Part shown: positions 1 to 64,000 of the stretch, piece by piece | Numbering within the stretch: position 1 is the first letter of the stretch | Layout: every line of letters starts with the position of its first letter | DNA from: an uncultured Alphaproteobacteria bacterium | GTDB taxonomy: Bacteria > Pseudomonadota > Alphaproteobacteria > RF32 > CAG-239 | Assembly: GCA_949282205.1 (NCBI GenBank) | Contig: CASDOS010000009.1 | Span: 1-64,000 of the forward strand | Length of the DNA: 64,000 bases | Direction: 5' to 3' | The notes under the pieces: generated by a model | Told to the model about the DNA's origin: nothing | What the model saw: the letters and a program-made list of their open reading frames with translations, nothing else | Databases searched by the model: none | Made by a program: the position numbers and the translations under genes

Positions 1-87
1 TATTATAATAATGAACGTTGTCAGTGGAACTTAAACAAAATGACACCGGCTCAACACCGATGCCATTTGCTTAATCCTCCCACTTGA
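1..87 (+). CDS. IS3-family transposase, C-terminal end (partial)
   Basis: The reading frame open from the window edge encodes 28 residues ending in a TGA stop at 85-87. The segment YYNNERCQWNLNKMTPAQHR matches the conserved C-terminus of IS3/IS150-group integrase-type transposases (rve core), where YNN.R.Q..L..MTP..YR is typical. The rest of the gene lies outside the window, so intactness cannot be judged. The role would be DDE-type transposition of the element. Identification is from the motif; the family is well known, but the subgroup is inferred. Confidence 0.75.
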   Translation, partial: YYNNERCQWNLNKMTPAQHRCHLLNPPT

Positions 88-93
88 CTTACA
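1..93 (+). mobile_element. Right end of an IS3-type insertion sequence
   Basis: This contains the transposase tail plus a possible terminal inverted repeat, cccacttgacttaca (79-93), just after the stop. Its complement begins TGTA, as IS150-group ends often do. The matching left end is outside the window, so the IR call is tentative. Confidence 0.5.
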
Positions 94-116
94 CCCCTCA
101 GGGGATTTCTTTTTTA
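94..116 (+). terminator. Short hairpin plus T-run after the IS end
   Basis: CCCC (94-97), TCA loop and GGGG (101-104) are followed by a T-rich run. The stem is short, so this is a weak intrinsic terminator candidate at the IS boundary. Confidence 0.35.
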
Positions 117-169
117 TTTCCACTTTTCAGGGTACAGATCATTTTAAGGAGGCTTATAATTTTATTTGA

Positions 170-559
170 TTACTTCTTTTGTATTGGTACACACCCGGTT
201 TCTTTTGACCAAGTAAGACAATCATCACGACAGATTTTTTGAACAGGGTCATACACCTTTCCACTGTCCATACAAGCATCAATATCGTGTTGTTCTTTAA
301 TTTCCGGAACATATTTCCCCATTAGAATAAAAACAACAAGCGCCATACCAAAAACAATATATGCAATTTTGCGATATTTCTGACAATAAGACAGCCCAAA
401 TGCACCAAGAGCTATGATAACCACCGTTCCATACAAATAGAACCATAAAGGTGATATTCCCAAGGTTATAGCCCAACTAATAACCAACACTGACATCATA
501 CAAAAAAAGATTATCGCCTTTAAGATATGTTTTATCACCACTAATAACTTTTTTTTCAT
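170..559 (-). CDS. Small membrane protein with Cys-rich C-terminal tail
   Basis: A 129-residue protein of no recognised family. Three hydrophobic segments (about residues 8-30, 37-55 and 65-82) are followed by a roughly 45-residue tail with cysteines in the pattern C(14)C(3)C(7)C, ending GCVPIQKK. The ATG at 559 is preceded by a good Shine-Dalgarno sequence (AGGGAGA). It lies 9 nt downstream of the serum-amyloid-A-like gene on the same strand, so the two probably form an operon. The last ~100 bp of the gene recur with about two mismatches at 1162-1263, inside an orphan gene fragment. A role as membrane-located partner or immunity protein of the upstream gene is possible but purely inferred. 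Confidence 0.7.
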   Translation of the reverse strand: MKKKLLVVIKHILKAIIFFCMMSVLVISWAITLGISPLWFYLYGTVVIIALGAFGLSYCQKYRKIAYIVFGMALVVFILMGKYVPEIKEQHDIDACMDSGKVYDPVQKICRDDCLTWSKETGCVPIQKK

Positions 560-568
560 ATTTTCTCC

Positions 569-961
569 CTATTTATATTTCGTATGATGTGTCGGACAGG
601 TCTTTTCCAAGGTCTTACCTTGCAACGCACCTCTCTGTCCTCTTAAATTTGCCCGATAATCTCGTACACTGTCTTTGAGGGGATATTTGTTGATGAATAT
701 ATCTTTCATTTCTTTTCCTACATCAATAATATTGGCAACACTTGCACCATATACGCCACCTCGCTTTGTTGCTTCATAATTTGCTTTACAGTGAAAAAAA
801 GAATCACTTTCCTTTAGTTTCATTTCTTTCATTGTATTATAATTACGAAACATATCTTTAGCAGGAGCAACAAGTCCTGTCCTAGTCTTCCCTTGTTCAG
901 GTTGATAGTTTTTCAAATAAATATCAAGTTCTTTTGCTGTTTTATCACCATATTTAGGCAT
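569..961 (-). CDS. Serum-amyloid-A-like domain protein
   Basis: A 130-residue protein. The ATG at 961 is chosen because GGAG lies 7 nt upstream; an ATG at 973 has no ribosome site. Residues ~37-110 read DMFRNYNTMKEM...SDSFFHCKANYEATKRG...KEMKDIF...DSVRDYRAN. This lines up closely with the animal serum amyloid A core (DMWRAYSDMREA...SDKYFHARGNYDAAKRG...DSLADQAAN), sharing the invariant-looking FH..NY.A.KRG block. There is no signal peptide and no membrane segment. The homology call is from memory of the SAA sequence and needs a profile search. The bacterial function is unknown. The short two-gene unit with a small membrane protein downstream could be an effector/immunity-like pair, but nothing proves it. 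Confidence 0.6.
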   Translation of the reverse strand: MPKYGDKTAKELDIYLKNYQPEQGKTRTGLVAPAKDMFRNYNTMKEMKLKESDSFFHCKANYEATKRGGVYGASVANIIDVGKEMKDIFINKYPLKDSVRDYRANLRGQRGALQGKTLEKTCPTHHTKYK

Positions 962-973
962 TTTAATCTCCAT

Positions 974-1191
974 AAATAAAAATTAAACCAATAGTTCTAG
1001 TTCAATATTTATATATGAATTATAATATATTAAAATCAATAGTTGAGTAATATTTTTTTAATTATTTTTAATTTGTCAGCAAAATGTCGCATGAAAATTC
1101 ATTCATTAGTACACAATAACCCGCCACAAAAGCGCTCCCCTCTTCGCAAATAAAGAACCTTCATTTTAAGGAGGCTTATAATCTTATTTGA
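974..1191. other. AT-rich intergenic stretch with start of duplicated block
   Basis: No convincing ORF is present. It is very AT-rich at 1000-1080, with TATAAT-like boxes on the minus strand that could serve the 569-961 gene. A copy of the 140-241 sequence begins at 1162 and runs through the pseudogene remnant. Confidence 0.4.
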
Positions 1192-1330
1192 TTACTTCTT
1201 TTGTATTGGTACACACCCGGTTTCTTTTGACCAAGTAAGACAATCATCACGGCAGATTTTTTGCTCTGCATCCCAAACGCCATGCCCTGAGCTTATGCAC
1301 CATCCTGCATCATCAAAAAATAAAATATAC
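1192..1330 (-). pseudogene. Orphan 3' fragment of a Cys-tailed membrane protein gene
   Basis: The minus-strand frame reads ...DDAGWCISSGHGVWDAEQK followed by ICRDDCLTWSKETGCVPIQK and stop. It is a diverged paralog of the tail of the 170-559 gene. The last ~24 codons and the 3' flank are almost identical to that gene (two mismatches over ~100 bp), while the upstream part differs. No start codon or N-terminal domain remains, and the fragment runs into the promoter region of the 1357 gene. It looks like a remnant left by recombination in the short repeated tail. Confidence 0.6.
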
Positions 1331-1356
1331 GAAAGATATAGTATAAGGAGTAAGCC

Positions 1357-2355
1357 ATGTTATTTGAAGGTTATGACAGAAGAATAGAAAAAATTACTCC
1401 GGTATTGAGCCAATATGGCTTTTCAAAGATTGAAGATGCCAGAGATTTGTGCTTAAGCAAAGGGATTGATGTCGAAAAATTAGTCAAAGGCATTCAACCG
1501 ATTGCATTTGAAAACGCGGTATGGGCATATACATTAGGTTGCGCCATTGCATTGAAAGAAAATGTAAAGAACGCATCCGAAGCGGCTGAAAAAATAGGTA
1601 TCGGCTTGCAAGCGTTTTGCGTTCCCGGCTCTGTTGCGGACCAAAGAGCAGTAGGCTTGGGGCATGGTAACTTAGCCGCAATGTTGTTAAGAGAAGAAAC
1701 CAAATGTTTCTGTTTCTTGGCAGGTCACGAATCATTTGCCGCCGCCGAAGGAGCGATTGGTATTGCGCGTTCAGCCAACAAAGTAAGAAAAGAACCATTA
1801 AGAGTAATTTTAAACGGCTTGGGCAAAGACGCTGCATACATCATTTCTCGTATCAACGGCTTTACGTTTGTTGAAACGGAATACGATTACAAAACCGGCA
1901 ATTTGAAGATTGTTGAAGAAAAAGCATTCTCAAACGGCGACAAAGCCAAAGTAAAATGCTATGGTGCCGATGACGTATCAGAAGGTGTTGCGATTATGAT
2001 AAAAGAAGGAGTAGACGTATCGATTACCGGAAACTCCACCAATCCGACACGTTTCCAACATCCGGTAGCCGGCACATATAAGAAATGGGCTGTTGAACAC
2101 AACAAGAAATACTTCTCCGTTGCATCCGGTGGTGGTACAGGTCGTACCTTACACCCGGATAACGTAGCCGCCGGACCTGCATCATATGGTATGACAGATA
2201 CAATGGGCAGAATGCACAGTGATGCGCAATTTGCCGGCTCATCATCTGTTCCTGCGCATGTAGAGATGATGGGCTTAATCGGCATGGGTAACAACCCGAT
2301 GGTAGGTGCAACCGTAGCCGTTGCCGTTGCGATTGAAGAAGCATTAAAGAAATAA
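1357..2355 (+). CDS. GGGtGRT family protein
   Basis: A 332-residue protein of the conserved family named for its GGGTGRT motif, seen here in SVASGGGTGRTLHPDN at about residues 256-271. It has no signal peptide and is predicted cytoplasmic. The family is widespread in anaerobes and is often found near iron-sulfur cluster scaffold genes; its biochemical role is not established to my knowledge. A strong ribosome site (AAGGAG) sits 7-8 nt before the ATG, and an intrinsic terminator follows, so it is probably monocistronic here. Length and the motif fit the family. Confidence 0.85.
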   Translation: MLFEGYDRRIEKITPVLSQYGFSKIEDARDLCLSKGIDVEKLVKGIQPIAFENAVWAYTLGCAIALKENVKNASEAAEKIGIGLQAFCVPGSVADQRAVGLGHGNLAAMLLREETKCFCFLAGHESFAAAEGAIGIARSANKVRKEPLRVILNGLGKDAAYIISRINGFTFVETEYDYKTGNLKIVEEKAFSNGDKAKVKCYGADDVSEGVAIMIKEGVDVSITGNSTNPTRFQHPVAGTYKKWAVEHNKKYFSVASGGGTGRTLHPDNVAAGPASYGMTDTMGRMHSDAQFAGSSSVPAHVEMMGLIGMGNNPMVGATVAVAVAIEEALKK

Positions 2356-2382
2356 ATCTTTAGCCGCATAGGATAAATAAGC

Positions 2383-2416
2383 AAAGGACTTTCTCAAAAA
2401 GGAAGTCCTTTTTTAA
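2383..2416 (+). terminator. Intrinsic terminator after the GGGtGRT gene
   Basis: AGGACTT / AAGTCCT stem with a CTCAAAAAGG-type loop, followed by TTTTTT. Confidence 0.8.
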
Positions 2417-2445
2417 TACTAAAAGAACAAAGTTTACCCAATTAT

Positions 2446-2650
2446 CACCTCCCCTGCTAAGTCAATGGCAATAAATTGCCAAAAACTCGGCAACGAAATA
2501 TCAACTTGCGGCTTTTCCCAAAAAATCGCACCAACTCCCCCTTGCCGAGTCAAAATAAAGAAGCTCCGCAACGAAACATCAAATTGCGGCTTTCCCTCAA
2601 AAACCGCGCCAACACTCCCTCTTTTACCGAGGAAATAAGAAAATCCCTCA
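2446..2650. repeat. Dispersed 76-85 bp repeat, locus A (about 2.5 degenerate copies)
   Basis: Units begin near cccctgctaagtcaatggc (2453), cccccttgccgagtc (2535) and ccctcttttaccgagg (2619). Each is followed by a ..ggcaacga..tcaa.ttgcgg motif. The same unit type recurs at 17433-17970, 30462-30650 and 58921-59420. The copies here are the most degenerate. Open frames on both strands across it (2434-2703 and 2476-2724) look like by-products of the repeat. Confidence 0.6.
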
Positions 2651-2656
2651 GCAAAG

Positions 2657-2686
2657 TATTGACAAAATTTGTCATAAGGATTACAA
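2657..2686 (+). promoter_or_regulatory. Putative promoter of the 2736 gene
   Basis: TTGACA (~2657) is followed 17 bp later by a weak -10 (TACAAG). The spacing fits sigma-70, and the shared leader motif lies about 20 nt further on. Confidence 0.4.
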
Positions 2687-2702
2687 GTAAAGAAAGAAAA
2701 CA

Positions 2703-2717
2703 ATTTTTATGTCAAAC
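2703..2717 (+). promoter_or_regulatory. Shared 5' leader motif ATTTTTATGTCAAAC
   Basis: This is one of four near-identical leaders (others at 15088, 52512 and 53953). Each lies 16-22 nt before a start codon and downstream of a sigma-70-like promoter. The internal ATG could be read as a start (MSN...), but at 53960 that frame stops after three codons, so the motif is more likely an untranslated element. Confidence 0.45.
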
Positions 2718-2735
2718 CAAATAATTCTATCGCGT

Positions 2736-2942
2736 ATGGAACATTTATCATTTGAAACCAAAGCAATTATTTTCGCCGTTGGTTTTGTTGGAGTCATCAT
2801 CATTGGTTTAATCATGGATGCATTGGCTGACAAGAAAAACGGCCCAAGGTATGTTAATTACACCGCCGAATACAGTTGTATGACACCTACCTTGATGTTT
2901 TTATGGTGTTTAGGCGCCGGAATAATATTATGCCTGATATAA
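2736..2942 (+). CDS. Small two-helix membrane protein
   Basis: A 68-residue protein with two hydrophobic segments (AIIFAVGFVGVIIIGLIM and a C-terminal PTLMFLWCLGAGIILCLI). No family is recognised. The ATG at 2736 is preferred over the upstream ATG at 2709, because 2709 lies inside a leader motif that is non-coding at a sister locus, and because the motif-to-start distance (~20 nt) then matches the other loci. A terminator follows at 2996. Function unknown. Confidence 0.55.
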   Translation: MEHLSFETKAIIFAVGFVGVIIIGLIMDALADKKNGPRYVNYTAEYSCMTPTLMFLWCLGAGIILCLI

Positions 2943-2995
2943 AGAAAAAATTTATCAAAATATTTGGCGTCCCCCCCTAAATTTCTAAGCTCCAA

Positions 2996-3030
2996 GTCTC
3001 CCCTTTTATAAAAAACGGGAGGCTTTTTTG
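2996..3030 (+). terminator. Intrinsic terminator after the small membrane protein gene
   Basis: CTCCC / GGGAG stem with an A/T-rich loop, then GCTTTTTT. Confidence 0.65.
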
Positions 3031-3128
3031 TTGAGGTTCACCGCTTTAATGATAGCTAAAAAAGACTTTACAAAGCCACGAGTTTGGGTAAAAATATCAA
3101 AATCAGAATTTACATAGCGAGAAAAGAA

Positions 3129-4250
3129 ATGTCATTGTGGAGTGTCATAAAAATCAGTTTAGTTATCATCAGCATCTGCGGAATAATCTATCTCGGCGCA
3201 AAAATTGCTGGCATGACAACCAATACATCAGCGGAACGTCCCAAAACAAAGATATTGATATATGGTATACTGAGCGCTCTGCTTATATTCGCACCATGCT
3301 TATGGCTAATAGGTTTTATGAATACGGCGATAATTATGTTTCATTTAATAGCATTCTGCTCCATTGCGGATTTTTTAGTATGGTGTACGGATAAAATCAG
3401 GAACACACCCTGCAATCATCGTTATGCGGATATAGCCGCCGTAAGTTTGTGCATCTTGTATTTATTAAACGGCTGGTACCAAGCACATCATGTATGGCAT
3501 ACAAAATATAAGCTGGAGAGTACCAAATTAAGCCAACCTTTGCGTATCATTCAATTTGCAGACACTCACATCGGCACGACTTTCACGGGAAAAGAATTTG
3601 CTAAACATATAGAGAACATGCAACAATACAAGCCGGATATGGTGGTAATTACCGGCGATTTGATAGATAACGGCACGAGTTTGGCGGATTTGCGAGATTT
3701 CCTGCAAAATCTGCAACAATTCAAAACCAAATACGGTATTTATTTCGTATTGGGCAACCACGACACCCGCTCAAATAAAGAAAGTTTAGCCGAATACGAT
3801 AATGAAACCATGATAAGCGAAGTTAAAAAACATGGCGTTGAGATATTACAAGATGAAGTTAAGCTGATTGACAATAGATTTTACCTCATCGGCAGAAAAG
3901 ACGCGTATGATTTCCGCCGCGGAGGAAGACGACAGAATATGACAAGTCTTCTTAAAGACGTAGACAAGAACAAATATCAAATCGTACTCGACCACCAACC
4001 AAACGATTACGCGAGCCAAGAAAAATCAGGAGTTGATTTGGTATTATCGGGACACACACATGGCGGACAGTTGTTTCCTATAAATAACGTCAGTCTCTGG
4101 TGGGGCTTAAATGACAAGATATACGGCCACGAAAAGCGCAGGCAAACAGATTTTATCGTAACATCAGGGATTTCGGACTGGGAAATAAAATTCAAGACCG
4201 GCTGCAAATCGGAGTTTACGATAATAGACATCCTCCCGAAAGAAAAATAA
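3129..4250 (+). CDS. Membrane-anchored metallophosphoesterase (YkuE-like)
   Basis: A 373-residue protein from the ATG at 3129. A TTG start at 3084 is possible but lacks a ribosome site. The N-terminal third holds about four membrane segments. The C-terminal calcineurin-like phosphoesterase domain shows the metal-binding signature in order: FADTHIG (DxH), GDLIDNG (GDxxD), LGNHDTR (GNHD/E), DHQPND, and SGHTHGGQ (GHxH). This suggests a dinuclear-metal phosphoesterase facing one side of the cytoplasmic membrane. YkuE-type relatives act on phospholipid headgroups or UDP-diacylglucosamine-like substrates, but the substrate here is unknown. The GNAT gene starts 1 nt after its stop, so the two are co-transcribed. 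Confidence 0.85.
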   Translation: MSLWSVIKISLVIISICGIIYLGAKIAGMTTNTSAERPKTKILIYGILSALLIFAPCLWLIGFMNTAIIMFHLIAFCSIADFLVWCTDKIRNTPCNHRYADIAAVSLCILYLLNGWYQAHHVWHTKYKLESTKLSQPLRIIQFADTHIGTTFTGKEFAKHIENMQQYKPDMVVITGDLIDNGTSLADLRDFLQNLQQFKTKYGIYFVLGNHDTRSNKESLAEYDNETMISEVKKHGVEILQDEVKLIDNRFYLIGRKDAYDFRRGGRRQNMTSLLKDVDKNKYQIVLDHQPNDYASQEKSGVDLVLSGHTHGGQLFPINNVSLWWGLNDKIYGHEKRRQTDFIVTSGISDWEIKFKTGCKSEFTIIDILPKEK

Positions 4251-4251
4251 A

Positions 4252-4800
4252 ATGGAACTGATAACACCGAGCATAAAATATCAAGACAGCTATATAGCGG
4301 CGCTGAAAGAAGGCTTTTACGCCGGTTCGCAAGCCATAAAAACAGATGCAGAAATTGCCGAAATAGCCACTGATTTTAATAAATATTTGGCAACCAAGTT
4401 ATTAAAACCGTATGACGCCACCCCTCGCCTGCGTGATGACGGCAAGTATTACCCGAATGCCCCGCAGATAAAGTTTTGGCTTGTGGAGGGCGATAAATTC
4501 ATTGGCGAATTTAATCTACGCACCGAGTTAAACGCCTTTTTAATGTACGTCGGTGGTAATGTAGGCTATGGCATACGCCCGAGCGAGCGCCAAAAAGGCT
4601 ATGCAACCCAAGGATTAAAGTTACTCATTGAAGAAGCACGCCAAAGAGGTATGAAAAAGTTATTAATCGCCGCAAAATCAAGTAACATCGGCTCCTGGAA
4701 AGCCATAGAGAAAAACGGCGGAAGATTGGAAAATATCATCACCCTCCCGTGGAAAAAAGACAGTGAAGAATATAAACGTTATTGGATAGAGATAAAATGA
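4252..4800 (+). CDS. GNAT family N-acetyltransferase (RimJ/RimL-like)
   Basis: A 182-residue GCN5-related acetyltransferase that would transfer acetyl from acetyl-CoA to an amine. The acetyl-CoA-binding motif A is visible as YGIRPSERQKGYATQGLKLL (Q/RxxGxG/A type), followed by a motif B-like AAKSSNIGSWKAIEKNGG. The gene starts 1 nt after the phosphoesterase stop and overlaps the next start by ATGA, so all three genes look translationally coupled. The substrate cannot be told. Confidence 0.85.
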   Translation: MELITPSIKYQDSYIAALKEGFYAGSQAIKTDAEIAEIATDFNKYLATKLLKPYDATPRLRDDGKYYPNAPQIKFWLVEGDKFIGEFNLRTELNAFLMYVGGNVGYGIRPSERQKGYATQGLKLLIEEARQRGMKKLLIAAKSSNIGSWKAIEKNGGRLENIITLPWKKDSEEYKRYWIEIK

Positions 4801-5681
4801 TAAACACCTCGGAATATGAATTGATAGACGCCACGCCATTTATCCGCCTCGCCCTTAATAAAGAGGTTGCCAAGGCTTATGAAGAAGAGAACAAAGGAGT
4901 GAATTTTATCAAACATATCAATCAATTAGCCCAACAAATTGATTCATTACCTTTACAACACGAACCACCTCTTCGCTTTACTTTTATCGTTGTCAAAAAT
5001 GGAGAAGAATATTCTCGAGCAGTAAATTTGCCGATAGAAGAAGGAATTTGCGAAGTAAAAACCGATATAGATACAGCCTATCCTTTAAGTTTGTGCGTAG
5101 ATAGAAATTGGTTTCAACAAGGTTTCGGGAGGAGTTTAAGTTTTCCGCTAAAAGTCGGTTTAATCCACGAATTGAGCCACGTTGTGCATGGGCATTATTT
5201 TCATAATTTGGGGCAAATAAGCGAGGGATTTGCCGAACTAATGCCGCACTATCTAATGGATATGGAGCAAAAAAATCAAAAACACCGCCAAGCTATAATG
5301 CAGATGAGCGAAAAAGAGCTGCAAACTATGGATTTTATGAACAAAAAGGGGATGTTCGCCCAAGATGAGATAGACGGCACATCAACGCAACAGCATAAAT
5401 CATATATGTCCGCCTATTTATGGATGTTAGGCTATATCAAGCGCGTGGAACAACAACATAATATGGATAAATTCGCGGCAACACAGTGGATATTAAAAAG
5501 ATTTAGTCAAATAGATAAGTGGCACGATGAAAAGCAAAAAGAAACCGCCGTTTCGGCTCTGATAGAGTTGCCGGTTCAAGAAGTATATCAAGGATTAACT
5601 TTGCAACAAGAAGGAAAGGATTATCTGAAGCATAAATATCCGTTGCGCCCACAGCAAAGAATAAAACCCGCCGAAAGATAA
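4797..5681 (+). CDS. Putative zinc metallopeptidase with HExxH motif
   Basis: A 294-residue protein using the ATG at 4797 that overlaps the GNAT stop (ATGA). Around residue 125 it has GLIHELSHVVHGHYFHNLG followed by SEGFAELMPHYLMD. HELSH is an HExxH zinc motif, and the glutamate in EGFAE about 21 residues on is well placed as third ligand, as in gluzincins. No signal peptide is seen, so it is probably cytoplasmic. The rest resembles no family I recognise. The operon with an acetyltransferase and a phosphoesterase gives no clear substrate. Confidence 0.6.
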   Translation: MINTSEYELIDATPFIRLALNKEVAKAYEEENKGVNFIKHINQLAQQIDSLPLQHEPPLRFTFIVVKNGEEYSRAVNLPIEEGICEVKTDIDTAYPLSLCVDRNWFQQGFGRSLSFPLKVGLIHELSHVVHGHYFHNLGQISEGFAELMPHYLMDMEQKNQKHRQAIMQMSEKELQTMDFMNKKGMFAQDEIDGTSTQQHKSYMSAYLWMLGYIKRVEQQHNMDKFAATQWILKRFSQIDKWHDEKQKETAVSALIELPVQEVYQGLTLQQEGKDYLKHKYPLRPQQRIKPAER

Positions 5682-5720
5682 GAGATACGACTTAAAATAT
5701 GCCCCATAGGATATAAAAGT

Positions 5721-6215
5721 CTAAAGTTTTTTGCTGAGCTTAATAATCGGTAAACCATACTTCCAAGATTTTTCTTGCACATTGAGTTCTTGCACAAAAC
5801 CGAGCTTATGATAAAACGGCAGCGACGGCCCGTTTTTAAGCGTCCATACCTCGCATTTAGAAAAAGCAAGCCGCTTTTTAGAAGCGCAAACAAATTCCAC
5901 CAACGCCCGTCCCGCACCTAAACGTTGAAATTGCGGATGCACATAAAGAGCCTGAATTTCGACCACATTATTTTGCGGAAAAGCCAGATGCGTAAACCCG
6001 ATAACTTGTTTCTGATAAACGGCAACATAAGATTCAATTTGGGCGACATAAATTCTGGTGCGTTCAATTTTTTCATCATCAATTTTAAGCGCATCAAGAA
6101 CATCATCAGGTAAATAGCCTCGATAAGAAGTTTTATAGGCGGCAACATGGATATGATGAATATCCGCCGCATCATGAGGTAAAGTTTTACGAATAAAGAT
6201 TTTATTATCTGTCAT
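5721..6215 (-). CDS. GNAT family N-acetyltransferase
   Basis: A 164-residue acetyltransferase. The ATG at 6215 is chosen because GGAG lies 8 nt upstream; a 13-codon extension to 6254 has no site. Motif A is seen in VEIQALYVHPQFQRLGAGRALVEF (QRLGAG), preceded by the IGFTHLAF strand, with a C-terminal FYHKLGF motif as usual in this family. It is convergent with the HExxH gene and divergent from the alpha/beta hydrolase gene. Substrate unknown. Confidence 0.85.
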   Translation of the reverse strand: MTDNKIFIRKTLPHDAADIHHIHVAAYKTSYRGYLPDDVLDALKIDDEKIERTRIYVAQIESYVAVYQKQVIGFTHLAFPQNNVVEIQALYVHPQFQRLGAGRALVEFVCASKKRLAFSKCEVWTLKNGPSLPFYHKLGFVQELNVQEKSWKYGLPIIKLSKKL

Positions 6216-6285
6216 ATCAAAAGCTCCATACAAAAGAAACATTATCAGCCCCAAATAAAAAAATCAACACCGATGAAAAAAACTC

Positions 6286-6316
6286 TTGACTTAGAGTAAA
6301 CTCTAACAATTAGAGT
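6286..6316 (+). promoter_or_regulatory. MerR-type promoter/operator
   Basis: The -35 TTGACT (6286-6291) and the -10 TAGAGT (6311-6316) are separated by 19 bp, longer than the sigma-70 optimum and typical of MerR-regulated promoters. The dyad ttagagtaaactctaa (6291-6306) fills the spacer, as MerR-family operators do. No merR-like gene lies next to it in the window, so the regulator would act from elsewhere. Confidence 0.6.
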
Positions 6317-6353
6317 TAAACAAGAATAAGAGTTAACATACAAAGGAGGTCGT

Positions 6354-7373
6354 ATGAAGATACTGTTTTCAATCGTTATTTTAGCAACTCTTTCCGCCAT
6401 TTTCTGGCACTGGCACACCACCAACAAATGGGATAAAGTCTTTGCCAAAAGCGATAAGGTAGAGGTTAAAAAGGTCAAATTCCATAACCGCTATGGGATA
6501 GAGTTAGTAGGTGATTTGTACATTCCCAAAGAAAAGAAAGCCGAAAAATCCGCAGCGATTGCCGTCAGCGGTCCATTCGGTGCCGTCAAAGAACAAGCCT
6601 CGGGGCTTTATGCGCAAACCATGGCGGAAAGAGGATTTATCACTTTAGCCTTTGACCCGTCATACACGGGAGAAAGCGGCGGTAAACCACGCAATGTCGC
6701 CTCACCTGATATCAATACCGAAGACTTCAGCGCCGCTGTGGACTTTTTAAGCAGCTTACCGCAAGTTGATGGCAATAAAATCGGTATTATCGGAATCTGT
6801 GGTTTTGGCGGTTTCGGATTAAACGCCGCCGCCATGGATACAAGAATCAAAGCCACCGTAACCTCAACCATGTATGACATGACCCGAGTAACCGCCAACG
6901 GCTACTTTGATGCAATGGGCGAAAAAGAGCGCTATGCTTTAAGAGAACAGTTGAATAACCAACGCACTGAAGATTATCTCAATAAAGACTACGCAAAAGC
7001 GCCGGGCTTGCCGGAAAAACTAAGCGGCAACGAGCCCCTATTCGTCAAAGAATATTACGAATACTATAAAACGCCGCGTGGTTTCCACAAACGTTCAATC
7101 AACTCCAACGGCAATTGGAACACAACATCGTCGTTGTCATTGATGACTTTACCGATATTGGCCTACAGTTCGGAAATCAAAAATGCGATTTTGATGATAC
7201 ATGGAGAAAAAGCGCACAGCCGTTATTTCAGCGAAGATGCGTTTAAGAAACTGAAAGGGGATAACAAAGAATTGCTGATAATTCCAAACGCCAACCATGT
7301 AGATTTGTATGACAATCTGCAAAAGATACCGTTTGACAAGATAGAGCAATTTTTCAAGACCTATCTGCAATAA
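6354..7373 (+). CDS. Membrane-anchored alpha/beta hydrolase (dienelactone-hydrolase-like)
   Basis: A 339-residue protein with an N-terminal hydrophobic anchor (residues 1-18). The hydrolase fold shows the nucleophile elbow GICGFGG near residue 149, with Cys in place of the usual Ser. A likely catalytic His sits in IIPNANHVDLYD near the C-terminus. A Cys nucleophile is known in dienelactone hydrolases. A very strong Shine-Dalgarno (AAAGGAGG) precedes the ATG, and a MerR-type promoter lies 38-68 bp upstream, so expression is probably inducible by a stress or metabolite signal. The natural substrate is unknown. Confidence 0.8.
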   Translation: MKILFSIVILATLSAIFWHWHTTNKWDKVFAKSDKVEVKKVKFHNRYGIELVGDLYIPKEKKAEKSAAIAVSGPFGAVKEQASGLYAQTMAERGFITLAFDPSYTGESGGKPRNVASPDINTEDFSAAVDFLSSLPQVDGNKIGIIGICGFGGFGLNAAAMDTRIKATVTSTMYDMTRVTANGYFDAMGEKERYALREQLNNQRTEDYLNKDYAKAPGLPEKLSGNEPLFVKEYYEYYKTPRGFHKRSINSNGNWNTTSSLSLMTLPILAYSSEIKNAILMIHGEKAHSRYFSEDAFKKLKGDNKELLIIPNANHVDLYDNLQKIPFDKIEQFFKTYLQ

Positions 7374-7392
7374 GTTTTTATATCAAGAAAGT

Positions 7393-7427
7393 AAAAGACC
7401 GCCTCAAAAAGACGGTCTTGTTTGTTT
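7393..7427 (+). terminator. Intrinsic terminator after the alpha/beta hydrolase gene
   Basis: AAGACCG / CGGTCTT stem followed by a GTTTGTTT tract. Confidence 0.75.
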
Positions 7428-7464
7428 ATATCAAAAAAAAATCTCTCTGAGATACATTTTTCGC

Positions 7465-7493
7465 TTAACCAATTTTAAAAAACATGCTATAAT
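7465..7493 (+). promoter_or_regulatory. Sigma-70 promoter of the 7530 gene
   Basis: TTAACC (7465-7470), 17 bp, TATAAT (7488-7493), with an extended -10 TG at 7485-7486. Confidence 0.7.
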
Positions 7494-7529
7494 GGATTAA
7501 ATAAGGAAAAAGTCCAAGGGAGAGAACAA

Positions 7530-8873
7530 GTGTCCAATCCGTATGCCGAAATATTTTATAAAGAGTTTAAGCGCCGTTTTATCAACGAAAAGCACGAACA
7601 ATCGGGTTGGCAAACACCCCCTAAAATGGCGCGTTTCATTAAAGATTTTAATAAGTTTTTAACGAAAGCCATACCAGATAAAGAATTACACATCAACGCC
7701 GACGGCTACAAGATAGAGCCCAAAGAATTTTCATTTTTTGTATTAGGCTTGCGTGCGCAGATGATAGCCGCCACCAAAAACTTAACGAACATCAGCGAGA
7801 AAGACACCCGCTCACCGGAAATAATTGAGTTTTTTGAAAACGTTAAAGAACTATGTATAGACAGTTCCAGCAAATTATACGAAGATTTTGACTACGACCT
7901 GTTTTCCTACAACCACGCCACACGAGAATTAGAGTTGTGCGAAGACATACCCGAAACGAGCACACAAAATATGTTTTTCTTCGGCGTCAATCGGAGCAAT
8001 CGCCAAAACATGGAAGAAGTCAATTATTTCTTCAATCATGCGAGTAAAGATATATTCAAGCAAAAACAATTTGACGATGTATCGATATATTCCGTATGCA
8101 TTCCGAAATGTTTTCCGGAAGAAATCAGTGCGTCCACCATAATGAAAACCATAACCGAACCGACACGTTTCAACGAACCGGAGCGTTATTTTGCCGAAGA
8201 AAACTGGAGTCATTACATCGGTAAAGATTTAGCGTTTGACGAAGACGGCAAAGTAACGGAAGGCAGCCGTCATACGATGGAAGAACTGCAAGCCAACCTC
8301 CGCAACTTAAAAATATTCAGTTATTGTGCGGGAGCGTGTTCGGCGCATCGTTGTCTAAATGCATTACAAAACATCGCCAATCAGCTCTACGACAAAAAAA
8401 CCGTTACCAAGCTGTGGCAAAATATAGACGTTGTCAGTTTTGCCTTTCCGTTGGAAGCGGAAAAGACGCTCTACCATCACGTTTCGATAATGTGCAATGA
8501 CAAAGATTTGAGCAATCCGGAAACCGTCATCAAGACCAATTTCCCCGAACAATATGAACGCCTGACACTAAACGCAAGCGATACGGACAGTATAAAGATA
8601 CATAATTCGAAACACAGCAAATACATTGCGTTAGAGTTAAACAAGGACGCCCCGATATATGATCACCAAGGGCACGACATCTCACGCCGGATAAATAATC
8701 GCAACGGTCACAGGCTGCAAAATATCACGGCGCAAAGCGCCTACTCTCAAAATTTCGCGGTACTGAGATATATAATGGATTGCTGTCTGCAAAATAAACC
8801 TATAGACGATAAAAAGCTGATACACATCGCCAATGCGCCGATACTGTGCAAAAACAAACAAAGCGAACGCTAA
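7530..8873 (+). CDS. Hypothetical cytoplasmic protein, 447 aa
   Basis: It starts with GTG at 7530, preceded by AAGGGAGAG and a clear promoter. There is no signal peptide or membrane segment. I do not recognise the family. A hydrophobic-small segment, IFSYCAGACSAHRCLNAL (near residue 264), resembles a nucleophile elbow. It is followed by a strand-like VVSFAFPLEA and a later YHHVSIMCNDKD, so an alpha/beta-fold enzyme with a Cys or Ser nucleophile is possible but unproven. The C-terminus contains a SxNFAVLRYIMD helix. It is likely monocistronic. Confidence 0.6.
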   Translation: MSNPYAEIFYKEFKRRFINEKHEQSGWQTPPKMARFIKDFNKFLTKAIPDKELHINADGYKIEPKEFSFFVLGLRAQMIAATKNLTNISEKDTRSPEIIEFFENVKELCIDSSSKLYEDFDYDLFSYNHATRELELCEDIPETSTQNMFFFGVNRSNRQNMEEVNYFFNHASKDIFKQKQFDDVSIYSVCIPKCFPEEISASTIMKTITEPTRFNEPERYFAEENWSHYIGKDLAFDEDGKVTEGSRHTMEELQANLRNLKIFSYCAGACSAHRCLNALQNIANQLYDKKTVTKLWQNIDVVSFAFPLEAEKTLYHHVSIMCNDKDLSNPETVIKTNFPEQYERLTLNASDTDSIKIHNSKHSKYIALELNKDAPIYDHQGHDISRRINNRNGHRLQNITAQSAYSQNFAVLRYIMDCCLQNKPIDDKKLIHIANAPILCKNKQSER

Positions 8874-8984
8874 CATACCCACAAATATAATTTTCTGTCC
8901 TCAAAAGAAGATAACACTTGCCATAAGCGAGATTTTCGAATATAAAAAGATACGAACCACACATCTACACAAAGGGGGCAAGGT

Positions 8985-9791
8985 ATGAAAAAGAGATACA
9001 TTGTACTGGGCGTTTTCGTAGCGGCGATTGCGGGCAGCGTCTATTATCTAAACCAAAATTTAGAACCGATTGTAAAAAAGCTGGTTAATCAATACGGCAG
9101 TCAGATAACCGGCACCAACGTCAGTTTAGATGGCTTTAAGCTATCATTGATGCAAGGGAGCATGAGCTTGCAGGGCTTAAAAGTAGGTAATCCGCAAGGT
9201 TATCAACAAGAGAATATCTTAAGCATCGGAGAAGCGTCGGTAAAATTAAACATAGGGTCACTAAGAACCAACATCATAGAAGTAGAAAGCATCAATATCG
9301 TAGCACCGGAAGTATCCTATGAAATCAAGGACGTAACGCGTAATAACGTGCAAGATTTGTTAAAGAATATAGAAAAGAACACGTCCACAAGTTCAAAAGC
9401 AGAAACAAAGCCGGTTCAAAGCGAAGCAAAAACCGATTCGACGACAGAAAACGGGCAAAGTAGCAAAAAAGTCGTAATCGACAGATTAAACATCACCGAA
9501 GGAAAAATCAATCTTGGTGCATCATTGGGCAAACAAGGCACAACGGCAACGATTCCGTTACCGACAATCGAGTTAAAAGACATCGGCCGAGAAAACGGCA
9601 AGCAAGGTCAGAGCATAACCGAAACGGCGGTAACGATATTAAACAAGATATTCACCACCGCATACGATACGGTAGTCAAGCAAGGCGGTGAGGCTTTAAA
9701 GCAGATTGCCGCCGAAGGTGAAAAAGCCATAAAAGGCGTTGCGGAAGACTTAAAAAACGAAACTAAAGGGTTGTTAAAAAATCTGTTTTAA
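8985..9791 (+). CDS. AsmA-like / DUF748-like envelope protein
   Basis: A 268-residue protein with an N-terminal signal anchor (residues 4-22, VLGVFVAAIAGSVYYL). It continues with the AsmA-type pattern of alternating beta strands: VSLDGFKLSLMQGSMSLQGL, VGNPQGY, and IGEASVKLNIGSL...EVESINIVAPEVSYE. A low-complexity S/T/K/E linker (~130-160) is followed by a second beta segment and an amphipathic C-terminal helix (AEGEKAIKGVAEDLKNETKG). AsmA-fold proteins are envelope proteins linked to lipid transport or outer-membrane homeostasis; whether this short member does the same is inference. The Shine-Dalgarno is AAAGGGGG, and a strong terminator follows. Confidence 0.7.
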   Translation: MKKRYIVLGVFVAAIAGSVYYLNQNLEPIVKKLVNQYGSQITGTNVSLDGFKLSLMQGSMSLQGLKVGNPQGYQQENILSIGEASVKLNIGSLRTNIIEVESINIVAPEVSYEIKDVTRNNVQDLLKNIEKNTSTSSKAETKPVQSEAKTDSTTENGQSSKKVVIDRLNITEGKINLGASLGKQGTTATIPLPTIELKDIGRENGKQGQSITETAVTILNKIFTTAYDTVVKQGGEALKQIAAEGEKAIKGVAEDLKNETKGLLKNLF

Positions 9792-9810
9792 GCCTCTGTA
9801 ATTAAACAGA

Positions 9811-9847
9811 TAAATCCCGCCACCACGACGGGATTTATTTTTTTTTG
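9811..9847 (+). terminator. Intrinsic terminator after the AsmA-like gene
   Basis: AAATCCCG / CGGGATTT stem followed by a long T run. Confidence 0.85.
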
Positions 9848-9856
9848 AAAAAACAG

Positions 9857-9884
9857 TTGACAACCGAACGAATTAGGCTAAGCT
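9857..9884 (+). promoter_or_regulatory. Sigma-70 promoter
   Basis: TTGACA (9857-9862), 16 bp, TAAGCT (9879-9884). It would drive the leader and the 10086-12137 genes. Confidence 0.5.
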
Positions 9885-9889
9885 AATCA

Positions 9890-10085
9890 AAGTTTTAAAA
9901 TTCATCTTCATAAAGAGGATAAGATACATTGGAAAAAATTATTTGCAACATAAAGAGAGCAAATCAATTCTGGTGGCACTACTAGTGCCATATATTTCCG
10001 TATCCGCTTTTGTGGGCTAAAACACAAAAAATAATCCTGAAAATTTTGTAAATAGAAAATAAAGAACATCAATGGAGATGAAACA
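9890..10085 (+). other. Long leader with hairpin and possible short ORF
   Basis: About 195 nt separate the promoter from the 10086 gene. It includes a perfect hairpin tggcact-act-agtgcca (9971-9987). A TTG-start frame at 9929 ends ..NQFWWHY at a stop inside the hairpin. Another frame reads a hydrophobic stretch (SILVALLVPYISVSAFVG). Neither has a clear start site. It could be a regulatory leader or a decayed small membrane peptide gene. Confidence 0.3.
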
Positions 10086-11699
10086 ATGTCCTATGAATAT
10101 ACAATAGATAATTGCGGCCGCGTAAAGATGGCGGGCGGCAGCTTTAAGACATATTACGATTTGGCCGATGCCATCAGAGCTGTAGAAGAACCAAGTGCCG
10201 AAGCGATAATACAAACACATAACAATTTCAAAAATATCCGCAAACAACCGCCGTTTGATTTATTGCTGGCGTTTTTCCCTGATGACAGCGCCAATATCAG
10301 CTATCGTTTAAGAGGCGCCGGCGCATACCGCCATTTGCGTATGGATCAAGGCCCCGGAGGAAACTTTACCCGTTTTGACTTGGGCGAAGAAAATATGCTC
10401 CGTTATAATCTGCAAAAAGAAAAAGGCTTTGCAATGCCTGAAGAATTGATAAGCAACCAACTGCAAACGGAAGCCTATCCGGAGTTACTAAGCCTAAAAG
10501 AAGCCATACAAAAATCCTTTGAAAAGAACGATTATAACAAAACCGCGATATTGGTCAACAAATTCACGACTTTGGCCAAGAGCTTAGGATTGGATATGCA
10601 TAACGGCGAACACGTCGGCAGCAAGAGCGGCTTTTTCTTCATCCGCCCAACCGCAACCGACCGCCCTACGCATTTTCCAATAGAAAAAATCCCGCACTTG
10701 AAGGCCAAAATAGATGAAGCCTTAAATAAGAGTCTATCTTTGGCTGAATATACGAGAGAATATCTGAGGTCCGACAAAAACTTCCTTGAAGCCACCACTC
10801 TCGCCCGCCAAAAATATGCCGAAAAAGGAGGAAAAGATTATCAAGATAATGGCTTGCTGTATTTTCAACCCGATTGCTTTGTAGATAACCGAGGCAATGT
10901 AGAGGTAGAAAAAATCAATATGCCGGATGTGGGAATGTTTATGACCATGTTAAACCGCCCGAGCAATGGTGCGTTACAAAATGTCGTTAATGCGAATTTA
11001 GATTTGAAAGACCGTTTAAAACAAACTTGCGCCGATTTTCTGACCAAAGATGAAATCGTGCTGATAACCCGAGATGATGTTCTGGATTATAAAGCCGATA
11101 CATTGGAGTTATTAGAGATAAAAGCCCTAAAAGACATGTTGCACAGCATAGGCAAACAAGTGAGCGTCAAACGCTTAAGCGATTATGAGAGCTTAAATAA
11201 ATCGCAAGAAATTTTGTTGTTGAACGTTAACGCCGATAACAAAGATTATGGCAAATTCGCCGAACACATCGTCAAACAAGAATTGACCTGCTACGCCGAT
11301 CCCCTCGTCTATTACTTCAAAGATGAAGCCACAACCCTAAAGACGATGGAAATTCCGCACGAACATATGGAACATTTCTTGCAACTGATAAAGCCCAAAG
11401 ACATCAACGCCAAAAATGCCGAGAATATATATAACCGCCTGCAATATATCATGAAGCACTACGACATGAACGAAGATATTTTGTATGCCAACATCAGCGG
11501 TTACAAGATGCCCGTACCGGTGTTTAAATATTCGCTGCATAGTTTCGGACAAATCTATAAGGCTTACGAAAAGATGAATAATCCGGCAGGCAAGATAAAA
11601 TTATCAAGTGTGCCGGTAAATAGCGATAATGCGATATTCTATGGCAAAGACGCGCCACGTTTGGCTGCCTATCGCTTTATGTGCCGCAAAGAAAGATAG
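10086..11699 (+). CDS. Hypothetical protein, 537 aa
   Basis: It starts at an ATG preceded by ATGGAGA. It has no signal peptide or membrane segment and no recognised family. Landmarks are a glycine-rich MDQGPGGNFTRFDLGEENML block (~residues 88-107), GSKSGFFFIRPT (~178), and a strand-rich FQPDCFVDNRGNVEVEKINMPDVG segment (~261). These are reminiscent of nucleotide- or metal-dependent enzymes such as ATP-grasp proteins, but I cannot confirm a fold. It is followed 9 nt later by the 11709 gene with an AGGAGG ribosome site, so they form an operon. Confidence 0.6.
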   Translation: MSYEYTIDNCGRVKMAGGSFKTYYDLADAIRAVEEPSAEAIIQTHNNFKNIRKQPPFDLLLAFFPDDSANISYRLRGAGAYRHLRMDQGPGGNFTRFDLGEENMLRYNLQKEKGFAMPEELISNQLQTEAYPELLSLKEAIQKSFEKNDYNKTAILVNKFTTLAKSLGLDMHNGEHVGSKSGFFFIRPTATDRPTHFPIEKIPHLKAKIDEALNKSLSLAEYTREYLRSDKNFLEATTLARQKYAEKGGKDYQDNGLLYFQPDCFVDNRGNVEVEKINMPDVGMFMTMLNRPSNGALQNVVNANLDLKDRLKQTCADFLTKDEIVLITRDDVLDYKADTLELLEIKALKDMLHSIGKQVSVKRLSDYESLNKSQEILLLNVNADNKDYGKFAEHIVKQELTCYADPLVYYFKDEATTLKTMEIPHEHMEHFLQLIKPKDINAKNAENIYNRLQYIMKHYDMNEDILYANISGYKMPVPVFKYSLHSFGQIYKAYEKMNNPAGKIKLSSVPVNSDNAIFYGKDAPRLAAYRFMCRKER

Positions 11700-11708
11700 G
11701 AGGAAAGG

Positions 11709-12137
11709 ATGTCTGAGTTATATGAGGTTTTAGACACCGCTAAAGTTTTGGACACGGTCATAGACGCCGTATCAAAAACGCAAGAAAGCTTAATCGTCGT
11801 TGAGGGCGAAACGGATAATAACGCCGTCCGCCCCGATGACAGATATTTTCAAACCATACAAAATCTGCTCGCACAAAAGAAGCCGATAACCCGCTATTAT
11901 TTCGGAAGTTTAGAAAGCTTTGCGCAAAAGAGCAAACAAACAAAAGGTATTATATGGCGTTATGCCGGCTCGTTGGAGCAATATCAACGGGCGATTATCA
12001 TAGATAATCACACCGCCTTTTTCAAAATAGGCCAAGAATTTGCAAAAACGCACTATATACCGTTGATAGCCCTGTTGAAAAATTATCTGCACACGAATAA
12101 CTTAAAAGCGCTAGATGCCATGGATAACCATAAATAG
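11709..12137 (+). CDS. Hypothetical protein, 142 aa
   Basis: A second gene of the operon with 10086, with AGGAGGAAAGG before the ATG. The C-terminal half (TKGIIWRYAGSLEQYQRAI, IIDNHTAFFKIGQEF, YIPLIALLKNYL) looks like a compact domain with a conserved-looking YAG..E.YQR motif. I do not recognise the family. It is cytoplasmic by composition. Function unknown. Confidence 0.6.
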   Translation: MSELYEVLDTAKVLDTVIDAVSKTQESLIVVEGETDNNAVRPDDRYFQTIQNLLAQKKPITRYYFGSLESFAQKSKQTKGIIWRYAGSLEQYQRAIIIDNHTAFFKIGQEFAKTHYIPLIALLKNYLHTNNLKALDAMDNHK

Positions 12138-12200
12138 CCCTTGCATAAATAGCTAAAGCATTTTTATACTAAAAGCATTGTTAACAATGGGAGAAAAGGT

Positions 12201-13814
12201 ATGCGAACGATAATTATCGGCGGTGGAGCGGGAGGTGGCAGTTGTGCGGCACGCTTGCGTCGTTTAGATGAAAATATGGAAATTCTAATATTGGAAAAGA
12301 CGGAAGAAACTTCAATAGCCAGTTGCGGTTTGCCATATTATATCGGAGGTGTAATTGAAAATCGCGCGAATATGCAAGTTGCCAAACCGGAAATGTTTAA
12401 GTCGCTGTTTAACATTGATATAAAACTAAATAGCGAAGTAACAGCAATCAATCCGCAAACTAAAAGCGTAACCACCAAGAACGGCGAAACCTACACCTAT
12501 GACAAGTTAGTTATCGCCACTGGAGCTGTTCCCTTTATACCCAAAATCAACGGCTTGGATTTAATCCCTCACTTTACGGTTAAGCATTTGGCGGATGCCG
12601 ATAATATCAAAACTTATATCAAAGAGCATAACATCAAGCAAGCAACCGTCGTCGGCGGAGGTTTTATCGGTGTAGAAGTGGCCGAAAATTTACACCATTT
12701 AGGTATAGAAACCACCTTGGTTGAGATGATGCCGCAAATTTTGCCCCCAATGGATGAAGACACCGTCTGCTATTTAGAACAAGAAATGCAAAAAGCCGGT
12801 ATCAAACTGGAATTGGGCGATGGTTTGAGTGAAATTATCGCTGGAGGCATTGTGCTGAATTCAGGCAAATTGATAAAAACCGAAATGCTGATTTTAGCAT
12901 TGGGAGTTCGCCCCGTTGCAGCAATCGCCTTAAAAGCGGGGATTAAATTAACCCCGAAAGGCTCTATTGTCACCAACGAATATATGCAGACCAATGTAGA
13001 AGACATATACGCATGCGGCGATAATGTGGCAGTAACGGATTTCATCAGCCAAGATAAAGGGATGATAGCCTTGGCAGGTCCTGCAAATCGTCAGGGAAGA
13101 TGTATCGCCGACCATATCTGCGGCACGCCATATCCATATAAATCCACCCAAGGTACGGGAATTGTGAAAGTGTTTGGCTTAACCGGCGCATTCACCGGCA
13201 ATAATGAAAAACAACTGCAAGCCAAAGGTATCAATTATGAAAAAATGCTGATAACCGGTTCATCACACGCCGGCTATTATCCGAATGCCGAAACTTTGAC
13301 CTTAAAAGTGCTGTATGATAAAGAAAGCGGTAAGATATTAGGTGCTCAAGCGGTAGGAAAAGAAGGCGTGGATAAACGCATTGATGTGATTGCAACAATC
13401 ATGCGTTTAGGCGGTACAACGGCGGATATGCGCGATGCGGAACTTTGCTATGCGCCCCCCTATTCCGGTGCGAAAGATCCGATAAATATGATAGGCATGG
13501 CAATAGAAAATATCCGCCAAGGTTTAGTAAAGCCATATTTCGGCACCGATTTTACCGGCATGACGGTAATTGATGTTCGTCCGCCGGAAGTCTACAACGC
13601 CGCCCATATAGAAAATGCGATAAACATACCTGCGGGAAAAATCAGAGAAAGATTAAACGACATTCCGAAAGATAAGCCGTTAATGATACATTGTTTCAAA
13701 GGCTACACCAGTTATGTCGTCTGCCGTATATTGGCCCAACACGGCTTTAAAGAAATATACAGCTATGCGGGAGGCTGGTCGCAATATGTAATTGAGAGTA
13801 AAAACAAAAAATAA
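12201..13814 (+). CDS. CoA-disulfide reductase with C-terminal rhodanese domain
   Basis: A 537-residue FAD/NAD(P)H-dependent pyridine nucleotide-disulfide oxidoreductase fused to a rhodanese domain. The N-terminus has the FAD-binding IIGGGAGGGSCAARLRR. The single active-site Cys typical of CoA-disulfide reductases is in IASCGLPYYIGG (Cys43). NAD(P)H-binding is seen as VVGGGFIGVEVAENL (~residue 152), and the second FAD motif as DIYACGDNVAV. The rhodanese domain (~450-530) contains IDVRPPEVYNAAHI and the active-site Cys in IHCFKGYTS. The family reduces CoA disulfide or persulfide and polysulfide, fitting thiol homeostasis in an anaerobe. A Shine-Dalgarno GGGAGAAAAGG precedes the ATG. Confidence 0.9.
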   Translation: MRTIIIGGGAGGGSCAARLRRLDENMEILILEKTEETSIASCGLPYYIGGVIENRANMQVAKPEMFKSLFNIDIKLNSEVTAINPQTKSVTTKNGETYTYDKLVIATGAVPFIPKINGLDLIPHFTVKHLADADNIKTYIKEHNIKQATVVGGGFIGVEVAENLHHLGIETTLVEMMPQILPPMDEDTVCYLEQEMQKAGIKLELGDGLSEIIAGGIVLNSGKLIKTEMLILALGVRPVAAIALKAGIKLTPKGSIVTNEYMQTNVEDIYACGDNVAVTDFISQDKGMIALAGPANRQGRCIADHICGTPYPYKSTQGTGIVKVFGLTGAFTGNNEKQLQAKGINYEKMLITGSSHAGYYPNAETLTLKVLYDKESGKILGAQAVGKEGVDKRIDVIATIMRLGGTTADMRDAELCYAPPYSGAKDPINMIGMAIENIRQGLVKPYFGTDFTGMTVIDVRPPEVYNAAHIENAINIPAGKIRERLNDIPKDKPLMIHCFKGYTSYVVCRILAQHGFKEIYSYAGGWSQYVIESKNKK

Positions 13815-13865
13815 ATAAGAGCCAAAAGATACCCACACATAAAACACATGGTATTCAGAATATAA

Positions 13866-13898
13866 AAAAACGGTGGTTATAAAAGCCACCGTTTTTAA
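13866..13898. terminator. Bidirectional terminator between convergent genes
   Basis: AAACGGTGG / CCACCGTTT stem, flanked by A-run and T-run on the two sides. It serves the 12201 gene (+) and the 13915 gene (-). Confidence 0.8.
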
Positions 13899-13914
13899 TT
13901 TCCAAGCCCATCAC

Positions 13915-14484
13915 TCAACAAGGGATGTTTTCAAATCCGGAAGTATAACTTCCTCTTGAAGTGTGTTTCTTCTCACGTTCTTCAATTTTTTTCTTTTCAT
14001 CAATCCATTCTTGAGGAATATGATTATCATACCGAATGACAACATTTTTGGTTCTCGTCCATTGCGTCAAAAAAGTATAAAAATCAACCTCAGAAGGAAT
14101 CTGAGAAGTAGAAACCACCACAGCTTCCACCAAAATCAGCATTTTTTTTCGTTTTTCTTCAACTTTAGGATAGCGTAAAAAATACACCTTATAGCCATCT
14201 TGAAAATCAACACTGGCGATATTACCTGCGTCTTCCACAAAAAACTTCTGCAAAATACGCATAACATCAACATAATGCGGTAAAGCATAAAGATAATCTC
14301 GTTCACTTCCCTCAAAAATACCACAATCAACCGTGGCCTTCGCAACAAGTTTCTGTGTTTCTTCCTTAGAAAGTTGCAAGGTATTCAAAATATCCTGCCA
14401 CGAAGAATTTTCATCAATACCGTCATGCCCCTGCGTAAAGATTTTCTTCCAAGCCTTAACTCTGTTTTCTACTTTGTCTTTCAT
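13915..14484 (-). CDS. Hypothetical protein, 189 aa
   Basis: It begins MKDKVENRVKAWKK at the ATG at 14484; the longer frame would need a TTG start. It is predicted to be a soluble alpha/beta protein with VEEKRKKMLILVEAVVVSTSQIP in the middle and a charged C-terminal helix (DEKKKIEEREKK). No family is recognised. It lies 12 nt downstream of the 14497 gene on the same strand, so the two form an operon ended by the bidirectional terminator. Confidence 0.55.
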   Translation of the reverse strand: MKDKVENRVKAWKKIFTQGHDGIDENSSWQDILNTLQLSKEETQKLVAKATVDCGIFEGSERDYLYALPHYVDVMRILQKFFVEDAGNIASVDFQDGYKVYFLRYPKVEEKRKKMLILVEAVVVSTSQIPSEVDFYTFLTQWTRTKNVVIRYDNHIPQEWIDEKKKIEEREKKHTSRGSYTSGFENIPC

Positions 14485-14496
14485 AGTCAATCAGAA

Positions 14497-15066
14497 TTAA
14501 TGGTTAATAAATAGCTGTTCCATATAGCTGATAATTTCGGAAGAATAAGGAATACAATCCCCCTTATACCCATAATGCGATTGAGCATAAGAACAATTAT
14601 AAACAAGCCACAAGGAGCTTCCGCTTGCTGCCCCGCCAAAACGTCTGGCCAATAAAATCGTCAAGATAGCCGGACCATCTAACAGGATAACACATTTCAT
14701 TTTATCCTTGTCCGGAGCTTTCTCCGAAGTATTTTCGTCATGATTATCAGCTTGATTGTCAGCAATCACCCCCTGATTTTCATCATAACCACCCTCATTC
14801 AGATTAGCATTAAGACTGTTTTCAGCGTTCATCGCCGCATAGTTAGCTTCTTCTTGAGCATCAGCAATCCACAAAATGCTATAATCTTTAAGAATATCGC
14901 CAAATTTATCTTTTGCTTGACTCAACACATCAAAAGGCAAATCATGATTACCACCTTTGATGCACATAACCACACGAGATTTGTAACTAACTTTAGCACC
15001 TGTAACTTTAACTAATTCGTCCGCCAGTTCTTGTAAAATTTGGTCAGGAATAGAAACTTTTCTCAT
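14497..15066 (-). CDS. Hypothetical protein, 189 aa, with Asn/Asp-rich linker
   Basis: It starts MRKVSIPDQILQELADELVK at 15066; an upstream in-frame ATG at 15096 lies inside the shared leader motif. The middle (~residues 90-130) is a low-complexity N/D/E-rich linker (NANLNEGGYDENQG, DNQADNHDENTS). The C-terminal part, CVILLDGPAILTILLARRFGG, is hydrophobic and glycine-rich. No family is recognised. The leader motif links it in regulation to the helical-repeat genes at 52547 and 53985. Confidence 0.5.
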   Translation of the reverse strand: MRKVSIPDQILQELADELVKVTGAKVSYKSRVVMCIKGGNHDLPFDVLSQAKDKFGDILKDYSILWIADAQEEANYAAMNAENSLNANLNEGGYDENQGVIADNQADNHDENTSEKAPDKDKMKCVILLDGPAILTILLARRFGGAASGSSLWLVYNCSYAQSHYGYKGDCIPYSSEIISYMEQLFINH

Positions 15067-15087
15067 AATAAATAATATGTTTAAATA

Positions 15088-15103
15088 GTTAGACATAAAA
15101 ATT
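15088..15103 (-). promoter_or_regulatory. Shared 5' leader motif AATTTTTATGTCTAAC
   Basis: Minus-strand copy of the motif seen at 2703, 52512 and 53953, 22 nt before the start at 15066. A TATAAT-like -10 lies about 35-40 nt upstream. Confidence 0.45.
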
Positions 15104-15166
15104 GATTTATGTCAGGCATTATATAAATTCTTATAGAAAAGTAAAGCTAAAATTGCACAAAAAACA

Positions 15167-17338
15167 TCAAATTGTCACAAAAGCCTGTGACAGAGAAATA
15201 TAAGCTGCCATTTCCGCAATCGGTTCACGCACATAAGGCTTAGAATCAAAGACTTGCACTTGGCAATCATGCGATACCGCCTCAAAGGTTCTCCCGTCTT
15301 TTTTAAGTTCATAGCGCTTAACACCGCCTTGACATGCCGCGCAATCATTAGAGCGAATACAAACCGCGGAAGTAAAGAGCGGAGGAAATGCTTTAACCAC
15401 CTGCACCAAAGGCAGGGCTGCGGATAAAGCCAGTTGCTTCATATTTTCAGGCGAGCTTTCCAACGCCGGCACAGCCCAAGCTACGCCCAGATTACTCAAA
15501 ACTTGCGCCGCATAACGATTCATAACATAAATAAAACTTCCCGTAGCAATTTGCACATCTTTATAAGGTTTAAGGAGCTCAAACGCATAGTAGTTTTCAG
15601 CAACAAATTTCCTTGCACCACGAGCATACAAGTTGCGCACAATCTCAGCTAAAAGAGAAGTTTTACGACAAATTTGCGGTAATACAAACCAAGAATGCGC
15701 CACTTCATCGCTTGAAAAATCCTCAACTTTAGAACTCAAAGACAAAACGCACAAATGAGGTGTTTCAATTTTTCCTCTCTCGTTATCTCTCCACGATTTC
15801 ACAACGGGCAATTCATAAGCAACCGCCTCTTTAGATACTTCGTCAAAGTGTTGTTCCGCTTGTTCCAAAATCTGGCGTCTTAAATCATTCAACATAGACA
15901 TCGGCACAAAACGCTTCTGAGGATTGCGAATAGTCAAATTAACATTAAACGGTGTACCGCCGGTTTTCTCAAAAGCGGTTTTAATGGAAGAGATAGCTTT
16001 CTCGGCATCTTTTGCTTCATCAAATTGCCCTGAAAGTGTTGCGGAAATATCAGCAAAATCATCACACATCGCCCATACTTGGGTAGCTGAAACTTCAACC
16101 GTAACCGCCAAAGTCGTTAAATTACGATACGCTCCTGCTTTGGGCTTATCATACGCATAACGCCCTTTTACTTCGGAAGAAGAAGCCAGATAGATCGGCG
16201 CTCCGATTTGCAATCTCGGCCGTTCAAGAGGTAGTTCCACCTCCACCAAATCACCAACTTCGGCCTGAAATTGCGGCTTTCCCTGTACAAAGAGAGATTT
16301 CACCCCAAAACCAAACGGTTTCTCATCGCCTACAACATCAATTTGCAACCCGTCATAACGAGCCAGTTGGTGAGAGGTTTTGAACGTCAAACGATTTTTA
16401 CCGACTTTTTCAACTTTTCCGATAACCAGACCACGATGTCCGACAAAATTGCGGTCAACAATCGCCTTATCCTTTCCGTCAAAATGAAAATGGCACCACG
16501 GGCGGGAGAAAATCTGCTTAATATCTTCCGGCTCAGAAGGATTTTTCTTTTTGCCATCCAAAATATGGCGATAATAATTCGTAACCGCCGCCACATAAAG
16601 CGGAGATTTTTTACGCCCTTCAATTTTAAGAGACAAAGCCGGAATTTGGCGCACTTTTTCTTCCAAAGCCAAATCTTTCATAGAAAACAAGTGTGTCCGC
16701 AAAGAAGATGGATTTTTTCCCTTTTCACACACATCAAATTCAGCGCGACACGGATACACACAGCGACCACGATTAGCGCTTTTACCATATTGAAGCGCAG
16801 AGAACAAACATTGCCCGCTATAAGAATAACAAAGCGCCCCATGGACAAATACTTCCAAATCCACCTCAGGAACAGCTTTAGCGATTTTTTGAATTTCATC
16901 TAAAGTTAATTCGCGCGCCAAGACCACCCGTTTAAATCCGAGCGAATGTAAAAATTTCGCACCTTCGGCGTTATGCACAGCCATTTGGGTACTGGCATGG
17001 AGTTCAATATTCGGCAACAATTGTTTAGCCAAATAAAACACGCCCAAATCTTGAATAATCAACGCATCAACTTTAGCCCTATCCAAAGCCTGAAAGATTT
17101 GCGGTAATTGCGCAATTTCCTCTTCGCTCAAAATCGTATTCAGCGCAACAAAGACTTTACGTTTCAACGAATGCGCATAAGCGGTAAACGCATCCAATTC
17201 ATCAAACGTAAAGTTTTCTGCACCGGCCCGTGCGGAGAATTGTGTCAAGCCCAAATAAACCGCATCTGCCCCATAATGAAGAGCCGCATATCCAGCCTCA
17301 ATATTACCGGCGGGAGCCAAAAGTTCATGTATCATCAA
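15167..17338 (-). CDS. rlhA: Peptidase U32 family protein, RlhA-like (23S rRNA hydroxylation)
   Basis: A 723-residue member of the U32 family. The N-terminal TIM-barrel begins ELLAPAGNIEAGYAALHYGADAVYLG, the hallmark of the group. The signature LKIEGRKKSPLYVAAVTNYYR is near residue 240. Clustered cysteines in CYSYSGQCLFSALQYGKSANRGRCVYPCR agree with the Fe-S-type site of these enzymes. A long C-terminal extension with further cysteines (CIRSNDCAACQGG) and the overall length match E. coli RlhA, which hydroxylates C2501 of 23S rRNA. The alternative is another U32 hydroxylase; there is no sign it is a secreted collagenase. The start is MMIHELL at 17338 or one codon later. Confidence 0.8.
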   Translation of the reverse strand: MMIHELLAPAGNIEAGYAALHYGADAVYLGLTQFSARAGAENFTFDELDAFTAYAHSLKRKVFVALNTILSEEEIAQLPQIFQALDRAKVDALIIQDLGVFYLAKQLLPNIELHASTQMAVHNAEGAKFLHSLGFKRVVLARELTLDEIQKIAKAVPEVDLEVFVHGALCYSYSGQCLFSALQYGKSANRGRCVYPCRAEFDVCEKGKNPSSLRTHLFSMKDLALEEKVRQIPALSLKIEGRKKSPLYVAAVTNYYRHILDGKKKNPSEPEDIKQIFSRPWCHFHFDGKDKAIVDRNFVGHRGLVIGKVEKVGKNRLTFKTSHQLARYDGLQIDVVGDEKPFGFGVKSLFVQGKPQFQAEVGDLVEVELPLERPRLQIGAPIYLASSSEVKGRYAYDKPKAGAYRNLTTLAVTVEVSATQVWAMCDDFADISATLSGQFDEAKDAEKAISSIKTAFEKTGGTPFNVNLTIRNPQKRFVPMSMLNDLRRQILEQAEQHFDEVSKEAVAYELPVVKSWRDNERGKIETPHLCVLSLSSKVEDFSSDEVAHSWFVLPQICRKTSLLAEIVRNLYARGARKFVAENYYAFELLKPYKDVQIATGSFIYVMNRYAAQVLSNLGVAWAVPALESSPENMKQLALSAALPLVQVVKAFPPLFTSAVCIRSNDCAACQGGVKRYELKKDGRTFEAVSHDCQVQVFDSKPYVREPIAEMAAYISLSQAFVTI

Positions 17339-17432
17339 AACCTGCCTATATCAGAAAACGCGCCTAAAAGCACACAATCAAAAAACTATGCCTAAGATAC
17401 GCATGACAACTATTTTTGTCAACAAAAAATCC

Positions 17433-17970
17433 CCCTTGCCGAGAAAATAGAAAAAGCTTAGCAACAAAAGAGAAATTTGCGGCTTGTAATCCACCACACT
17501 ACCAACACCCCTTGCTAAGACAATGGCAGTAAATTGCCCACAAAGGAGTAATTTGCGATTTTCAATCATATTGCGCCACCACTTCCCCTTGCTAAGACAA
17601 TGGCGATAAATCGCCCACAAAGGAGTAATTTGCGATTTTCAATCATATTGCGCCGCACTCCCACTTGCTAAGACAATGGCGATAAATCGCCCACAAAGGA
17701 GTAATTTGCGATTTTCAATCATATTGCGCCACCACTCCCACTTGCTAAGACAATGGCGATAAATCGCCCACAAAGGAGTAATTTGCGATTTTCAATCATA
17801 TTGCGCCGCCACTCCCACTTGCTAAGACAATGGCGATAAATCGCCCACAAAGGAGTAATTTGCGATTTTCAATCATATTGCGCCACCACTTCCCCTTGCT
17901 AAGACAATGGCGATAAATCGCCCACAAAGGAGTAATTTGCGATTTTCAATCATATTGCGCCGCACTCCCC
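17433..17970. repeat. Tandem array of the dispersed repeat, locus B (six 76-77 bp units)
   Basis: The motif ttgctaagacaatggc starts at 17512, 17589, 17665, 17742, 17819 and 17896, giving units of 77, 76, 77, 77 and 77 bp that are nearly identical. A diverged unit of the same type precedes them (17433-17511). Each unit carries cgataaatcgcccacaaagg and tttgcgattttcaatcat. There are no unique spacers, so it is not CRISPR. Two alternating variants (gccaccact / gccgcact) suggest expansion by unequal crossover. The short minus-strand ORF here (17378-17620) is a by-product. Confidence 0.9.
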
Positions 17971-18021
17971 TATGCCCCGTCGCTGCCCAAAGTAGACGTA
18001 TGCAAACACGCCTGCCGAGAA

Positions 18022-18057
18022 ATAAAAAAGACAGCCCCTAAAAAACGGAGCTGCCTA
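18022..18057 (-). terminator. Intrinsic terminator of the 18084 gene
   Basis: Minus-strand stem AGGCAGCTCC / GGGGCTGTCT with G-U pairs, followed by TTTTTTATT. Confidence 0.75.
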
Positions 18058-18083
18058 AAAAAATAAACGCCATCCTCAAAGGA

Positions 18084-18500
18084 CTAAAAAGCATTTTTAA
18101 GATTTTTCAAGCTGTCTTTAGCATTTTCAATAGCTTTTTTCTGTTCAGCTTGTTGAGCCTCGCGCTCAGCTTTAGCCTTTTCGGAAGCCTCTTTTTGCGC
18201 ATCTATTTTAGCTTGAATTTCAGATTTTTTCGCATCTATTTTAGCCTGCGCCTCAGCTTTTTTAGCCTCAATACCTGCCTTCAAATTTTCCTTAGCCTGA
18301 GCAGCTTCCGCCTCACGTTCGGCTTTAGCCTGAGCCGCGGCCGCTTCTTGAGCTTTACGTTCAGCTTTTTTCTCTTCAATAGCCTCTGCGGTATTATTAA
18401 TACCATCCGCCATTTTGTTAGCTGCTTCAGTCAAATCAAACGCCTGCGCATTAAAAGCAAACAGCGCCAAAGCCAAGACAACATAAAACTTTTTCATCAT
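18084..18500 (-). CDS. Secreted coiled-coil protein, Ala/Lys/Glu-rich
   Basis: A 138-residue protein with a clear signal peptide (MKKFYVVLALALFAFNAQA, cleavage after AQA). It is followed by a continuous charged helix rich in A, K, E and Q (AERKAQEAAAAQAKAEREAE, KIDAKKSEIQAKIDAQKEAS), predicted to form a long periplasmic coiled coil like TolA-type or Lpp-type spacers. No lipobox Cys is present. The ribosome site GGGAGG lies just before the ATG. The gene is single with its own terminator. A structural role in the envelope is inferred from composition only. Confidence 0.7.
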   Translation of the reverse strand: MMKKFYVVLALALFAFNAQAFDLTEAANKMADGINNTAEAIEEKKAERKAQEAAAAQAKAEREAEAAQAKENLKAGIEAKKAEAQAKIDAKKSEIQAKIDAQKEASEKAKAEREAQQAEQKKAIENAKDSLKNLKNAF

Positions 18501-18621
18501 AACCTCCCAAAAGTTTCAACTGAACAAATTTTAAATCTGCAAAACAAGAAGGCAAGATAAAAGCAAAGTTTTCCCCAACAGTGTCATAAAGAAGCGAATG
18601 GAAAAAAAGATTCGATAAACA

Positions 18622-18657
18622 CAAAAAAAGGAGAAATTTTAATTTTTCTCCTTTTGA
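18622..18657 (-). terminator. Terminator of the small membrane protein genes
   Basis: AAAGGAGAAA / TTTCTCCTTT stem, with a minus-strand TTTTTTT run at 18622-18628. The hairpin is symmetrical and could act on both strands. Confidence 0.65.
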
Positions 18658-18714
18658 AAGCAAAATCAACACTTTTCAAGAAACAAGTGTTAACAAAATA
18701 ATCTCGCAAATTGA

Positions 18715-18885
18715 TTAAAAAGTTTCTCCCAAACAGAAAATAACAACCATAGCTAAAACGACAACAATCACCGCAATAGTCCCCACTGTCAAGAGATTTA
18801 TACAAAAAGCGAAAACAGAAATACTTGCTGCACCGATAGCAACACCACGCAACAAGCGAACCGAATAAAAAACACATTTTTTCAT
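18715..18885 (-). CDS. Small membrane protein, 56 aa
   Basis: It starts MKKCVFYSVRLLRG at 18885. Two hydrophobic stretches (VAIGAASISVFAFCINLL and VGTIAVIVVVLAMVVIFCL) make up nearly all of the protein. No family is recognised. It lies 54 nt downstream of the 18940 membrane gene on the same strand. A longer frame to 18927 is open but lacks support. Confidence 0.45.
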   Translation of the reverse strand: MKKCVFYSVRLLRGVAIGAASISVFAFCINLLTVGTIAVIVVVLAMVVIFCLGETF

Positions 18886-18939
18886 AATATACAAAATAAA
18901 TAGATAGCGGGAAAGTGATAGCATCATTTCAATTTACAG

Positions 18940-19233
18940 TCAACCTAAAAACACCATCTCAAAATACCCGATAAACAGAACACAACCATAAAAAAAGAGC
19001 GTCAGCAAAACGCGGACACTCTTTTCATTATGCAAAATCCTTAACGACAGGATTTTATTTTTTTTATTCTTATAGTCGTCCCGAAGAAGGATAACAAGAA
19101 GCACCACGGCGGTTAATACCAACAGCGAAGATGCAACGTTGATAACCACCATATTTTTAAAATACAATCCCCCTAGGGTAACAATACCCAAAATAATATA
19201 GAGAATCACCAACATATCGCCGATTTTGTTCAT
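18940..19233 (-). CDS. Small membrane protein, 97 aa
   Basis: It has three hydrophobic segments (MLVILYIILGIVTLGGLYF, VINVASSLLVLTAVVLLVILL, and VLLTLFFYGCVLFIGYF) with a lysine-rich loop between the second and third (DDYKNKKNK). No family is recognised and no clear ribosome site is seen. Likely an inner-membrane protein of unknown role, probably expressed with the 18715 gene. Confidence 0.45.
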   Translation of the reverse strand: MNKIGDMLVILYIILGIVTLGGLYFKNMVVINVASSLLVLTAVVLLVILLRDDYKNKKNKILSLRILHNEKSVRVLLTLFFYGCVLFIGYFEMVFLG

Positions 19234-19318
19234 TTTTTTTAGTCATAATAAATGCATTTTATATTGTTTACGAGTATAGCACATTTCGCCCCCAAAATCA
19301 ACAACAAATTCGAAAAGT

Positions 19319-21982
19319 TTAAACGTTCGTCTGCCAACCTTTAACGCTTGTATCTTCGCTACCCTGGTGAACAACGATTTGCGGATAAGCGATATTGATA
19401 CCCTCCTCACGAAAACGTCTTAAGATTTCATAGCGCACATCACTGCTTGCCTGCCAACCACTCCAAATATCGGAAACATACAATCTTAATTCAAAATCAA
19501 GCGAAGACGCGCCAAAATCTTTAAAGATGACATAAGGCGCCGGCACTTTCATAACTTTCTTACAACTTCTGGCACATTCCAACAAAAGTTTAGTAACCAT
19601 TTCGGCATCAGAATCATAAGAAACCCCCACGGTAATTATCTGTCTTTGCCAGTTATTACCATGAGTAAGGTTCGTCAGCGAAGAAGAAATAAGGGTAGCA
19701 TTCGGGATAATAACACTAGATTTATTAAAGGTTTCGACCTCGGTTGAACGAATATTAATTTGTTTAATTTTCCCCTCTTCACCGCCGATAATAACCCAGT
19801 CACCGACTTTAAAAGGTCTTTCAAACAAAAGAATAATACCGCTGACAAGATTTTTAATCACGTCCTGCAAACCAAAACCGATACCGACGGAAAGCGCACC
19901 TGCAATAACGGCAAGGTTAGAGAGATCGACCCCCATCGCAACAATCGCCAAGATAGCGGAAATAATAAACCCTGTAAAACTAAAACCCGAAATAAGCGAA
20001 TGTTTAATTCCCTCATCCATATTAATTCGATTAAGCAGATTATTGGACAAGCGATTTTTCATAATTCTGACAACCGTCAGAGAAATTAAAAAGACCAACA
20101 AACCGGTAACAATTGAGATAAGAGAAATGTTGATACCGCCAACCTGAAAACCGAAAACCAGTTTTTTAACTCCTTGGAGCATAAAAGTACCGGACATTCC
20201 CCACAAGCGCAATAAGGAATAAGCCAAAAACATCAACAACAGCGGTGTCACCAAAAGAGTCATCAAGAAATCGGCCTTAGAGAGTAATTTTTTGCGCAAC
20301 CTAAATGTTCTGATCCAAAAGACAATACTTCTGCGCAAGAGGTCGGAGATAAAGCGGCGCACAATCACAAACGCCCCGATAAGCAAAACCGAAACAATAA
20401 AACGATTAAAGATAAAAGTAGCCAACCCCGGATAACCGAACAAAGAAATCCCGAAAGTAACAACCGCAAACAAAGAAGTAAAGAGAATGATTTTAGAAGA
20501 CATACTCATATTATCAAGTTCATCATCCGCCAGCAAAGCCGCCGCGCTTCCGGCCGTCGGCGCCAAAGTTTGGATTTTATCAGCCGTGGATTTTGCACTT
20601 TCGGAAGACTGCGGATTAATAATAATGGTTTCGGTTTTTCCGTCAGTTTTAATAACGGCAGCATTTTCAATCGGTTTAACTTGTTTTTCAACATCATCGA
20701 GGGTTTCTGTTTCACCCGCGGATATTTCATTATTATCGGCAACATCTGCTTCAGGTTCTTTACGTTTAATTTCGCCAAAAATTCGCGAAGTCATCAACAC
20801 AATAACGAAGGCTTTAATCGCATCGCTCGCCACTTCCAAAAGCAACGTTAGCGCATCACTGGCTTCAAAATAGTTAGCGATACGCAAAATACAAGCAATT
20901 GCGCCCAAAAGAATAATGGAAAGCGTCGTTGCGGAAAAGACACGTTCGGCCCGTTCATCAGAAATATTGAACAAGCGCCAGCGTCCGTTCCACGGAGCAA
21001 GAGTAACACGCGCCAAAGCACGAATAAGAGTAATATAGAGAGCGTAATAAAGCACATTAGCCAGAACAACGCCGAATTTACTATGTGTTAAAGTTTCGTT
21101 AGTCAATTGCCACAACAAACACCCGCCGATTAAGAGAGAAGGAATAACGCCATAAGCGATAGCGGTAATAACAGCCACAACGATTTTCTGGCCATAACGA
21201 GGATAATCTTCGGTATGTCCATAGCCCCATTTTTTAATAATATACTGTCTCAAGAACAATCCGAGAAACAGCGCCAATCCCAAGATCAGCAAGACATACC
21301 AACCACCGTGAACAACATTAATTTTTTCATCTTGAGAAAGCCCCTGATACCACGTCACGGGCGAAGTTGCGATTTCCCAAAAAAAGACGGCGGCATCGGC
21401 AATAGCGGTAAAGAAATTCTGCGGAGAAACCAAAACATTTTGTTCCGCCACCAAATTACCGATAAGGATACGACTTCTGGCCTCAGAGATAATAGCCCCC
21501 AAGCGAGCGATTTCGGTTTTAAGCAAATTAGCCTCAATAATACGGCTTTTATAGCTATTCATGGCGGCGGTATATTTAGCTCTCATTTCGGCAATAGCCG
21601 GATCTTCGGTTTCGCCTTCAGCGGGTTCCGGTCCGAGAGCATCGAGTGCGTCCTGAACATATTTAGAATTTTTTTCAATTCCCTTTGCTGCAAGTTCAAT
21701 AACGATTTCCTGCTGCGTTAAGAACGAAGAATTTTCATCCAAACTCTGTCTGGTAAACTGTTTATTTTTAATATTATTTTCAATTTCGACCAATTGAGCG
21801 GAAACGGTTTTATAGTCGAAAGTCGGTGAATCGGAATAGATATCGTCCGCGACTGTTTTTTGCGATTCGTTTTGAGCCGCAGAAGACTTCGCCTTAGCGG
21901 AAGCCGCCGCCGCAAAAGCGTAATTGACATTTCCGCCCGAGAGAGCGACAATTAAAAGCCCCACAGCCAACCATCTAAACAT
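19319..21982 (-). CDS. Mechanosensitive channel, MscS family with DUF3772-type N-terminus
   Basis: An 887-residue protein from the MFRWLAVG start. It has a signal peptide (cleavage near YAFAAA), then a periplasmic coiled-coil-rich region typical of DUF3772 (residues ~50-190, EIENNIKNKQFTRQ...ARLGAIISEARSRI). About ten membrane helices follow, and then the MscS core. The pore helix and beta domain read AVIAGALSVGIGFGLQDVIKNLVSGIILLFERPFKVGDWV, the family signature. They are followed by the NATLISSSLTNLTH beta segment and a C-terminal alpha/beta domain. It releases solutes under hypo-osmotic stress. A cytoplasmic low-complexity loop (~400-490) is rich in E, T and A. Confidence 0.88.
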   Translation of the reverse strand: MFRWLAVGLLIVALSGGNVNYAFAAAASAKAKSSAAQNESQKTVADDIYSDSPTFDYKTVSAQLVEIENNIKNKQFTRQSLDENSSFLTQQEIVIELAAKGIEKNSKYVQDALDALGPEPAEGETEDPAIAEMRAKYTAAMNSYKSRIIEANLLKTEIARLGAIISEARSRILIGNLVAEQNVLVSPQNFFTAIADAAVFFWEIATSPVTWYQGLSQDEKINVVHGGWYVLLILGLALFLGLFLRQYIIKKWGYGHTEDYPRYGQKIVVAVITAIAYGVIPSLLIGGCLLWQLTNETLTHSKFGVVLANVLYYALYITLIRALARVTLAPWNGRWRLFNISDERAERVFSATTLSIILLGAIACILRIANYFEASDALTLLLEVASDAIKAFVIVLMTSRIFGEIKRKEPEADVADNNEISAGETETLDDVEKQVKPIENAAVIKTDGKTETIIINPQSSESAKSTADKIQTLAPTAGSAAALLADDELDNMSMSSKIILFTSLFAVVTFGISLFGYPGLATFIFNRFIVSVLLIGAFVIVRRFISDLLRRSIVFWIRTFRLRKKLLSKADFLMTLLVTPLLLMFLAYSLLRLWGMSGTFMLQGVKKLVFGFQVGGINISLISIVTGLLVFLISLTVVRIMKNRLSNNLLNRINMDEGIKHSLISGFSFTGFIISAILAIVAMGVDLSNLAVIAGALSVGIGFGLQDVIKNLVSGIILLFERPFKVGDWVIIGGEEGKIKQINIRSTEVETFNKSSVIIPNATLISSSLTNLTHGNNWQRQIITVGVSYDSDAEMVTKLLLECARSCKKVMKVPAPYVIFKDFGASSLDFELRLYVSDIWSGWQASSDVRYEILRRFREEGINIAYPQIVVHQGSEDTSVKGWQTNV

Positions 21983-22057
21983 ACACACCATAGCACCATC
22001 CCCAACCAGTCAAATACATATTTATTATATAAGCGCCGCCACGACAACTCACTATAT

Positions 22058-23068
22058 TTAAGCCTGAGCCAACAACGCCGTCATCACGGAGAAAGCAAGT
22101 TTTGCCCCGCCGGCACGAAGGTTATCGGCAACAGTCCAAAAGCTGACGCCGTTTTCAACCGAAACATCTTGTCGCACGCGAGAAACATAAACGCTGTCTT
22201 CCCCCTGCACATCATCAACGCTGACATAGCCGGCATCAACATTTTTATCGAATACGACAACATTTTTCTGTTTAGTCATCGAGTCGCGAATATCATTAGC
22301 ATCGACATCACTTTCAAATTCGGCATTAACAAAAGCGGCATCACCGATAAAAGTCGGAACAAAAGCGCAGTTAGCGTGTACTTTAATATCGCCGCCCAAA
22401 AGTTTTTTAATTTCGGCATTGATAGCCCACTCCAAAGAAGTTTCCTCGCCGATAAATTCGCCGACTTGCGGCAAGACATTGAAAGCGATTTGTTTTTTAA
22501 AGATTTGTTCATCATCAACCAACGTTTCGTTCAAAAAGATTTTACGAGATTGCGTAAAGAGTTCATCCATAGCCTCATGCCCGTGATAAGAAGTAGAGTT
22601 AAAGGTTGTGACGACCAAGCGTTTAAGCGGATTATTTTTAATTACGTCGGCAAGCGGCAACAAGATTTGATAAACAGCGGAAGACGGCACGGCAACAATC
22701 TGGTGTTTAGCATTTTTCAACACGTCATCGCCATTAACTTCGGGAAGGACCAGCGGAACGGAGCTATCACCGAATGTAGCGCCGGAAAGATCAATCACCC
22801 GACACCCCGCGGCAACAGCTTTTTTAATAAAACGTTTACCCTGTTCTTTGGTGGTAGCAAACACAGCCACATCAGCTTTTTTGAAATCAAAATTATCAAG
22901 TGAAAACACATCCAATTCATCATCTTCGCCGTAAGAAGCGAGTGTACCGAGCGGAGATTTAGCCTCCAAAGCAAACACATCATCAACCGGAATAGAACTT
23001 TCCGCCAAAAGATTTAAGAATTCCCGACCGGTACTCCCCTTAACACCGGCAACAGCGATTTTAGGCAT
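22058..23068 (-). CDS. Aspartate-semialdehyde dehydrogenase-like protein lacking the catalytic Cys
   Basis: A 336-residue protein with the Asd fold: N-terminal nucleotide-binding VAGVKGSTGREFLNLLAES, then VIDLSGATFGDSSVPLVLPEVN, and a C-terminal ADNLRAGGAKLA. At the position of the usual active-site NPNCST it reads VAVPSSAVYQ, so the nucleophilic Cys is Ser. At the RVPV..GHS region it reads FVPTFIGDAA, so the usual Arg and His are also changed. It may be a non-catalytic Asd paralog like the USG-1 proteins, or may have a new role. A canonical asd gene is not in this window. Confidence 0.75.
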   Translation of the reverse strand: MPKIAVAGVKGSTGREFLNLLAESSIPVDDVFALEAKSPLGTLASYGEDDELDVFSLDNFDFKKADVAVFATTKEQGKRFIKKAVAAGCRVIDLSGATFGDSSVPLVLPEVNGDDVLKNAKHQIVAVPSSAVYQILLPLADVIKNNPLKRLVVTTFNSTSYHGHEAMDELFTQSRKIFLNETLVDDEQIFKKQIAFNVLPQVGEFIGEETSLEWAINAEIKKLLGGDIKVHANCAFVPTFIGDAAFVNAEFESDVDANDIRDSMTKQKNVVVFDKNVDAGYVSVDDVQGEDSVYVSRVRQDVSVENGVSFWTVADNLRAGGAKLAFSVMTALLAQA

Positions 23069-23184
23069 AATTAAAATCCTTTCACCAAAACAACCACAAA
23101 AAATCTGGCTTTGATGATAGTCTTTCGGCCTAATTTTTCAAGTATTTTATGCAACTTTTCAAACACTTTTAAGCAACACTCACT

Positions 23185-23679
23185 CTAAGAAAGCAGTGCT
23201 TCAAACCACAAAGTGCGACGTTTATCAAGCGGAACGGACGCGTTCGCTGGACTGGTGGAAGGAAGAACCAAAAATTCTTTTTGCGCCAATAAATCAGGAT
23301 AAGCACGAGCAAAGAGTTTATAAGCGGTCTGCCCGTTAAAAAGCAGTCTGTCGATTTGCGGATAGAGCGAAAAGAGAGCACCAAAATCATTCGGCACCAC
23401 ATTTTTGATACGCGTATCGAGGCTTCCCTCGCGTATACAACTGTGCGCCGCGTCCCAAAGTCCGATATGATGTTGCAAGATAAAGCGTTTTTTGGCTTCG
23501 TATGACGGCGGATTGTCGAGATTAAAACTTTCGTCGAACGCCTCAAAGCAAAACCGCCAAAACAGATTGCGCGGATGAGCATAATACTGTTGAGCGTTAA
23601 GGGACGCCACTCCCGGCATAGAACCGATAACCAGCGTTTTCGTCTTTTCATCGGCAATATAATCAAAACTTTCAATCAT
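23185..23679 (-). CDS. Hypoxanthine-DNA glycosylase (UDG family 6)
   Basis: A 164-residue uracil-DNA-glycosylase superfamily protein. The N-terminal motif GSMPGVASLNAQQYYAHPRNLFW and the C-terminal LPSTSPANAS match family-6 hypoxanthine-DNA glycosylases, which excise deaminated adenine. Length fits the family. Its ATG (23677-23679) overlaps the TGA stop of the solenoid gene upstream (ATGA). It is therefore translationally coupled to that gene and is the last gene of a four-gene unit. The pairing with solenoid genes is unexpected and may be incidental. Confidence 0.85.
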   Translation of the reverse strand: MIESFDYIADEKTKTLVIGSMPGVASLNAQQYYAHPRNLFWRFCFEAFDESFNLDNPPSYEAKKRFILQHHIGLWDAAHSCIREGSLDTRIKNVVPNDFGALFSLYPQIDRLLFNGQTAYKLFARAYPDLLAQKEFLVLPSTSPANASVPLDKRRTLWFEALLS

Positions 23680-25652
23680 CTCCCATCCTTAGTAAAAAAT
23701 TTCCCGAAAAGACCACCTAAAGAAGTATTTTTTTGGGATTTAGAAACATCATCAAGCTCATCTTTAAAGCTAATCCGCCCTTTCCATTTCTTCGGCAACA
23801 CCAATTTGCTTTCTTCCGTCTGCGCCCGATTTTTAAAAATGAAATGCGCTTTTTTCGGCACTGTGGTTTCACTCAAATTCACTTCCGCGCATAACGAAAA
23901 ATCCATAACACATTCTGGAAGCGTTGCGATACTCAAATCCACCTTAGCGCCGTTTCGAAAAACCATATCCCGCCGGGCATTTAATATACAAAACTGCATT
24001 TTCACTTCCGAAAATTTGCTCCAATCAATATCGGAAGGTAGATTCTGTGAATATTCAAAATTCACCTTAGCCCCGTCTTTAAATTTTATGTCGCCAAGAT
24101 TTGCCCAATCCGCCCAACTCATATCCACCTCATCGGCGTTTGAAACGTCAATTGCCCCCGAAAATTCTTTAACATCCTGCAAATTAACTTTATGCGCATT
24201 AGCAAGATTAAGTCCGTTCACGCCATTAAGATTAGCGTTTTTCAATACCACTTCCGCACATTGTGATAAATCCATATCAGTAGGAAAATTTTTCCCAAAA
24301 CGAAAATTAACTTTGGCTCCTTTTTTAGGCTTAAGCGATTTGAAATTAGAAAAGTCGCAAGTATCCAACATCAATTCGTCACAATTTTCGACTCCAGACT
24401 CTTCGGTCAAAATATTCGTATATCCCATGGATTTTGCTATAATTTTCTTAGCGTTTTTAAAACAAGGATGCGGTTGCCGCGCCCAATCACATTGATAAAA
24501 ACGCACTTCCGCGCATTGAGAAAAGTCCATATTTTGAGGTAAATTTATCGCCCCGCTCAAATTAAGAATAACATTCGGAGCTAATTTAAGCGCATCATAA
24601 TCTTTCAAATCACAATTCGATAAATCCACTTCCGCACATTCGGAAAAATCAAGATTAGCGGGAAAATTTTGCGCAAAAACCAAGCTGATTTTCGCCCCAT
24701 TTCGAAACCGCATATGAGGTTGATTATGAAAGTAACACCCGACTGTAACAAGCTCCGAGCATTTTGAAAAATCAACATTTTCAGGAAAAGCACTAATATA
24801 GAGGGCTTCAAGTTTGCCCCCATCTTTAAATACAAGTTTCGTATCAGGTTCAAAATCGCATCCGGAAAAATACACACTATCAAAATAAGACAAATCCAAT
24901 AGCTTATCCATAAAATACTCATCTTTTTTAAAAAAGACCAATCGTTCATGCGCACACTTCCACGTTTCGAGCAAATCAACATCATTAACATCAACATAAA
25001 CACAAGAAGCCGTCGATAAATCCATATCACGTTCATAATCGCGCAAATTCGTAAAATAGACCTCGCAATTTTCGTTCGTTACAATTTTTTTAACCCCTTT
25101 AATACTCACCTGTTCAAAATCAACAGACGAACAATGCCGAGCCTCAATAATCGGCGGTAAATAGTCCATAAACTGAAATTTAAGATTATCTTTCCCCTCA
25201 TAGAAGAGCTTATCATAACCTTTCAAATCAATCTGTTCCAGCCTACAATCATTCGCGACATACACGCGCTCCGCGCGACTGGATGAAAGCAACAGCGTTT
25301 GTCCTTTTTTTTGACATATTTTATTGAATTCCACCCCAAAGCCGTTAGCGAGAGCCAAATCTTTACCCAAATCAAAAATCACCTGCGGTTGCTCACGTTG
25401 CGTAAAAGTCGCCAAAATGATTTCTTTAAATTGCGCCTGCTTGGTTTGAGGCAGTTCTTTAATACATTCGAGCATATGTTTAATATTAACGGGATTATTG
25501 GTAGATTTAAGGATTTGCATACAGACTTGAGGAGTAATCGGTTCTTTGGGAAGTCGCGATTTTTTATCAGGTGCAATCCTGCCCTTTTGATAAGGAATAA
25601 GGATATTTTCCACAGCGATAACGGATTTAAAATTTTCAATATCAACAAACAT
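23676..25652 (-). CDS. Solenoid family protein P1 (MFVDI family), 658 aa
   Basis: One of seven paralogs in the window. The N-terminal domain (residues 1-~115: MFVDIENFKSVIAVENILIP...VCMQILKSTN...MLECIKELP...FTQREQPQVI) is shared by all. The rest is a chain of about 41-residue repeats of two ~20-residue turns, here diverged: FPANLDFSECAEVDLSNCDL and LPQNMDFSQCAEVRFYQC. It ends in the family cap (FIFKNRAQTEES...WKGRISFKDEL). Regular L/V/D/C spacing suggests a beta-solenoid. There is no signal peptide, so it is probably cytoplasmic. It is third in a minus-strand unit P3-P2-P1-glycosylase, with a 13-nt gap to P2. Function unknown. Confidence 0.8.
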   Translation of the reverse strand: MFVDIENFKSVIAVENILIPYQKGRIAPDKKSRLPKEPITPQVCMQILKSTNNPVNIKHMLECIKELPQTKQAQFKEIILATFTQREQPQVIFDLGKDLALANGFGVEFNKICQKKGQTLLLSSSRAERVYVANDCRLEQIDLKGYDKLFYEGKDNLKFQFMDYLPPIIEARHCSSVDFEQVSIKGVKKIVTNENCEVYFTNLRDYERDMDLSTASCVYVDVNDVDLLETWKCAHERLVFFKKDEYFMDKLLDLSYFDSVYFSGCDFEPDTKLVFKDGGKLEALYISAFPENVDFSKCSELVTVGCYFHNQPHMRFRNGAKISLVFAQNFPANLDFSECAEVDLSNCDLKDYDALKLAPNVILNLSGAINLPQNMDFSQCAEVRFYQCDWARQPHPCFKNAKKIIAKSMGYTNILTEESGVENCDELMLDTCDFSNFKSLKPKKGAKVNFRFGKNFPTDMDLSQCAEVVLKNANLNGVNGLNLANAHKVNLQDVKEFSGAIDVSNADEVDMSWADWANLGDIKFKDGAKVNFEYSQNLPSDIDWSKFSEVKMQFCILNARRDMVFRNGAKVDLSIATLPECVMDFSLCAEVNLSETTVPKKAHFIFKNRAQTEESKLVLPKKWKGRISFKDELDDVSKSQKNTSLGGLFGKFFTKDGR

Positions 25653-25665
25653 TTATTTCCCCTTT

Positions 25666-27966
25666 TTATCTTCCGGCATGAGCTTTTGCCGCCTTCGCCA
25701 CCCCCCAAGCATCCTTAGCCAATTCATCGGCAAAAACAAGTGTTCCTTTCCAATCATCCGGCAGTTTTGCATGACTATTCAGCATCTGTTGACGATTTTT
25801 AAAAACCAACTTTTTCGCATGACTTAGGTCACAATCAGTAAAATCTATCCAAGAACACCTAGAAACATCCATATTTTCAGGCACATCGGTAACTTCTGTC
25901 ATATACACTCTCGCCCCTTCTCTAAAACACAGATGAGAAAAATTCCCCAATTCACACCGTCTAAAAGCCACATAATCACAATTAGAAACATCCAAATGCT
26001 GGGGCAAATTTTCCACACTCCATAACTCCACGCAAGCACCACATTTAAATGTCAAAAAAGAAAAATTACACAAATCAGAATTACTCAACGTCACATAATC
26101 ACAGCGAGAAAAATCAAAACTTGCCGGTAAATTTTTCACATAACATAACTCTATCGCTGCCCCATCTTGCAACTCAAGATAAGAAAGATCACTCAAATCA
26201 ACATCAAATAACAAAACATAAGCGCACTGAGATAAATCAAGATTTTTAGATAAATTTTGAGCCCTTACCAATCTAACCTTGGCACCATCTTTAAAGCGAA
26301 GATTAGGAAGTTCGCTTAAATTCCCCCCACTTAAATCCAGCTCATCACACTGAGACAAGTCAAGATTTTTAGGTAAATTTTGCGCCCCTCTCAATCTAAC
26401 CTTGGCACCATCTTTAAAGCGAAGATTAGGCTGTTCGCTTAAATTCCCCCCACTTAAATCCACCTCATCACACATGGAAACATCAAGATTTTTAGGTAAA
26501 TTTCGTACATTTCTTAACTCCACTCTAGCGCCTTCTTTAAAGCGAAGATTAGGAAGTTCGCTTAAATCACATTCACTTAAATCCACCTCATCACACTGAG
26601 ACAAGTCAAGATTTTTAGGCAAATGTTTAGCACTTATCAAAGAAACCTTAGCGCCATCTCTAAAATGGAGGCAATCAAGCTCTTTCAAATCGCAGTTATA
26701 TAAATTAACCTCAGAGCAGCACGACAAATCAAGATGTGAAGATAAATATTTCACATCGCTCAAATCAACCTTTGCGCCATCTTTAAAGCGAAGATTAGCC
26801 CAATACAAATTACATCCTTTTAAATCAACTTCTGCACAATTAGAAACATCCAAATTTCGAGGCAAATTCTTCATATATTGCAAAGTAACTTTTGCCCCGT
26901 CTTTGAAGTAAAAATGAGACACCTCTCTCAAATTACACCCGCTCAAATCCACTTCAGAGCACATAGAAACATCTAAATCTTCAGGTATGTTTTCCACATC
27001 ACGCATAGTAACCTTAGCGCCCTCTTTAAAACAAATATGAGCGACATCTCTCAAATCACAATCTTTCATTCGTACTTCTGCACAATGAGAAACATCAAGA
27101 CCTTTCGGAAACTTAGAGATATTACTGAAAATAACACGCATATCATCCGCTAATTTCATCTCTGTAACATCTGCAAAATCACAAGAAATAAATTCAACCG
27201 CTTTCCACTTGGAATAATCAGCAATTCCGGAAAAAGTTTTATTTTTATGAACTAATGTAAGTGTTTCGGGACGATATTTCCATTGAACAAATGCATACAA
27301 ATTATCCTCAGCAACTTTAACTTCCAGACACTCGGAAATATCCATTTTTTCAGGCAATGACACATCCAGCAGTTCAACCACGCCATTACATTTGATACAA
27401 TACTCACGTCCATTATTAAATTCAACATCTTTCAGCTTCAAACATTCCACATGAGGCGCAACAATATTCTGAGGCATAAACCGAATATAATTCATGGAGC
27501 GCTCTCCATAGCCGCAAAAGAATAATCCGTCATAACCATGTAAGTCCATATTATCAACATCCAAAAATGACGCCAAAAAGCGCATACACGTTGAACCGGA
27601 GAAAAAATAATCCCCCGTATTAGGCATTTTCTTTTTTTTCAATTCTTCAAGATAACCGGAATTTTCTGCCAATCTCTGTCCTAATTCAACAATAGCTTCC
27701 GGCTGCTCACGATTATCAAAGACAGCCAACACAACTTCTTTAAATTGTATTTGCTCAGCGTCAGGCAAATGTTGAATACACTCCAGCATATCTTTAATAT
27801 TGCGCGCGTAGTTGGTAGAACGCAATACAGTCATACAAACATCAGGAGTTATTTTTTCCTTTGGTAAGCGTAATTTTTTATCGGGTGCAAGCCTTCCTTT
27901 TTTATAGGGAGTTAAAATATTTTCAACTGCCAACGGAGATTTAGAATCAGTAATTTCAACAAACAC
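25666..27966 (-). CDS. Solenoid family protein P2, 766 aa
   Basis: It shares the MFVDI N-terminal domain (variant MFVEITDSKSPLAVENILTP). It carries about eleven tandem ~41-residue repeats from near residue 290, several nearly identical, for example LPKNLDLSQCDEVDLSECDL followed by SELPNLRFKEGARVELRNVR. It ends with the cap LVFKNRQQM...DDWKGTLVFADEL. It is the most regular member of the local cluster, and the 123-bp DNA repeats imply recent expansion. It lies 19 nt downstream of P3 and 13 nt upstream of P1. There is no signal peptide. The regular turns with inward-facing hydrophobics and Asp/Cys ladders suggest a right-handed beta-solenoid scaffold, but no fold is established. Confidence 0.8.
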   Translation of the reverse strand: MFVEITDSKSPLAVENILTPYKKGRLAPDKKLRLPKEKITPDVCMTVLRSTNYARNIKDMLECIQHLPDAEQIQFKEVVLAVFDNREQPEAIVELGQRLAENSGYLEELKKKKMPNTGDYFFSGSTCMRFLASFLDVDNMDLHGYDGLFFCGYGERSMNYIRFMPQNIVAPHVECLKLKDVEFNNGREYCIKCNGVVELLDVSLPEKMDISECLEVKVAEDNLYAFVQWKYRPETLTLVHKNKTFSGIADYSKWKAVEFISCDFADVTEMKLADDMRVIFSNISKFPKGLDVSHCAEVRMKDCDLRDVAHICFKEGAKVTMRDVENIPEDLDVSMCSEVDLSGCNLREVSHFYFKDGAKVTLQYMKNLPRNLDVSNCAEVDLKGCNLYWANLRFKDGAKVDLSDVKYLSSHLDLSCCSEVNLYNCDLKELDCLHFRDGAKVSLISAKHLPKNLDLSQCDEVDLSECDLSELPNLRFKEGARVELRNVRNLPKNLDVSMCDEVDLSGGNLSEQPNLRFKDGAKVRLRGAQNLPKNLDLSQCDELDLSGGNLSELPNLRFKDGAKVRLVRAQNLSKNLDLSQCAYVLLFDVDLSDLSYLELQDGAAIELCYVKNLPASFDFSRCDYVTLSNSDLCNFSFLTFKCGACVELWSVENLPQHLDVSNCDYVAFRRCELGNFSHLCFREGARVYMTEVTDVPENMDVSRCSWIDFTDCDLSHAKKLVFKNRQQMLNSHAKLPDDWKGTLVFADELAKDAWGVAKAAKAHAGR

Positions 27967-27985
27967 TTATCAATTCCTTTTACAT

Positions 27986-29056
27986 TTATGTCTTAGTTTT
28001 CATCTGCGCCATTGCCATCAAGTTCATAAAATCAAGTTTCTTTTGCTCATCAGCAAAAACGACTATACAATTATCAGCAAGTCGCAAATCATTTTTAGGC
28101 ATTTGCGCCCGATTTTTAAAAATAATTTGTTCAACTGTCGACAAATCACAATCATTCAAAACCACCTCGGCACATTGAGAAAAATCGAGTTTTTTGGGCA
28201 GATTGACAACCGCGGACATTTGAATCTGCGCACCTTCTGCAAACCGTATATCAGTAACGTCTTTGCAACTAAGCAGTTGGATATCCACTTTATGAAACAG
28301 CGACAAATCCACCTCTCCTTCCAAATCATCATAAGAGTAAAATGTCAACGCGTTGTGGGGATATTTCCAGCGTTCAAATTGCGCCTTATCATAGCAGCTT
28401 ACCCAAATCTCTTTACAAGCATCAATTTCGACATCATTTTCTAAATTCCACGATGAATCCAAACAAATTTTAGCCTGTTCGTTAGCGGCAATTTTGCGTA
28501 CACCTCGCATATTGCACCAAGACAAATCGACGGTTTGAGCATTTGGAAATTCCAATATTTCGGGAAATGGTCCATCCCCGTGAAAATACACATTCATAGC
28601 CATAGCTGACAGTTTATCATACGGTTTAAAATTCATATCACTCAATTGTGTCTCACGCGTCATCAACCCGCGCGCAAGTTTTGACGAAGAAAGCAAAAAA
28701 TCTCCATCTTTAATTTTCCGTGCCTCTTCAAATTCTCTTTCAAATCTGTTAGCAAGAGCCAAATTTTCACCCAAATCAAAAATCACCTGCGGTTGCTCAC
28801 GTTGCGTAAAAGTCGTCAAAACAACATCTTTAAACTTTGCCTGCTCGGAGGGAGGCAGTTCTTTAATACATTCGAGCATATGTTTAATATTAACGGGATT
28901 ATTGGTAGATTTAAGGATTTGCATACAGACTTGAGGAGTAATCGGTTCTTTGGGAAGTCGCGATTTTTTATCGGGTGTCACTCTGCCTTTTTGATAAGGA
29001 GTAAGGATATTTTCCACAGCGATAACGGATTTAAAATTTTCAATATCGACAAACAT
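27986..29056 (-). CDS. Solenoid family protein P3, 356 aa (short member)
   Basis: It has the full MFVDI N-terminal domain, a middle region like the other members (SLFHKVDIQLLSCKDVTDIRF), only one or two recognisable repeats (LPKKLDFSQCAEVVLNDCDL), and the terminal FKNRAQMPKN cap. It is the first gene of the P3-P2-P1-glycosylase unit and has its own family-type promoter (29088-29116). At DNA level its 5' ~200 bp is nearly identical to P1, and the next ~110 bp is nearly identical to P4, so the gene is a mosaic. Function unknown. Confidence 0.75.
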   Translation of the reverse strand: MFVDIENFKSVIAVENILTPYQKGRVTPDKKSRLPKEPITPQVCMQILKSTNNPVNIKHMLECIKELPPSEQAKFKDVVLTTFTQREQPQVIFDLGENLALANRFEREFEEARKIKDGDFLLSSSKLARGLMTRETQLSDMNFKPYDKLSAMAMNVYFHGDGPFPEILEFPNAQTVDLSWCNMRGVRKIAANEQAKICLDSSWNLENDVEIDACKEIWVSCYDKAQFERWKYPHNALTFYSYDDLEGEVDLSLFHKVDIQLLSCKDVTDIRFAEGAQIQMSAVVNLPKKLDFSQCAEVVLNDCDLSTVEQIIFKNRAQMPKNDLRLADNCIVVFADEQKKLDFMNLMAMAQMKTKT

Positions 29057-29087
29057 TTAAGCGCCTCATACAATTTGAGATACGAAA

Positions 29088-29116
29088 ATATTAGCATAAA
29101 AAAGGAAATTCAGCAA
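29088..29116 (-). promoter_or_regulatory. Solenoid-family promoter of P3
   Basis: Minus strand: TTGCTG (29111-29116), 17 bp of T-rich spacer ending TATGC, TAATAT (29088-29093). It is closely similar to the promoters of P4, P5, P6 and P7. Confidence 0.65.
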
Positions 29117-29135
29117 CAAGAAAAAACAAGCCCTA

Positions 29136-30350
29136 TCAATAATCTTTACCCAACATTTTACCGATAAATTTCCCCAAACGCTGCTTTATTTGAGACGAAG
29201 CCATTTCATCAGTAAACACCAGTTTCCCTTCCCAATTGTTTGGCAACTCCACACTGCTTTCCGTCATCTGCTGGCGATTTTTAAAAATCAGAGTTTCAAC
29301 CCCAGCCAAATTGGCTTGAGATAAATCAACCTCTTGGCACATAGAAACATCAAGATATTGCGGTAAACTACGAGCTTTGCCTAAATCGACGCTTGCGCCA
29401 TGCATAAATTTCAGCTCCGACAGATGACTCAACTTGCACCCCACCAGAGTAACCTCTGCGCAATTAGACACATCAAGATTATCAGGCAAACTCCGCGCCC
29501 ACCAAAAAGAAACCTTAGCCCCATCTTTAAAGCGAAGTTGCGTTTGTTCTTTTAATTCACACCAAGCAAAGTTTACATAAGAACACATGGAAACATCAAG
29601 ATTTTGCGGAAAACTACGAGCAACACTCAACCACACTTCCGCCCCGTCTTTAAATAAAAGCTGAGAGTATTCCGACAAATCACACCCTTCTAAGTGCACA
29701 CAACCGCACATGGAAACATCAAGTTGAGTAGGCAGATTTGTAGTTTCACCTAATTTGACTTTTGCGCCCTCTTTAAAGCGCACACTTTCGACCCTGGAAA
29801 AATCACACTTTTGAAGCCATACTTCTGAAGAATTGGGGAATTCCATTTGTTTAGGAAATTTCACATTTTGAGCAAATTTAATTATCTCATCGCTCAAACA
29901 AATCAATTTATCATATACGCTAAAATCCTGTTCGGCAAAAAATTTCTCTAAACTAATATAACATTTAACTTTTTGAGCGGAAGAAGACAAAAACTCTCCG
30001 TCTTTAATTTTCCGTGCCTCTTCAAATTCTCTTTCAAATCTGTTAGCAAGAGCCAAATTTTCACCCAAATCAAAAATCACCTGCGGTTGCTCACGTTGCG
30101 TAAAAGTCGCAAGCACGACATCTTTGAATTGAGCTTGTTCGGTTTTCGGCAATTTCCAAATACATTCAAGCATATCTTTAATATTTCTGGCATAGTTCGT
30201 CGAGTGCAAAATTTCCATACAGATATCAGGAGTGATTTTTTCTCTCGGCAAACGTGTTTTTTTATCAGGTGAAAGCCGCCCTTTTTTATAGGGTGTTAAG
30301 ATATTTTCCACCGCCAAAGGAGATTTAAAATCATCAATATCGACAAACAT
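29136..30350 (-). CDS. Solenoid family protein P4, 404 aa
   Basis: It starts at MFVDIDDFKSPLAVENIL (30350); a longer frame to 30389 has no ribosome site and would run through the promoter. The N-terminal domain is shared. About five ~41-residue repeats follow, such as LPTQLDVSMCGCVHLEGCDL and LPDNLDVSNCAEVTLVGCKL, and then the cap LIFKNRQQMTES...WEGKLVFTDEM. It is immediately upstream of the P3 promoter. Locus C of the dispersed repeat lies just upstream of its promoter. Predicted cytoplasmic; function unknown. Confidence 0.75.
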   Translation of the reverse strand: MFVDIDDFKSPLAVENILTPYKKGRLSPDKKTRLPREKITPDICMEILHSTNYARNIKDMLECIWKLPKTEQAQFKDVVLATFTQREQPQVIFDLGENLALANRFEREFEEARKIKDGEFLSSSAQKVKCYISLEKFFAEQDFSVYDKLICLSDEIIKFAQNVKFPKQMEFPNSSEVWLQKCDFSRVESVRFKEGAKVKLGETTNLPTQLDVSMCGCVHLEGCDLSEYSQLLFKDGAEVWLSVARSFPQNLDVSMCSYVNFAWCELKEQTQLRFKDGAKVSFWWARSLPDNLDVSNCAEVTLVGCKLSHLSELKFMHGASVDLGKARSLPQYLDVSMCQEVDLSQANLAGVETLIFKNRQQMTESSVELPNNWEGKLVFTDEMASSQIKQRLGKFIGKMLGKDY

Positions 30351-30379
30351 TGATTTTTCCTTATTTTCTGATATAAAGA

Positions 30380-30408
30380 AGACTATCACAAAAAACTCAA
30401 TTCAGCAA
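30380..30408 (-). promoter_or_regulatory. Solenoid-family promoter of P4
   Basis: Minus strand: TTGCTG (30403-30408), 17 bp, TAGTCT (30380-30385), with the same T-rich spacer as the other family promoters. Confidence 0.6.
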
Positions 30409-30461
30409 CAAGAAAAAACATCCGAATTCTCACCTCAACAAACTTCATAACTAAACGCCCC

Positions 30462-30650
30462 CTTTGGTGAGAAAATAAGAAGAGCTCGGCAATAAAGAGA
30501 TGGGGGGCGATTTTTAATCATACTCCGCCACAACATCCCCTTTGGTGAGGAAATAAGAATAGCTTGGCAACAAAGAGAGGTATTGCGATTTTTAATCATA
30601 CTCCGCCATAACTTCCCCTTTGGTGAGGAAATAAAGGAGTAAATGGCGAT
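30462..30650. repeat. Dispersed ~78 bp repeat, locus C (2.5 units)
   Basis: Units start at ccccctttggtgag (~30462), ccctttggtgaggaaataag (~30537) and cccctttggtgagg (~30616). They share ggcaa.aaagag, gcgatttttaatcatactccgcca and the ctttggtgagg box. The same type occurs at loci A, B and D. On the minus strand the units keep an open frame (SSPKG.LWRSMIKNR..SLC), resembling the peptide frame of loci B and D. Confidence 0.75.
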
Positions 30651-30732
30651 TTTCTCTTTCCCCAACATTATACGGATAACCCTTCTTTACATCAAGAAAA
30701 GCTATCCTCATCACCTCATATTTTCCCTATAA

Positions 30733-30768
30733 AAAAAGCAACCCGCCATCAAAACGACGAGTTGCATA
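30733..30768 (-). terminator. Intrinsic terminator of the rubrerythrin gene
   Basis: Minus-strand stem GCAACTCGTC / GGCGGGTTGC followed by TTTTTTTATA. Confidence 0.8.
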
Positions 30769-30793
30769 ATTTTTCACTTATCAAAACAAGAGA

Positions 30794-31333
30794 TTAGAAT
30801 TTTTCTTGCAATTCAAAGAAATATGCTTGCGGGTGTTTACAAACCGGACAAATTTCGGGAGCTTTCAAACTTTCGATACGATGTCCGCAATTAGCACATT
30901 CCCAAATAACCTTAGTTGGACGTTCAAAAACTTTACCTGCTTCAAGAGCTTCGAGTAAAGCGTTATAGCGTTCTTCATGACCTTTTTCGATTTGACCGAC
31001 CATACGGAACAAAGTAGCGATTTTCGTAAAACCTTCTTCATCAGCCTCTTTAGCCATAGTATCATACATATCAGTCCACTCATAGCGTTCGCCTGCCGCA
31101 GCATCTTTTAAGTTTTCGATAGTAGAAGGCACTTCATCATTATGGAGCAATTTGAACCAAATTTTAGCATGTTCCTTTTCATTATTAGCGGTCTGTTCAA
31201 ATTTATCGGCAATAATATTATATCCTTCTTTTTTAGCTTTAGATGCGTAATAAGTATATTTGTTACGAGCCATAGATTCACCGGCAAAAGCAGCCTGCAA
31301 ATTAGCTTCAGTTTTAGAACCTTTCAATTCCAT
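30794..31333 (-). CDS. Rubrerythrin
   Basis: A 179-residue protein from the ATG at 31333 (AGGAGAAG upstream). The N-terminal ferritin-like di-iron domain has the ExxH-type ligands in [27 protein letters not shown] and [12 protein letters not shown]. The C-terminal rubredoxin-like domain has two CxxC knuckles (CANCGHR and CPVCKHPQA). It acts as a cytoplasmic NAD(P)H-linked peroxidase protecting anaerobes from H2O2. A single gene with its own terminator. It supports an anaerobic or microaerophilic lifestyle. Confidence 0.93.
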
Positions 31334-31545
31334 ACTTCTTCTCCTAAAAAAAACATAAATTAGCAGAAAGATGATACATAAGCGCCTAAAAGAGTCAAGT
31401 AAAATCGGCATTAAAATAAAAAAAAGTCCCAACCGTCGGAAGTAATTATAAACACAAGAAAGAGCGGTAAGATACCGCCCTTCAAATCATTTCGAATAAG
31501 CCCCCAAGAGCAATAATTCCCCCTTTAAAATCCCCCAACAGTTTC

Positions 31546-33048
31546 TCAATTAACGGAAGAAGGAATTTGTGTTACATCGGGAGCAACCGTTTCGGAAGCC
31601 TGTTCGACCGGCTTGGTATCAACGTTAGCATAATCGGTTTGCCCCTCCATCAAAGCGACAATTTTTGCGACTTCGTTTTTAAAACGTTGCAAATCTTTAC
31701 CGGCCAAATTTGTACCGGTAGCGGCTTTAACCTTCAACGGATCAACTTTTTTACCGTTTTTAATAACCTCGAAGTGCAGATGCGGACCTGTAGAACGCCC
31801 TGTTGAACCGACATACCCGATAACCTGTCCTTGTTTAACTCTAACGCCGGGGCGAATACCTTTAGCAAAGCTGTTCATATGCGCATAACCTGTCGAAAAT
31901 TCGGAATTATGGCGAATAACAACATAATTACCATAACCGCCGGCTCTTTGAGCACGTTTAACGACGCCATCTGCGCTGGCATAAATACGGGTTCCTTTCG
32001 GTGCGGCATAATCAACCCCGCTATGAAGAATACGCCGTTTCAAGATTGGGTGTCTGCGCCAGCCGAAACGAGAAGAAATGCGAGCGGAACGAAATTCCAT
32101 CGGTTTTTTATCAAGAGTTCTTTTAAGCACGATACCTTTATCATTATAATAATCGACACCGCCGTTTAAGTCTTCATATCGATAGAGAGAGATTTTATCT
32201 TTACCGAGATTAAGTTCAGCATAAAGAATATCGCCGTTTTTAACAACTTTTCCGTCTGGAGCGACTTTACGATCAAACATAACTTTAAAAGAATCACCTT
32301 TTTTAACATCGGAACGAAAATCGACGGTATAAGCAAAAATATTAATAAAATTACCGATAACGCTGGAAGGGACGCTGGCATTTTGCATAGCCGCGGCCAA
32401 AGAGGAGTTAATAACGCCTTCTGCGGTACGATTCTCGACCGTCAGTTCCATTTGTTCCATTTCCGCAACATATTTTTCATCTTCATTACGGGTAACAATA
32501 TATTTAGTTCCGGCGGTTGGTTCAATAACGATTTTATCAACGCTCAAGAGTTCGCCGAAAGGAACATCGACGGTTTTAACAATATCAATTTTCTGTCCGG
32601 CTCTTAAGCCTCTGACATCATATCCCGCCTCTTTAAGAGCCTCGGCAGCCTGATTAGCTTCGAGATATTCCATACCGATTCGTTGCAAAAGGCCGATAAA
32701 GTGATCACCTTTTTCGACCATAAGCACATCTTGTTTAACTTCGGGCTGAGTTTCTTCACCATCAACCGTCCACTCGACATCGGGATTATCAAAAGATTCG
32801 GCATCTTCAGCCGTAGCGTCGACATAAACCTGCGGCACAGCCATATTGTTTGCGTCTTGCAATTGAGCATTTTCCAATTTTCCGGCAGCAGCCAATCGTT
32901 CTTCAGCAACAATTTGTTCGGGAGTTTCAAAATTTTTAGCAACCACCAGAACCAGAGCACAAGTCACGACCGCGCTATAAACAAACAACAGAACGGTCTG
33001 TGTACTCCAAGAACGTCTGCGGGACCCCAAAACATTAAAAGAAGCCAT
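31546..33048 (-). CDS. M23 family peptidoglycan endopeptidase (MepM-like)
   Basis: A 500-residue protein with one N-terminal membrane anchor (residues ~20-40), a long extracytoplasmic region with OapA/LysM-like segments (EKGDHFIGLLQRIGMEYLEA), and the C-terminal M23 domain. Zinc-site motifs are in order: RHPILKRRILHSGVDYAAPKG (HxxxD), then GYAHM and GPHLHFEV (HxH). The family cleaves D-Ala-mDAP cross-links, supporting cell-wall growth or separation. The length is typical of MepM/NlpD-class enzymes in alphaproteobacteria. Confidence 0.9.
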   Translation of the reverse strand: MASFNVLGSRRRSWSTQTVLLFVYSAVVTCALVLVVAKNFETPEQIVAEERLAAAGKLENAQLQDANNMAVPQVYVDATAEDAESFDNPDVEWTVDGEETQPEVKQDVLMVEKGDHFIGLLQRIGMEYLEANQAAEALKEAGYDVRGLRAGQKIDIVKTVDVPFGELLSVDKIVIEPTAGTKYIVTRNEDEKYVAEMEQMELTVENRTAEGVINSSLAAAMQNASVPSSVIGNFINIFAYTVDFRSDVKKGDSFKVMFDRKVAPDGKVVKNGDILYAELNLGKDKISLYRYEDLNGGVDYYNDKGIVLKRTLDKKPMEFRSARISSRFGWRRHPILKRRILHSGVDYAAPKGTRIYASADGVVKRAQRAGGYGNYVVIRHNSEFSTGYAHMNSFAKGIRPGVRVKQGQVIGYVGSTGRSTGPHLHFEVIKNGKKVDPLKVKAATGTNLAGKDLQRFKNEVAKIVALMEGQTDYANVDTKPVEQASETVAPDVTQIPSSVN

Positions 33049-33244
33049 ACTAATCCCCCATGGTTAAAATACTGTATGCGACCTTAAAAGAAGCGAGCAA
33101 AAGTTAAAAGCCCTTTTTATTTTTTATACACACGAAATAAACAAATAAGCGAACGTAATCCGTTAAGTAAACCTTAAAACTTATGCGATTACTATTCTCT
33201 CAAAGAAGGATAATAAGGCAGAAACATTTACAAAAGGTTAACGC

Positions 33245-34381
33245 ATGACAAAGCAACTTCCCCCCTCTGAAAAAAACACCTCATTAAGTTTCAAGATGCT
33301 ATATATATTGGGAATATTAATGATAGTAGACGGACACATCGGCACATTTGATTATCTGGACTTAGGGGGATTATTGCGCTATCAAAACTATCACATTGGG
33401 ATATTTATGTTTGTTTCGGGATATTTTTTAAACCTCGAGCGCGGCTACGAAGAATTTTTCAAACGCAAAGCACTTCGTTTACTTTTGCCTTTATATATAT
33501 GGAATATATTATACGGCATACTGTGTTGGTACTTAAATAATTACCACGGTTTTTCGCTGGGAGGAAAATTCGATTTAAGGAATTTATTAATAGCGCCGCT
33601 GACCGACGGTCATCAATTTATTTATAACATGGCCGGTTGGTTTATCGTTCCGTTATTTTTAGTCCAGAGTATCAGTTTTATGTTATTAAAGCCATTTTCA
33701 GAAATAAAAGAAAAAAAAATCGGGAGTTGCATCAGTATAATTTTTTTCATCCTCAGCTTAGTTATTGCGTGTATTTGCGTTCCGCACGCCGTTGAGAATC
33801 AAGGAGAAAGAAATCTGCTCTTAACATTTTACCGCAGCATATATTTCATGCCAGCATTTGCATTGGGTTATTGCTATCGTCACTTTTTAGAAAAGCATGA
33901 CAACATAAATTCGCCTTTATATTTTATCATATTGCTAAGTCTGATAAGCCTTTTGGAAAGCATATTTCCGAACTATAATCACATACCGTCATGGTTAAAT
34001 TTCATCAACGAACCGATGATAGGGATATACGCTATAAGTTTATTAAGCATAATGTTCTGGGTACGCGTCGCACGCGTTTTAAGTCCGGTATTAGAAAAGA
34101 GTCGCAGTTTAATGTATTGTGCCAATCATACCTTTGACATCATGCTGCATCATTTTCTGGGTTTAATGTGCGTTAAATACATATTTTACGCCACAACATT
34201 CCCGCAAGACAAGAACGTATTAAATCAAATAAAGAGTGACATATGGTATTACAACTATCCGTTGGGCGAAGCAAAGTGTGCATGGTTTTATATAACTATA
34301 TCCATAGTCATAGCACTATTGACAGGATTTACAATTAATAAAATTTATGCTAAACTAAAGGATAAATTAAGATTAAATTAA
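33245..34381 (+). CDS. Acyltransferase 3 family membrane protein
   Basis: A 378-residue integral membrane protein with about ten predicted helices. The N-terminal helix ILGILMIVDGHIGTFDYL and the following HIGIFMFVSGYFLNLERGYEEFFKRKALRLLLPLYIW match the acyltransferase-3 pattern (H in the first helix, FFVSGYF, and the K.RLLLPY motif). Such proteins acylate surface sugars or peptidoglycan precursors using acyl-CoA. The acceptor is unknown. The pilin gene follows after 53 nt, which may or may not be the same transcript. Confidence 0.8.
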   Translation: MTKQLPPSEKNTSLSFKMLYILGILMIVDGHIGTFDYLDLGGLLRYQNYHIGIFMFVSGYFLNLERGYEEFFKRKALRLLLPLYIWNILYGILCWYLNNYHGFSLGGKFDLRNLLIAPLTDGHQFIYNMAGWFIVPLFLVQSISFMLLKPFSEIKEKKIGSCISIIFFILSLVIACICVPHAVENQGERNLLLTFYRSIYFMPAFALGYCYRHFLEKHDNINSPLYFIILLSLISLLESIFPNYNHIPSWLNFINEPMIGIYAISLLSIMFWVRVARVLSPVLEKSRSLMYCANHTFDIMLHHFLGLMCVKYIFYATTFPQDKNVLNQIKSDIWYYNYPLGEAKCAWFYITISIVIALLTGFTINKIYAKLKDKLRLN

Positions 34382-34434
34382 GAACCATAAAACTAAGATA
34401 AAAAGCAATTCGTAACCAAAGACCCGAGGTAGCC

Positions 34435-35067
34435 ATGAAGAGTAATGAAAAAGGCCGTTCGATGATAGAGATGCTAGGCGTTCTGGCGATTGTCGGAGTT
34501 TTATCCGTTGGCGGAATAATGGGATACACCAAAGCGATGGGTAAATACAAAGTCAATCAGTTACTCAACCAAATGGCAGAATTAACAATAAACATCCGCA
34601 CCTTATTTTTTCAACAAAACGAATTCAGCGGCTTAGATGAGCAAGTTCTCATCAAAGCGGGTTTAGTCCCGTACACCATGCTCTCGCAACCCCAATCAGC
34701 CCAGAACATCATTCATGTACTGGGCGGCAAAGTTAAGATATTTCCGTCCAAAGATGCCCATGGCAAAGAAAAAGCATTTGAATTATACGCGGACAAGCTA
34801 AACAAATCAGCATGCTTAGAAATGGCAACAACAGACTGGGGCTCAGATCCATCATCAGGATTTATATCATTATATATCGGAACCGCGGTTGATGAGATAG
34901 ACATGCCACAAATGGAAAACATCTACAGTCCGACGCAACATGACACAGCTATAGGAATATACACCACCGGCACGCATGAATACGCCATACCATTATCACC
35001 GCCGGAAGCCCTACAAGCGTGCACTTGCTTATCCAATGAATGTGTTGTCGGCATGAAATATATGTAA
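34435..35067 (+). CDS. Type IV pilin-like protein (prepilin)
   Basis: A 210-residue protein with a class III signal: short basic leader MKSNEKG, then RSMIEMLGVLAIVGVLS, with Glu at +5 after the G/R cleavage site and a long hydrophobic helix. This exact style of N-terminus is common in gut alphaproteobacteria. The C-terminal domain has paired cysteines (CLEMATTD; CTCLSNEC). It would be processed by PilD and assembled as a pilus or pseudopilus subunit. No pilus-assembly genes lie nearby. A strong terminator follows. Confidence 0.85.
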   Translation: MKSNEKGRSMIEMLGVLAIVGVLSVGGIMGYTKAMGKYKVNQLLNQMAELTINIRTLFFQQNEFSGLDEQVLIKAGLVPYTMLSQPQSAQNIIHVLGGKVKIFPSKDAHGKEKAFELYADKLNKSACLEMATTDWGSDPSSGFISLYIGTAVDEIDMPQMENIYSPTQHDTAIGIYTTGTHEYAIPLSPPEALQACTCLSNECVVGMKYM

Positions 35068-35073
35068 GCAAAA

Positions 35074-35106
35074 AAAAGAAGCTCCGAAGAAACGGAGCTT
35101 TTTTAG
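35074..35106. terminator. Bidirectional terminator
   Basis: AAGCTCCG / CGGAGCTT stem with A-run and T-run on either side, between the convergent pilin gene and the thioredoxin-like gene. Confidence 0.85.
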
Positions 35107-35108
35107 AA

Positions 35109-35348
35109 TTACAAAGTATCAAACCATCCTTCGACTGTTTTTCTATCCGGCACGTCGCCTGCAAACACGACAGCTCCATCAATAACAACCGCCGGCGTAG
35201 ACATAACGCCATACTCTAAAATATCCATAATATCCTCGACCTTACGGATATTCCCTTGAAATTGACGTTCAACAGCAATCGTTTGTATCAATTTTAACGT
35301 CGCCACACATTTAGCACATCCCGCACCTAAGATTCTAATATCTTTCAT
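35109..35348 (-). CDS. Thioredoxin-like small redox protein (MTH895/TM0996 type)
   Basis: A 79-residue protein with an N-terminal redox CxxC in ILGAGCAKCVATL, a cis-Pro-type STPAVVIDG and a short C-terminal helix. The family of small glutaredoxin-like proteins is usually found beside ArsR regulators and DUF318/ArsP-type permeases, exactly as here. It is cytoplasmic. It has a good ribosome site (AGGAGG). Confidence 0.88.
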   Translation of the reverse strand: MKDIRILGAGCAKCVATLKLIQTIAVERQFQGNIRKVEDIMDILEYGVMSTPAVVIDGAVVFAGDVPDRKTVEGWFDTL

Positions 35349-35369
35349 AAAAAACCTCCTATAAGCAAT

Positions 35370-35984
35370 TTAACAAATACCCCGTTGCAACAAAAGCGAC
35401 GAGTAATGCGCGTATAAAATCAAAGCCTTCGCCTTTTCTTTAACCGAAGCGCACGCACATTTCGGAGCAACAACCTGAGGAATTTGCAAAGCCAAATATT
35501 TTTCTAAATTGAATTTATCCGCCAAATAACCAGCCAGAACGGAAATAATCGTTCCCGATACAATATAAACCGAAACGATATAAAGCCCGAAGCTTCCCAT
35601 ACTGAGCAACATAATTGCCGCAATTTCACTAATCAACGGCGAGCTGACCAAAAAAGCGATACTCACGCCAAACGGCACACCAGCTGCTAGAAATCCCATA
35701 AAGATAGGAATAGACGAACAAGAGCAAAACGGCGTAACCACTCCTAAAAATACAGCTAAAAAATATCCGCTCCAACGCGATTTACCGGATAAATAATCTC
35801 TGACACGTTCCGGACTAAGCTGCGAACGATACAAAGAGATAATAAAAATCAACACATAGAGAAGCACAAAAATCTTCGTACTGTCTTCAATAAAAAAGTG
35901 AACTGCAGCTCCCCAATGAGTATCTTTGGCAAGCCCCATTTGCAAAATAGCCCAATCCGCTAAATCCGTAAATATTTCTAACAT
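35370..35984 (-). pseudogene. ArsP/DUF318-type permease, internally deleted and frameshifted
   Basis: The N-terminal half is normal: VVTPFCSCSSIPIFMGFLAAGVPFG, the Cys-containing family motif, and SPLISEIAAIML. The frame then reaches PKCACASVKEKAKALILYAHY and stops early at 204 residues; the family is normally near 300-340. In the +1 frame the last codons read IRALLVAFVATGYLLNCL and stop, which looks like the true final membrane helix. An internal deletion plus frameshift is the simplest reading. It lies between arsR (7-bp overlap) and the thioredoxin-like gene. In the intact family it exports metalloid or organo-arsenic compounds. A sequencing indel cannot be excluded for the frameshift, though not for the missing ~100 residues. 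Confidence 0.65.
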
Positions 35985-36283
35985 AGACATTCTCCGTCAC
36001 AACAATCCGTCAACAAAAACTTCGTAATTTCTTTAATCAAACGGCAATTCGGCTTATAAAAGATTTGCTTACCTAATTTCTGCGCCGAACAAAGTTGCGC
36101 ATTGACCATCAAACTCAGATGAAAAGAAAGGGTATTACGAGGAAAATCCCCCATCAGCTGAGAAATTTCCGTAGGAGTAATCCCATCATGACTATGCTCC
36201 ACCAAAATTCTAAAAATATGCAAACGCGTTTCGTTGCTTAACGCATCAAACACCGCCGCAATTTCCGTTAAATTATTTTTCAT
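35978..36283 (-). CDS. ArsR-family transcriptional regulator
   Basis: A 101-residue winged-helix repressor. The helix-turn-helix region reads EISQLMGDFPRNTLSFHLSLM, preceded by DALSNETRLHIFRIL, the hallmark of ArsR. The C-terminal cysteines (CCDGECLC) could bind metalloid. It is the first gene of the operon with the damaged permease and the thioredoxin-like protein. A palindrome (atttctagaaat, 36316-36327) just upstream is its likely operator. Confidence 0.88.
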   Translation of the reverse strand: MKNNLTEIAAVFDALSNETRLHIFRILVEHSHDGITPTEISQLMGDFPRNTLSFHLSLMVNAQLCSAQKLGKQIFYKPNCRLIKEITKFLLTDCCDGECLC

Positions 36284-36305
36284 AACCAGCTCCTAAATCT
36301 AGAGT

Positions 36306-36336
36306 ATATTTCAACATTTCTAGAAATATAGAAACA
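36306..36336 (-). promoter_or_regulatory. Probable ArsR operator/promoter
   Basis: Perfect 12-bp palindrome atttctagaaat (36316-36327) with flanking partial half-sites, 33-44 bp upstream of the arsR start. It is typical of autoregulated ArsR genes. Confidence 0.5.
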
Positions 36337-36514
36337 TATTTTACCAAAATCAACCACAAAAACCAACCTATCAACCGATGCATGATTTCCTTTCTCAAAA
36401 ACCTTCAAAAATTGCATATAAATAAAGCCGATTTCTCCCCTTGCCTTTACCAAAAAATATGCTAATAAATAACGCATAAATAATTTTCCAAACATTAAAC
36501 TAACGAGAAAAAAG

Positions 36515-37144
36515 ATGAAATTTACGCTTATTGATATAAATAACTGGGAAAGAAAAGAATATTTCAACCACTACCGTCACGCAATTCCATGCACCTACAG
36601 CATGACGGTAAAACTAGACATAACAACTATAAAACAACAAGATAAGCACCTATATTCAACTTTACTATTTAGATTAACCGAGATAATTAATCGCCATGAG
36701 GAATTTCGTACCAACTACAATCCACAAGGCGAACTTGGTATTTATGACCGTCTTATTCCCTCATATACGGTATTTAATCCCGAAACAGAAACATTTACCA
36801 GCATCTGGACAGAGCCATCTGAAACCTACGCAGATTTTTATCAATCCTACCAACAAGATCTCGCCCAATACGGCAAAAACAAAGGACTAATCGGAAAGCC
36901 AGACATGCCGGAAAACACCTTTAATGTATCCATGATACCTTGGACAAGTTTTGAAGGTTTTAATCTCAATCTGGAAAAAGGTTTTGCTTATTTGCTACCA
37001 ATTTTCACTTTTGGAAAATACGAACAAATCAACAATCGCTATATAATCCCTATGAGCGTTCAAGTTCATCATGCGGTCTGCGATGGCTTCCATGTTTGCC
37101 GCCTGATAAACGAACTGCAAACAGCTCTCAATCAAGAACTATAA
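36515..37144 (+). CDS. Chloramphenicol acetyltransferase (type A CAT family)
   Basis: A 209-residue protein starting MKFTLIDINNWERKEYFNHY, typical of CAT. The active-site block VQVHHAVCDGFHVCRLINEL contains the catalytic HHxxxDG. SMIPWTSFEGFNLNL is the conserved mid-region. It acetylates chloramphenicol with acetyl-CoA, or is a CAT-like xenobiotic acetyltransferase. Flanks show no IS or integron, so it looks resident. Length and motifs are complete. Confidence 0.88.
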   Translation: MKFTLIDINNWERKEYFNHYRHAIPCTYSMTVKLDITTIKQQDKHLYSTLLFRLTEIINRHEEFRTNYNPQGELGIYDRLIPSYTVFNPETETFTSIWTEPSETYADFYQSYQQDLAQYGKNKGLIGKPDMPENTFNVSMIPWTSFEGFNLNLEKGFAYLLPIFTFGKYEQINNRYIIPMSVQVHHAVCDGFHVCRLINELQTALNQEL

Positions 37145-37177
37145 TTATATATTTTTGACATTTATAAGGAAACAAGA

Positions 37178-37621
37178 GTGAGAATATACCAAGTCTTAGA
37201 AGATAAAAAACAATATCTTGATTTATTGCTTTTAGCCGATGAACAAGAAGACATGATAGACCGCTATCTAGAAAGAGGTACAATGTATGTGCTCGATGAT
37301 AACGGCATCAAAGCCGAGTGTGTTGTCACAGACGAAAATGACGGCATTTTAGAAATCAAGAACATTGCCGTATTGCCGAAATATCAGGGGATGGGCTATG
37401 GCAAAGCATTGATTGAATGGATTAAGAAAGAATATAAAGAAAGTCACTCTATCCTACAAGTCGGAACAGGCGATAGTCCAACAACAATTCCTTTTTATGA
37501 AAAGTGCGGATTTAAAAAATCGCATACGATAAAAAACTTCTTCATAGATAACTATGACCATCCAATTATAGAAGGAGGCATTCAGCTAACCGATATGATA
37601 TATCTGCAAATGAAACTTTAG
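37178..37621 (+). CDS. GNAT family N-acetyltransferase
   Basis: A 147-residue protein with a GTG start. Motif A is seen as IKNIAVLPKYQGMGYGKALIEWI (QGMGYG), and motif B-like TIPFYEKCGF near residue 107. It lies 33 nt after the CAT gene, with AAGGA upstream, so probably the same operon. Substrate unknown. Confidence 0.85.
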   Translation: MRIYQVLEDKKQYLDLLLLADEQEDMIDRYLERGTMYVLDDNGIKAECVVTDENDGILEIKNIAVLPKYQGMGYGKALIEWIKKEYKESHSILQVGTGDSPTTIPFYEKCGFKKSHTIKNFFIDNYDHPIIEGGIQLTDMIYLQMKL

Positions 37622-37687
37622 ATAGACATAATGCACTCAAATCTGCAAAAATAAACTCCAACAAAAAACTCAACGAGGAAACCACGC

Positions 37688-38032
37688 ATGAAGAATAAAA
37701 TTTTTCTATTAGCCCTATTGCTTTGCACCGCCTGCAATCTAAATAAGCCTTACACCATCTATCAGTACGATAACGGCGATGATTACGTAAAAGACGGCAC
37801 CATCCGCATCGTTGATACAAAAAGTAAAAAAATCGGTTACGCCACACCGGACGGACAAGTGTTAATTGAGCCACAATTTGCCTATGGCTACCCGTTTGAA
37901 AACGGAATTGCAAAAGTAACATATAAAGGCACGCAAAAAGCCGTAGAAAATTCACAAGGCGAGTACCATTATTGGGAGAGTGACGCTTGGTTTTATATTG
38001 ATAAGCAAGGCCATAAAATAAATTCCAAATAA
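37688..38032 (+). CDS. Small lipoprotein with WG-type repeat
   Basis: A 114-residue protein. The signal peptide is MKNKIFLLALLLCTAC with lipobox LCTAC. The mature part reads KKIGYATPDGQVLIEPQFAYGYPFENGIAKV, a WG-repeat-like beta motif (GyidkxGkvvi.pqyd..FseGlA.v). It would be membrane-anchored through the lipidated Cys. Function unknown. A terminator follows directly. Confidence 0.75.
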   Translation: MKNKIFLLALLLCTACNLNKPYTIYQYDNGDDYVKDGTIRIVDTKSKKIGYATPDGQVLIEPQFAYGYPFENGIAKVTYKGTQKAVENSQGEYHYWESDAWFYIDKQGHKINSK

Positions 38033-38033
38033 A

Positions 38034-38068
38034 AAGCCCTGTACGTTTTCGTACAAGGCCTTTCGTTT
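38034..38068. terminator. Bidirectional terminator
   Basis: GCCCTGTACG / CGTACAAGGC stem (one mismatch) between the convergent 37688 and 38070 genes. A-run on the left, CTTTCGTTT on the right. Confidence 0.65.
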
Positions 38069-38069
38069 A

Positions 38070-38657
38070 TCAGCGTTTTAAGATGAGCAGATAATTCTCT
38101 AGTGTAGCCAAATCAGAAGGATAATCCCACATCATGTTCTCAACATTACAGATAACCACAGAACCGCAATGTGTCGCATAAACAGATTTTACATCCAGAG
38201 GTTTATCTCCCGCCGCAACTCGTAATTCAGAAATTTCTTTCCAAGAGGCAGCCAATGCCCTGACATCAGAAAATTCCAATAATTCCCCCCCTAAACGATC
38301 ACGATACTTCGCCACCCAAGAGGGCTTAATCTGTCGCACACATGAATGAATAACCAGTTTCGGAGAAATTCTATAACCGACAATACGTCCGTTGCTAGGC
38401 TGATACGTTTCTGCCTCAACCAGATTTTCATAAACATATCGAGGGTTAGTATAATCATTCACTTCTTCGGGTAGTTTTCCATTCCACAAAGGCTCACCTG
38501 CCGGACCATCAAAAACGCCGGCTTTACCGCTAAGTTCATCTTGAATGCGTTTCCGTTCCTTTGAAACAGTGACACAAGAAAAAATAAACAAAGCAACAAA
38601 GAGGACTGTCGCAATAATACCGGTTGTCAAAAAAATGTTTGTATCAACGCTATTCAT
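38070..38657 (-). CDS. Membrane-anchored hypothetical protein, 195 aa
   Basis: It has a single N-terminal membrane helix (residues 9-32, TGIIATVLFVALFIFSCVTV). The soluble remainder contains NPRYVYENLVEAETYQPSNG and VIHSCVRQIKPSWVAKYRDR. No family is recognised. The Cys in the helix could be mistaken for a lipobox, but its context (FSCVT) is poor. Single gene. Function unknown. Confidence 0.55.
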   Translation of the reverse strand: MNSVDTNIFLTTGIIATVLFVALFIFSCVTVSKERKRIQDELSGKAGVFDGPAGEPLWNGKLPEEVNDYTNPRYVYENLVEAETYQPSNGRIVGYRISPKLVIHSCVRQIKPSWVAKYRDRLGGELLEFSDVRALAASWKEISELRVAAGDKPLDVKSVYATHCGSVVICNVENMMWDYPSDLATLENYLLILKR

Positions 38658-39040
38658 AATTATACCGGAATATTTTAAGAGGCTTATATGACCGGATCCT
38701 CCAAATTAAACATAATGATAAGCTATTCACTTAAATAATATATAGGGTAAAACATAAGTCAAGAATTTTAACGAAACTAAAATACGGAACTCTAACGATG
38801 AATATAGCAAACAACAAAACCATCTATTCGCTGAAATAAGAGTAAGAACAAGAACAGATTAAAACTGTTAAGAGTACGCTTCATAAAAAACGAACTTCAC
38901 AAAAATCCATCCGTCTAAGCCCCGTTACCCTTTGCCCCATAGGATAACACTCTCCCCATATATTTTCTAAATAACAAAACAGAGTATGAACATCCACACA
39001 CTTAAACCAACCTTGCTATTCTTCCAACCTTACGACACAA
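38658..39040. other. Intergenic region without recognised gene
   Basis: AT-rich and without a plausible ORF. A phrase like gccccataggata (38935) recurs at 5701 near another gene end. Nothing else is seen. Confidence 0.4.
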
Positions 39041-39077
39041 AAAAACACCCGTTCTCTACAAAAAGAGCGGGTGTTTT
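39041..39077 (-). terminator. Intrinsic terminator of the 39088 gene
   Basis: AACACCCGTTCT / AGAGCGGGTGTT stem with T-run on the minus strand. Confidence 0.85.
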
Positions 39078-39087
39078 ATAAACCAAA

Positions 39088-40455
39088 TTAAGCGACTGGA
39101 AAAGCCTTAGCTTTCACACTGAAGAAATGTTTTACACAAGTAAAGGCATTAGAAATCACATTAACCTGAGCAAGGGCAACAATTTCCACATTACCGGAAT
39201 TCAGCAACAATTCACGAAACTCTTCGTCAATTCCGCAACATTCGATATACGTTTGTATCATATCAATATTGCCTGTTTGAATTAACTTTGCCTTTTGCTC
39301 ATTCGATAAACAGTTGCCATTCAATAAAATTTTGAACAAATCTCTTTCCTCAAGCGCAACTATCGCATCAAATTCTTCATCAAAATAAAAATCAAAACGG
39401 TCAAAATAATACTCATAAACACAAGAATCAACTTCTCTGCACATCAGATATAGCCGATCAATATATTTGCGATAAACTTTATAGGCCTGAACTTCCTTAC
39501 GCTCAATAAGATATAAAGGACGAAAGTATTCAACCGCACGCCGTCTAAAATAAGTTATGTCAAGCTCACCCGCATCAGTATGTTCACAATACTTCTCTTC
39601 CAAAGCATAACCAAAATGCCTTGTCAAAAAAAGTCCTAGCATTTTCTCCAAGATTTCAGGTGTTCCATACTGAAAAAACAATGGGAAAAAATCTTGACGT
39701 CCTTCATAACGTAAGCAATAATACTTAAATACATCCTCATTCACGCAATAGATATCCCACCAATTTTTCTTAACCAATCCATAAAAGGTCTTGCGATAAA
39801 TTATAAAAATCGTATCATACATGTGGTGAATAATAAACCCACCATGATTGTATTCTTGCCAAACGGAATGAATACAACGTTTGACCAAATCATGAGTTTC
39901 ATTTTCAACCACTAGTAAAGCATCTTCATCAGAAACCTTTTCACCTGCCAGCATCCGCAAGATAATTTCTTTCCTTTTCCTTAGCTGATTTTTGAGTTTT
40001 TTCAAATTCTCATTAAACTGCTTGACTTTCTGTTCATCAGGTGAAAAGAAAGTGCATTCGCCCTCAACCGAAGTAAAAGGCTTTTTAACAAATATAACCG
40101 CCTGTTTGTCCGCAAGAGAGGCTGTTTTAGCATAAGCACCATTATCAAAGACATAAAATGGATAATTGATTGCGGTTCCGATATCGTTCAGATATTTTTT
40201 GAACCAATTAACCGTATTGGGCACCACCGACTTTTGCGTCCATTTTTTTTCAGTAACTTTAACTTCAGACAATTGAGCAATTTCAGCACTTGCAAAAAAG
40301 CATTTATCACTTTCGGCAAACGCACCTTTGACCACAAGACAAGCGTTCATCTTACCGCAAACGAAGGTTGAAGAAAAAGAGCCGTCTTCAAAAAAGTAGA
40401 AAGGATACCCGATGCATGCTCCGATATCGTTTAATTTTTGTTTTAATACATCCAT
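39088..40455 (-). CDS. Helical-repeat protein with duplicated YPFYFFEDG domain, 455 aa
   Basis: Residues 1-55 (LNDIGACIGYPFYFFEDGSF...NACLVVKGAFAE) recur at ~88-140 (LNDIGTAINYPFYVFDNGAY...AVIFVKKPFT), so a ~55-residue module is doubled. The rest is alpha-helical with ankyrin-like pairs: LIQTGNIDMIQTYIEC and LLNSGNVEIVALAQVN. It is a paralog of the 40633 gene, with shared promoter and downstream flank. There is no signal peptide. The module is not one I can name. Possibly a protein-interaction scaffold; function unknown. Confidence 0.65.
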   Translation of the reverse strand: MDVLKQKLNDIGACIGYPFYFFEDGSFSSTFVCGKMNACLVVKGAFAESDKCFFASAEIAQLSEVKVTEKKWTQKSVVPNTVNWFKKYLNDIGTAINYPFYVFDNGAYAKTASLADKQAVIFVKKPFTSVEGECTFFSPDEQKVKQFNENLKKLKNQLRKRKEIILRMLAGEKVSDEDALLVVENETHDLVKRCIHSVWQEYNHGGFIIHHMYDTIFIIYRKTFYGLVKKNWWDIYCVNEDVFKYYCLRYEGRQDFFPLFFQYGTPEILEKMLGLFLTRHFGYALEEKYCEHTDAGELDITYFRRRAVEYFRPLYLIERKEVQAYKVYRKYIDRLYLMCREVDSCVYEYYFDRFDFYFDEEFDAIVALEERDLFKILLNGNCLSNEQKAKLIQTGNIDMIQTYIECCGIDEEFRELLLNSGNVEIVALAQVNVISNAFTCVKHFFSVKAKAFPVA

Positions 40456-40497
40456 AGTTATAAGGTTTTAGTTAGAATAATAAATTTTCACAACACC

Positions 40498-40525
40498 AGT
40501 ATAAACAAAAAAAATACTTTGTCAA
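40498..40525 (-). promoter_or_regulatory. Promoter of the 39088 gene
   Basis: Minus strand: TTGACA (40520-40525), 16 bp, TATACT (40498-40503). Its boxes are identical to the promoter of the paralog at 41632-41659. A TTATTCTAAC leader motif follows 16 nt before the start. Confidence 0.75.
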
Positions 40526-40573
40526 CATTTTCGTCTACAAAAAAATCTCCAACACCTCCAGCAATAAACACAC

Positions 40574-40616
40574 AAAAAAACACTCGCTCCATAAAGGAAA
40601 CGAGTGTTTTTTTAAC
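40574..40616 (-). terminator. Intrinsic terminator of the 40633 gene
   Basis: Perfect AACACTCG / CGAGTGTT stem with long flanking A- and T-runs. Confidence 0.88.
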
Positions 40617-40632
40617 AAGATTAAACGATAAC

Positions 40633-41589
40633 TTAAGCCGCCCCGACGATAGAACGAAGTTCTTTTCTTTCCGCATAAGTCAGCATATCACGCCATTGAT
40701 CAGACAGCCCTCTATTCTGAATAAATGTTTTGACCATATCGACGCTGCCATATTTCATCAAAAAGAACATCATATACCTATCTATGTTTTCATGACGAGG
40801 AACACTGTTTAGATAAACATTAAGCATTTCAACCGTCCCATATTGCACCACATCTTCAAATTCATCTCTATCATATAATCTACCGACATGCTTTCGATAC
40901 GCTTTATAAAGACTTATATCTTTTCGTCGCACAAACGCCGCTCCGTTCCTCCACAAATCTGAAGTGGTAGACCATACATACTGAATAAGCTCCGGTGCGC
41001 CATACCGATACAGAGAAAAAATGACCTCTTGCCCCAAATAAGCAAAATTATTTTTCGCATTGCCAAAAAAGTCTTTAATAATATCAACATGACCACCCTC
41101 AATTAACGCAATAACAGACTCAGGATAATCAAGCCCGATACGATTATCCTTTGACACCCAAAAGCGACCATCACGCCAATACTTTTGTTTCCAACAAGTA
41201 TCAATAAATTTTTTAACCATTTTGACATCGCCAAACTTAATCAAAAAGGCAATATCGTCATCTTCCGGACACCAACCGAGCGCCACAGAAAAAGAAATTT
41301 CACGAATTTTTTCAGCACGTTCTTTTTCTTCTTTTGATTGCGGTTCTTGAATTTTTTTATCATCAACCGCCGGCTGAACAGTAGCATCTGTTTCTTGAAC
41401 AACCTTGTTTGCTTTTGTTTCAACAAAAAAGCAATCGCCTGAAACATCAGCAAAAGGCTTTTTCACCACCATAATAGCGTTCATCTTACCATTGACATAA
41501 GACTTTGAGTAAGAACCATCTTCAAAAAAGTAGAAAGGATACCCGATGCTTGATCCGATATCGTTTAATTGTTTTTTTAATGTATCCAT
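40633..41589 (-). CDS. Helical-repeat protein with YPFYFFEDG domain, 318 aa
   Basis: A single N-terminal module (LNDIGSSIGYPFYFFEDGSY...MNAIMVVKKPFA) is followed by a charged linker (QEPQSKEEKERAEKIRE). About six ankyrin-like helical pairs follow, for example LIKFGDVKMVKKFIDTCW, LIEGGHVDIIKDFFGNAK and LMKYGSVDMVKTFIQNRG. It is a paralog of the 39088 gene, which has two modules. The promoter and downstream flanks of the two genes are also duplicated, indicating a tandem gene duplication. Probably cytoplasmic. Function unknown. Confidence 0.65.
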   Translation of the reverse strand: MDTLKKQLNDIGSSIGYPFYFFEDGSYSKSYVNGKMNAIMVVKKPFADVSGDCFFVETKANKVVQETDATVQPAVDDKKIQEPQSKEEKERAEKIREISFSVALGWCPEDDDIAFLIKFGDVKMVKKFIDTCWKQKYWRDGRFWVSKDNRIGLDYPESVIALIEGGHVDIIKDFFGNAKNNFAYLGQEVIFSLYRYGAPELIQYVWSTTSDLWRNGAAFVRRKDISLYKAYRKHVGRLYDRDEFEDVVQYGTVEMLNVYLNSVPRHENIDRYMMFFLMKYGSVDMVKTFIQNRGLSDQWRDMLTYAERKELRSIVGAA

Positions 41590-41631
41590 AAATATAAAGT
41601 ATTAAGTTAGAATAATATTTTGACTGCCGTC

Positions 41632-41659
41632 AGTATAACAAGGAAAACCGGTTTGTCAA
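41632..41659 (-). promoter_or_regulatory. Promoter of the 40633 gene
   Basis: Minus strand: TTGACA (41654-41659), 16 bp, TATACT (41632-41637). A leader motif ATTATTCTAAC follows, 17 nt before the start. Confidence 0.75.
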
Positions 41660-41710
41660 CATTTTCGTCCATAAAAAGAAATTCTCTAACACCTCCAGCA
41701 ATAAACACAC

Positions 41711-41747
41711 AAAAAAAGAGGTGCACACAAAGCACACCTCTCGTCAG
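41711..41747 (-). terminator. Hairpin terminator copy 1
   Basis: GAGGTG / CACCTC stem with a minus-strand T-run (41711-41717). It is nearly the same as the copy at 41887-41922. Confidence 0.55.
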
Positions 41748-41886
41748 CACACCCCGCAAAACCTCCATTAGCCCTATCAGCGTACTTTACATACTTTCCA
41801 GCTCCACTTTTAAAACATCTCTGACACTTCTTCCATTTTCTCTTCCTCAACCTTACCTACTGTTTATCTCCGCCAACCTCTCCGCA

Positions 41887-41922
41887 CAAAAAAGAGGTGT
41901 GCACAAAGCCCACCTCTCGTCA
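41887..41922 (-). terminator. Hairpin terminator copy 2, after the 41968 gene
   Basis: GAGGTG / CACCTC stem and TTTTTT on the minus strand. It duplicates the hairpin about 175 bp away. Between them lies about 140 bp without a gene. Confidence 0.6.
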
Positions 41923-41967
41923 GCACAAACTATCGAAGCCCAAAGACTTCATTTAGCCTTTAACAAA

Positions 41968-44346
41968 TTACTTACGTTTTGCTTCCGGCATAGCTTCAGG
42001 AGCTTTCGTTTCCTGTTTTATCTTTTCGGTCACAGGCTTATAAACGGTCTTCTCCCAAGGGCTCTTCTTGTCGTACAATTTCTCGCAGATAGACAAGCCC
42101 ACACTTCTCAAAGCTGTTTCAGTCGGAATAAACAAATCCATACCTTCTTCTGTTTGCTTTGCGGAGTTAGAAATACCATTTACGGTTCCGAGTTTATCAA
42201 TTAACACACTGCCGACAGCAACTTTCTGTACCAACGTATCAACAATAATTTCGGTTCCAAGCGTATCGGAATAACGATAACCGTAAATTTTGCCGTTATC
42301 ATCCATATAATTCTTCGCCGCTTCACCGTCTTTATCCAACAAGCCTAAAGAAATATAGCCTTCTTGATCAATCGGCGGCAAGTCAAGATTAAGTGAAATC
42401 GGCGTATATTCAACCGGTTTTTCCAAATGCATCAACGCAGTATTTTTACTTGGATTAACCCGAACAGCCTTTGCCTTAACAACATCACCGTTCAACATTT
42501 TAACATCATAAGTATTCTGCAATTTATTAACCAAGCCGGCCGAAGTCAACACAAAGGAATCAGAGATAAGCAACCCCATACCTTTTTTCTCTTTTGCATT
42601 AGTAATTTCGACAACGGATCCACGAATTTTGAGCATATTTTCGGGGCTCAATTCGGAATACGGCGGACGATCGACAATACAAAGTTTCGCATCCACATTA
42701 TACCCGTCCAAATCAACCCAATTATCGTCAATTACGGTACAACTGCCATCAGAAATCACATTACCGTTTTCATCGATACAATTTTCATATTTACGAAAAC
42801 CATCATCACCGCCGCTTTTCTCTTCAATTTGTGGAGCCACGGTAACATTTTCGACTTCAACGCCACCTTTTTCTTCCACTGGTGCTGCGATGAGAATTTC
42901 CTCAACAACCTCATGAGCAACCGGTTTCGGTTCACCGCAATCTTCCACACACTCTGTCTTGCATTGATTTTGATCTTTTACGCCATCAATACCGACAACA
43001 CAAGTTTCGGTGCAAACTTTACGACATTTCGGTTTTTCGCATTGTTGTTCGCATTTCACCGGACAGGTTTCAACTGTTTCAGTAGTAACCGTAGTTGTCG
43101 TTACTTTTTTCTGGCAAACGGGTTTACAAACCTGACGACAAATCGGTTGCGGAGTTTCCACTCTTGTTGTAGTAATAATTTTCTGTTCAATAGTTTTGGT
43201 TTTTGTTTTAACATCAACAAATTCCTCAACTTTAGGTGCGCCCATAGTGCAGTTACAAGCGGGTTGCGGACAAGTGCACAACGGCTGATTGCAAGTGCAA
43301 GTCTGGATAGCGGCACACGGGCAAGCGGGACGAGCGATAGCCGGACATTGAGGTTGCGGAGCATAAGCGCAACTTTGCGTATAAGCAACTTCTTTAGCAA
43401 ATCTGCATTTACCCGGATTATATTTTTCATCAAACGCAACCAAAGCGGCACGTTCCTGAGCCATTTGTTCGGGAGCTACGCGTTGAGAGAGTTGATATTC
43501 GAATCCCGGCAAAGAAGAAAGTCTGGCAGCCGCATCGGCAAAAGCGAGCTCTGCCAATTTAACCTCAGCTTCATAAACGCCGTATTGCACTTCACCATAA
43601 CCGGAAGTAATCCCTTTCCAAAGCACTTTAGTCTGGCTCAAATTCATCAACCGCCAAGTAACGGTCATTTCGGCCGTTCCGTTACGACGATTTTTCTTCT
43701 GAGCTTTATCCCAATCATGTTCGTCACAAATATTCATAAAGAAGTTTGTAATTTCCGCCGTCAAAACATATTCCGGCAATTTAACGGCCGGGTCTGCTAA
43801 GCATACATCGGGAATATCCATAATTTTGTAGCATTTATCGGCAGCTTTTTTGAAAACTTCATTAAAAGCCATATCCTTTTGGATAACACGTCCATGGTTC
43901 AACATAGCTTCTTTTGTATAACGACGGCAACCAAAAATTCTGAAACGATAGTTACCGACATGATTTGCATACGGGCTGTAGCCTTCTTGATTTTGCAATC
44001 TAAAATCAACGTGTGTCAAAGCAAACGGAGCCAAATCGCAGCAATTTCTATCAACAGCATTACTCTTATAACGAGCCTGAGCTAAAGGATAGTTTGCAGT
44101 TTTAAACACCGGCATTGGGCAATTCGGACAATTTTTCACCCGAGTCCCATCGACGACTCGCACGGCTTTATCAGATTTTGGTCTTTTACAATTTTCACAC
44201 GAGCCCCCCGGAAAGATACTACCATCTTTATCGGGCGGACACTCGGGACATCCCGGAGTCGCAGCAACAACGGCCGAAGCTGCAAAAACAAGCCCCACCG
44301 CCACAACTGCGCAATAAACTTTATTAAAAATGTTTGTTGCTGACAT
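41968..44346 (-). CDS. Secreted Cys-rich protein with degenerate trypsin/HtrA-like domain
   Basis: A 792-residue protein from the ATG at 44346 (GGGAGAA upstream). The signal peptide cleaves after AVVAA. N-terminal CxxC pairs (CPECPPD, CENCKRP, CPNCPMP) precede an alpha/beta region (~80-330). A central Cys-rich stretch has C.C repeats (ACPCAAIQTCTCNQPLCTC) and T-rich linkers. The C-terminal ~220 residues look like a trypsin/HtrA fold (GSVVEITNAKEKKGMGLLIS, FVLTSAGLV, NTALMHL, VGSVLIDKLGTVNGIS). The catalytic His, Asp and Ser positions are replaced (SAG for NAH; NTAL for DLAL; no GNSGG). It is probably a pseudoprotease of the periplasm or surface. It starts 1 nt after the comM stop. Confidence 0.65.
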   Translation of the reverse strand: MSATNIFNKVYCAVVAVGLVFAASAVVAATPGCPECPPDKDGSIFPGGSCENCKRPKSDKAVRVVDGTRVKNCPNCPMPVFKTANYPLAQARYKSNAVDRNCCDLAPFALTHVDFRLQNQEGYSPYANHVGNYRFRIFGCRRYTKEAMLNHGRVIQKDMAFNEVFKKAADKCYKIMDIPDVCLADPAVKLPEYVLTAEITNFFMNICDEHDWDKAQKKNRRNGTAEMTVTWRLMNLSQTKVLWKGITSGYGEVQYGVYEAEVKLAELAFADAAARLSSLPGFEYQLSQRVAPEQMAQERAALVAFDEKYNPGKCRFAKEVAYTQSCAYAPQPQCPAIARPACPCAAIQTCTCNQPLCTCPQPACNCTMGAPKVEEFVDVKTKTKTIEQKIITTTRVETPQPICRQVCKPVCQKKVTTTTVTTETVETCPVKCEQQCEKPKCRKVCTETCVVGIDGVKDQNQCKTECVEDCGEPKPVAHEVVEEILIAAPVEEKGGVEVENVTVAPQIEEKSGGDDGFRKYENCIDENGNVISDGSCTVIDDNWVDLDGYNVDAKLCIVDRPPYSELSPENMLKIRGSVVEITNAKEKKGMGLLISDSFVLTSAGLVNKLQNTYDVKMLNGDVVKAKAVRVNPSKNTALMHLEKPVEYTPISLNLDLPPIDQEGYISLGLLDKDGEAAKNYMDDNGKIYGYRYSDTLGTEIIVDTLVQKVAVGSVLIDKLGTVNGISNSAKQTEEGMDLFIPTETALRSVGLSICEKLYDKKSPWEKTVYKPVTEKIKQETKAPEAMPEAKRK

Positions 44347-44347
44347 A

Positions 44348-45925
44348 TTAAAATTTCTCCCTATCAGGTTTTGCAAAAAGCCGATGTCGATAAGACAAGG
44401 CTTCAATTAGGTGCATTTTAGCGACCTTTTTTTGATTTTGCAAGTCTGCAATTGTTCTTGCTAACCGCAAAATTTTATTAAAACTCCGAGCGGTTAATCC
44501 GCACTTTTCGGCAGTTTTTGCGGCAAAATCCCGCATTTCCGCATCAAAATCGAGCGCTTTGTGCAAAAATTCTCCGATTAAATCGGCATTACAACATAAA
44601 TTTCTCGCTCCGAAAGTTGCAAATCTTTCCGCAGCAATTTCCCTAGCCGCCATAACTTTTTCGCGCATATCGGCGGAAGATGTACCTTTTTTATCGGAAG
44701 TCAAGTCATAAGGGCTCACCGCCGGCACCTCGATAGCCATATCAAATCTATCTAAAAAAGGCCCCGATATACGATGTAAATATTCTTCGGCACATTTCGG
44801 TGCTTTTGCACACATTTTCCCTTTCGTTCCCAAGAAACCGCAGCGGCAAGGGTTCATAGCGGCAATCAGTTGAAAATTTGCCGGATACGTTGTATGCGCC
44901 TCCACACGCGCCACGACTGCCTTTTTGCTTTCGAGAGGTTGTCGCAGAGCATCCAAAGTCACCCGCGAAAACTCGGGCAATTCATCTAAAAACAGCACGC
45001 CGTTGTGAGCCAACGAGATTTCTCCCGGAACTGCACGCCGCCCGCCACCGACAAGAGCAGGCATGGAAGCGCTGTGATGAGGAGCGCGAAACGGACGCCG
45101 TAAATCCAACACTTCATCATCTGCGGCATCATTATCTTGCAACACACCAGCAACCGAGCGTATCATTGCATTTTCAAGAGCCTGCCGCACGTTTAACGGT
45201 GGTAAGATTGTAACCAAACGTTCCGCCAACATAGTTTTACCGCTTCCCGGAGGTCCGATCATCAACAAATTATGCCCGCCGGCCGCCGCAATTAACATAG
45301 CGCGTTTCGCGCTTTCCTGTCCTTTAACATCAGCAAAATCGAAAGGATAATTCAATTGTTGCCGCGCCGTTTTTTGGGCCAAATTTTCGGTATAATCATC
45401 CAACGGCTTCATCATTTTTTTATCTGCAAAATGATTAAGAAGCTCAGTAATATGTTCTGCCGCCAAAATCGGATGACATTGGCTCCACAAAGCCTCGTAA
45501 GCGTTAGCCCTCGGACAAACAAGCCCAAACTTTTCCGCCAAAGCCCTCACCCCTGCCGGCAAAACCCCATTAACTTTTTCGAGAGTTCCGTCAAGTGAAA
45601 GCGCCCCCATAAAGATAAAATTTTGCAACATTTGTTGATTAACCAGTTTCATCGCCCCGAGGACACCCAAAGCAATCGGCAAATCAAAATGCGCCCCTTC
45701 TTTAAGCAGATCAGCGGGTTTCAGATTAACCGTAACATGTTCGTGAGGAAATTCCACTCCGAGCATAGCAAAAACCGCGCGTACGCGTTCACGACTTTCA
45801 TTAATAGCTTTATCGGGCAATCCGACAATAACAAACCCCGGCATACCGGAACTGATACCGACTTGCACCTCCACCAATTTCGCCTCAATTCCGTCAAAGG
45901 CAACCGTTTTCAACCGACAAATCAT
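44348..45925 (-). CDS. comM: YifB/ComM family Mg-chelatase-like AAA ATPase
   Basis: A 525-residue protein. The N-terminal Lon-protease-like fold begins KTVAFDGIEAKLVEVQVGIS and SGMPGFVIVGLPDKAINESRERV, the family signature. The AAA module has Walker A GPPGSGKTMLAERL, Walker B GVLFLDELPEF and the sensor AAMNPCRCGF. The C-terminal helical domain contains LTARSFNKILRLARTIADL. ComM is a helicase promoting branch migration during natural transformation. Its stop is 1 nt before the start of the secreted Cys-rich protein gene, so the two are co-translated. Confidence 0.93.
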   Translation of the reverse strand: MICRLKTVAFDGIEAKLVEVQVGISSGMPGFVIVGLPDKAINESRERVRAVFAMLGVEFPHEHVTVNLKPADLLKEGAHFDLPIALGVLGAMKLVNQQMLQNFIFMGALSLDGTLEKVNGVLPAGVRALAEKFGLVCPRANAYEALWSQCHPILAAEHITELLNHFADKKMMKPLDDYTENLAQKTARQQLNYPFDFADVKGQESAKRAMLIAAAGGHNLLMIGPPGSGKTMLAERLVTILPPLNVRQALENAMIRSVAGVLQDNDAADDEVLDLRRPFRAPHHSASMPALVGGGRRAVPGEISLAHNGVLFLDELPEFSRVTLDALRQPLESKKAVVARVEAHTTYPANFQLIAAMNPCRCGFLGTKGKMCAKAPKCAEEYLHRISGPFLDRFDMAIEVPAVSPYDLTSDKKGTSSADMREKVMAAREIAAERFATFGARNLCCNADLIGEFLHKALDFDAEMRDFAAKTAEKCGLTARSFNKILRLARTIADLQNQKKVAKMHLIEALSYRHRLFAKPDREKF

Positions 45926-46149
45926 GCGTTATCCTTATTATTTTTTTATCCCGCCCTTGAGGAATAAGTAGAACAAAATAGAAACATTGTCAAGTTTTTT
46001 TTAAACAACTCACAAAAAAGTTGTATTTCGAAAGAGATAAGGAAGAACAAGTAATTTGCAGTTAAAAATTTCAACCATTTCGAAAGGAAAATGAGGCACC
46101 GCTAATTGCCCTCAAAAATACCCAAATATCTCGATGCAAACCGCAAGCC

Positions 46150-46467
46150 ATGAGCCGACCACCACAAACCATACACCCGCCGCAAGCTATGAGCCGACTG
46201 CCACAAACCATACACCCGCCGCAAGCTATGAGCCGACTGCCACAAACCATACACCCGCCGCAAGCCATGAGCCGACCACCACAAACCATACACCCGCCGC
46301 AAGTTATGAGCCGACTGCCACAAACCACACACACGCCGCCGCAAGTTATGAGCCGACCACCACAAACCATACACCCGCCGCAAGTTATGAGCCGACTGCC
46401 ACGAACCATACACCCGCCGCAAGTTATGAGCCGACTGCCACAAACCACACACCCGCCGCCGCAAGTT
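46150..46467. repeat. 39-bp tandem repeat, eight units
   Basis: The unit atgagccgactgccacaaac plus catacacccgccgcaagyt starts at 46150, 46189, 46228, 46267, 46306, 46348, 46387 and 46426, with a broken copy at 46468. Units are 39 bp except two of 42 bp with an extra gcc. Both lengths are multiples of three and lack stops, so several frames are open on both strands (13-residue repeats such as MSRLPQTIHPPQA or CGGCMVCGSRLIA). Two variants (gactgcc / gaccacc) alternate irregularly. It lies between the stop of the 46479 gene and the start of comM. Confidence 0.9.
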
Positions 46468-46478
46468 ATGAGGTTATC

Positions 46479-47057
46479 CTACCAGCGAGGAACCACTTCC
46501 CCACCGTTGCGCCAACGTCTGGTCGGATAAGTATTTTTGCGTAAGAAATCGTAATTAGCGGACACTTGCGGAACATCAGTAATTAAGACATATCCTGCCG
46601 CCCGAAAATTTTCGGCACATTGCGCAGCACTTTCCCCCGGCAAATCATAGCACAAGACCTGAGTCCGCGTCACCGGATGAATAAGCAATACCCCTTCAGC
46701 CGCCTCGGTTGCGGATAAATCGCTGTAATAAGTCGGCATCGGCTGAGCGCAAGGTTGATAAGGAAGCAAAGCCTCATCGGAGCATTTACGATTATTGGGA
46801 CAAGTTTGAAGTCCATTTAAGCCCACTTGAGGCTGTTGACGAAGAGTACAATACTCTGTAGCCTCTTTGCTTGACCACAAGCGCGACCCCAAGAAACCGC
46901 CCTGTCCGTCGCTTTGACACGGCAAAGCGGAAAGTTCCTCATCATCACTCAACACGGGATAAGAACGTTCATACTGATAAGTACACGCCGCACCGAAGAG
47001 CACACCGCTCAACAAAACCGCCCGAAAAGCGCCATGATAAACTTTATGCCACTGCAT
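46479..47057 (-). CDS. Lipoprotein, 192 aa
   Basis: It starts MQWHKVYHGAFRAVLL at 47057 (AGGA upstream). The lipobox is LFGAAC. The mature part is rich in Cys, Pro and Gln (CPNNRKCSDEALLPYQPCAQ), with VLLIHPVTRTQVLCYDLPG toward the C-terminus and a C-terminal RRWRNGGEVVPRW. No family is recognised. Anchored by lipidation to the envelope. The 39-bp array begins 12 bp past its stop. Confidence 0.65.
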   Translation of the reverse strand: MQWHKVYHGAFRAVLLSGVLFGAACTYQYERSYPVLSDDEELSALPCQSDGQGGFLGSRLWSSKEATEYCTLRQQPQVGLNGLQTCPNNRKCSDEALLPYQPCAQPMPTYYSDLSATEAAEGVLLIHPVTRTQVLCYDLPGESAAQCAENFRAAGYVLITDVPQVSANYDFLRKNTYPTRRWRNGGEVVPRW

Positions 47058-47157
47058 AATATCTGTCCTGCAAAGAATTAAACTTGTTTCAAGTTTAGGA
47101 AAAAAGAAGAAAATATGCACGCAAAATCTGCGGTTATGAACAAAAAAATCAACAGAG

Positions 47158-49602
47158 CTATGCTCGACTGCGCCCGATATTAAGCATAGAAAACGCGTCT
47201 AAATTCTCCTTTTGTGCATTATCCATTTCATCGGCAATATAGATTTTCCCCTTCCAATTTTTAGGAAAGAAAGCCCGACTTAGTTTCAATTGTTCCCGAT
47301 TTTTGAAGACAATTTGTTTAACCGTATCAAAATTACAGCCTTCTAAACTTACACTGGCGCATTGAGAAAAATCCAATTTTGGCGGCAAATTTTTAGCATC
47401 AACAAACTCCACGACAGCCATCGGAGCAAAAGTTAAATTTTTAACCCCTTGTAAATCGGATCTGTTAAAAGCCACATCACAACACATAGACACATCAATA
47501 TTTTCTGGAAAAGTATTTACCCGACACAATGCGACCGAGCTACCTCTGGCGAATTTCAAGCCGGTCTGTCCGCTCAAATCACACCCGCTTAAATTAACCT
47601 CTGCGCAATTGGAAAAATCAACATTATCAGGCAGATTTACGACTTCTAACATATTGACTTTCGCCCCGTCATTAAACCGCAAATAAGATTGTCTTTGCAA
47701 ATCACACTTCCAAAGATTAACCTCATCGCATTTAGAAAAATCAATATCAGCGGGCAAATTTCTTGCGAACGCCAAATCAACTTTAGCCCCGTCATTAAAG
47801 TTTAAATAAACCTGCTTAGACAAATCACAATGTTGCAAACAGACCTTATCGCAATGAGAAAAGTCCATACCCGAAGGTAGATTTTGAGCGTATGTTAAAT
47901 TAATTTCTTTAACTTGATTTAGAGCCAAGATGGATAATTCCCCCAAATCACAATTACTCAAGTCCACTTTTGCGCATTTAGAAACATCCAAATACGCGGG
48001 AATATTATGAGCACCTTGCAAATTAATCTCCGCCCCTTCTCTAAAATGGACATCAGCCAATTCATTCAAATTACAATAACTCAAATCAATTGAAGAACAA
48101 ACGGAAACATCCAAATGATAAGGTAAATGGTCCGTACCGGATAAATTAACGTCAGCCCCGTCTGCAAAGCGCAAATTTGGTTGATTAACTAAATCACACC
48201 ACATCAAATTGACCTTATCACAATGAGAAAAATCAAGCTCATAAGGCAAATTCGAAGACTCAGACAGATTTACGATTTTCGCGTTCGACAAAGAAAGCAT
48301 ATTTTGCGAGCTCAAATCACATCCCGTCAAGCAAATTTCCTTACAATGAGAAAAATCAATATTAGAAGGCAGACACTCCACCTCTGCAAAGCTGACTTTT
48401 TCGGCATTCTGCAACGACAATTCCGAAAATTCACCCAAATTACATGCTGCCAAAACAACGCTTTTACAATTAGAAAAGTCCGTATGTCGAGGTAGATTAT
48501 GAACATCAATAAATTCCACCTCTGCGCCGTCTGCAAAGACCAAACGAGATTGCTTTTCCAAATCACAATTAGACAAATAGACGGACGCGCATTGAGAAAA
48601 ATTAACATTAGCGGGTAAATCAGTAATACTGACCAATTTAACCTTCGCACCTTTTTTAAAAGGCAATTGAGAAAATTCGCTCAAATTAAGCGCACGAAAT
48701 TCGACTTCATCGCAATTAGAGAAATCGACCTGAGCCGGCAGCTTTGACGAGCTGATGATTTTCAGTTTTGCACCATTTTGCAATCGCATATTTTTGAGGC
48801 CGTCAAAATCGCAATAACAGAGTTCGACGCCGCTAAAATGAGAAAGGTCCAAATCATGGAATAAGGCTTCATTTTTCTTAACAAAAAAGAGATTATCGTG
48901 ATGATACAACCAATGTTTAAGTTGAGATAAATCGGTTATATCGATACCGATTTTAGAGGCTTTGGTCAAATCCAGATTTGCGGGATAATTTCTATTATGT
49001 TCAAAATAAATTTCGGCACCTTCCGCCACATCGAGTTTTTTGAGACGATACAAATCCGAATAAGAGATTTCGATTTTCGGCGCATGAGAGCAATCAACAA
49101 ATTCCGGCATCACTTGAACATCAGTAAACAACATCTTTTCATCGGACAAACAAGTGAGATAATCATATTTAGCAAAATCCACATGATTAAAGAAATTGCT
49201 ACTGGATAAAAATCTATAAGCCAGCTTTGGTGCAGAAAGTAAGACTTCCCCCTCACCAATTTCCCGCACACGTTCAAATTTCCTCGAATAGCCACCGTTT
49301 TCAGCTAATTTTCGCCCTAATTCAACAACAACCTCAGGCTGTTCGCGTTGTTCAAAAGTAGCCAAAACAATTTTTTTAAAACGCAACTGTTCTTCGATTG
49401 GCAGTTCGGCGATACAAGAAAGCATATCTTTAATACTGCGAGGGGCATTGGTTGAGCGTAAGATTTGAAGACAAACATCGGGCGTAATTTTACTTTTAGG
49501 CAAACGCTTTTTTTTATCAGGAGACAGTTTACCTTTTTTATAAGGAGTAAGAATATTCTCCACTGCAAGCACCGATTTAAAATTTTCAATATCAACAAAC
49601 AT
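47158..49602 (-). CDS. Solenoid family protein P5, 814 aa (longest member)
   Basis: It starts MFVDIENFKSVLAVENILTP at 49602 with GGGAG upstream. The N-terminal domain is as in the other members. From about residue 310 it has twelve ~41-residue repeats, more diverged than in P7, such as LPANVNFSQCASVYLSNCDL, LPYHLDVSVCSSIDLSYCNL and LPADIDFSKCDEVNLWKCDL. The cap is IVFKNREQLKL...WKGKIYIADEM. The diverged repeats point to an older, maintained gene rather than a recent expansion. It is monocistronic with its own family-type promoter. Predicted soluble and cytoplasmic; function unknown. Confidence 0.8.
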   Translation of the reverse strand: MFVDIENFKSVLAVENILTPYKKGKLSPDKKKRLPKSKITPDVCLQILRSTNAPRSIKDMLSCIAELPIEEQLRFKKIVLATFEQREQPEVVVELGRKLAENGGYSRKFERVREIGEGEVLLSAPKLAYRFLSSSNFFNHVDFAKYDYLTCLSDEKMLFTDVQVMPEFVDCSHAPKIEISYSDLYRLKKLDVAEGAEIYFEHNRNYPANLDLTKASKIGIDITDLSQLKHWLYHHDNLFFVKKNEALFHDLDLSHFSGVELCYCDFDGLKNMRLQNGAKLKIISSSKLPAQVDFSNCDEVEFRALNLSEFSQLPFKKGAKVKLVSITDLPANVNFSQCASVYLSNCDLEKQSRLVFADGAEVEFIDVHNLPRHTDFSNCKSVVLAACNLGEFSELSLQNAEKVSFAEVECLPSNIDFSHCKEICLTGCDLSSQNMLSLSNAKIVNLSESSNLPYELDFSHCDKVNLMWCDLVNQPNLRFADGADVNLSGTDHLPYHLDVSVCSSIDLSYCNLNELADVHFREGAEINLQGAHNIPAYLDVSKCAKVDLSNCDLGELSILALNQVKEINLTYAQNLPSGMDFSHCDKVCLQHCDLSKQVYLNFNDGAKVDLAFARNLPADIDFSKCDEVNLWKCDLQRQSYLRFNDGAKVNMLEVVNLPDNVDFSNCAEVNLSGCDLSGQTGLKFARGSSVALCRVNTFPENIDVSMCCDVAFNRSDLQGVKNLTFAPMAVVEFVDAKNLPPKLDFSQCASVSLEGCNFDTVKQIVFKNREQLKLSRAFFPKNWKGKIYIADEMDNAQKENLDAFSMLNIGRSRA

Positions 49603-49632
49603 CGACACTCTCCCAAGCATTAAGATACGCAC

Positions 49633-49661
49633 TTTATATCATAAAAAAAGAAATAGTGCAA
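49633..49661 (-). promoter_or_regulatory. Solenoid-family promoter of P5
   Basis: Minus strand: TTGCAC (49656-49661), 17 bp, TATAAA (49633-49638), with the same T-run spacer as the promoters of P3, P4, P6 and P7. Confidence 0.65.
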
Positions 49662-50317
49662 CAACAAATATCTTCGCCCCCAACTTTTGAACAATCATTT
49701 TTTTCATTCGTATATCGGCGTTTTTTTTTACGAGTAACATTTATGTTGTGTATTTAATATATGTTGTGTATTTAATATCCGTCGTTTGACTTTATCGTCT
49801 TCATAGCAAGAACATTTGTATCCAAGGATTTCTTTTTAACGGCTCATTTGTCTGTTCATCAGTAAAAACGATATTACTTTTCCGGTCATCTTTAATAAAG
49901 TCACAAATATCCATTAATTGCCAAATTTAAAATGAATAGAAACAAATATCCGGTGACAAAAAGGTGGAAAATTTTGTGAGTAAACTAAGGATATACCCCG
50001 ACGGGCAGTCCCCCGACGGGCAGTACCCCGACGGGCAGTACCCGAGGAGAACGATAAAATAAGCGTGCACAAGTGCACTTTGAGATGGATAGAAGTAGAT
50101 GTCCGATGGCAAAAATCCTAGTGTACATAGAGGTACATGAATTTTTGCCAATTCGGCCTCCATCTACGATTAGACGCTCAAATCAGCCCCCAAAAAAGGC
50201 GGAAAATTTTGTGAGTGAGACGAGGATGTCTCCCAAGGAGCACGAGCGTACATAAACGTACGTGACGCGACGAAGTGGAGCACCATACGCGAGCTCAATC
50301 GCAAAATTTTACCCTTT
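49662..50317. repeat. Gene-free region with several short repeats
   Basis: There is no credible gene. It contains a twofold direct repeat ttgtgtatttaatat (~49740-49785) and three ~15-bp copies of ccccgacgggcagta (49996-50042). A block ggaaaattttgtgagtgaga is duplicated (49967-49990 and 50202-50225). Two partial palindromes, gtacatagaggtac and cgtacataaacgtacg, also occur. It looks like an accumulation site of small repeats between P5 and mutL. Confidence 0.55.
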
Positions 50318-52291
50318 TTAACGGTGGAAAAGACGCTCCAAATCACTAACATCCAACCTCACATACGTCGGCCGCCCGTGGTTACATTGGGCGGAATGAG
50401 GCGTACGTTCCATTTCGCGCAGCAGATGATTCATCTCCGCCAAATTAAGCCGACGACCGGCACGCACCGAACCATGACAAGCCATTGTCGCAGCGATGTG
50501 ATTGATTTTATCTTCAACAACGGTGGTTGCGCCCCACTCAGCCATTTCATCGGCCAAATCGACAATCATCTTTTTGATAGACGCATCTTTAAGAAGCGCC
50601 GGCACTTCCCGCACGATAACGCTGGAACCGAAATCTTCCACCACCAAACCGAGTTTAGCAAGACTATCATATTCGCCGGAAAGCGCGGATTTTTGAGTTA
50701 AGGATAAATCGACCACTTCAGGAAGGAGAAGAAGTTGCGAAGGCAGGCGTTCCCCTGCGGTCATTGCCGCCTTTAATTTTTCAAGCACGATGCGCTCGTG
50801 AGCGGCGTGTTGGTCAACAAGGATGAGCGCGTCTTCGGCTTGAGCCAAGATATAAGTATCGTGAAATTGCGCCTTAGCCACGCCGAGTGGTCCGACATCT
50901 TCATCGGAGATTGGCATATAGTCTTCTTCGGTTTTGACTGAGAATTTGCGTTCCAAATCGGGGAGAACCGCTGTTGAGCGAGAAGAAAAGCCGGAAGATG
51001 GACGACTTTGAAACGACGGATAAGCCCGTTGAGGAGAATAAGAGGAAGTTGTTCGAGATGATGGATAAGAAGAATATGCGGAAGATGTATGAGAAAAATC
51101 TCCAAGTACAGAAGAAGAAGCCCCACCGCTAAAAGGACGACTTGGAATAGGCAAATCATCATCTTCATCAATGCATACCCCCGAAACCGAAACAGTTGAT
51201 GCTCTAGATGAAGCGCTGACATTATCACAACCGTTTTCTGGAATAAAATCATTGACAAGCGAGTTAAGGTCAAGTTTATCGGCACTACGTTTATCCCCTT
51301 CAAGCAGCGCATGACGAACAGCGCCGACAAGGAGCGAACGGACGCCTTGTTGGTCAAAAAAGCGCACTTCGGCTTTGGTGGGGTGGACGTTAACATCAAC
51401 ATACATCGGGTCGACTTCTAAAAAGAGGACACACGCCGGATAGCGAGAATTTTCCAACACACCGGCATAAGCGCCTTTAAGTGCGCCGAGAAGCAATTTA
51501 TCCCGTACCGGACGATTGTTGACAAACAGATATTGAAAGAGTGTATTGGCTTTATTATAGGTCGGCAGACTAACCAAACCGGAAAGAGACATACCGCCGC
51601 GTTGCCCCTGCACTTGGAGAGCATTTTCGGAAAAATCGCGTCCCATCACTTCGGCCGCCCGCCGCAAGCGCGCATCAAACAAATCTCCGGTAGAAGAAGA
51701 GAGAGCTATTTTCTTTTTCTCATCGACATAAAGATAAAACGACACATCAGGATTAGCCAAAGCGATACGAGAGATAATATCGGCGCAAGCCCCCGCCTCT
51801 GCGCTGTCGGCTTTAAGGAATTTCAAGCGAGCCGGCGTGGCATAAAAGAGGTCACGCACTTCAATACGCGTCCCTTTAGGTTTGGCGCAAGGTTTAATAT
51901 CGTCTTTGACACCGCCTTTAATTTCGAGTTCCCATCCGCTGTCATCATCAGCCTGACGGGTAGAGATTTTCATCTTAGAAACAGACGCGATAGAAGGCAG
52001 CGCCTCGCCACGAAATCCCAAAAATTGAATATTAAACAAATCATCGGAAGGAAGTTTGGAAGTAGCGTGTCTTTCAACGGCCATCGCCAAATCTTCATTA
52101 TTCATTCCTTTTCCGTTATCTTCGACGACGATTAAGGTTTTACCGCCGGCCTTGAGTGTCACCTCAATACGTGTCGCCCCGGCGTCAAGAGCGTTTTCGA
52201 CTAATTCTTTAATCACCGAAGCCGGCCGCTCGATAACCTCCCCAGCGGCAATTTGATTAACCAGATTAGATGGCAAAACCCGAATAGACAT
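50318..52291 (-). CDS. mutL: DNA mismatch repair protein MutL
   Basis: A 657-residue protein from the ATG at 52291 (AAGGAG upstream). The N-terminal GHKL ATPase has NQIAAGEVIERPASVIKELVENALDAGA, DNGKGM and TSKL...LGFRGEALPSIASV. The linker (~345-460) is Ser/Tyr/Pro-rich. The C-terminal endonuclease domain has DQHAAHERIVLE (the DQHA(x)2E(x)4E metal motif), ACHGSVRAG and CNHGRPT. It is a nicking endonuclease coordinating mismatch repair. The CNHGRP form replaces the common CPHGRP. No mutS is in the window. Confidence 0.95.
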   Translation of the reverse strand: MSIRVLPSNLVNQIAAGEVIERPASVIKELVENALDAGATRIEVTLKAGGKTLIVVEDNGKGMNNEDLAMAVERHATSKLPSDDLFNIQFLGFRGEALPSIASVSKMKISTRQADDDSGWELEIKGGVKDDIKPCAKPKGTRIEVRDLFYATPARLKFLKADSAEAGACADIISRIALANPDVSFYLYVDEKKKIALSSSTGDLFDARLRRAAEVMGRDFSENALQVQGQRGGMSLSGLVSLPTYNKANTLFQYLFVNNRPVRDKLLLGALKGAYAGVLENSRYPACVLFLEVDPMYVDVNVHPTKAEVRFFDQQGVRSLLVGAVRHALLEGDKRSADKLDLNSLVNDFIPENGCDNVSASSRASTVSVSGVCIDEDDDLPIPSRPFSGGASSSVLGDFSHTSSAYSSYPSSRTTSSYSPQRAYPSFQSRPSSGFSSRSTAVLPDLERKFSVKTEEDYMPISDEDVGPLGVAKAQFHDTYILAQAEDALILVDQHAAHERIVLEKLKAAMTAGERLPSQLLLLPEVVDLSLTQKSALSGEYDSLAKLGLVVEDFGSSVIVREVPALLKDASIKKMIVDLADEMAEWGATTVVEDKINHIAATMACHGSVRAGRRLNLAEMNHLLREMERTPHSAQCNHGRPTYVRLDVSDLERLFHR

Positions 52292-52467
52292 GGTAACACT
52301 CCTTTTGAATTTTTTATAGGGAAAAAAGGAAAAGAAGACAATATGTTTGTGACAAATATGCACGCTTTAAATGTAATAAAAGTATATTTTTTCCATGCCA
52401 TCCCCCCACCCCTGCACACATACCTTTTGACTATCAAAATAAATTTTATTTTTTGACAAAAAAAAGT

Positions 52468-52496
52468 TTGCATCTGTCGCTAAAATGTGCTATAAA
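52468..52496 (+). promoter_or_regulatory. Promoter of the 52547 gene
   Basis: TTGCAT (52468-52473), 17 bp, TATAAA (52491-52496). The shared leader motif begins 16 nt downstream. Confidence 0.6.
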
Positions 52497-52511
52497 GGAT
52501 TTCAAGAAACA

Positions 52512-52527
52512 AATTTTTATGTCAAAC
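52512..52527 (+). promoter_or_regulatory. Shared 5' leader motif AATTTTTATGTCAAAC
   Basis: It ends 20 nt before the ATG at 52547, in the same layout as at 2703, 15088 and 53953. Confidence 0.45.
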
Positions 52528-52546
52528 CCATTAAAAACAAAGCATT

Positions 52547-53032
52547 ATGAACAATCAATCATCACTGCAAAAAGAAGCGGAAAAACTCGACTCACAAGAA
52601 TTATCCTATCTTGAGCAAAGCAACATTTTGGCACAACCGAATGCCGAAAAAGCGATGTTGGATTATGTAGTAAGCAGAAAGATATTGCACTACAAAATTC
52701 TGCCCCAAATTTTCGACCTAGCAAACGCATCGGAAATCATCATGGAATACATACAAAACAAAATCTGGTTTGATGATGACATTTTGCTCAAACTATTCGA
52801 TTTGCCAAACGCCGAAAATATCGTATTGGAATACGTCCGAAACAGCGGAATACTTTCAAGTGAAGCGTTGCAAAAGATATACGCATTACCGCAAGCCTCT
52901 GAGATTATATTGGAATATGTCCAAAACGGTTTCTACCTCTCTGATGAAGACATCATCAAAATACGGGAATTACCGCGGGGAAAAGAAATTTTGACCATCT
53001 ATACCAATATAAGCCAAAACTTACGCAAGTAG
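52547..53032 (+). CDS. Helical-repeat protein, 161 aa
   Basis: It has four to five helical repeats of about 32 residues, each with a helix ending .ASEIIMEYIQN or .AENIVLEYVRN, and then a short helix of the type DDDILLKLFDLPN or SSEALQKIYALPQ. No family is recognised; the repeat spacing resembles TPR/HEAT-like or ankyrin-like alpha-solenoids. Cytoplasmic. The related 53985 gene has the same kind of promoter and leader. A terminator follows. Confidence 0.65.
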   Translation: MNNQSSLQKEAEKLDSQELSYLEQSNILAQPNAEKAMLDYVVSRKILHYKILPQIFDLANASEIIMEYIQNKIWFDDDILLKLFDLPNAENIVLEYVRNSGILSSEALQKIYALPQASEIILEYVQNGFYLSDEDIIKIRELPRGKEILTIYTNISQNLRK

Positions 53033-53051
53033 ATGATTTAAGCAAACAACA

Positions 53052-53088
53052 AAAAGCGGTTGCCCGAGAAGGACAGCCGTTTTTTTAT
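53052..53088 (+). terminator. Intrinsic terminator after the 52547 gene
   Basis: CGGTTGCC / GGACAGCCG-type stem (one bulge) followed by TTTTTTT. Convergent with the 53099 gene. Confidence 0.65.
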
Positions 53089-53098
53089 TGCGAACCAC

Positions 53099-53593
53099 TT
53101 ATTCCAAAAATTCCCAACACATTTTTTGACAACTGCCGCGAATTAACGCCAACAAAGTCACCTGACGACCGTTTATATTAATATTTTCCATCACGTCAGA
53201 TGATCTGTCCACCAAAACGGAAGCCAGATTTCCATAAGACTTAATCGCTTTCAGCGCTTTAGCCAACGCATTTTCAAACGGCATCGTATAGCTAAAAATC
53301 AGCGCCAACAATTCAACATCGGAAAGCCCGTAATGCAAATCTTTCAACAAAGCGTCGATTAATTTTTTCTTAGCCGCTTTGTGCACTAAGCTCCGCGCTT
53401 TTTCACAATCTTTAGGCGACTTATAAGTTGCATCGATATGCCGCACAATTCCTTTTATTTCCGCCAAAAAATCCTTAGGGTTCTTAGAGGAAAACTGCAT
53501 ATTTTCAAATTTTTTCTTATCTTTTGCCGTTAAAATTTTTTTTCCGGTATATATTTTTTTTCTTTTATCAATTCTTAATCTTATCCGTTGCAT
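53099..53593 (-). CDS. RadC N-terminal (UPF0758) domain-like protein, lacking the JAB/MPN domain
   Basis: A 164-residue protein from the ATG at 53593 (GGGGG upstream). A longer frame would run through a terminator. Residues ~85-150 (GLSDVELLALIFSYTMPFEN, ALAKALKAIKSYGNLASVL, VMENININGRQVTLLALI) match the helix-hairpin-helix-like N-terminus of RadC proteins (LSD.ELL.L.L....P...PLAK.LL..FGSL..VL...G....L). The metal-dependent JAB domain that normally follows is absent, and the protein ends soon after. A basic N-terminus (RIRLRIDKRKK) may bind nucleic acid. Function unknown. Confidence 0.6.
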   Translation of the reverse strand: MQRIRLRIDKRKKIYTGKKILTAKDKKKFENMQFSSKNPKDFLAEIKGIVRHIDATYKSPKDCEKARSLVHKAAKKKLIDALLKDLHYGLSDVELLALIFSYTMPFENALAKALKAIKSYGNLASVLVDRSSDVMENININGRQVTLLALIRGSCQKMCWEFLE

Positions 53594-53602
53594 ATTGCCC
53601 CC

Positions 53603-53637
53603 AAACAAAAAGACCGCCTTTTGATTAAGGTGGTCAG
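53603..53637 (-). terminator. Intrinsic terminator of the upstream small unit
   Basis: Minus-strand stem GACCACCTT / AAGGCGGTC, then TTTTTGTTT. It lies just before the RadC-like start, so it either ends the 53863-start transcript or works as an attenuator. Confidence 0.75.
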
Positions 53638-53863
53638 GGGAGTTCAAAATACTATCTTACGATTAGCCCTGAAAGCCTTTAGACAAACGTCTTGAACATA
53701 CGCCAACAGCTCCCCGACCGAAATCGGGGATATAATCACGCACGCCGGATTTATAAAGACGCGCGTATAACGATGCCATATCCAACACCGCGTAAGACAG
53801 GGATTTTGAAGCCCCGCACCCTCTCAGATGCTAAACGTAACAGACAAAACGCCCGAACGCCTG
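53606..53863 (-). ncRNA. Putative small RNA (or short-peptide) transcription unit
   Basis: A promoter (53870-53898) and a strong terminator bracket about 255 nt with no long ORF. Internal structure includes a CCCCGA / TCGGGG hairpin (~53725-53742). A short minus-strand frame ends ..LYKSGVRDYIPDFGRGAVGV CSRRLSKGFQG at a stop at ~53665, but its possible starts have no ribosome site. Non-coding RNA is slightly favoured. It matches no RNA family I know; it does not look like tmRNA, RNase P or SRP RNA. Confidence 0.4.
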
Positions 53864-53869
53864 AAAGCA

Positions 53870-53898
53870 AATATAAAAGAGAGTATGCAAAAAAGCAA
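53870..53898 (-). promoter_or_regulatory. Promoter of the small RNA unit
   Basis: Minus strand: TTGCTT (53893-53898), 17 bp, TATATT (53870-53875). Back-to-back with the promoter of the 53985 gene. Confidence 0.6.
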
Positions 53899-53910
53899 GT
53901 GAAAAATCTC

Positions 53911-53939
53911 TTGCCAAAGCGAAAACGCTTTGATAGACT
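53911..53939 (+). promoter_or_regulatory. Promoter of the 53985 gene
   Basis: TTGCCA (53911-53916), 17 bp containing an AAGCG..CGCTT dyad, TAGACT (53934-53939). Confidence 0.6.
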
Positions 53940-53952
53940 ATCGGCAATTATA

Positions 53953-53969
53953 TATTTTTATGTCTAACC
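53953..53969 (+). promoter_or_regulatory. Shared 5' leader motif ATTTTTATGTCTAAC
   Basis: It is placed as in the sister loci, 17 nt before the ATG at 53985. The internal ATG frame stops after three codons (M-S-N-H-stop), showing that the motif need not be translated. Confidence 0.5.
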
Positions 53970-53984
53970 ATTAAGCCTACAATT

Positions 53985-54761
53985 ATGAACGCTAAAAAAA
54001 TTCGCACAATGATTGAGAACGGAGAAGAATTGCCGATTGAGGCTCAACGCCACATTATCCGCATCAGACACTTGGAATTGTTCAAACGCTACATCAAAAC
54101 CCATTTCATCGCCCCCGAAGTTGAACCGGAATTGCTAAAAACATCCGCCCGTGAATTATTAAAGGCGTATATAGAAAACGGCAACTGGCTATCAGCTCCC
54201 GTACAAAAAATGATGTTGGAAGATGAATACATCGGCGCATTCAAGCTCTATACGGCCAAAGCGCAGTTAAAAAACAATCTGCATCCGGAATTAATCAATC
54301 CCTCCCGCTTTATGCAATATGAAACTTTTTTAAACAACGGGAAATATTTAAATCCGAAAGCGGAAGAATTGTTATTCAAGCCGGAAAACGCCAAAGCACT
54401 GACACGCTACATACAAACCGCGCAATTTTCAAGAGAGATACAAAAAAGACTGCTGCAACCGGAAAACCGAGATATATTTGAGAAATATCTACAATATCGT
54501 CGCCTATCTCCGAAAGTAGAAGCCCAACTGCTCGAACCTGAAAACTTTAACGCTTTTTGCATATACAACAGACATTATGCGCTCTCAGAAAAGAATCAAC
54601 ACAAGATGTTAAACAGCAACAATCCGGAATTACTGAGAAGATTTTTGAGTTGGTGGCATCTATGCAAATCGGCACGATGCATACAAATGCTCCGCAGCAC
54701 CGACACTTCGTTACCGGAAAAGCGCACATTACAGCTACTGGCAAGAATTACCCAATCATAA
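53985..54761 (+). CDS. Helical-repeat protein, 258 aa
   Basis: It has about seven helical repeats of 31-34 residues with the pattern LSPKVEAQLLEPENFNAFCI, SREIQKRLLQPENRDIFEKY and NPKAEELLFKPENAKALTRY. Each is two helices, with a conserved L-L-x-P-E-N turn. It is similar in design to the 52547 protein. No catalytic motif and no signal peptide are present. Probably a cytoplasmic binding scaffold. Function unknown. A strong terminator follows. Confidence 0.65.
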   Translation: MNAKKIRTMIENGEELPIEAQRHIIRIRHLELFKRYIKTHFIAPEVEPELLKTSARELLKAYIENGNWLSAPVQKMMLEDEYIGAFKLYTAKAQLKNNLHPELINPSRFMQYETFLNNGKYLNPKAEELLFKPENAKALTRYIQTAQFSREIQKRLLQPENRDIFEKYLQYRRLSPKVEAQLLEPENFNAFCIYNRHYALSEKNQHKMLNSNNPELLRRFLSWWHLCKSARCIQMLRSTDTSLPEKRTLQLLARITQS

Positions 54762-54766
54762 CCGCG

Positions 54767-54813
54767 AAAAAAACACCGACACCGATCTTCGCAAGAAGAC
54801 GGTGTTTTTTTTG
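54767..54813 (+). terminator. Intrinsic terminator after the 53985 gene
   Basis: AAACACCG / CGGTGTTT outer stem and an inner TCTTCGCAAGA-type hairpin, followed by TTTTTTTT. Confidence 0.8.
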
Positions 54814-54882
54814 TAGCAAAACACTTGATTTTTAAAACAAGCGAACTAAAGTGCGAAAAGTAAAAAAGCTAAAGGAGCAAAA

Positions 54883-55263
54883 ATGTTAAACTTATTATAT
54901 ATTTCATTGGGTGGCGCATTGGGCGCGTTGGCAAGATACAGTTTGAGTTTAGGTCTGGCAAGTAAGAGTATGAACTTCCCGACCGCAACATTATGCACGA
55001 ATATTGTCGGTTGCTTTTTAATGGGCATGATAACAGAGATTTTCACGCTTAAGGCGAATTTACCGAGCGAATTAAAATTATTGATAGCAACGGGATTTCT
55101 GGGCGCTTTTACAACCTTTTCGACCTTTGGCTTAGAGAGTGTCAGTTTAATCAACAAAGCGGAATTCGGTAAATGCTTTGTGTATATGACAAGCTCGGTT
55201 GTGTTTGGCGTGAGTGCGATATTCGCCGCCGTATGGCTCACCCGCAACATTTTAGTCCGCTAA
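54883..55263 (+). CDS. crcB: Fluoride channel CrcB/Fluc
   Basis: A 126-residue, four-helix membrane protein. Family motifs are GGALGALARYSL (helix 1), PTATLCTNIVGCFLMG (helix 2, with the conserved Asn) and GFLGAFTTFSTFGLE (helix 3, with the Phe-box and Na+-site region). It forms a dual-topology dimeric fluoride exporter. AAAGGAG precedes the ATG. No fluoride riboswitch is seen in the 100 bp upstream. Length is typical. Confidence 0.93.
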   Translation: MLNLLYISLGGALGALARYSLSLGLASKSMNFPTATLCTNIVGCFLMGMITEIFTLKANLPSELKLLIATGFLGAFTTFSTFGLESVSLINKAEFGKCFVYMTSSVVFGVSAIFAAVWLTRNILVR

Positions 55264-55321
55264 ATTCAATAGAGAAAAGAACCAACGCCAAAGAACGAAA
55301 TTGCGCAACCGGAAAATAACG

Positions 55322-57139
55322 TTAAGACCTACCGCCAAGAGTTTTAGCGGACATTGCCAAACCTAAAGCAGGAGGTTCTGGTTGTTCATCAGTAAACACA
55401 AGTTTTCCTTTCCAATCATCAGGAAGTATGGCATGACTTTTTTTCATCTGCCCGCGATTTTTGAAAATCAACTCTTTAACGGAGCTCAAATTTCCCCCCT
55501 CTAAGTTTACTTCTGCGCAAGAAGAAAAATCCATATTTGGCGGTAAATTATCCGAATTACTCAAATCAACCTTTGCCCCTTCTTTAAAACGAAGATTAGG
55601 TTGTCCGCTCAAATCACATCCATCTAAATCCACTTCATCACAGCAAGATACATCCAAATTTTCCGGTAAATTTTTGGCTTTGTACAAAATAACTTTAGCC
55701 CCATCTTTAAAACGAAGATTAGGTTGAGAGCTCAAATCGCATCCTCTTAAATCAACCTCATCGCAGCAAGACACATCTATATTTGCCGGTAAATCTTTTG
55801 CCCTGCGCAACTTAACCTTAGCACCGTCTTTAAAGCGAAGATGAGGCTGTTCACTCAAATTGCAGTAACTTAAATCAACCTCATCACATATAGAAAAATC
55901 AAGATTTGGCGGTAAATTATCCGAATCACTCAAATCAACCTTTGCCCCCTCTTTAAAACGAAGATTAGGTTGTCCGCTCAAATCACAAGATCTTAAATTA
56001 ACCTCTGCACATTGAGAAAAATCAATATCTTCCGGTAAAAATTCAATATTCTCCAAATGAACACTTTCAACATTACCCAAAAACAATTCATATAAGGAAT
56101 CCATATCACTACCATAAATACTAACCTTCTTACAATGAGAAAAATCAACATCTGATGGAATGTCCTGTACATTACCTAAAATGACCTCAGCCCCTTCTGC
56201 AAAAACTAAATCAAAACGCTCATCCTGCTCATCATCATCATCATCCTCCTCCTCATCATCATAGTCATCATCATAGTCATCATCATAGTCATAATAGTCA
56301 TAATAGCCATCACCATAACATTTCAAACTGCAATTAGATAAATGAAGTTCTGCACATTGAGAAAAATCAAAATTATGAGGCAACTCAAACAACTCATCAC
56401 CTGTTCTTCGTATTATGCAATGGATGGTAACTTTCGCCCCCTTTTTAAAATGCCATGCACCATAAGAAGTGAAATAAGTACTATGAATACCCACCTCATC
56501 ACACATAGAAAAATCAATATTTGCAGGTAAATTTTTCGCCACTTTCAAATTAACCTTTGCGCCATCTTTAAAGCGAATACTTTGCACGCCTTGCAAATCA
56601 CACCAATTAAAATTCACCTCATCACACTTAGAAACATCCATATTTTTCGGAAACTTCACATCTTCGCCAAATTGGATTTTCTCATGGCTTAAAAACACCA
56701 CTTTATCATACGCGCTAAAATCTTCATCTTTAAACTCACTTTTAAGACACATAAAGCATTTCCGAACATTGGCATCAGAAAATAAATAGTATCCGTCTTT
56801 AATTTTTTTAAGTTTTGCAAATTCTATCCCATAGCCGGATTTTTCGGCTATTTCTTGTCCTAATTGAAGAACATCTGCTGATTGCTCACGATTATCAAAG
56901 GTGGAGAGCACGACATCTTTGAATTTCGCCTGTTCCTCATCCGGCAATTTAGCAATAAGTTGGAGCATATTTTGAATACAACGCGGATGGTTTGTAGATT
57001 TAAGAATATCAAGACACACTTCCGGCGTCAGTTTCTCTTTCGGTTGTCGCACACCTTTAACAACCACGCCTTTATCATACGCCATCAAGATATTGGCAAC
57101 TTTCAAAGGTGTTTTAGGATTTTCAATATCTACAAACAT
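55322..57139 (-). CDS. Solenoid family protein P6, 605 aa, with Asp/Glu-rich insert
   Basis: Its N-terminal domain (MFVDIENPKTPLKVANILMA...PKEKLTPEVCLDILKSTN) belongs with P7. Repeats at both ends are regular, for example LPANIDVSCCDEVDLRGCDL and SSQPNLRFKDGAKVILYKAK. They are interrupted near residues 276-305 by a run of Asp, Glu and Tyr (YDDDYDDEEEDDDDDEQDE), encoded by trinucleotide repeats at 56224-56312. The cap is LIFKNRGQMKKS...WKGKLVFTDEQ. The C-terminus and 3' flank are almost identical to those of P7, so the two genes are a tandem duplication. Function unknown. Confidence 0.8.
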   Translation of the reverse strand: MFVDIENPKTPLKVANILMAYDKGVVVKGVRQPKEKLTPEVCLDILKSTNHPRCIQNMLQLIAKLPDEEQAKFKDVVLSTFDNREQSADVLQLGQEIAEKSGYGIEFAKLKKIKDGYYLFSDANVRKCFMCLKSEFKDEDFSAYDKVVFLSHEKIQFGEDVKFPKNMDVSKCDEVNFNWCDLQGVQSIRFKDGAKVNLKVAKNLPANIDFSMCDEVGIHSTYFTSYGAWHFKKGAKVTIHCIIRRTGDELFELPHNFDFSQCAELHLSNCSLKCYGDGYYDYYDYDDDYDDDYDDEEEDDDDDEQDERFDLVFAEGAEVILGNVQDIPSDVDFSHCKKVSIYGSDMDSLYELFLGNVESVHLENIEFLPEDIDFSQCAEVNLRSCDLSGQPNLRFKEGAKVDLSDSDNLPPNLDFSICDEVDLSYCNLSEQPHLRFKDGAKVKLRRAKDLPANIDVSCCDEVDLRGCDLSSQPNLRFKDGAKVILYKAKNLPENLDVSCCDEVDLDGCDLSGQPNLRFKEGAKVDLSNSDNLPPNMDFSSCAEVNLEGGNLSSVKELIFKNRGQMKKSHAILPDDWKGKLVFTDEQPEPPALGLAMSAKTLGGRS

Positions 57140-57170
57140 TTGCTCTCTCCCATTAATCTAACATAAGAAG

Positions 57171-57199
57171 AGAATAGCATAAAAAAAGAAATTGCGCAA
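57171..57199 (-). promoter_or_regulatory. Solenoid-family promoter of P6
   Basis: Minus strand: TTGCGC (57194-57199), 17 bp, TATTCT (57171-57176). It is nearly identical to the P7 promoter over the whole 29 bp. Confidence 0.7.
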
Positions 57200-57240
57200 C
57201 CTGAAAAAAAGCATCCCCGTCAAACAACCGGAAAATAACG

Positions 57241-58707
57241 TTAAGACCTACCGCCGGGAGTTTTTGCGGACATCGCCAAACCTAAAGCAGGAGGTTCTGG
57301 TTGCTCATCGGCAAAGACGAGTTTCCCTTTCCAATTTTGAGGCAATTCAGCGCAACTGTCCTCCATCTGTTGCCTATTTTTGAACACCAACTCTTTAACC
57401 GCACCCAAATCACATTCATCTAAATCAACCTCATCACACATAGAAAAATCAAGATTTGCCGGTAAATTTTCAGCTCTGTACAAATCAACCTTAGCCCCAT
57501 CTTTAAAGCAAAGATTAGGCTGTTCACTCAAATCACATCTTCTTAAATCAACCTCATCACACATAGAAAAATCAAGATTTGCCGGTAAATTTTCAGCTCT
57601 GTACAAATCAACCTTTGCACCGTCTTTGAAGCGAAGATTAGGCTGTTCACTCAAATCACATCCACATAATTTTACCTCATCACACATAGAAAAATCAAGA
57701 TTTGCCGGTAAATTTTGGGCAAGTTCCAAATCAACCTTTGCCCCCTCTTTAAAACGAAGATTAGGCTGTTCGCTTAAATTACACCCACTTAAATCAACCT
57801 CATCACATTGAGAAAAATCAAGATTAGGAGGTAAATTTTTCGCATACCCCAAATAAACCTTAGCGCCATCTTTAAAACGAAGATTTGGCTGTTCACTCAA
57901 ATCACACCATCCTAAATCCACCACATCACATTGCGAAAAATCAAGATGAGGAGGCAAATTTTTCGCACCACTCAAATCAACTGATGCCCCATCTTTAAAG
58001 CAAAGATTAGGCTGTTCACTCAAATCACATCTTCTTAAATCAACCTCATCACAGCAAGACACATCAATATTTGCCGGTAAATTTTCCGCCTTCCACAAAT
58101 TAACCTTTGCCCCATCTTTGAAACGAATACTTTGCCCCCCTAAAAGATTACACTCCACCCATCCAAACTCATCAGAAAAAGAAACATCTAGCGAGTTCGG
58201 AATTTCCATATTTTTGGGAAACTTCACATCTTTGCCAAATTGAATTTTTTTATCACTCAAAAACATCACTTTATCATACGCGCTAAAATCTTCATCTTTA
58301 AACTCACTTTTAAAACACATATAACATTTCTGTGCATCTGCTTCAGAAAACAAATATGGACCCTCATTAATTTTTTTAAGTTTCGCAAATTCTATCCCAT
58401 AACCTGATTTTTCTGCTAATTCTTGCCCCAAATCAAAAACTGGCTTTGGTTGTTCACGATTATCAAAGCAAGAGAGTACAACTTCTTTGAATTGCGCTTG
58501 TTCTTCATCCGGCAATTTAGCAATAAGTTGAAGTACATCCCTGATACACCGCGGATAGTTGGTAGATTTAAGAATATCAAAACAAACTGCTGGTGTTAAT
58601 TTTTCTTTTGGTTGACGCACACCTTTAACAACCACGCCTTTATCATACGCCGTCAAGATATTGATAACTTTCAATGGAGATTTAGGATTTTCAATATCTA
58701 CAAACAT
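57241..58707 (-). CDS. Solenoid family protein P7, 488 aa
   Basis: It has the same N-terminal domain as P6, then six very regular ~41-residue repeats. LPANLDFSMCDEVDLRRCDL followed by SEQPNLCFKDGAKVDLYRAE occurs as a nearly perfect copy next door. It ends in LVFKNRQQMEDS...WKGKLVFADEQ. The near-identical 123-bp DNA units (57440-58100) indicate very recent expansion by slippage or unequal crossover. Good ribosome site (GGGAGGG). It lies upstream of P6, with a separate promoter for each. Function unknown. Confidence 0.8.
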   Translation of the reverse strand: MFVDIENPKSPLKVINILTAYDKGVVVKGVRQPKEKLTPAVCFDILKSTNYPRCIRDVLQLIAKLPDEEQAQFKEVVLSCFDNREQPKPVFDLGQELAEKSGYGIEFAKLKKINEGPYLFSEADAQKCYMCFKSEFKDEDFSAYDKVMFLSDKKIQFGKDVKFPKNMEIPNSLDVSFSDEFGWVECNLLGGQSIRFKDGAKVNLWKAENLPANIDVSCCDEVDLRRCDLSEQPNLCFKDGASVDLSGAKNLPPHLDFSQCDVVDLGWCDLSEQPNLRFKDGAKVYLGYAKNLPPNLDFSQCDEVDLSGCNLSEQPNLRFKEGAKVDLELAQNLPANLDFSMCDEVKLCGCDLSEQPNLRFKDGAKVDLYRAENLPANLDFSMCDEVDLRRCDLSEQPNLCFKDGAKVDLYRAENLPANLDFSMCDEVDLDECDLGAVKELVFKNRQQMEDSCAELPQNWKGKLVFADEQPEPPALGLAMSAKTPGGRS

Positions 58708-58738
58708 TTACACCCTCCCATTAATCTAACATAAGAAG

Positions 58739-58767
58739 AGAATAGCATAAAAAAGTAAATAGCGCAA
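58739..58767 (-). promoter_or_regulatory. Solenoid-family promoter of P7
   Basis: Minus strand: TTGCGC (58762-58767), 17 bp, TATTCT (58739-58744). Confidence 0.7.
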
Positions 58768-58920
58768 CCGGAAAAAAGCAAACTTTTCTCCGCTCCATAA
58801 AAAGCCACTTCAACCATTCATCCACCAGATTATGCTGTGGCATAATCTGCCCCAAAGGGCAACAAATTCGCGACAAGAACAGAACAAACGGAATTTACAC
58901 ACTCAAACCGCCAAATCTTC

Positions 58921-59420
58921 CCCCTTTGGTAAGGAAAATAAAGAAGCTCGTCAACAAGAGAGAAAATCCGCGCGTTACATCTCAAACTCCGCCCCACAAA
59001 GAACTAAAGTAAGCGAGTGCAAGCACCCCAAGTTGCCCAAAGCTCGGCAAAGGAATACGACTTTGCGATTTTTAATCACACACCGCCACAATGCCCCCTT
59101 TGGTGAGGAAAATAAAGAAGCTCGGCAACAAGAGAAAAAATCCGCGCGTTGCACCCGAAAGTTCTCCCCACAAAGAACTAAGTCAACGGGTGCAAGCACC
59201 CCACTTGCTTACCGATACGCCTCAAAGTCCACGGCAAAAATGTAAAAAGCACGCGCGTTGCGCCCGAAAGTTCTCCCCACAAAGAACTAAGTCAACGGGT
59301 GCAAGCACCCCACTTGCTTACCGATACGCCTCAAAGTCCACGGCAAAAATGTAAGAAGTCCGCGCGTTGCACCCGAAACTTCGCTCCATAAAGGACTAAG
59401 TCCACGGGTACAAGTACCCC
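58921..59420. repeat. Dispersed repeat locus D with nested 109-bp direct repeats
   Basis: Two long units start with ctttggtraggaaaataaag (58924 and ~59098). Inside and after the second, a 109-bp unit recurs, with cgcgcgttgc at 59143, 59252 and 59361, each followed by acaaagaactaagtcaacgg. The ctttggtgagg box and the ggcaacaagag and gcgatttttaatca motifs tie it to loci A-C. The region 58768-59574 holds no credible gene. Confidence 0.8.
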
Positions 59421-59574
59421 AAGTTGCCCCTATTTTTGCAATGGGTGGGATAAAGGGTGGTGCTATTGTTAAATCAGACAACGCGGTGTACAAACCACAA
59501 AGCACCTACCCGCTTACCAGTACACCCCAAAGTCAACGGCAACAAGTTGCCTTTAGCACGCCCCCTCACCCCTA

Positions 59575-61980
59575 TTAGTATTCGGAACCGAGCCCAAACT
59601 CTTCTTCACTCTTATCTTCGAGCATGGACTTGCCACCGTCCCCGATAACCCGTTGCGTGTTATTGTAATCAAAATCAGGTTTGAGTGCTTCGGTAATAAC
59701 CACCTTGTCGTCAAGCGTCGCCGGCTTACCGGTTTTTGGGTTAATGCGCACAAAACGAATACCTTTCGGCACACGAAATTCCAAATTCGGCTTATCTTTA
59801 AGCGCCTCTTTCATAAAGTCATAAAAGATAGGCAAAGCAGCGGCCGCACCGGTTTCCACGCGCCCGAGTGTACGCGGATCATCAAAACCGATATACACGC
59901 CGGCCACCAAATCCGGAGAAAAGCCGATAAACCATGCATCTTTAGTATCATTAGTCGTACCGGTTTTTCCGGCCAACGTTTTACCGAGTTGAGAAAGTCT
60001 TGCACCTGTACCGCGCTGAACGACGCCTTGTAAAATCGACACCATCTGATAAGCGGTTAATTCATCTAAAACCCTCTCTCTGTCATCGGTAATTTCGGGT
60101 ACCGGATCATCAGGATTAAAATGCGCCACTTTACAACCGATACAATGGTTATCGTTATTTTTATACAAACTCTTGCCATAGCGGTCTTGAATTTGCTCAA
60201 TCAGATACGGCGTAACTTTTTTCCCACCATTAACAAAGACGGCGTATGCGGTGACCATATCGACCAAGCGTGTATCATCAGCACCTAAGGACATTGAAAG
60301 GAGCTGAGGCAAATTATCATCGACACCGAGACGTTTAGCCATAGCCGCAACTTTATCCATACCGACATCCTGAGCCAAGCGCACGGTCATTAGGTTTTTA
60401 GATTTTTCGATACCTTGACGAAGAGTAGTCAAGCCGGAAAATCCTGCCGAATAGTTAGACGGTTTCCACAGAGGCAATCCGACACCTTGGTCAAGCACAA
60501 ACGGCGCGTCAAGAATAAGGTCGGTCGGAGAATACCCGAGTTCAAGAGCCGCGGCATAAACAACAGGTTTAAAAGTAGAGCCCGTTTGACGATACGCCTG
60601 AGTAACCCGATTAAATTGCGATTTATTGAAAGAGAAACCGCCGACCATAGCCAAAACTTTACCGTTATGAGGATCAAGCACAATCATAGCGCCTTCGACA
60701 TTAGGAACTTGGCGAAGTTCAAACACGCCGTCTGCAACTTCTTCGACATAAATCACATCACCGGCATTAAGCACATCGGCAACTTTTGTCGGAGCAGCGC
60801 TGACTTGTTGATTTTTAAGCGTTTTGCGCGCCCAAGTCAAACTTTTAAGTGTAATAACGCCTTGTTTTTCATCGACTGTTTCAACATTAGCCTGCTGAGG
60901 AGCGACAGTCAACACCACAGCTTTTTTCCAAGATTTTTCGGCACCTTTTGGGAGTTCAACTTTTTTAAGTTCTTCTTGATAATTACCGTTTAAGTCGATT
61001 TGAGCGGTAGCTCCTCTAAAGCCGTGACGGCGATCATAATTTATCAAGCCTTTACGAAAGACTTTTGTGGCGAGTTCTTGCAATTTCGGATCAAGAGTAG
61101 TACGCACCATTAGTCCGCCTTCAAAAACGGCATCTTCGCCCAAACTTTTAGAGATAACGCGTCTGACTTCATCGCTGAAGTACTCGCTGTCTTTAAGATA
61201 GCCAAATTTTTTATCAACGGTAACGAGGGGTTTAGCCTGTGCTTCCTTAGCTTCATCTTCGGTCACATAGCCATCTTCGAGCATTCGTCCGATAACCCAG
61301 TTGCGCCGAGCGATAGCGGCGTCATAGCGTTTTTTGGGATTATAGTTATTTGGTCCCTTAGGCAGCGCAGCCAAATAAGCGGTTTCCTCGAGAGTTAATT
61401 CGGCAAGAGATTTATTAAAATAGTTAAGAGCGGCGGCAGCGACGCCATAAGCCCGATTCCCGAGATAGATTTCGTTCAAATAGAGTTCCAAGACATGTTC
61501 TTTAGAAAAGGCTTTACTGATACGATAAGCAAGGATCGCCTCTTTAATTTTACGAATAAGCGAGCGTTCTGAAGAAAGGAGGAAATTTTTAGCGACCTGT
61601 TGGGTAATGGTAGAAGCGCCGACCAAGCGTTTACCTTTGGCATAATTAATAACATTAGTAAAGACGGCGCGAATGATACCGATAAAATCGATACCCGGAT
61701 GCGAATAAAAATGTTTATCTTCCGCGGCAATAAAGGCCTGTTTAACACGTTCAGGGATTTTATCTTCTGGCACAAAGATACGTTTTTCCGCGGCATATTC
61801 CATCATAACCTGCCCGTCGCCGGCATAAAGTCGAGTAGTGACCGGCGGTTCATAAGTAGCCAGATTCGAATAATCAGGAATATCAAAACCGGAAGTTTTG
61901 AACCAAATAAAGATACCTGCAAAAAGCAATACGGCCATCAACAAGCCGAAGCTGACAAGATTAACCAAGAATTTAGCCAT
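59575..61980 (-). CDS. mrcA: Penicillin-binding protein 1A (bifunctional transglycosylase/transpeptidase)
   Basis: An 801-residue protein from the ATG at 61980 (AGGGG upstream). It has one N-terminal membrane anchor. The GT51 transglycosylase domain shows AFIAAEDKHFYSHPGIDF, GASTITQQVAKN and KIKEAILAYRISKAFSKEHVLELYLN. The transpeptidase domain has the serine motif GSTFKPVVY (STFK), SKNLMTVRL (SxN-type) and KTGTTNDTKDAWF. It polymerises and cross-links peptidoglycan on the periplasmic face. An OB-like insert (~310-400) is typical of PBP1A in proteobacteria. Confidence 0.95.
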   Translation of the reverse strand: MAKFLVNLVSFGLLMAVLLFAGIFIWFKTSGFDIPDYSNLATYEPPVTTRLYAGDGQVMMEYAAEKRIFVPEDKIPERVKQAFIAAEDKHFYSHPGIDFIGIIRAVFTNVINYAKGKRLVGASTITQQVAKNFLLSSERSLIRKIKEAILAYRISKAFSKEHVLELYLNEIYLGNRAYGVAAAALNYFNKSLAELTLEETAYLAALPKGPNNYNPKKRYDAAIARRNWVIGRMLEDGYVTEDEAKEAQAKPLVTVDKKFGYLKDSEYFSDEVRRVISKSLGEDAVFEGGLMVRTTLDPKLQELATKVFRKGLINYDRRHGFRGATAQIDLNGNYQEELKKVELPKGAEKSWKKAVVLTVAPQQANVETVDEKQGVITLKSLTWARKTLKNQQVSAAPTKVADVLNAGDVIYVEEVADGVFELRQVPNVEGAMIVLDPHNGKVLAMVGGFSFNKSQFNRVTQAYRQTGSTFKPVVYAAALELGYSPTDLILDAPFVLDQGVGLPLWKPSNYSAGFSGLTTLRQGIEKSKNLMTVRLAQDVGMDKVAAMAKRLGVDDNLPQLLSMSLGADDTRLVDMVTAYAVFVNGGKKVTPYLIEQIQDRYGKSLYKNNDNHCIGCKVAHFNPDDPVPEITDDRERVLDELTAYQMVSILQGVVQRGTGARLSQLGKTLAGKTGTTNDTKDAWFIGFSPDLVAGVYIGFDDPRTLGRVETGAAAALPIFYDFMKEALKDKPNLEFRVPKGIRFVRINPKTGKPATLDDKVVITEALKPDFDYNNTQRVIGDGGKSMLEDKSEEEFGLGSEY

Positions 61981-62148
61981 AACCGCCCCTATATCAAACA
62001 AAGAAAGTTCAAATATTCGCATTACTATACAAGCGAGGATTAAGCAAAGCAACCTCTATTTAAGCCTTATACCCACAATATTGCGTCCAAAGACCAACCC
62101 GCCAAAATTCGAGCATAGATAAACAGATAAAAATCCGCAAGTATGAAC

Positions 62149-62182
62149 GAAAAAAAAATCTCCGACGGTGGTATCGGAGACT
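62149..62182 (-). terminator. Intrinsic terminator of the tRNA gene
   Basis: Minus-strand stem TCTCCGA / TCGGAGA with an 8-nt loop, then TTTTTTTTT. Confidence 0.88.
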
Positions 62183-62187
62183 TTAAC

Positions 62188-62264
62188 TGGTGCACTCGGC
62201 GGGGTTCGAACTCACAACCTTCTGATCCGTAGTCAGATGCTCTATCCAGTTGAGCTACGAGTGC
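62188..62264 (-). tRNA. tRNA-Arg (anticodon ACG)
   Basis: A 77-nt cloverleaf: acceptor GCACTCG / CGAGTGC, D-arm GCTC / GAGC, anticodon stem TCTGA / TCAGA with loop CTACGGA (anticodon ACG), T-loop TTCGAAC, discriminator A and encoded CCA. The A34 would be edited to inosine by TadA. The T-stem (GTGAG / CCCGC) contains one A-C mismatch at 52-62. A terminator follows directly. Confidence 0.95.
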
Positions 62265-62344
62265 GTGACTGAAAGAGTTAATAGCGCAAAGTTTTTTGAA
62301 TGTAAAGAGTTTTTTTTAAAGTTTTTGACTTTTAAGAATAAGTC

Positions 62345-62373
62345 ATTAAATTTGCATAAAAAAATTTTATAAT
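62345..62373 (+). promoter_or_regulatory. Promoter of the 62515 gene
   Basis: TTAAAT-like -35, 17 bp, TATAAT (62368-62373). Confidence 0.5.
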
Positions 62374-62514
62374 TAAGCCTCTATGATTTAGCACGCCACC
62401 ACTTCGGCTACAAAATAAAGTGTACAACGTGCGTATTTCATTAGACAAGAACTAAAAGAGCGTCTAATGTTTGAGCGTTTTAGCGCAAAGAAGCGCCGTA
62501 AGAAAGGGAAACAA

Positions 62515-63777
62515 ATGACAGATACCAATGCGATATACGCCCCGTTTAAGGGAATAATACCGACCCCGTTTTACGCCGGTCAGGTAGCCGCCCCCCCCTA
62601 TGATGTATTGTCATCATCAGAAGCAAAAGTCAAGGCCTTGGGCAATCCATACAGTTTTTTGCATATTTCGAAAGCGGAGATAGACTTCCCCGGAGAAATA
62701 TCGCCGTATGAAGAATGTGTATATGAGCGCGCCGCCGCCAATTTTCAAAAACTACTGCGAGATGGTGTATTGCAAGAATTAAACAAGCCCTGTTACTATG
62801 TCTACCAAATGGTGATGGGAGAGCACATACAAACGGGTATAGCGGTAGCGGCATCAGTCAAAGCGTATGATGAAGGTCGGATTAAGCGTCACGAATTAAC
62901 GAGAATAGTTAAAGAGAACGACCGAGTAAAGCAGATTCGCACGGTAGGCGCGCAAACCGGCCCTGCTCTGCTCATCAATAAAGAGATACCGGAAATCAAA
63001 CATCTCTTGCAACAAATAACCTTAAACGAAGCGCCATACATCAGCGTCATCGGCGATAACAATGTCCGCCACAGTTTATGGATAATTGACAACGATAAAG
63101 AAATTAACCTGATAACCGAAGCCTTCAATGCGCAAAACGAGGCATACATAGCCGACGGGCACCATCGTTCCGCCGCCGCCTCTCGCTTGGCAGCCGAAGA
63201 CGGCACCTCTGAAACCGCACGTTTCTTGGCAGTGGCCTTTTTTGCAGATGAGATGAAAATTTGGGATTATAACCGTTTTGTACATGACTTAAACGGCAAA
63301 AACACCCACGAATTTATGCGAGCATTGAGTCAAGAATTTTCGGTTGTTCCGTCAGAATGTCGCAAACCGGAGAAGAAGGGACAATATATGATGTATTTAA
63401 ATAACCAATGGTATGAAATGACCTACAAAGGAGCGCCTCTCGGAGACGACCCCGTATCACAATTAGATGTCAGTATCTTGAGTGAAAAAGTACTGGATAA
63501 GATATTAGGGATTAAAGATTTGCGCAACGATGAGCGGATAGAATTTGTCGGCGGGATAAGAGGCACAAAAGAGATAGAAAAATTAGTAAATGGGCGACCG
63601 TACAGTGTTGGTTTCATGGTTTACCCGACATCGGTGAATGAGCTGATAGCGGTTGCGGATAAAAAGATGCTGATGCCGCCGAAATCGACATGGTTTGAAC
63701 CCAAATTAGCCGACGGTATCGTTTCCAAACCGAGCGACAGAGAAATTATCATCCAACCGGAAGCAAAAGCGTCATAA
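62515..63777 (+). CDS. DUF1015 family protein
   Basis: A 420-residue protein. The ATG at 62515 is chosen for AAAGGG upstream; the longer frame from 62467 has a basic, unlikely N-terminus. Family landmarks are the N-terminal FKGIIPTPFYAGQVAAPPYDVLS, HELTRIVKENDRVKQIR, and the highly conserved YIADGHHRSAAA near residue 218. DUF1015 proteins are cytoplasmic, widely conserved in anaerobes and of unestablished function. The phosphoribosyltransferase gene starts 37 nt later, so they form a likely operon. Confidence 0.85.
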   Translation: MTDTNAIYAPFKGIIPTPFYAGQVAAPPYDVLSSSEAKVKALGNPYSFLHISKAEIDFPGEISPYEECVYERAAANFQKLLRDGVLQELNKPCYYVYQMVMGEHIQTGIAVAASVKAYDEGRIKRHELTRIVKENDRVKQIRTVGAQTGPALLINKEIPEIKHLLQQITLNEAPYISVIGDNNVRHSLWIIDNDKEINLITEAFNAQNEAYIADGHHRSAAASRLAAEDGTSETARFLAVAFFADEMKIWDYNRFVHDLNGKNTHEFMRALSQEFSVVPSECRKPEKKGQYMMYLNNQWYEMTYKGAPLGDDPVSQLDVSILSEKVLDKILGIKDLRNDERIEFVGGIRGTKEIEKLVNGRPYSVGFMVYPTSVNELIAVADKKMLMPPKSTWFEPKLADGIVSKPSDREIIIQPEAKAS

Positions 63778-63814
63778 AAAACCTGAAACAAAACAATAAG
63801 AAAAAGGACTAAAG

Positions 63815-64000
63815 ATGAACAAGCATTATATCACTTGGGAAGAAATCCAAAACTGGAGCAATATAATAGCCGAAAAGATAACTGCGGACTGCGCCGACAT
63901 CAGCCAAATGACGTTAGTTGCGGTATCCCGCGGCGGTCTTGTTCCTGCACAACTGATTGCATATAAATTAAACATTCGCGATATTCGTGTAATGAAATTG
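63815..64000 (+). CDS. Phosphoribosyltransferase, partial (xanthine/guanine type)
   Basis: The ATG at 63815 (AAAAGGACTAAAG upstream) opens a frame running off the window after 62 codons: MNKHYITWEEIQNWSNIIAE...MTLVAVSRGGLVPAQLIAYK. The SRGGLVPA segment is the PRTase fold's first loop, as in Gpt/hypoxanthine-type enzymes that make purine nucleotides from PRPP. The PRPP-binding motif is outside the window. The specific base is inferred from resemblance to Gpt-like proteins. Confidence 0.75.
   Translation, partial: MNKHYITWEEIQNWSNIIAEKITADCADISQMTLVAVSRGGLVPAQLIAYKLNIRDIRVMKL

Follow-up and report, generated by a model that had tools for sequence, protein, structure and literature searches.

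Probable exchange of N-domains between paralogs in a genus-specific family of LRR-like proteins from an uncultured alphaproteobacterium

The seven genes P1 to P7 found in the DNA analysed here (the window: 64,000 nt, positions 1-64,000 of contig CASDOS010000009.1, assembly GCA_949282205.1, from an uncultured Alphaproteobacteria bacterium of RF32; CAG-239) belong to a genus-specific paralogous family and all lie on the minus strand. Comparison of sequences within and between genomes points to intragenomic recombination between paralogs, mostly in the N-domain and atop stable orthologous bodies, with a probability that we put at about 0.85. The identity tracts found between otherwise diverged paralogs were sharp-ended and went beyond chance, the pattern by which gene conversion is recognized. 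The topology changed between segments of one gene, a single history being rejected by AU tests, and the LRR-like bodies were stable orthologs between species, under purifying selection.

The family and its predicted architecture

The genes P4, P3, P2 and P1 followed one another head to tail, separated by 79, 19 and 13 nt (Table 1), and the 3' end of P1 overlapped by 4 nt the next ORF (23185-23679), which we take to be glycosylase-like. P6 and P7 were alike also upstream of the ATG (90% over 50 bp), as expected for a recent tandem duplicate, and P6 carried an acidic insert rich in Asp and Tyr, lying over a short tandem repeat (56220-56292). A second paralogous pair was seen in the window on the minus strand (39088-40455 and 40633-41589), in which an N-terminal segment of 59 aa was 63% identical and the remainder 25%; this segment was found again inside the first protein. 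Tandem arrays were present at 46141-46472, 59136-59421 and 30459-30634, with units of 39/120, 109 and 78 bp, respectively, and a match of 88-93%.

Table 1. Family genes of the window and stretches shared among P1, P3 and P4 (nt counted from the ATG of each gene)
Feature	Coordinates	Strand	Remarks
P1	23676..25652	-	658 aa; exchanged N-domain and LRR-like body without close ortholog
P2	25666..27966	-	766 aa; member of the P1-P7 family
P3	27986..29056	-	356 aa; orthologs by position and by body in two sister species; likely donor
P4	29136..30350	-	404 aa; start set at the MFVDIDD methionine, 30350
P5	47158..49602	-	814 aa; member of the P1-P7 family
P6	55322..57139	-	605 aa; family member, adjoins P7
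P7	57241..58707	-	488 aa; member of the P1-P7 family
P1 nt 1-288	25365..25652	-	tract common to P3: nt 1-205 96%, nt 243-288 100%
P3 nt 1-205	28852..29056	-	counterpart of the P1 tract (25448-25652)
P3 nt 242-363	28694..28815	-	counterpart of the P4 tract; 122 nt with 2 mismatches
P4 nt 242-363	29988..30109	-	tract common to P3
P3 nt 243-288	28769..28814	-	identical in P1 (25365-25410) and P4 (30063-30108)
20-bp patch in P3	28104..28123	-	exact match to P1 23821-23840

Searched with a profile of the seven N-domains, the genome carrying the window (G000; 1.98 Mb) gave 43 matches at E<=1, 36 of them below 1e-40 and located on ten contigs. Within the order, the family was present in eight of 153 genomes and in one of the 17 genera searched, and a pattern-based search of genome contigs returned 28 loci, all from uncultured Alphaproteobacteria. 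For the comparisons below, 108 N-domain hits including fragments were gathered from six genomes, among them those of two sister species (G010 and G008) and a further sister genome (G006), with one genome per species; several of the genomes compared were drafts, in which family genes lie at contig ends. Truncated copies with little beyond the N-domain were seen in G000 (L031 at C39:16424, 107 aa; L021 at C23:8946, 135 aa; L024 at C23:66410, 143 aa), and are either decayed genes or donors.

No family match was detected in the phages, plasmids or viral contigs searched, and a phage or plasmid origin was rejected on this basis. None of the seven proteins matched the defence-system models, the two tested against PHROGs gave no match, and NCBIfam returned solely matches under its cut-offs. 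A link to secretion systems was also discarded, as a VirB4 family was present in 15 of 18 genomes of the genus, with and without the LRR-like family, and was thus uninformative. The family was not named in the published literature found with the terms searched, and none of the libraries searched (Pfam, defence-system models, NCBIfam and PHROGs) offered a model that fits it.

LRR proteins are solenoids in which each repeat of about 20-29 residues contributes one strand. The model of P4 (pLDDT 92.5) had six helices in residues 11-113 followed by strands every 20-21 residues, in keeping with such a solenoid. From this model, each protein is predicted to consist of a small all-helical N-domain (about residues 1-115) and an LRR-like solenoid with repeats of approximately 20.5 residues. 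The P4 body could be aligned with LRR proteins (best VIA Z 12.7 over 251 residues, rmsd 5.4), and it shared the LRR-type solenoid with YopM, SspH2, SlrP and internalins (VIA Z 10.8-11.9, 241-266 residues, rmsd 5.2-8.9). These were structure matches only: with the P4 model no Foldseek hit had an E below 0.001, no similar sequence turned up among PDB entries for E values up to 10, and a common fold does not reveal function. No curated LRR model was passed, the only hit being PF00560 in P6 with 15.8 bits against 20.6; therefore, the proteins are called LRR-like by fold and not Pfam LRR. The gathering score of the pentapeptide repeat model PF00805 was exceeded by one of the seven proteins (P2, 22.9 against 20.2), with no single stretch being significant. 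Neither F-box, BTB nor U-box was matched in Pfam by the seven proteins, and no hydrophobic leader was apparent by eye. The model of the P3 N-domain (pLDDT 86.2) gave weak generic helical-repeat matches alone (Foldseek best E 1.5, VIA Z at most 7.2), so that no clear structural relative of this domain emerged from the Foldseek and VIA search.

Identity tracts and segment trees among P1, P3 and P4

The near-identity of the 5' regions of P1 and P3 that the original prediction had pointed out was confirmed, as only eight mismatches were found in nt 1-205 and none in nt 85-205 (121 bp exact). Beyond this limit, 12 of 37 positions differed in nt 206-242, none of 46 in nt 243-288 and 31 of 77 in nt 289-365. 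The block shared by P3 and P4 amid divergence was also found as described, except that it had been placed about 6 nt off in P4: compared with the two mismatches inside the tract, which contained 109 bp exact (28707-28815 = 30001-30109), 57 of 205 nt differed upstream and 33 of 57 downstream. The stretch identical in all three genes (nt 243-288) had gone unmentioned. At conserved codons, synonymous differences amounted to 0/36 between P1 and P3 in nt 91-204, and between P3 and P4 to 1/39 inside the tract versus 20/45 upstream. The likeness ended at the ATG, the upstream flanks of 50 bp of P1, P3 and P4 being just 30-40% identical.

The GENECONV-type check that had been proposed was carried out as a permutation test, to which 35 of the 41 family hits in the own genome contributed their N-domains (595 pairs; fragments and weak hits were left out). 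The tract was globally significant for P3/P4 (p 0.001), P1/P4 (p 0.011) and P1/P3 (p 0.021), and ten of the 595 pairs exceeded the global 95% limit. With third codon positions alone, three of 595 pairs were significant, P3/P4 among them (p 0.009), whereas P1/P3 and P1/P4 lost significance.

Trees of separate segments, constructed with a selection of 32 rows (30 for the third, nt 366-470), placed P3 with P1 and its G010 ortholog in nt 1-205 (96/79), with P4 in nt 243-365 (99/92) and with its own two orthologs in nt 366-470 (95/89). In AU tests, for which the groups were picked after the identities had been seen, the first segment rejected P3 with P4 (p 0.0049) and P3 with both of its body orthologs (p 0.0008), whereas the third rejected P3 with P4 (p 3.2e-5) but kept P3 with P1 (p 0.152). 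A simple tree-like history, the outcome that was to speak against exchange, was thus not what was seen, as the partner switched between segments and the AU tests rejected a single history.

Fronts and bodies across the family

Comparison of 89 longer genes between species yielded 41 pairs with reciprocal-best bodies (at least 60% aa identity and at least 70% coverage). Twelve of these pairs had a lower identity in the N-domain than in the body, and the body ortholog was the best match of the N-domain in just 25. The fraction of identical codons at conserved residues was lower in the N-domain than in the body in 34 of 41 pairs (Wilcoxon 2.3e-5, although pairs share genes and are not independent); the difference was significant (p<0.01) in eight pairs, and in none in the reverse direction. 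The ratio of dS in the N-domain to dS in the body, calculated by hand from the dN/dS count table, was at least 2 in ten pairs and at least 4 in six, with a maximum of 9.4, whereas three pairs showed the reverse pattern, with the dS of the N-domain at most half of that of the body. In all 41 pairs the body had an omega of 0.19-0.58. Positive selection on the bodies, which high codon identity combined with lower aa identity had suggested, was rejected because omega was below 0.6 in every pair.

Among 82 full-length genes from four genomes, the nearest relative of the N-domain was in the same genome for 30 by DNA or 26 by protein, compared with five for the body. The discordant genes were distributed 28:3 in favour of a within-genome N-domain (p 4.6e-6), or 22:1 when proteins were used on both sides. 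Concerted evolution is therefore partial, as 52 of the 82 N-domains still had their nearest relative in another species. Taken with the AU tests and the dS contrast, this clustering within species bears out the prediction that recombination between paralogs homogenizes the N-domain.

Near-identical tracts were listed by BLAST (at least 50 bp and at least 94% identity), a list that misses P1/P3, whose extended alignment is under 94%, and in which self-overlaps of neighbouring flanks in the own genome were left uncounted. There were 19 tracts in G000, 17 in G010, five in G008 and three in G006, of which 13, 15, two and three, respectively, were within the first 380 nt, although some of the G010 rows were pieces at contig ends that may be assembler overlaps. 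Altogether, 33 of 44 tracts fell in the N-domain, while the first 380 nt represent 22-26% of the coding length; the two of five tracts in G008 go against a restriction to the N-domain. A tract of 176 bp and 98.9% identity was seen in the repeats of two distant genes (nt 2101-2276 of G000 C23_18390 and nt 1339-1514 of P6), so that exchange is not limited to the N-domain. A general rule of exchange between neighbours was rejected, as enrichment was found in G000 (p 0.0036) and G006 (p 0.047), but not in G010 or G008.

Direction of exchange, rival explanations and meaning

At this locus, P3 is, from the sequences compared, the gene with orthologs. Both G010 and G008 had a counterpart of its body at this locus (83% and 76% aa, respectively), whereas the bodies of P1, P2 and P4 gave no match above about 52%. 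The G008 ortholog carried a different N-domain type, with 64-73% nt identity to P3 over segments of nt 1-288, but was 85% identical over nt 366-480. In nt 243-288 the G010 ortholog was 93% identical to P3 and the next relative 76%. Of the 108 hits, 95 had a profile score >120, and among these the FERE junction motif (nt 289-365) was confined to P3, its two orthologs and P4. As orthologs exist for P3, this gene appears to be vertically inherited and is more likely the giver to P1 and P4. P3 is thus probably the donor, and P1 and P4 the recipients.

The original prediction had P3 as the recipient, a mosaic of P1 at the front and P4 in nt 242-363. The partner switch along P3 is real, and P3 differs from its G010 ortholog at 10 of 37 positions in nt 206-242 and 17 of 77 in nt 289-365, compared with 18 of 205 in nt 1-205, so that it may itself have received sequence; P3 as donor leaves the origin of nt 206-242 unexplained, and a transfer from P4 to P3 may be an alternative, as the nt 243-365 tree is compatible with either direction. 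Nevertheless, a front that groups with the G010 ortholog, with P1 beside it, a FERE motif solely in P3, its orthologs and P4, and bodies of P1 and P4 without comparable orthologs make P3 an unlikely recipient. A quite different account, in which P1, P3 and P4 arose by tandem duplication and purifying selection preserved their N-domain as the bodies diverged fast, agrees with their being neighbours and with an N-domain omega below the body omega in most pairs. Such duplication was rejected on the synonymous contrast, which contradicts it for the P3/P4 tract; with one tree excluded by AU, N-domain dS above body dS in orthologs and 5' flanks that are unrelated, we regard it as scarcely credible.

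Misjoins of short reads between family repeats could also produce mosaics, and the draft state of the genomes, other contigs that end in family genes and the 100% pieces of 117 and 141 bp at contig ends of G010, which look like assembler overlaps, are in line with this. However, the blocks are internal to a long contig, two differences are present in the P3/P4 tract, separate N-domain tracts occur in the sister genomes (292 bp at 98% in G006 and 353 bp at 97% in G010), and the dS contrast between N-domain and body extends over many genes, which renders an assembly artefact highly improbable. The prediction had further likened the family to those varying an antigen or a specificity through the repeat part. 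A large recombining family with truncated N-domain copies (143, 135 and 107 aa) would suit silent copies that feed an expressed gene and change its exposed part. The part exchanged is, however, mostly the conserved N-domain and not the diversifying one, no expression site or silent cassette was identified, and the bodies are conserved orthologs between species while the N-domain turns over; antigenic variation therefore has very little to commend it.

Under recombination between paralogs, the favoured explanation, stretches of about 50-350 bp are copied repeatedly from paralog to paralog, mostly within the first 365 nt or so, with the bodies staying in place. P1 would have received nt 1-288 and P4 nt 243-363, both from P3. 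Presumably, the mechanism is ordinary homologous gene conversion, acting on sequences that share about 70% identity and contain short patches of near-identity. Now and then, a crossover may delete or fuse neighbours: a G010 gene (L057, C17) follows P3 up to the common 20-bp patch and then continues with the tail of P1, a fusion that points to crossover besides conversion. On visual inspection, a tail similar to that of the G010 fusion is carried by the G008 gene from the corresponding end of the locus.

To our knowledge, the PE/PPE proteins of Mycobacterium tuberculosis are unrelated to the window family. Their genes are alike in forming a large family with conserved N-domains and reported recombination (PMC4770551). 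Rhs genes have a core with C-terminal tips that are displaced by acquired tips (PMC2935791). The two parts of the gene have decoupled histories in both cases, but in Rhs it is the variable C-terminal tip that is displaced, whereas the window family keeps the body and paralogs overwrite the front. The nearest published parallel found is that of the NEX1/PEX families of Parachlamydiaceae, with an F-box, RING/U-box or BTB N-domain plus LRRs (PMC4209131). These are likewise lineage-specific expansions with a conserved small N-domain followed by LRRs, and in NEX1a the part most often called recombinant was the N-terminal F-box, although no F-box model matched the seven window proteins. In that study, recombination was not found to play a convincing part, and an effect of purifying selection could not be ruled out (PMC4209131); in the window family, the dS contrast separates the two.

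The family is therefore a clean natural case for telling recombination from selection among bacterial paralogs, because the synonymous divergence of front and rear differs up to 9.4-fold in the same orthologs, and it addresses the confound that had been left for the comparable Parachlamydiaceae families (PMC4209131). It is also a warning that trees built from the N-domains of such families fail to reflect the history of the genes.

The architecture tentatively suggests that the N-domain may meet one shared partner, so that exchange among copies would be tolerated or favoured, while the bodies may bind different targets. As the N-domain has no clear structural relative among the structures searched, its binding partner becomes a testable question. 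Equally conjectural is a genus-private repertoire that comprises up to about 40 adaptor-plus-LRR proteins and whose new helical adaptor would be kept in step by gene conversion, because all copies would have to fit one common partner. If this were true, each LRR body would be a conserved, separately maintained binder, and the family would be a bacterial counterpart, in logic, of the F-box/LRR repertoires.
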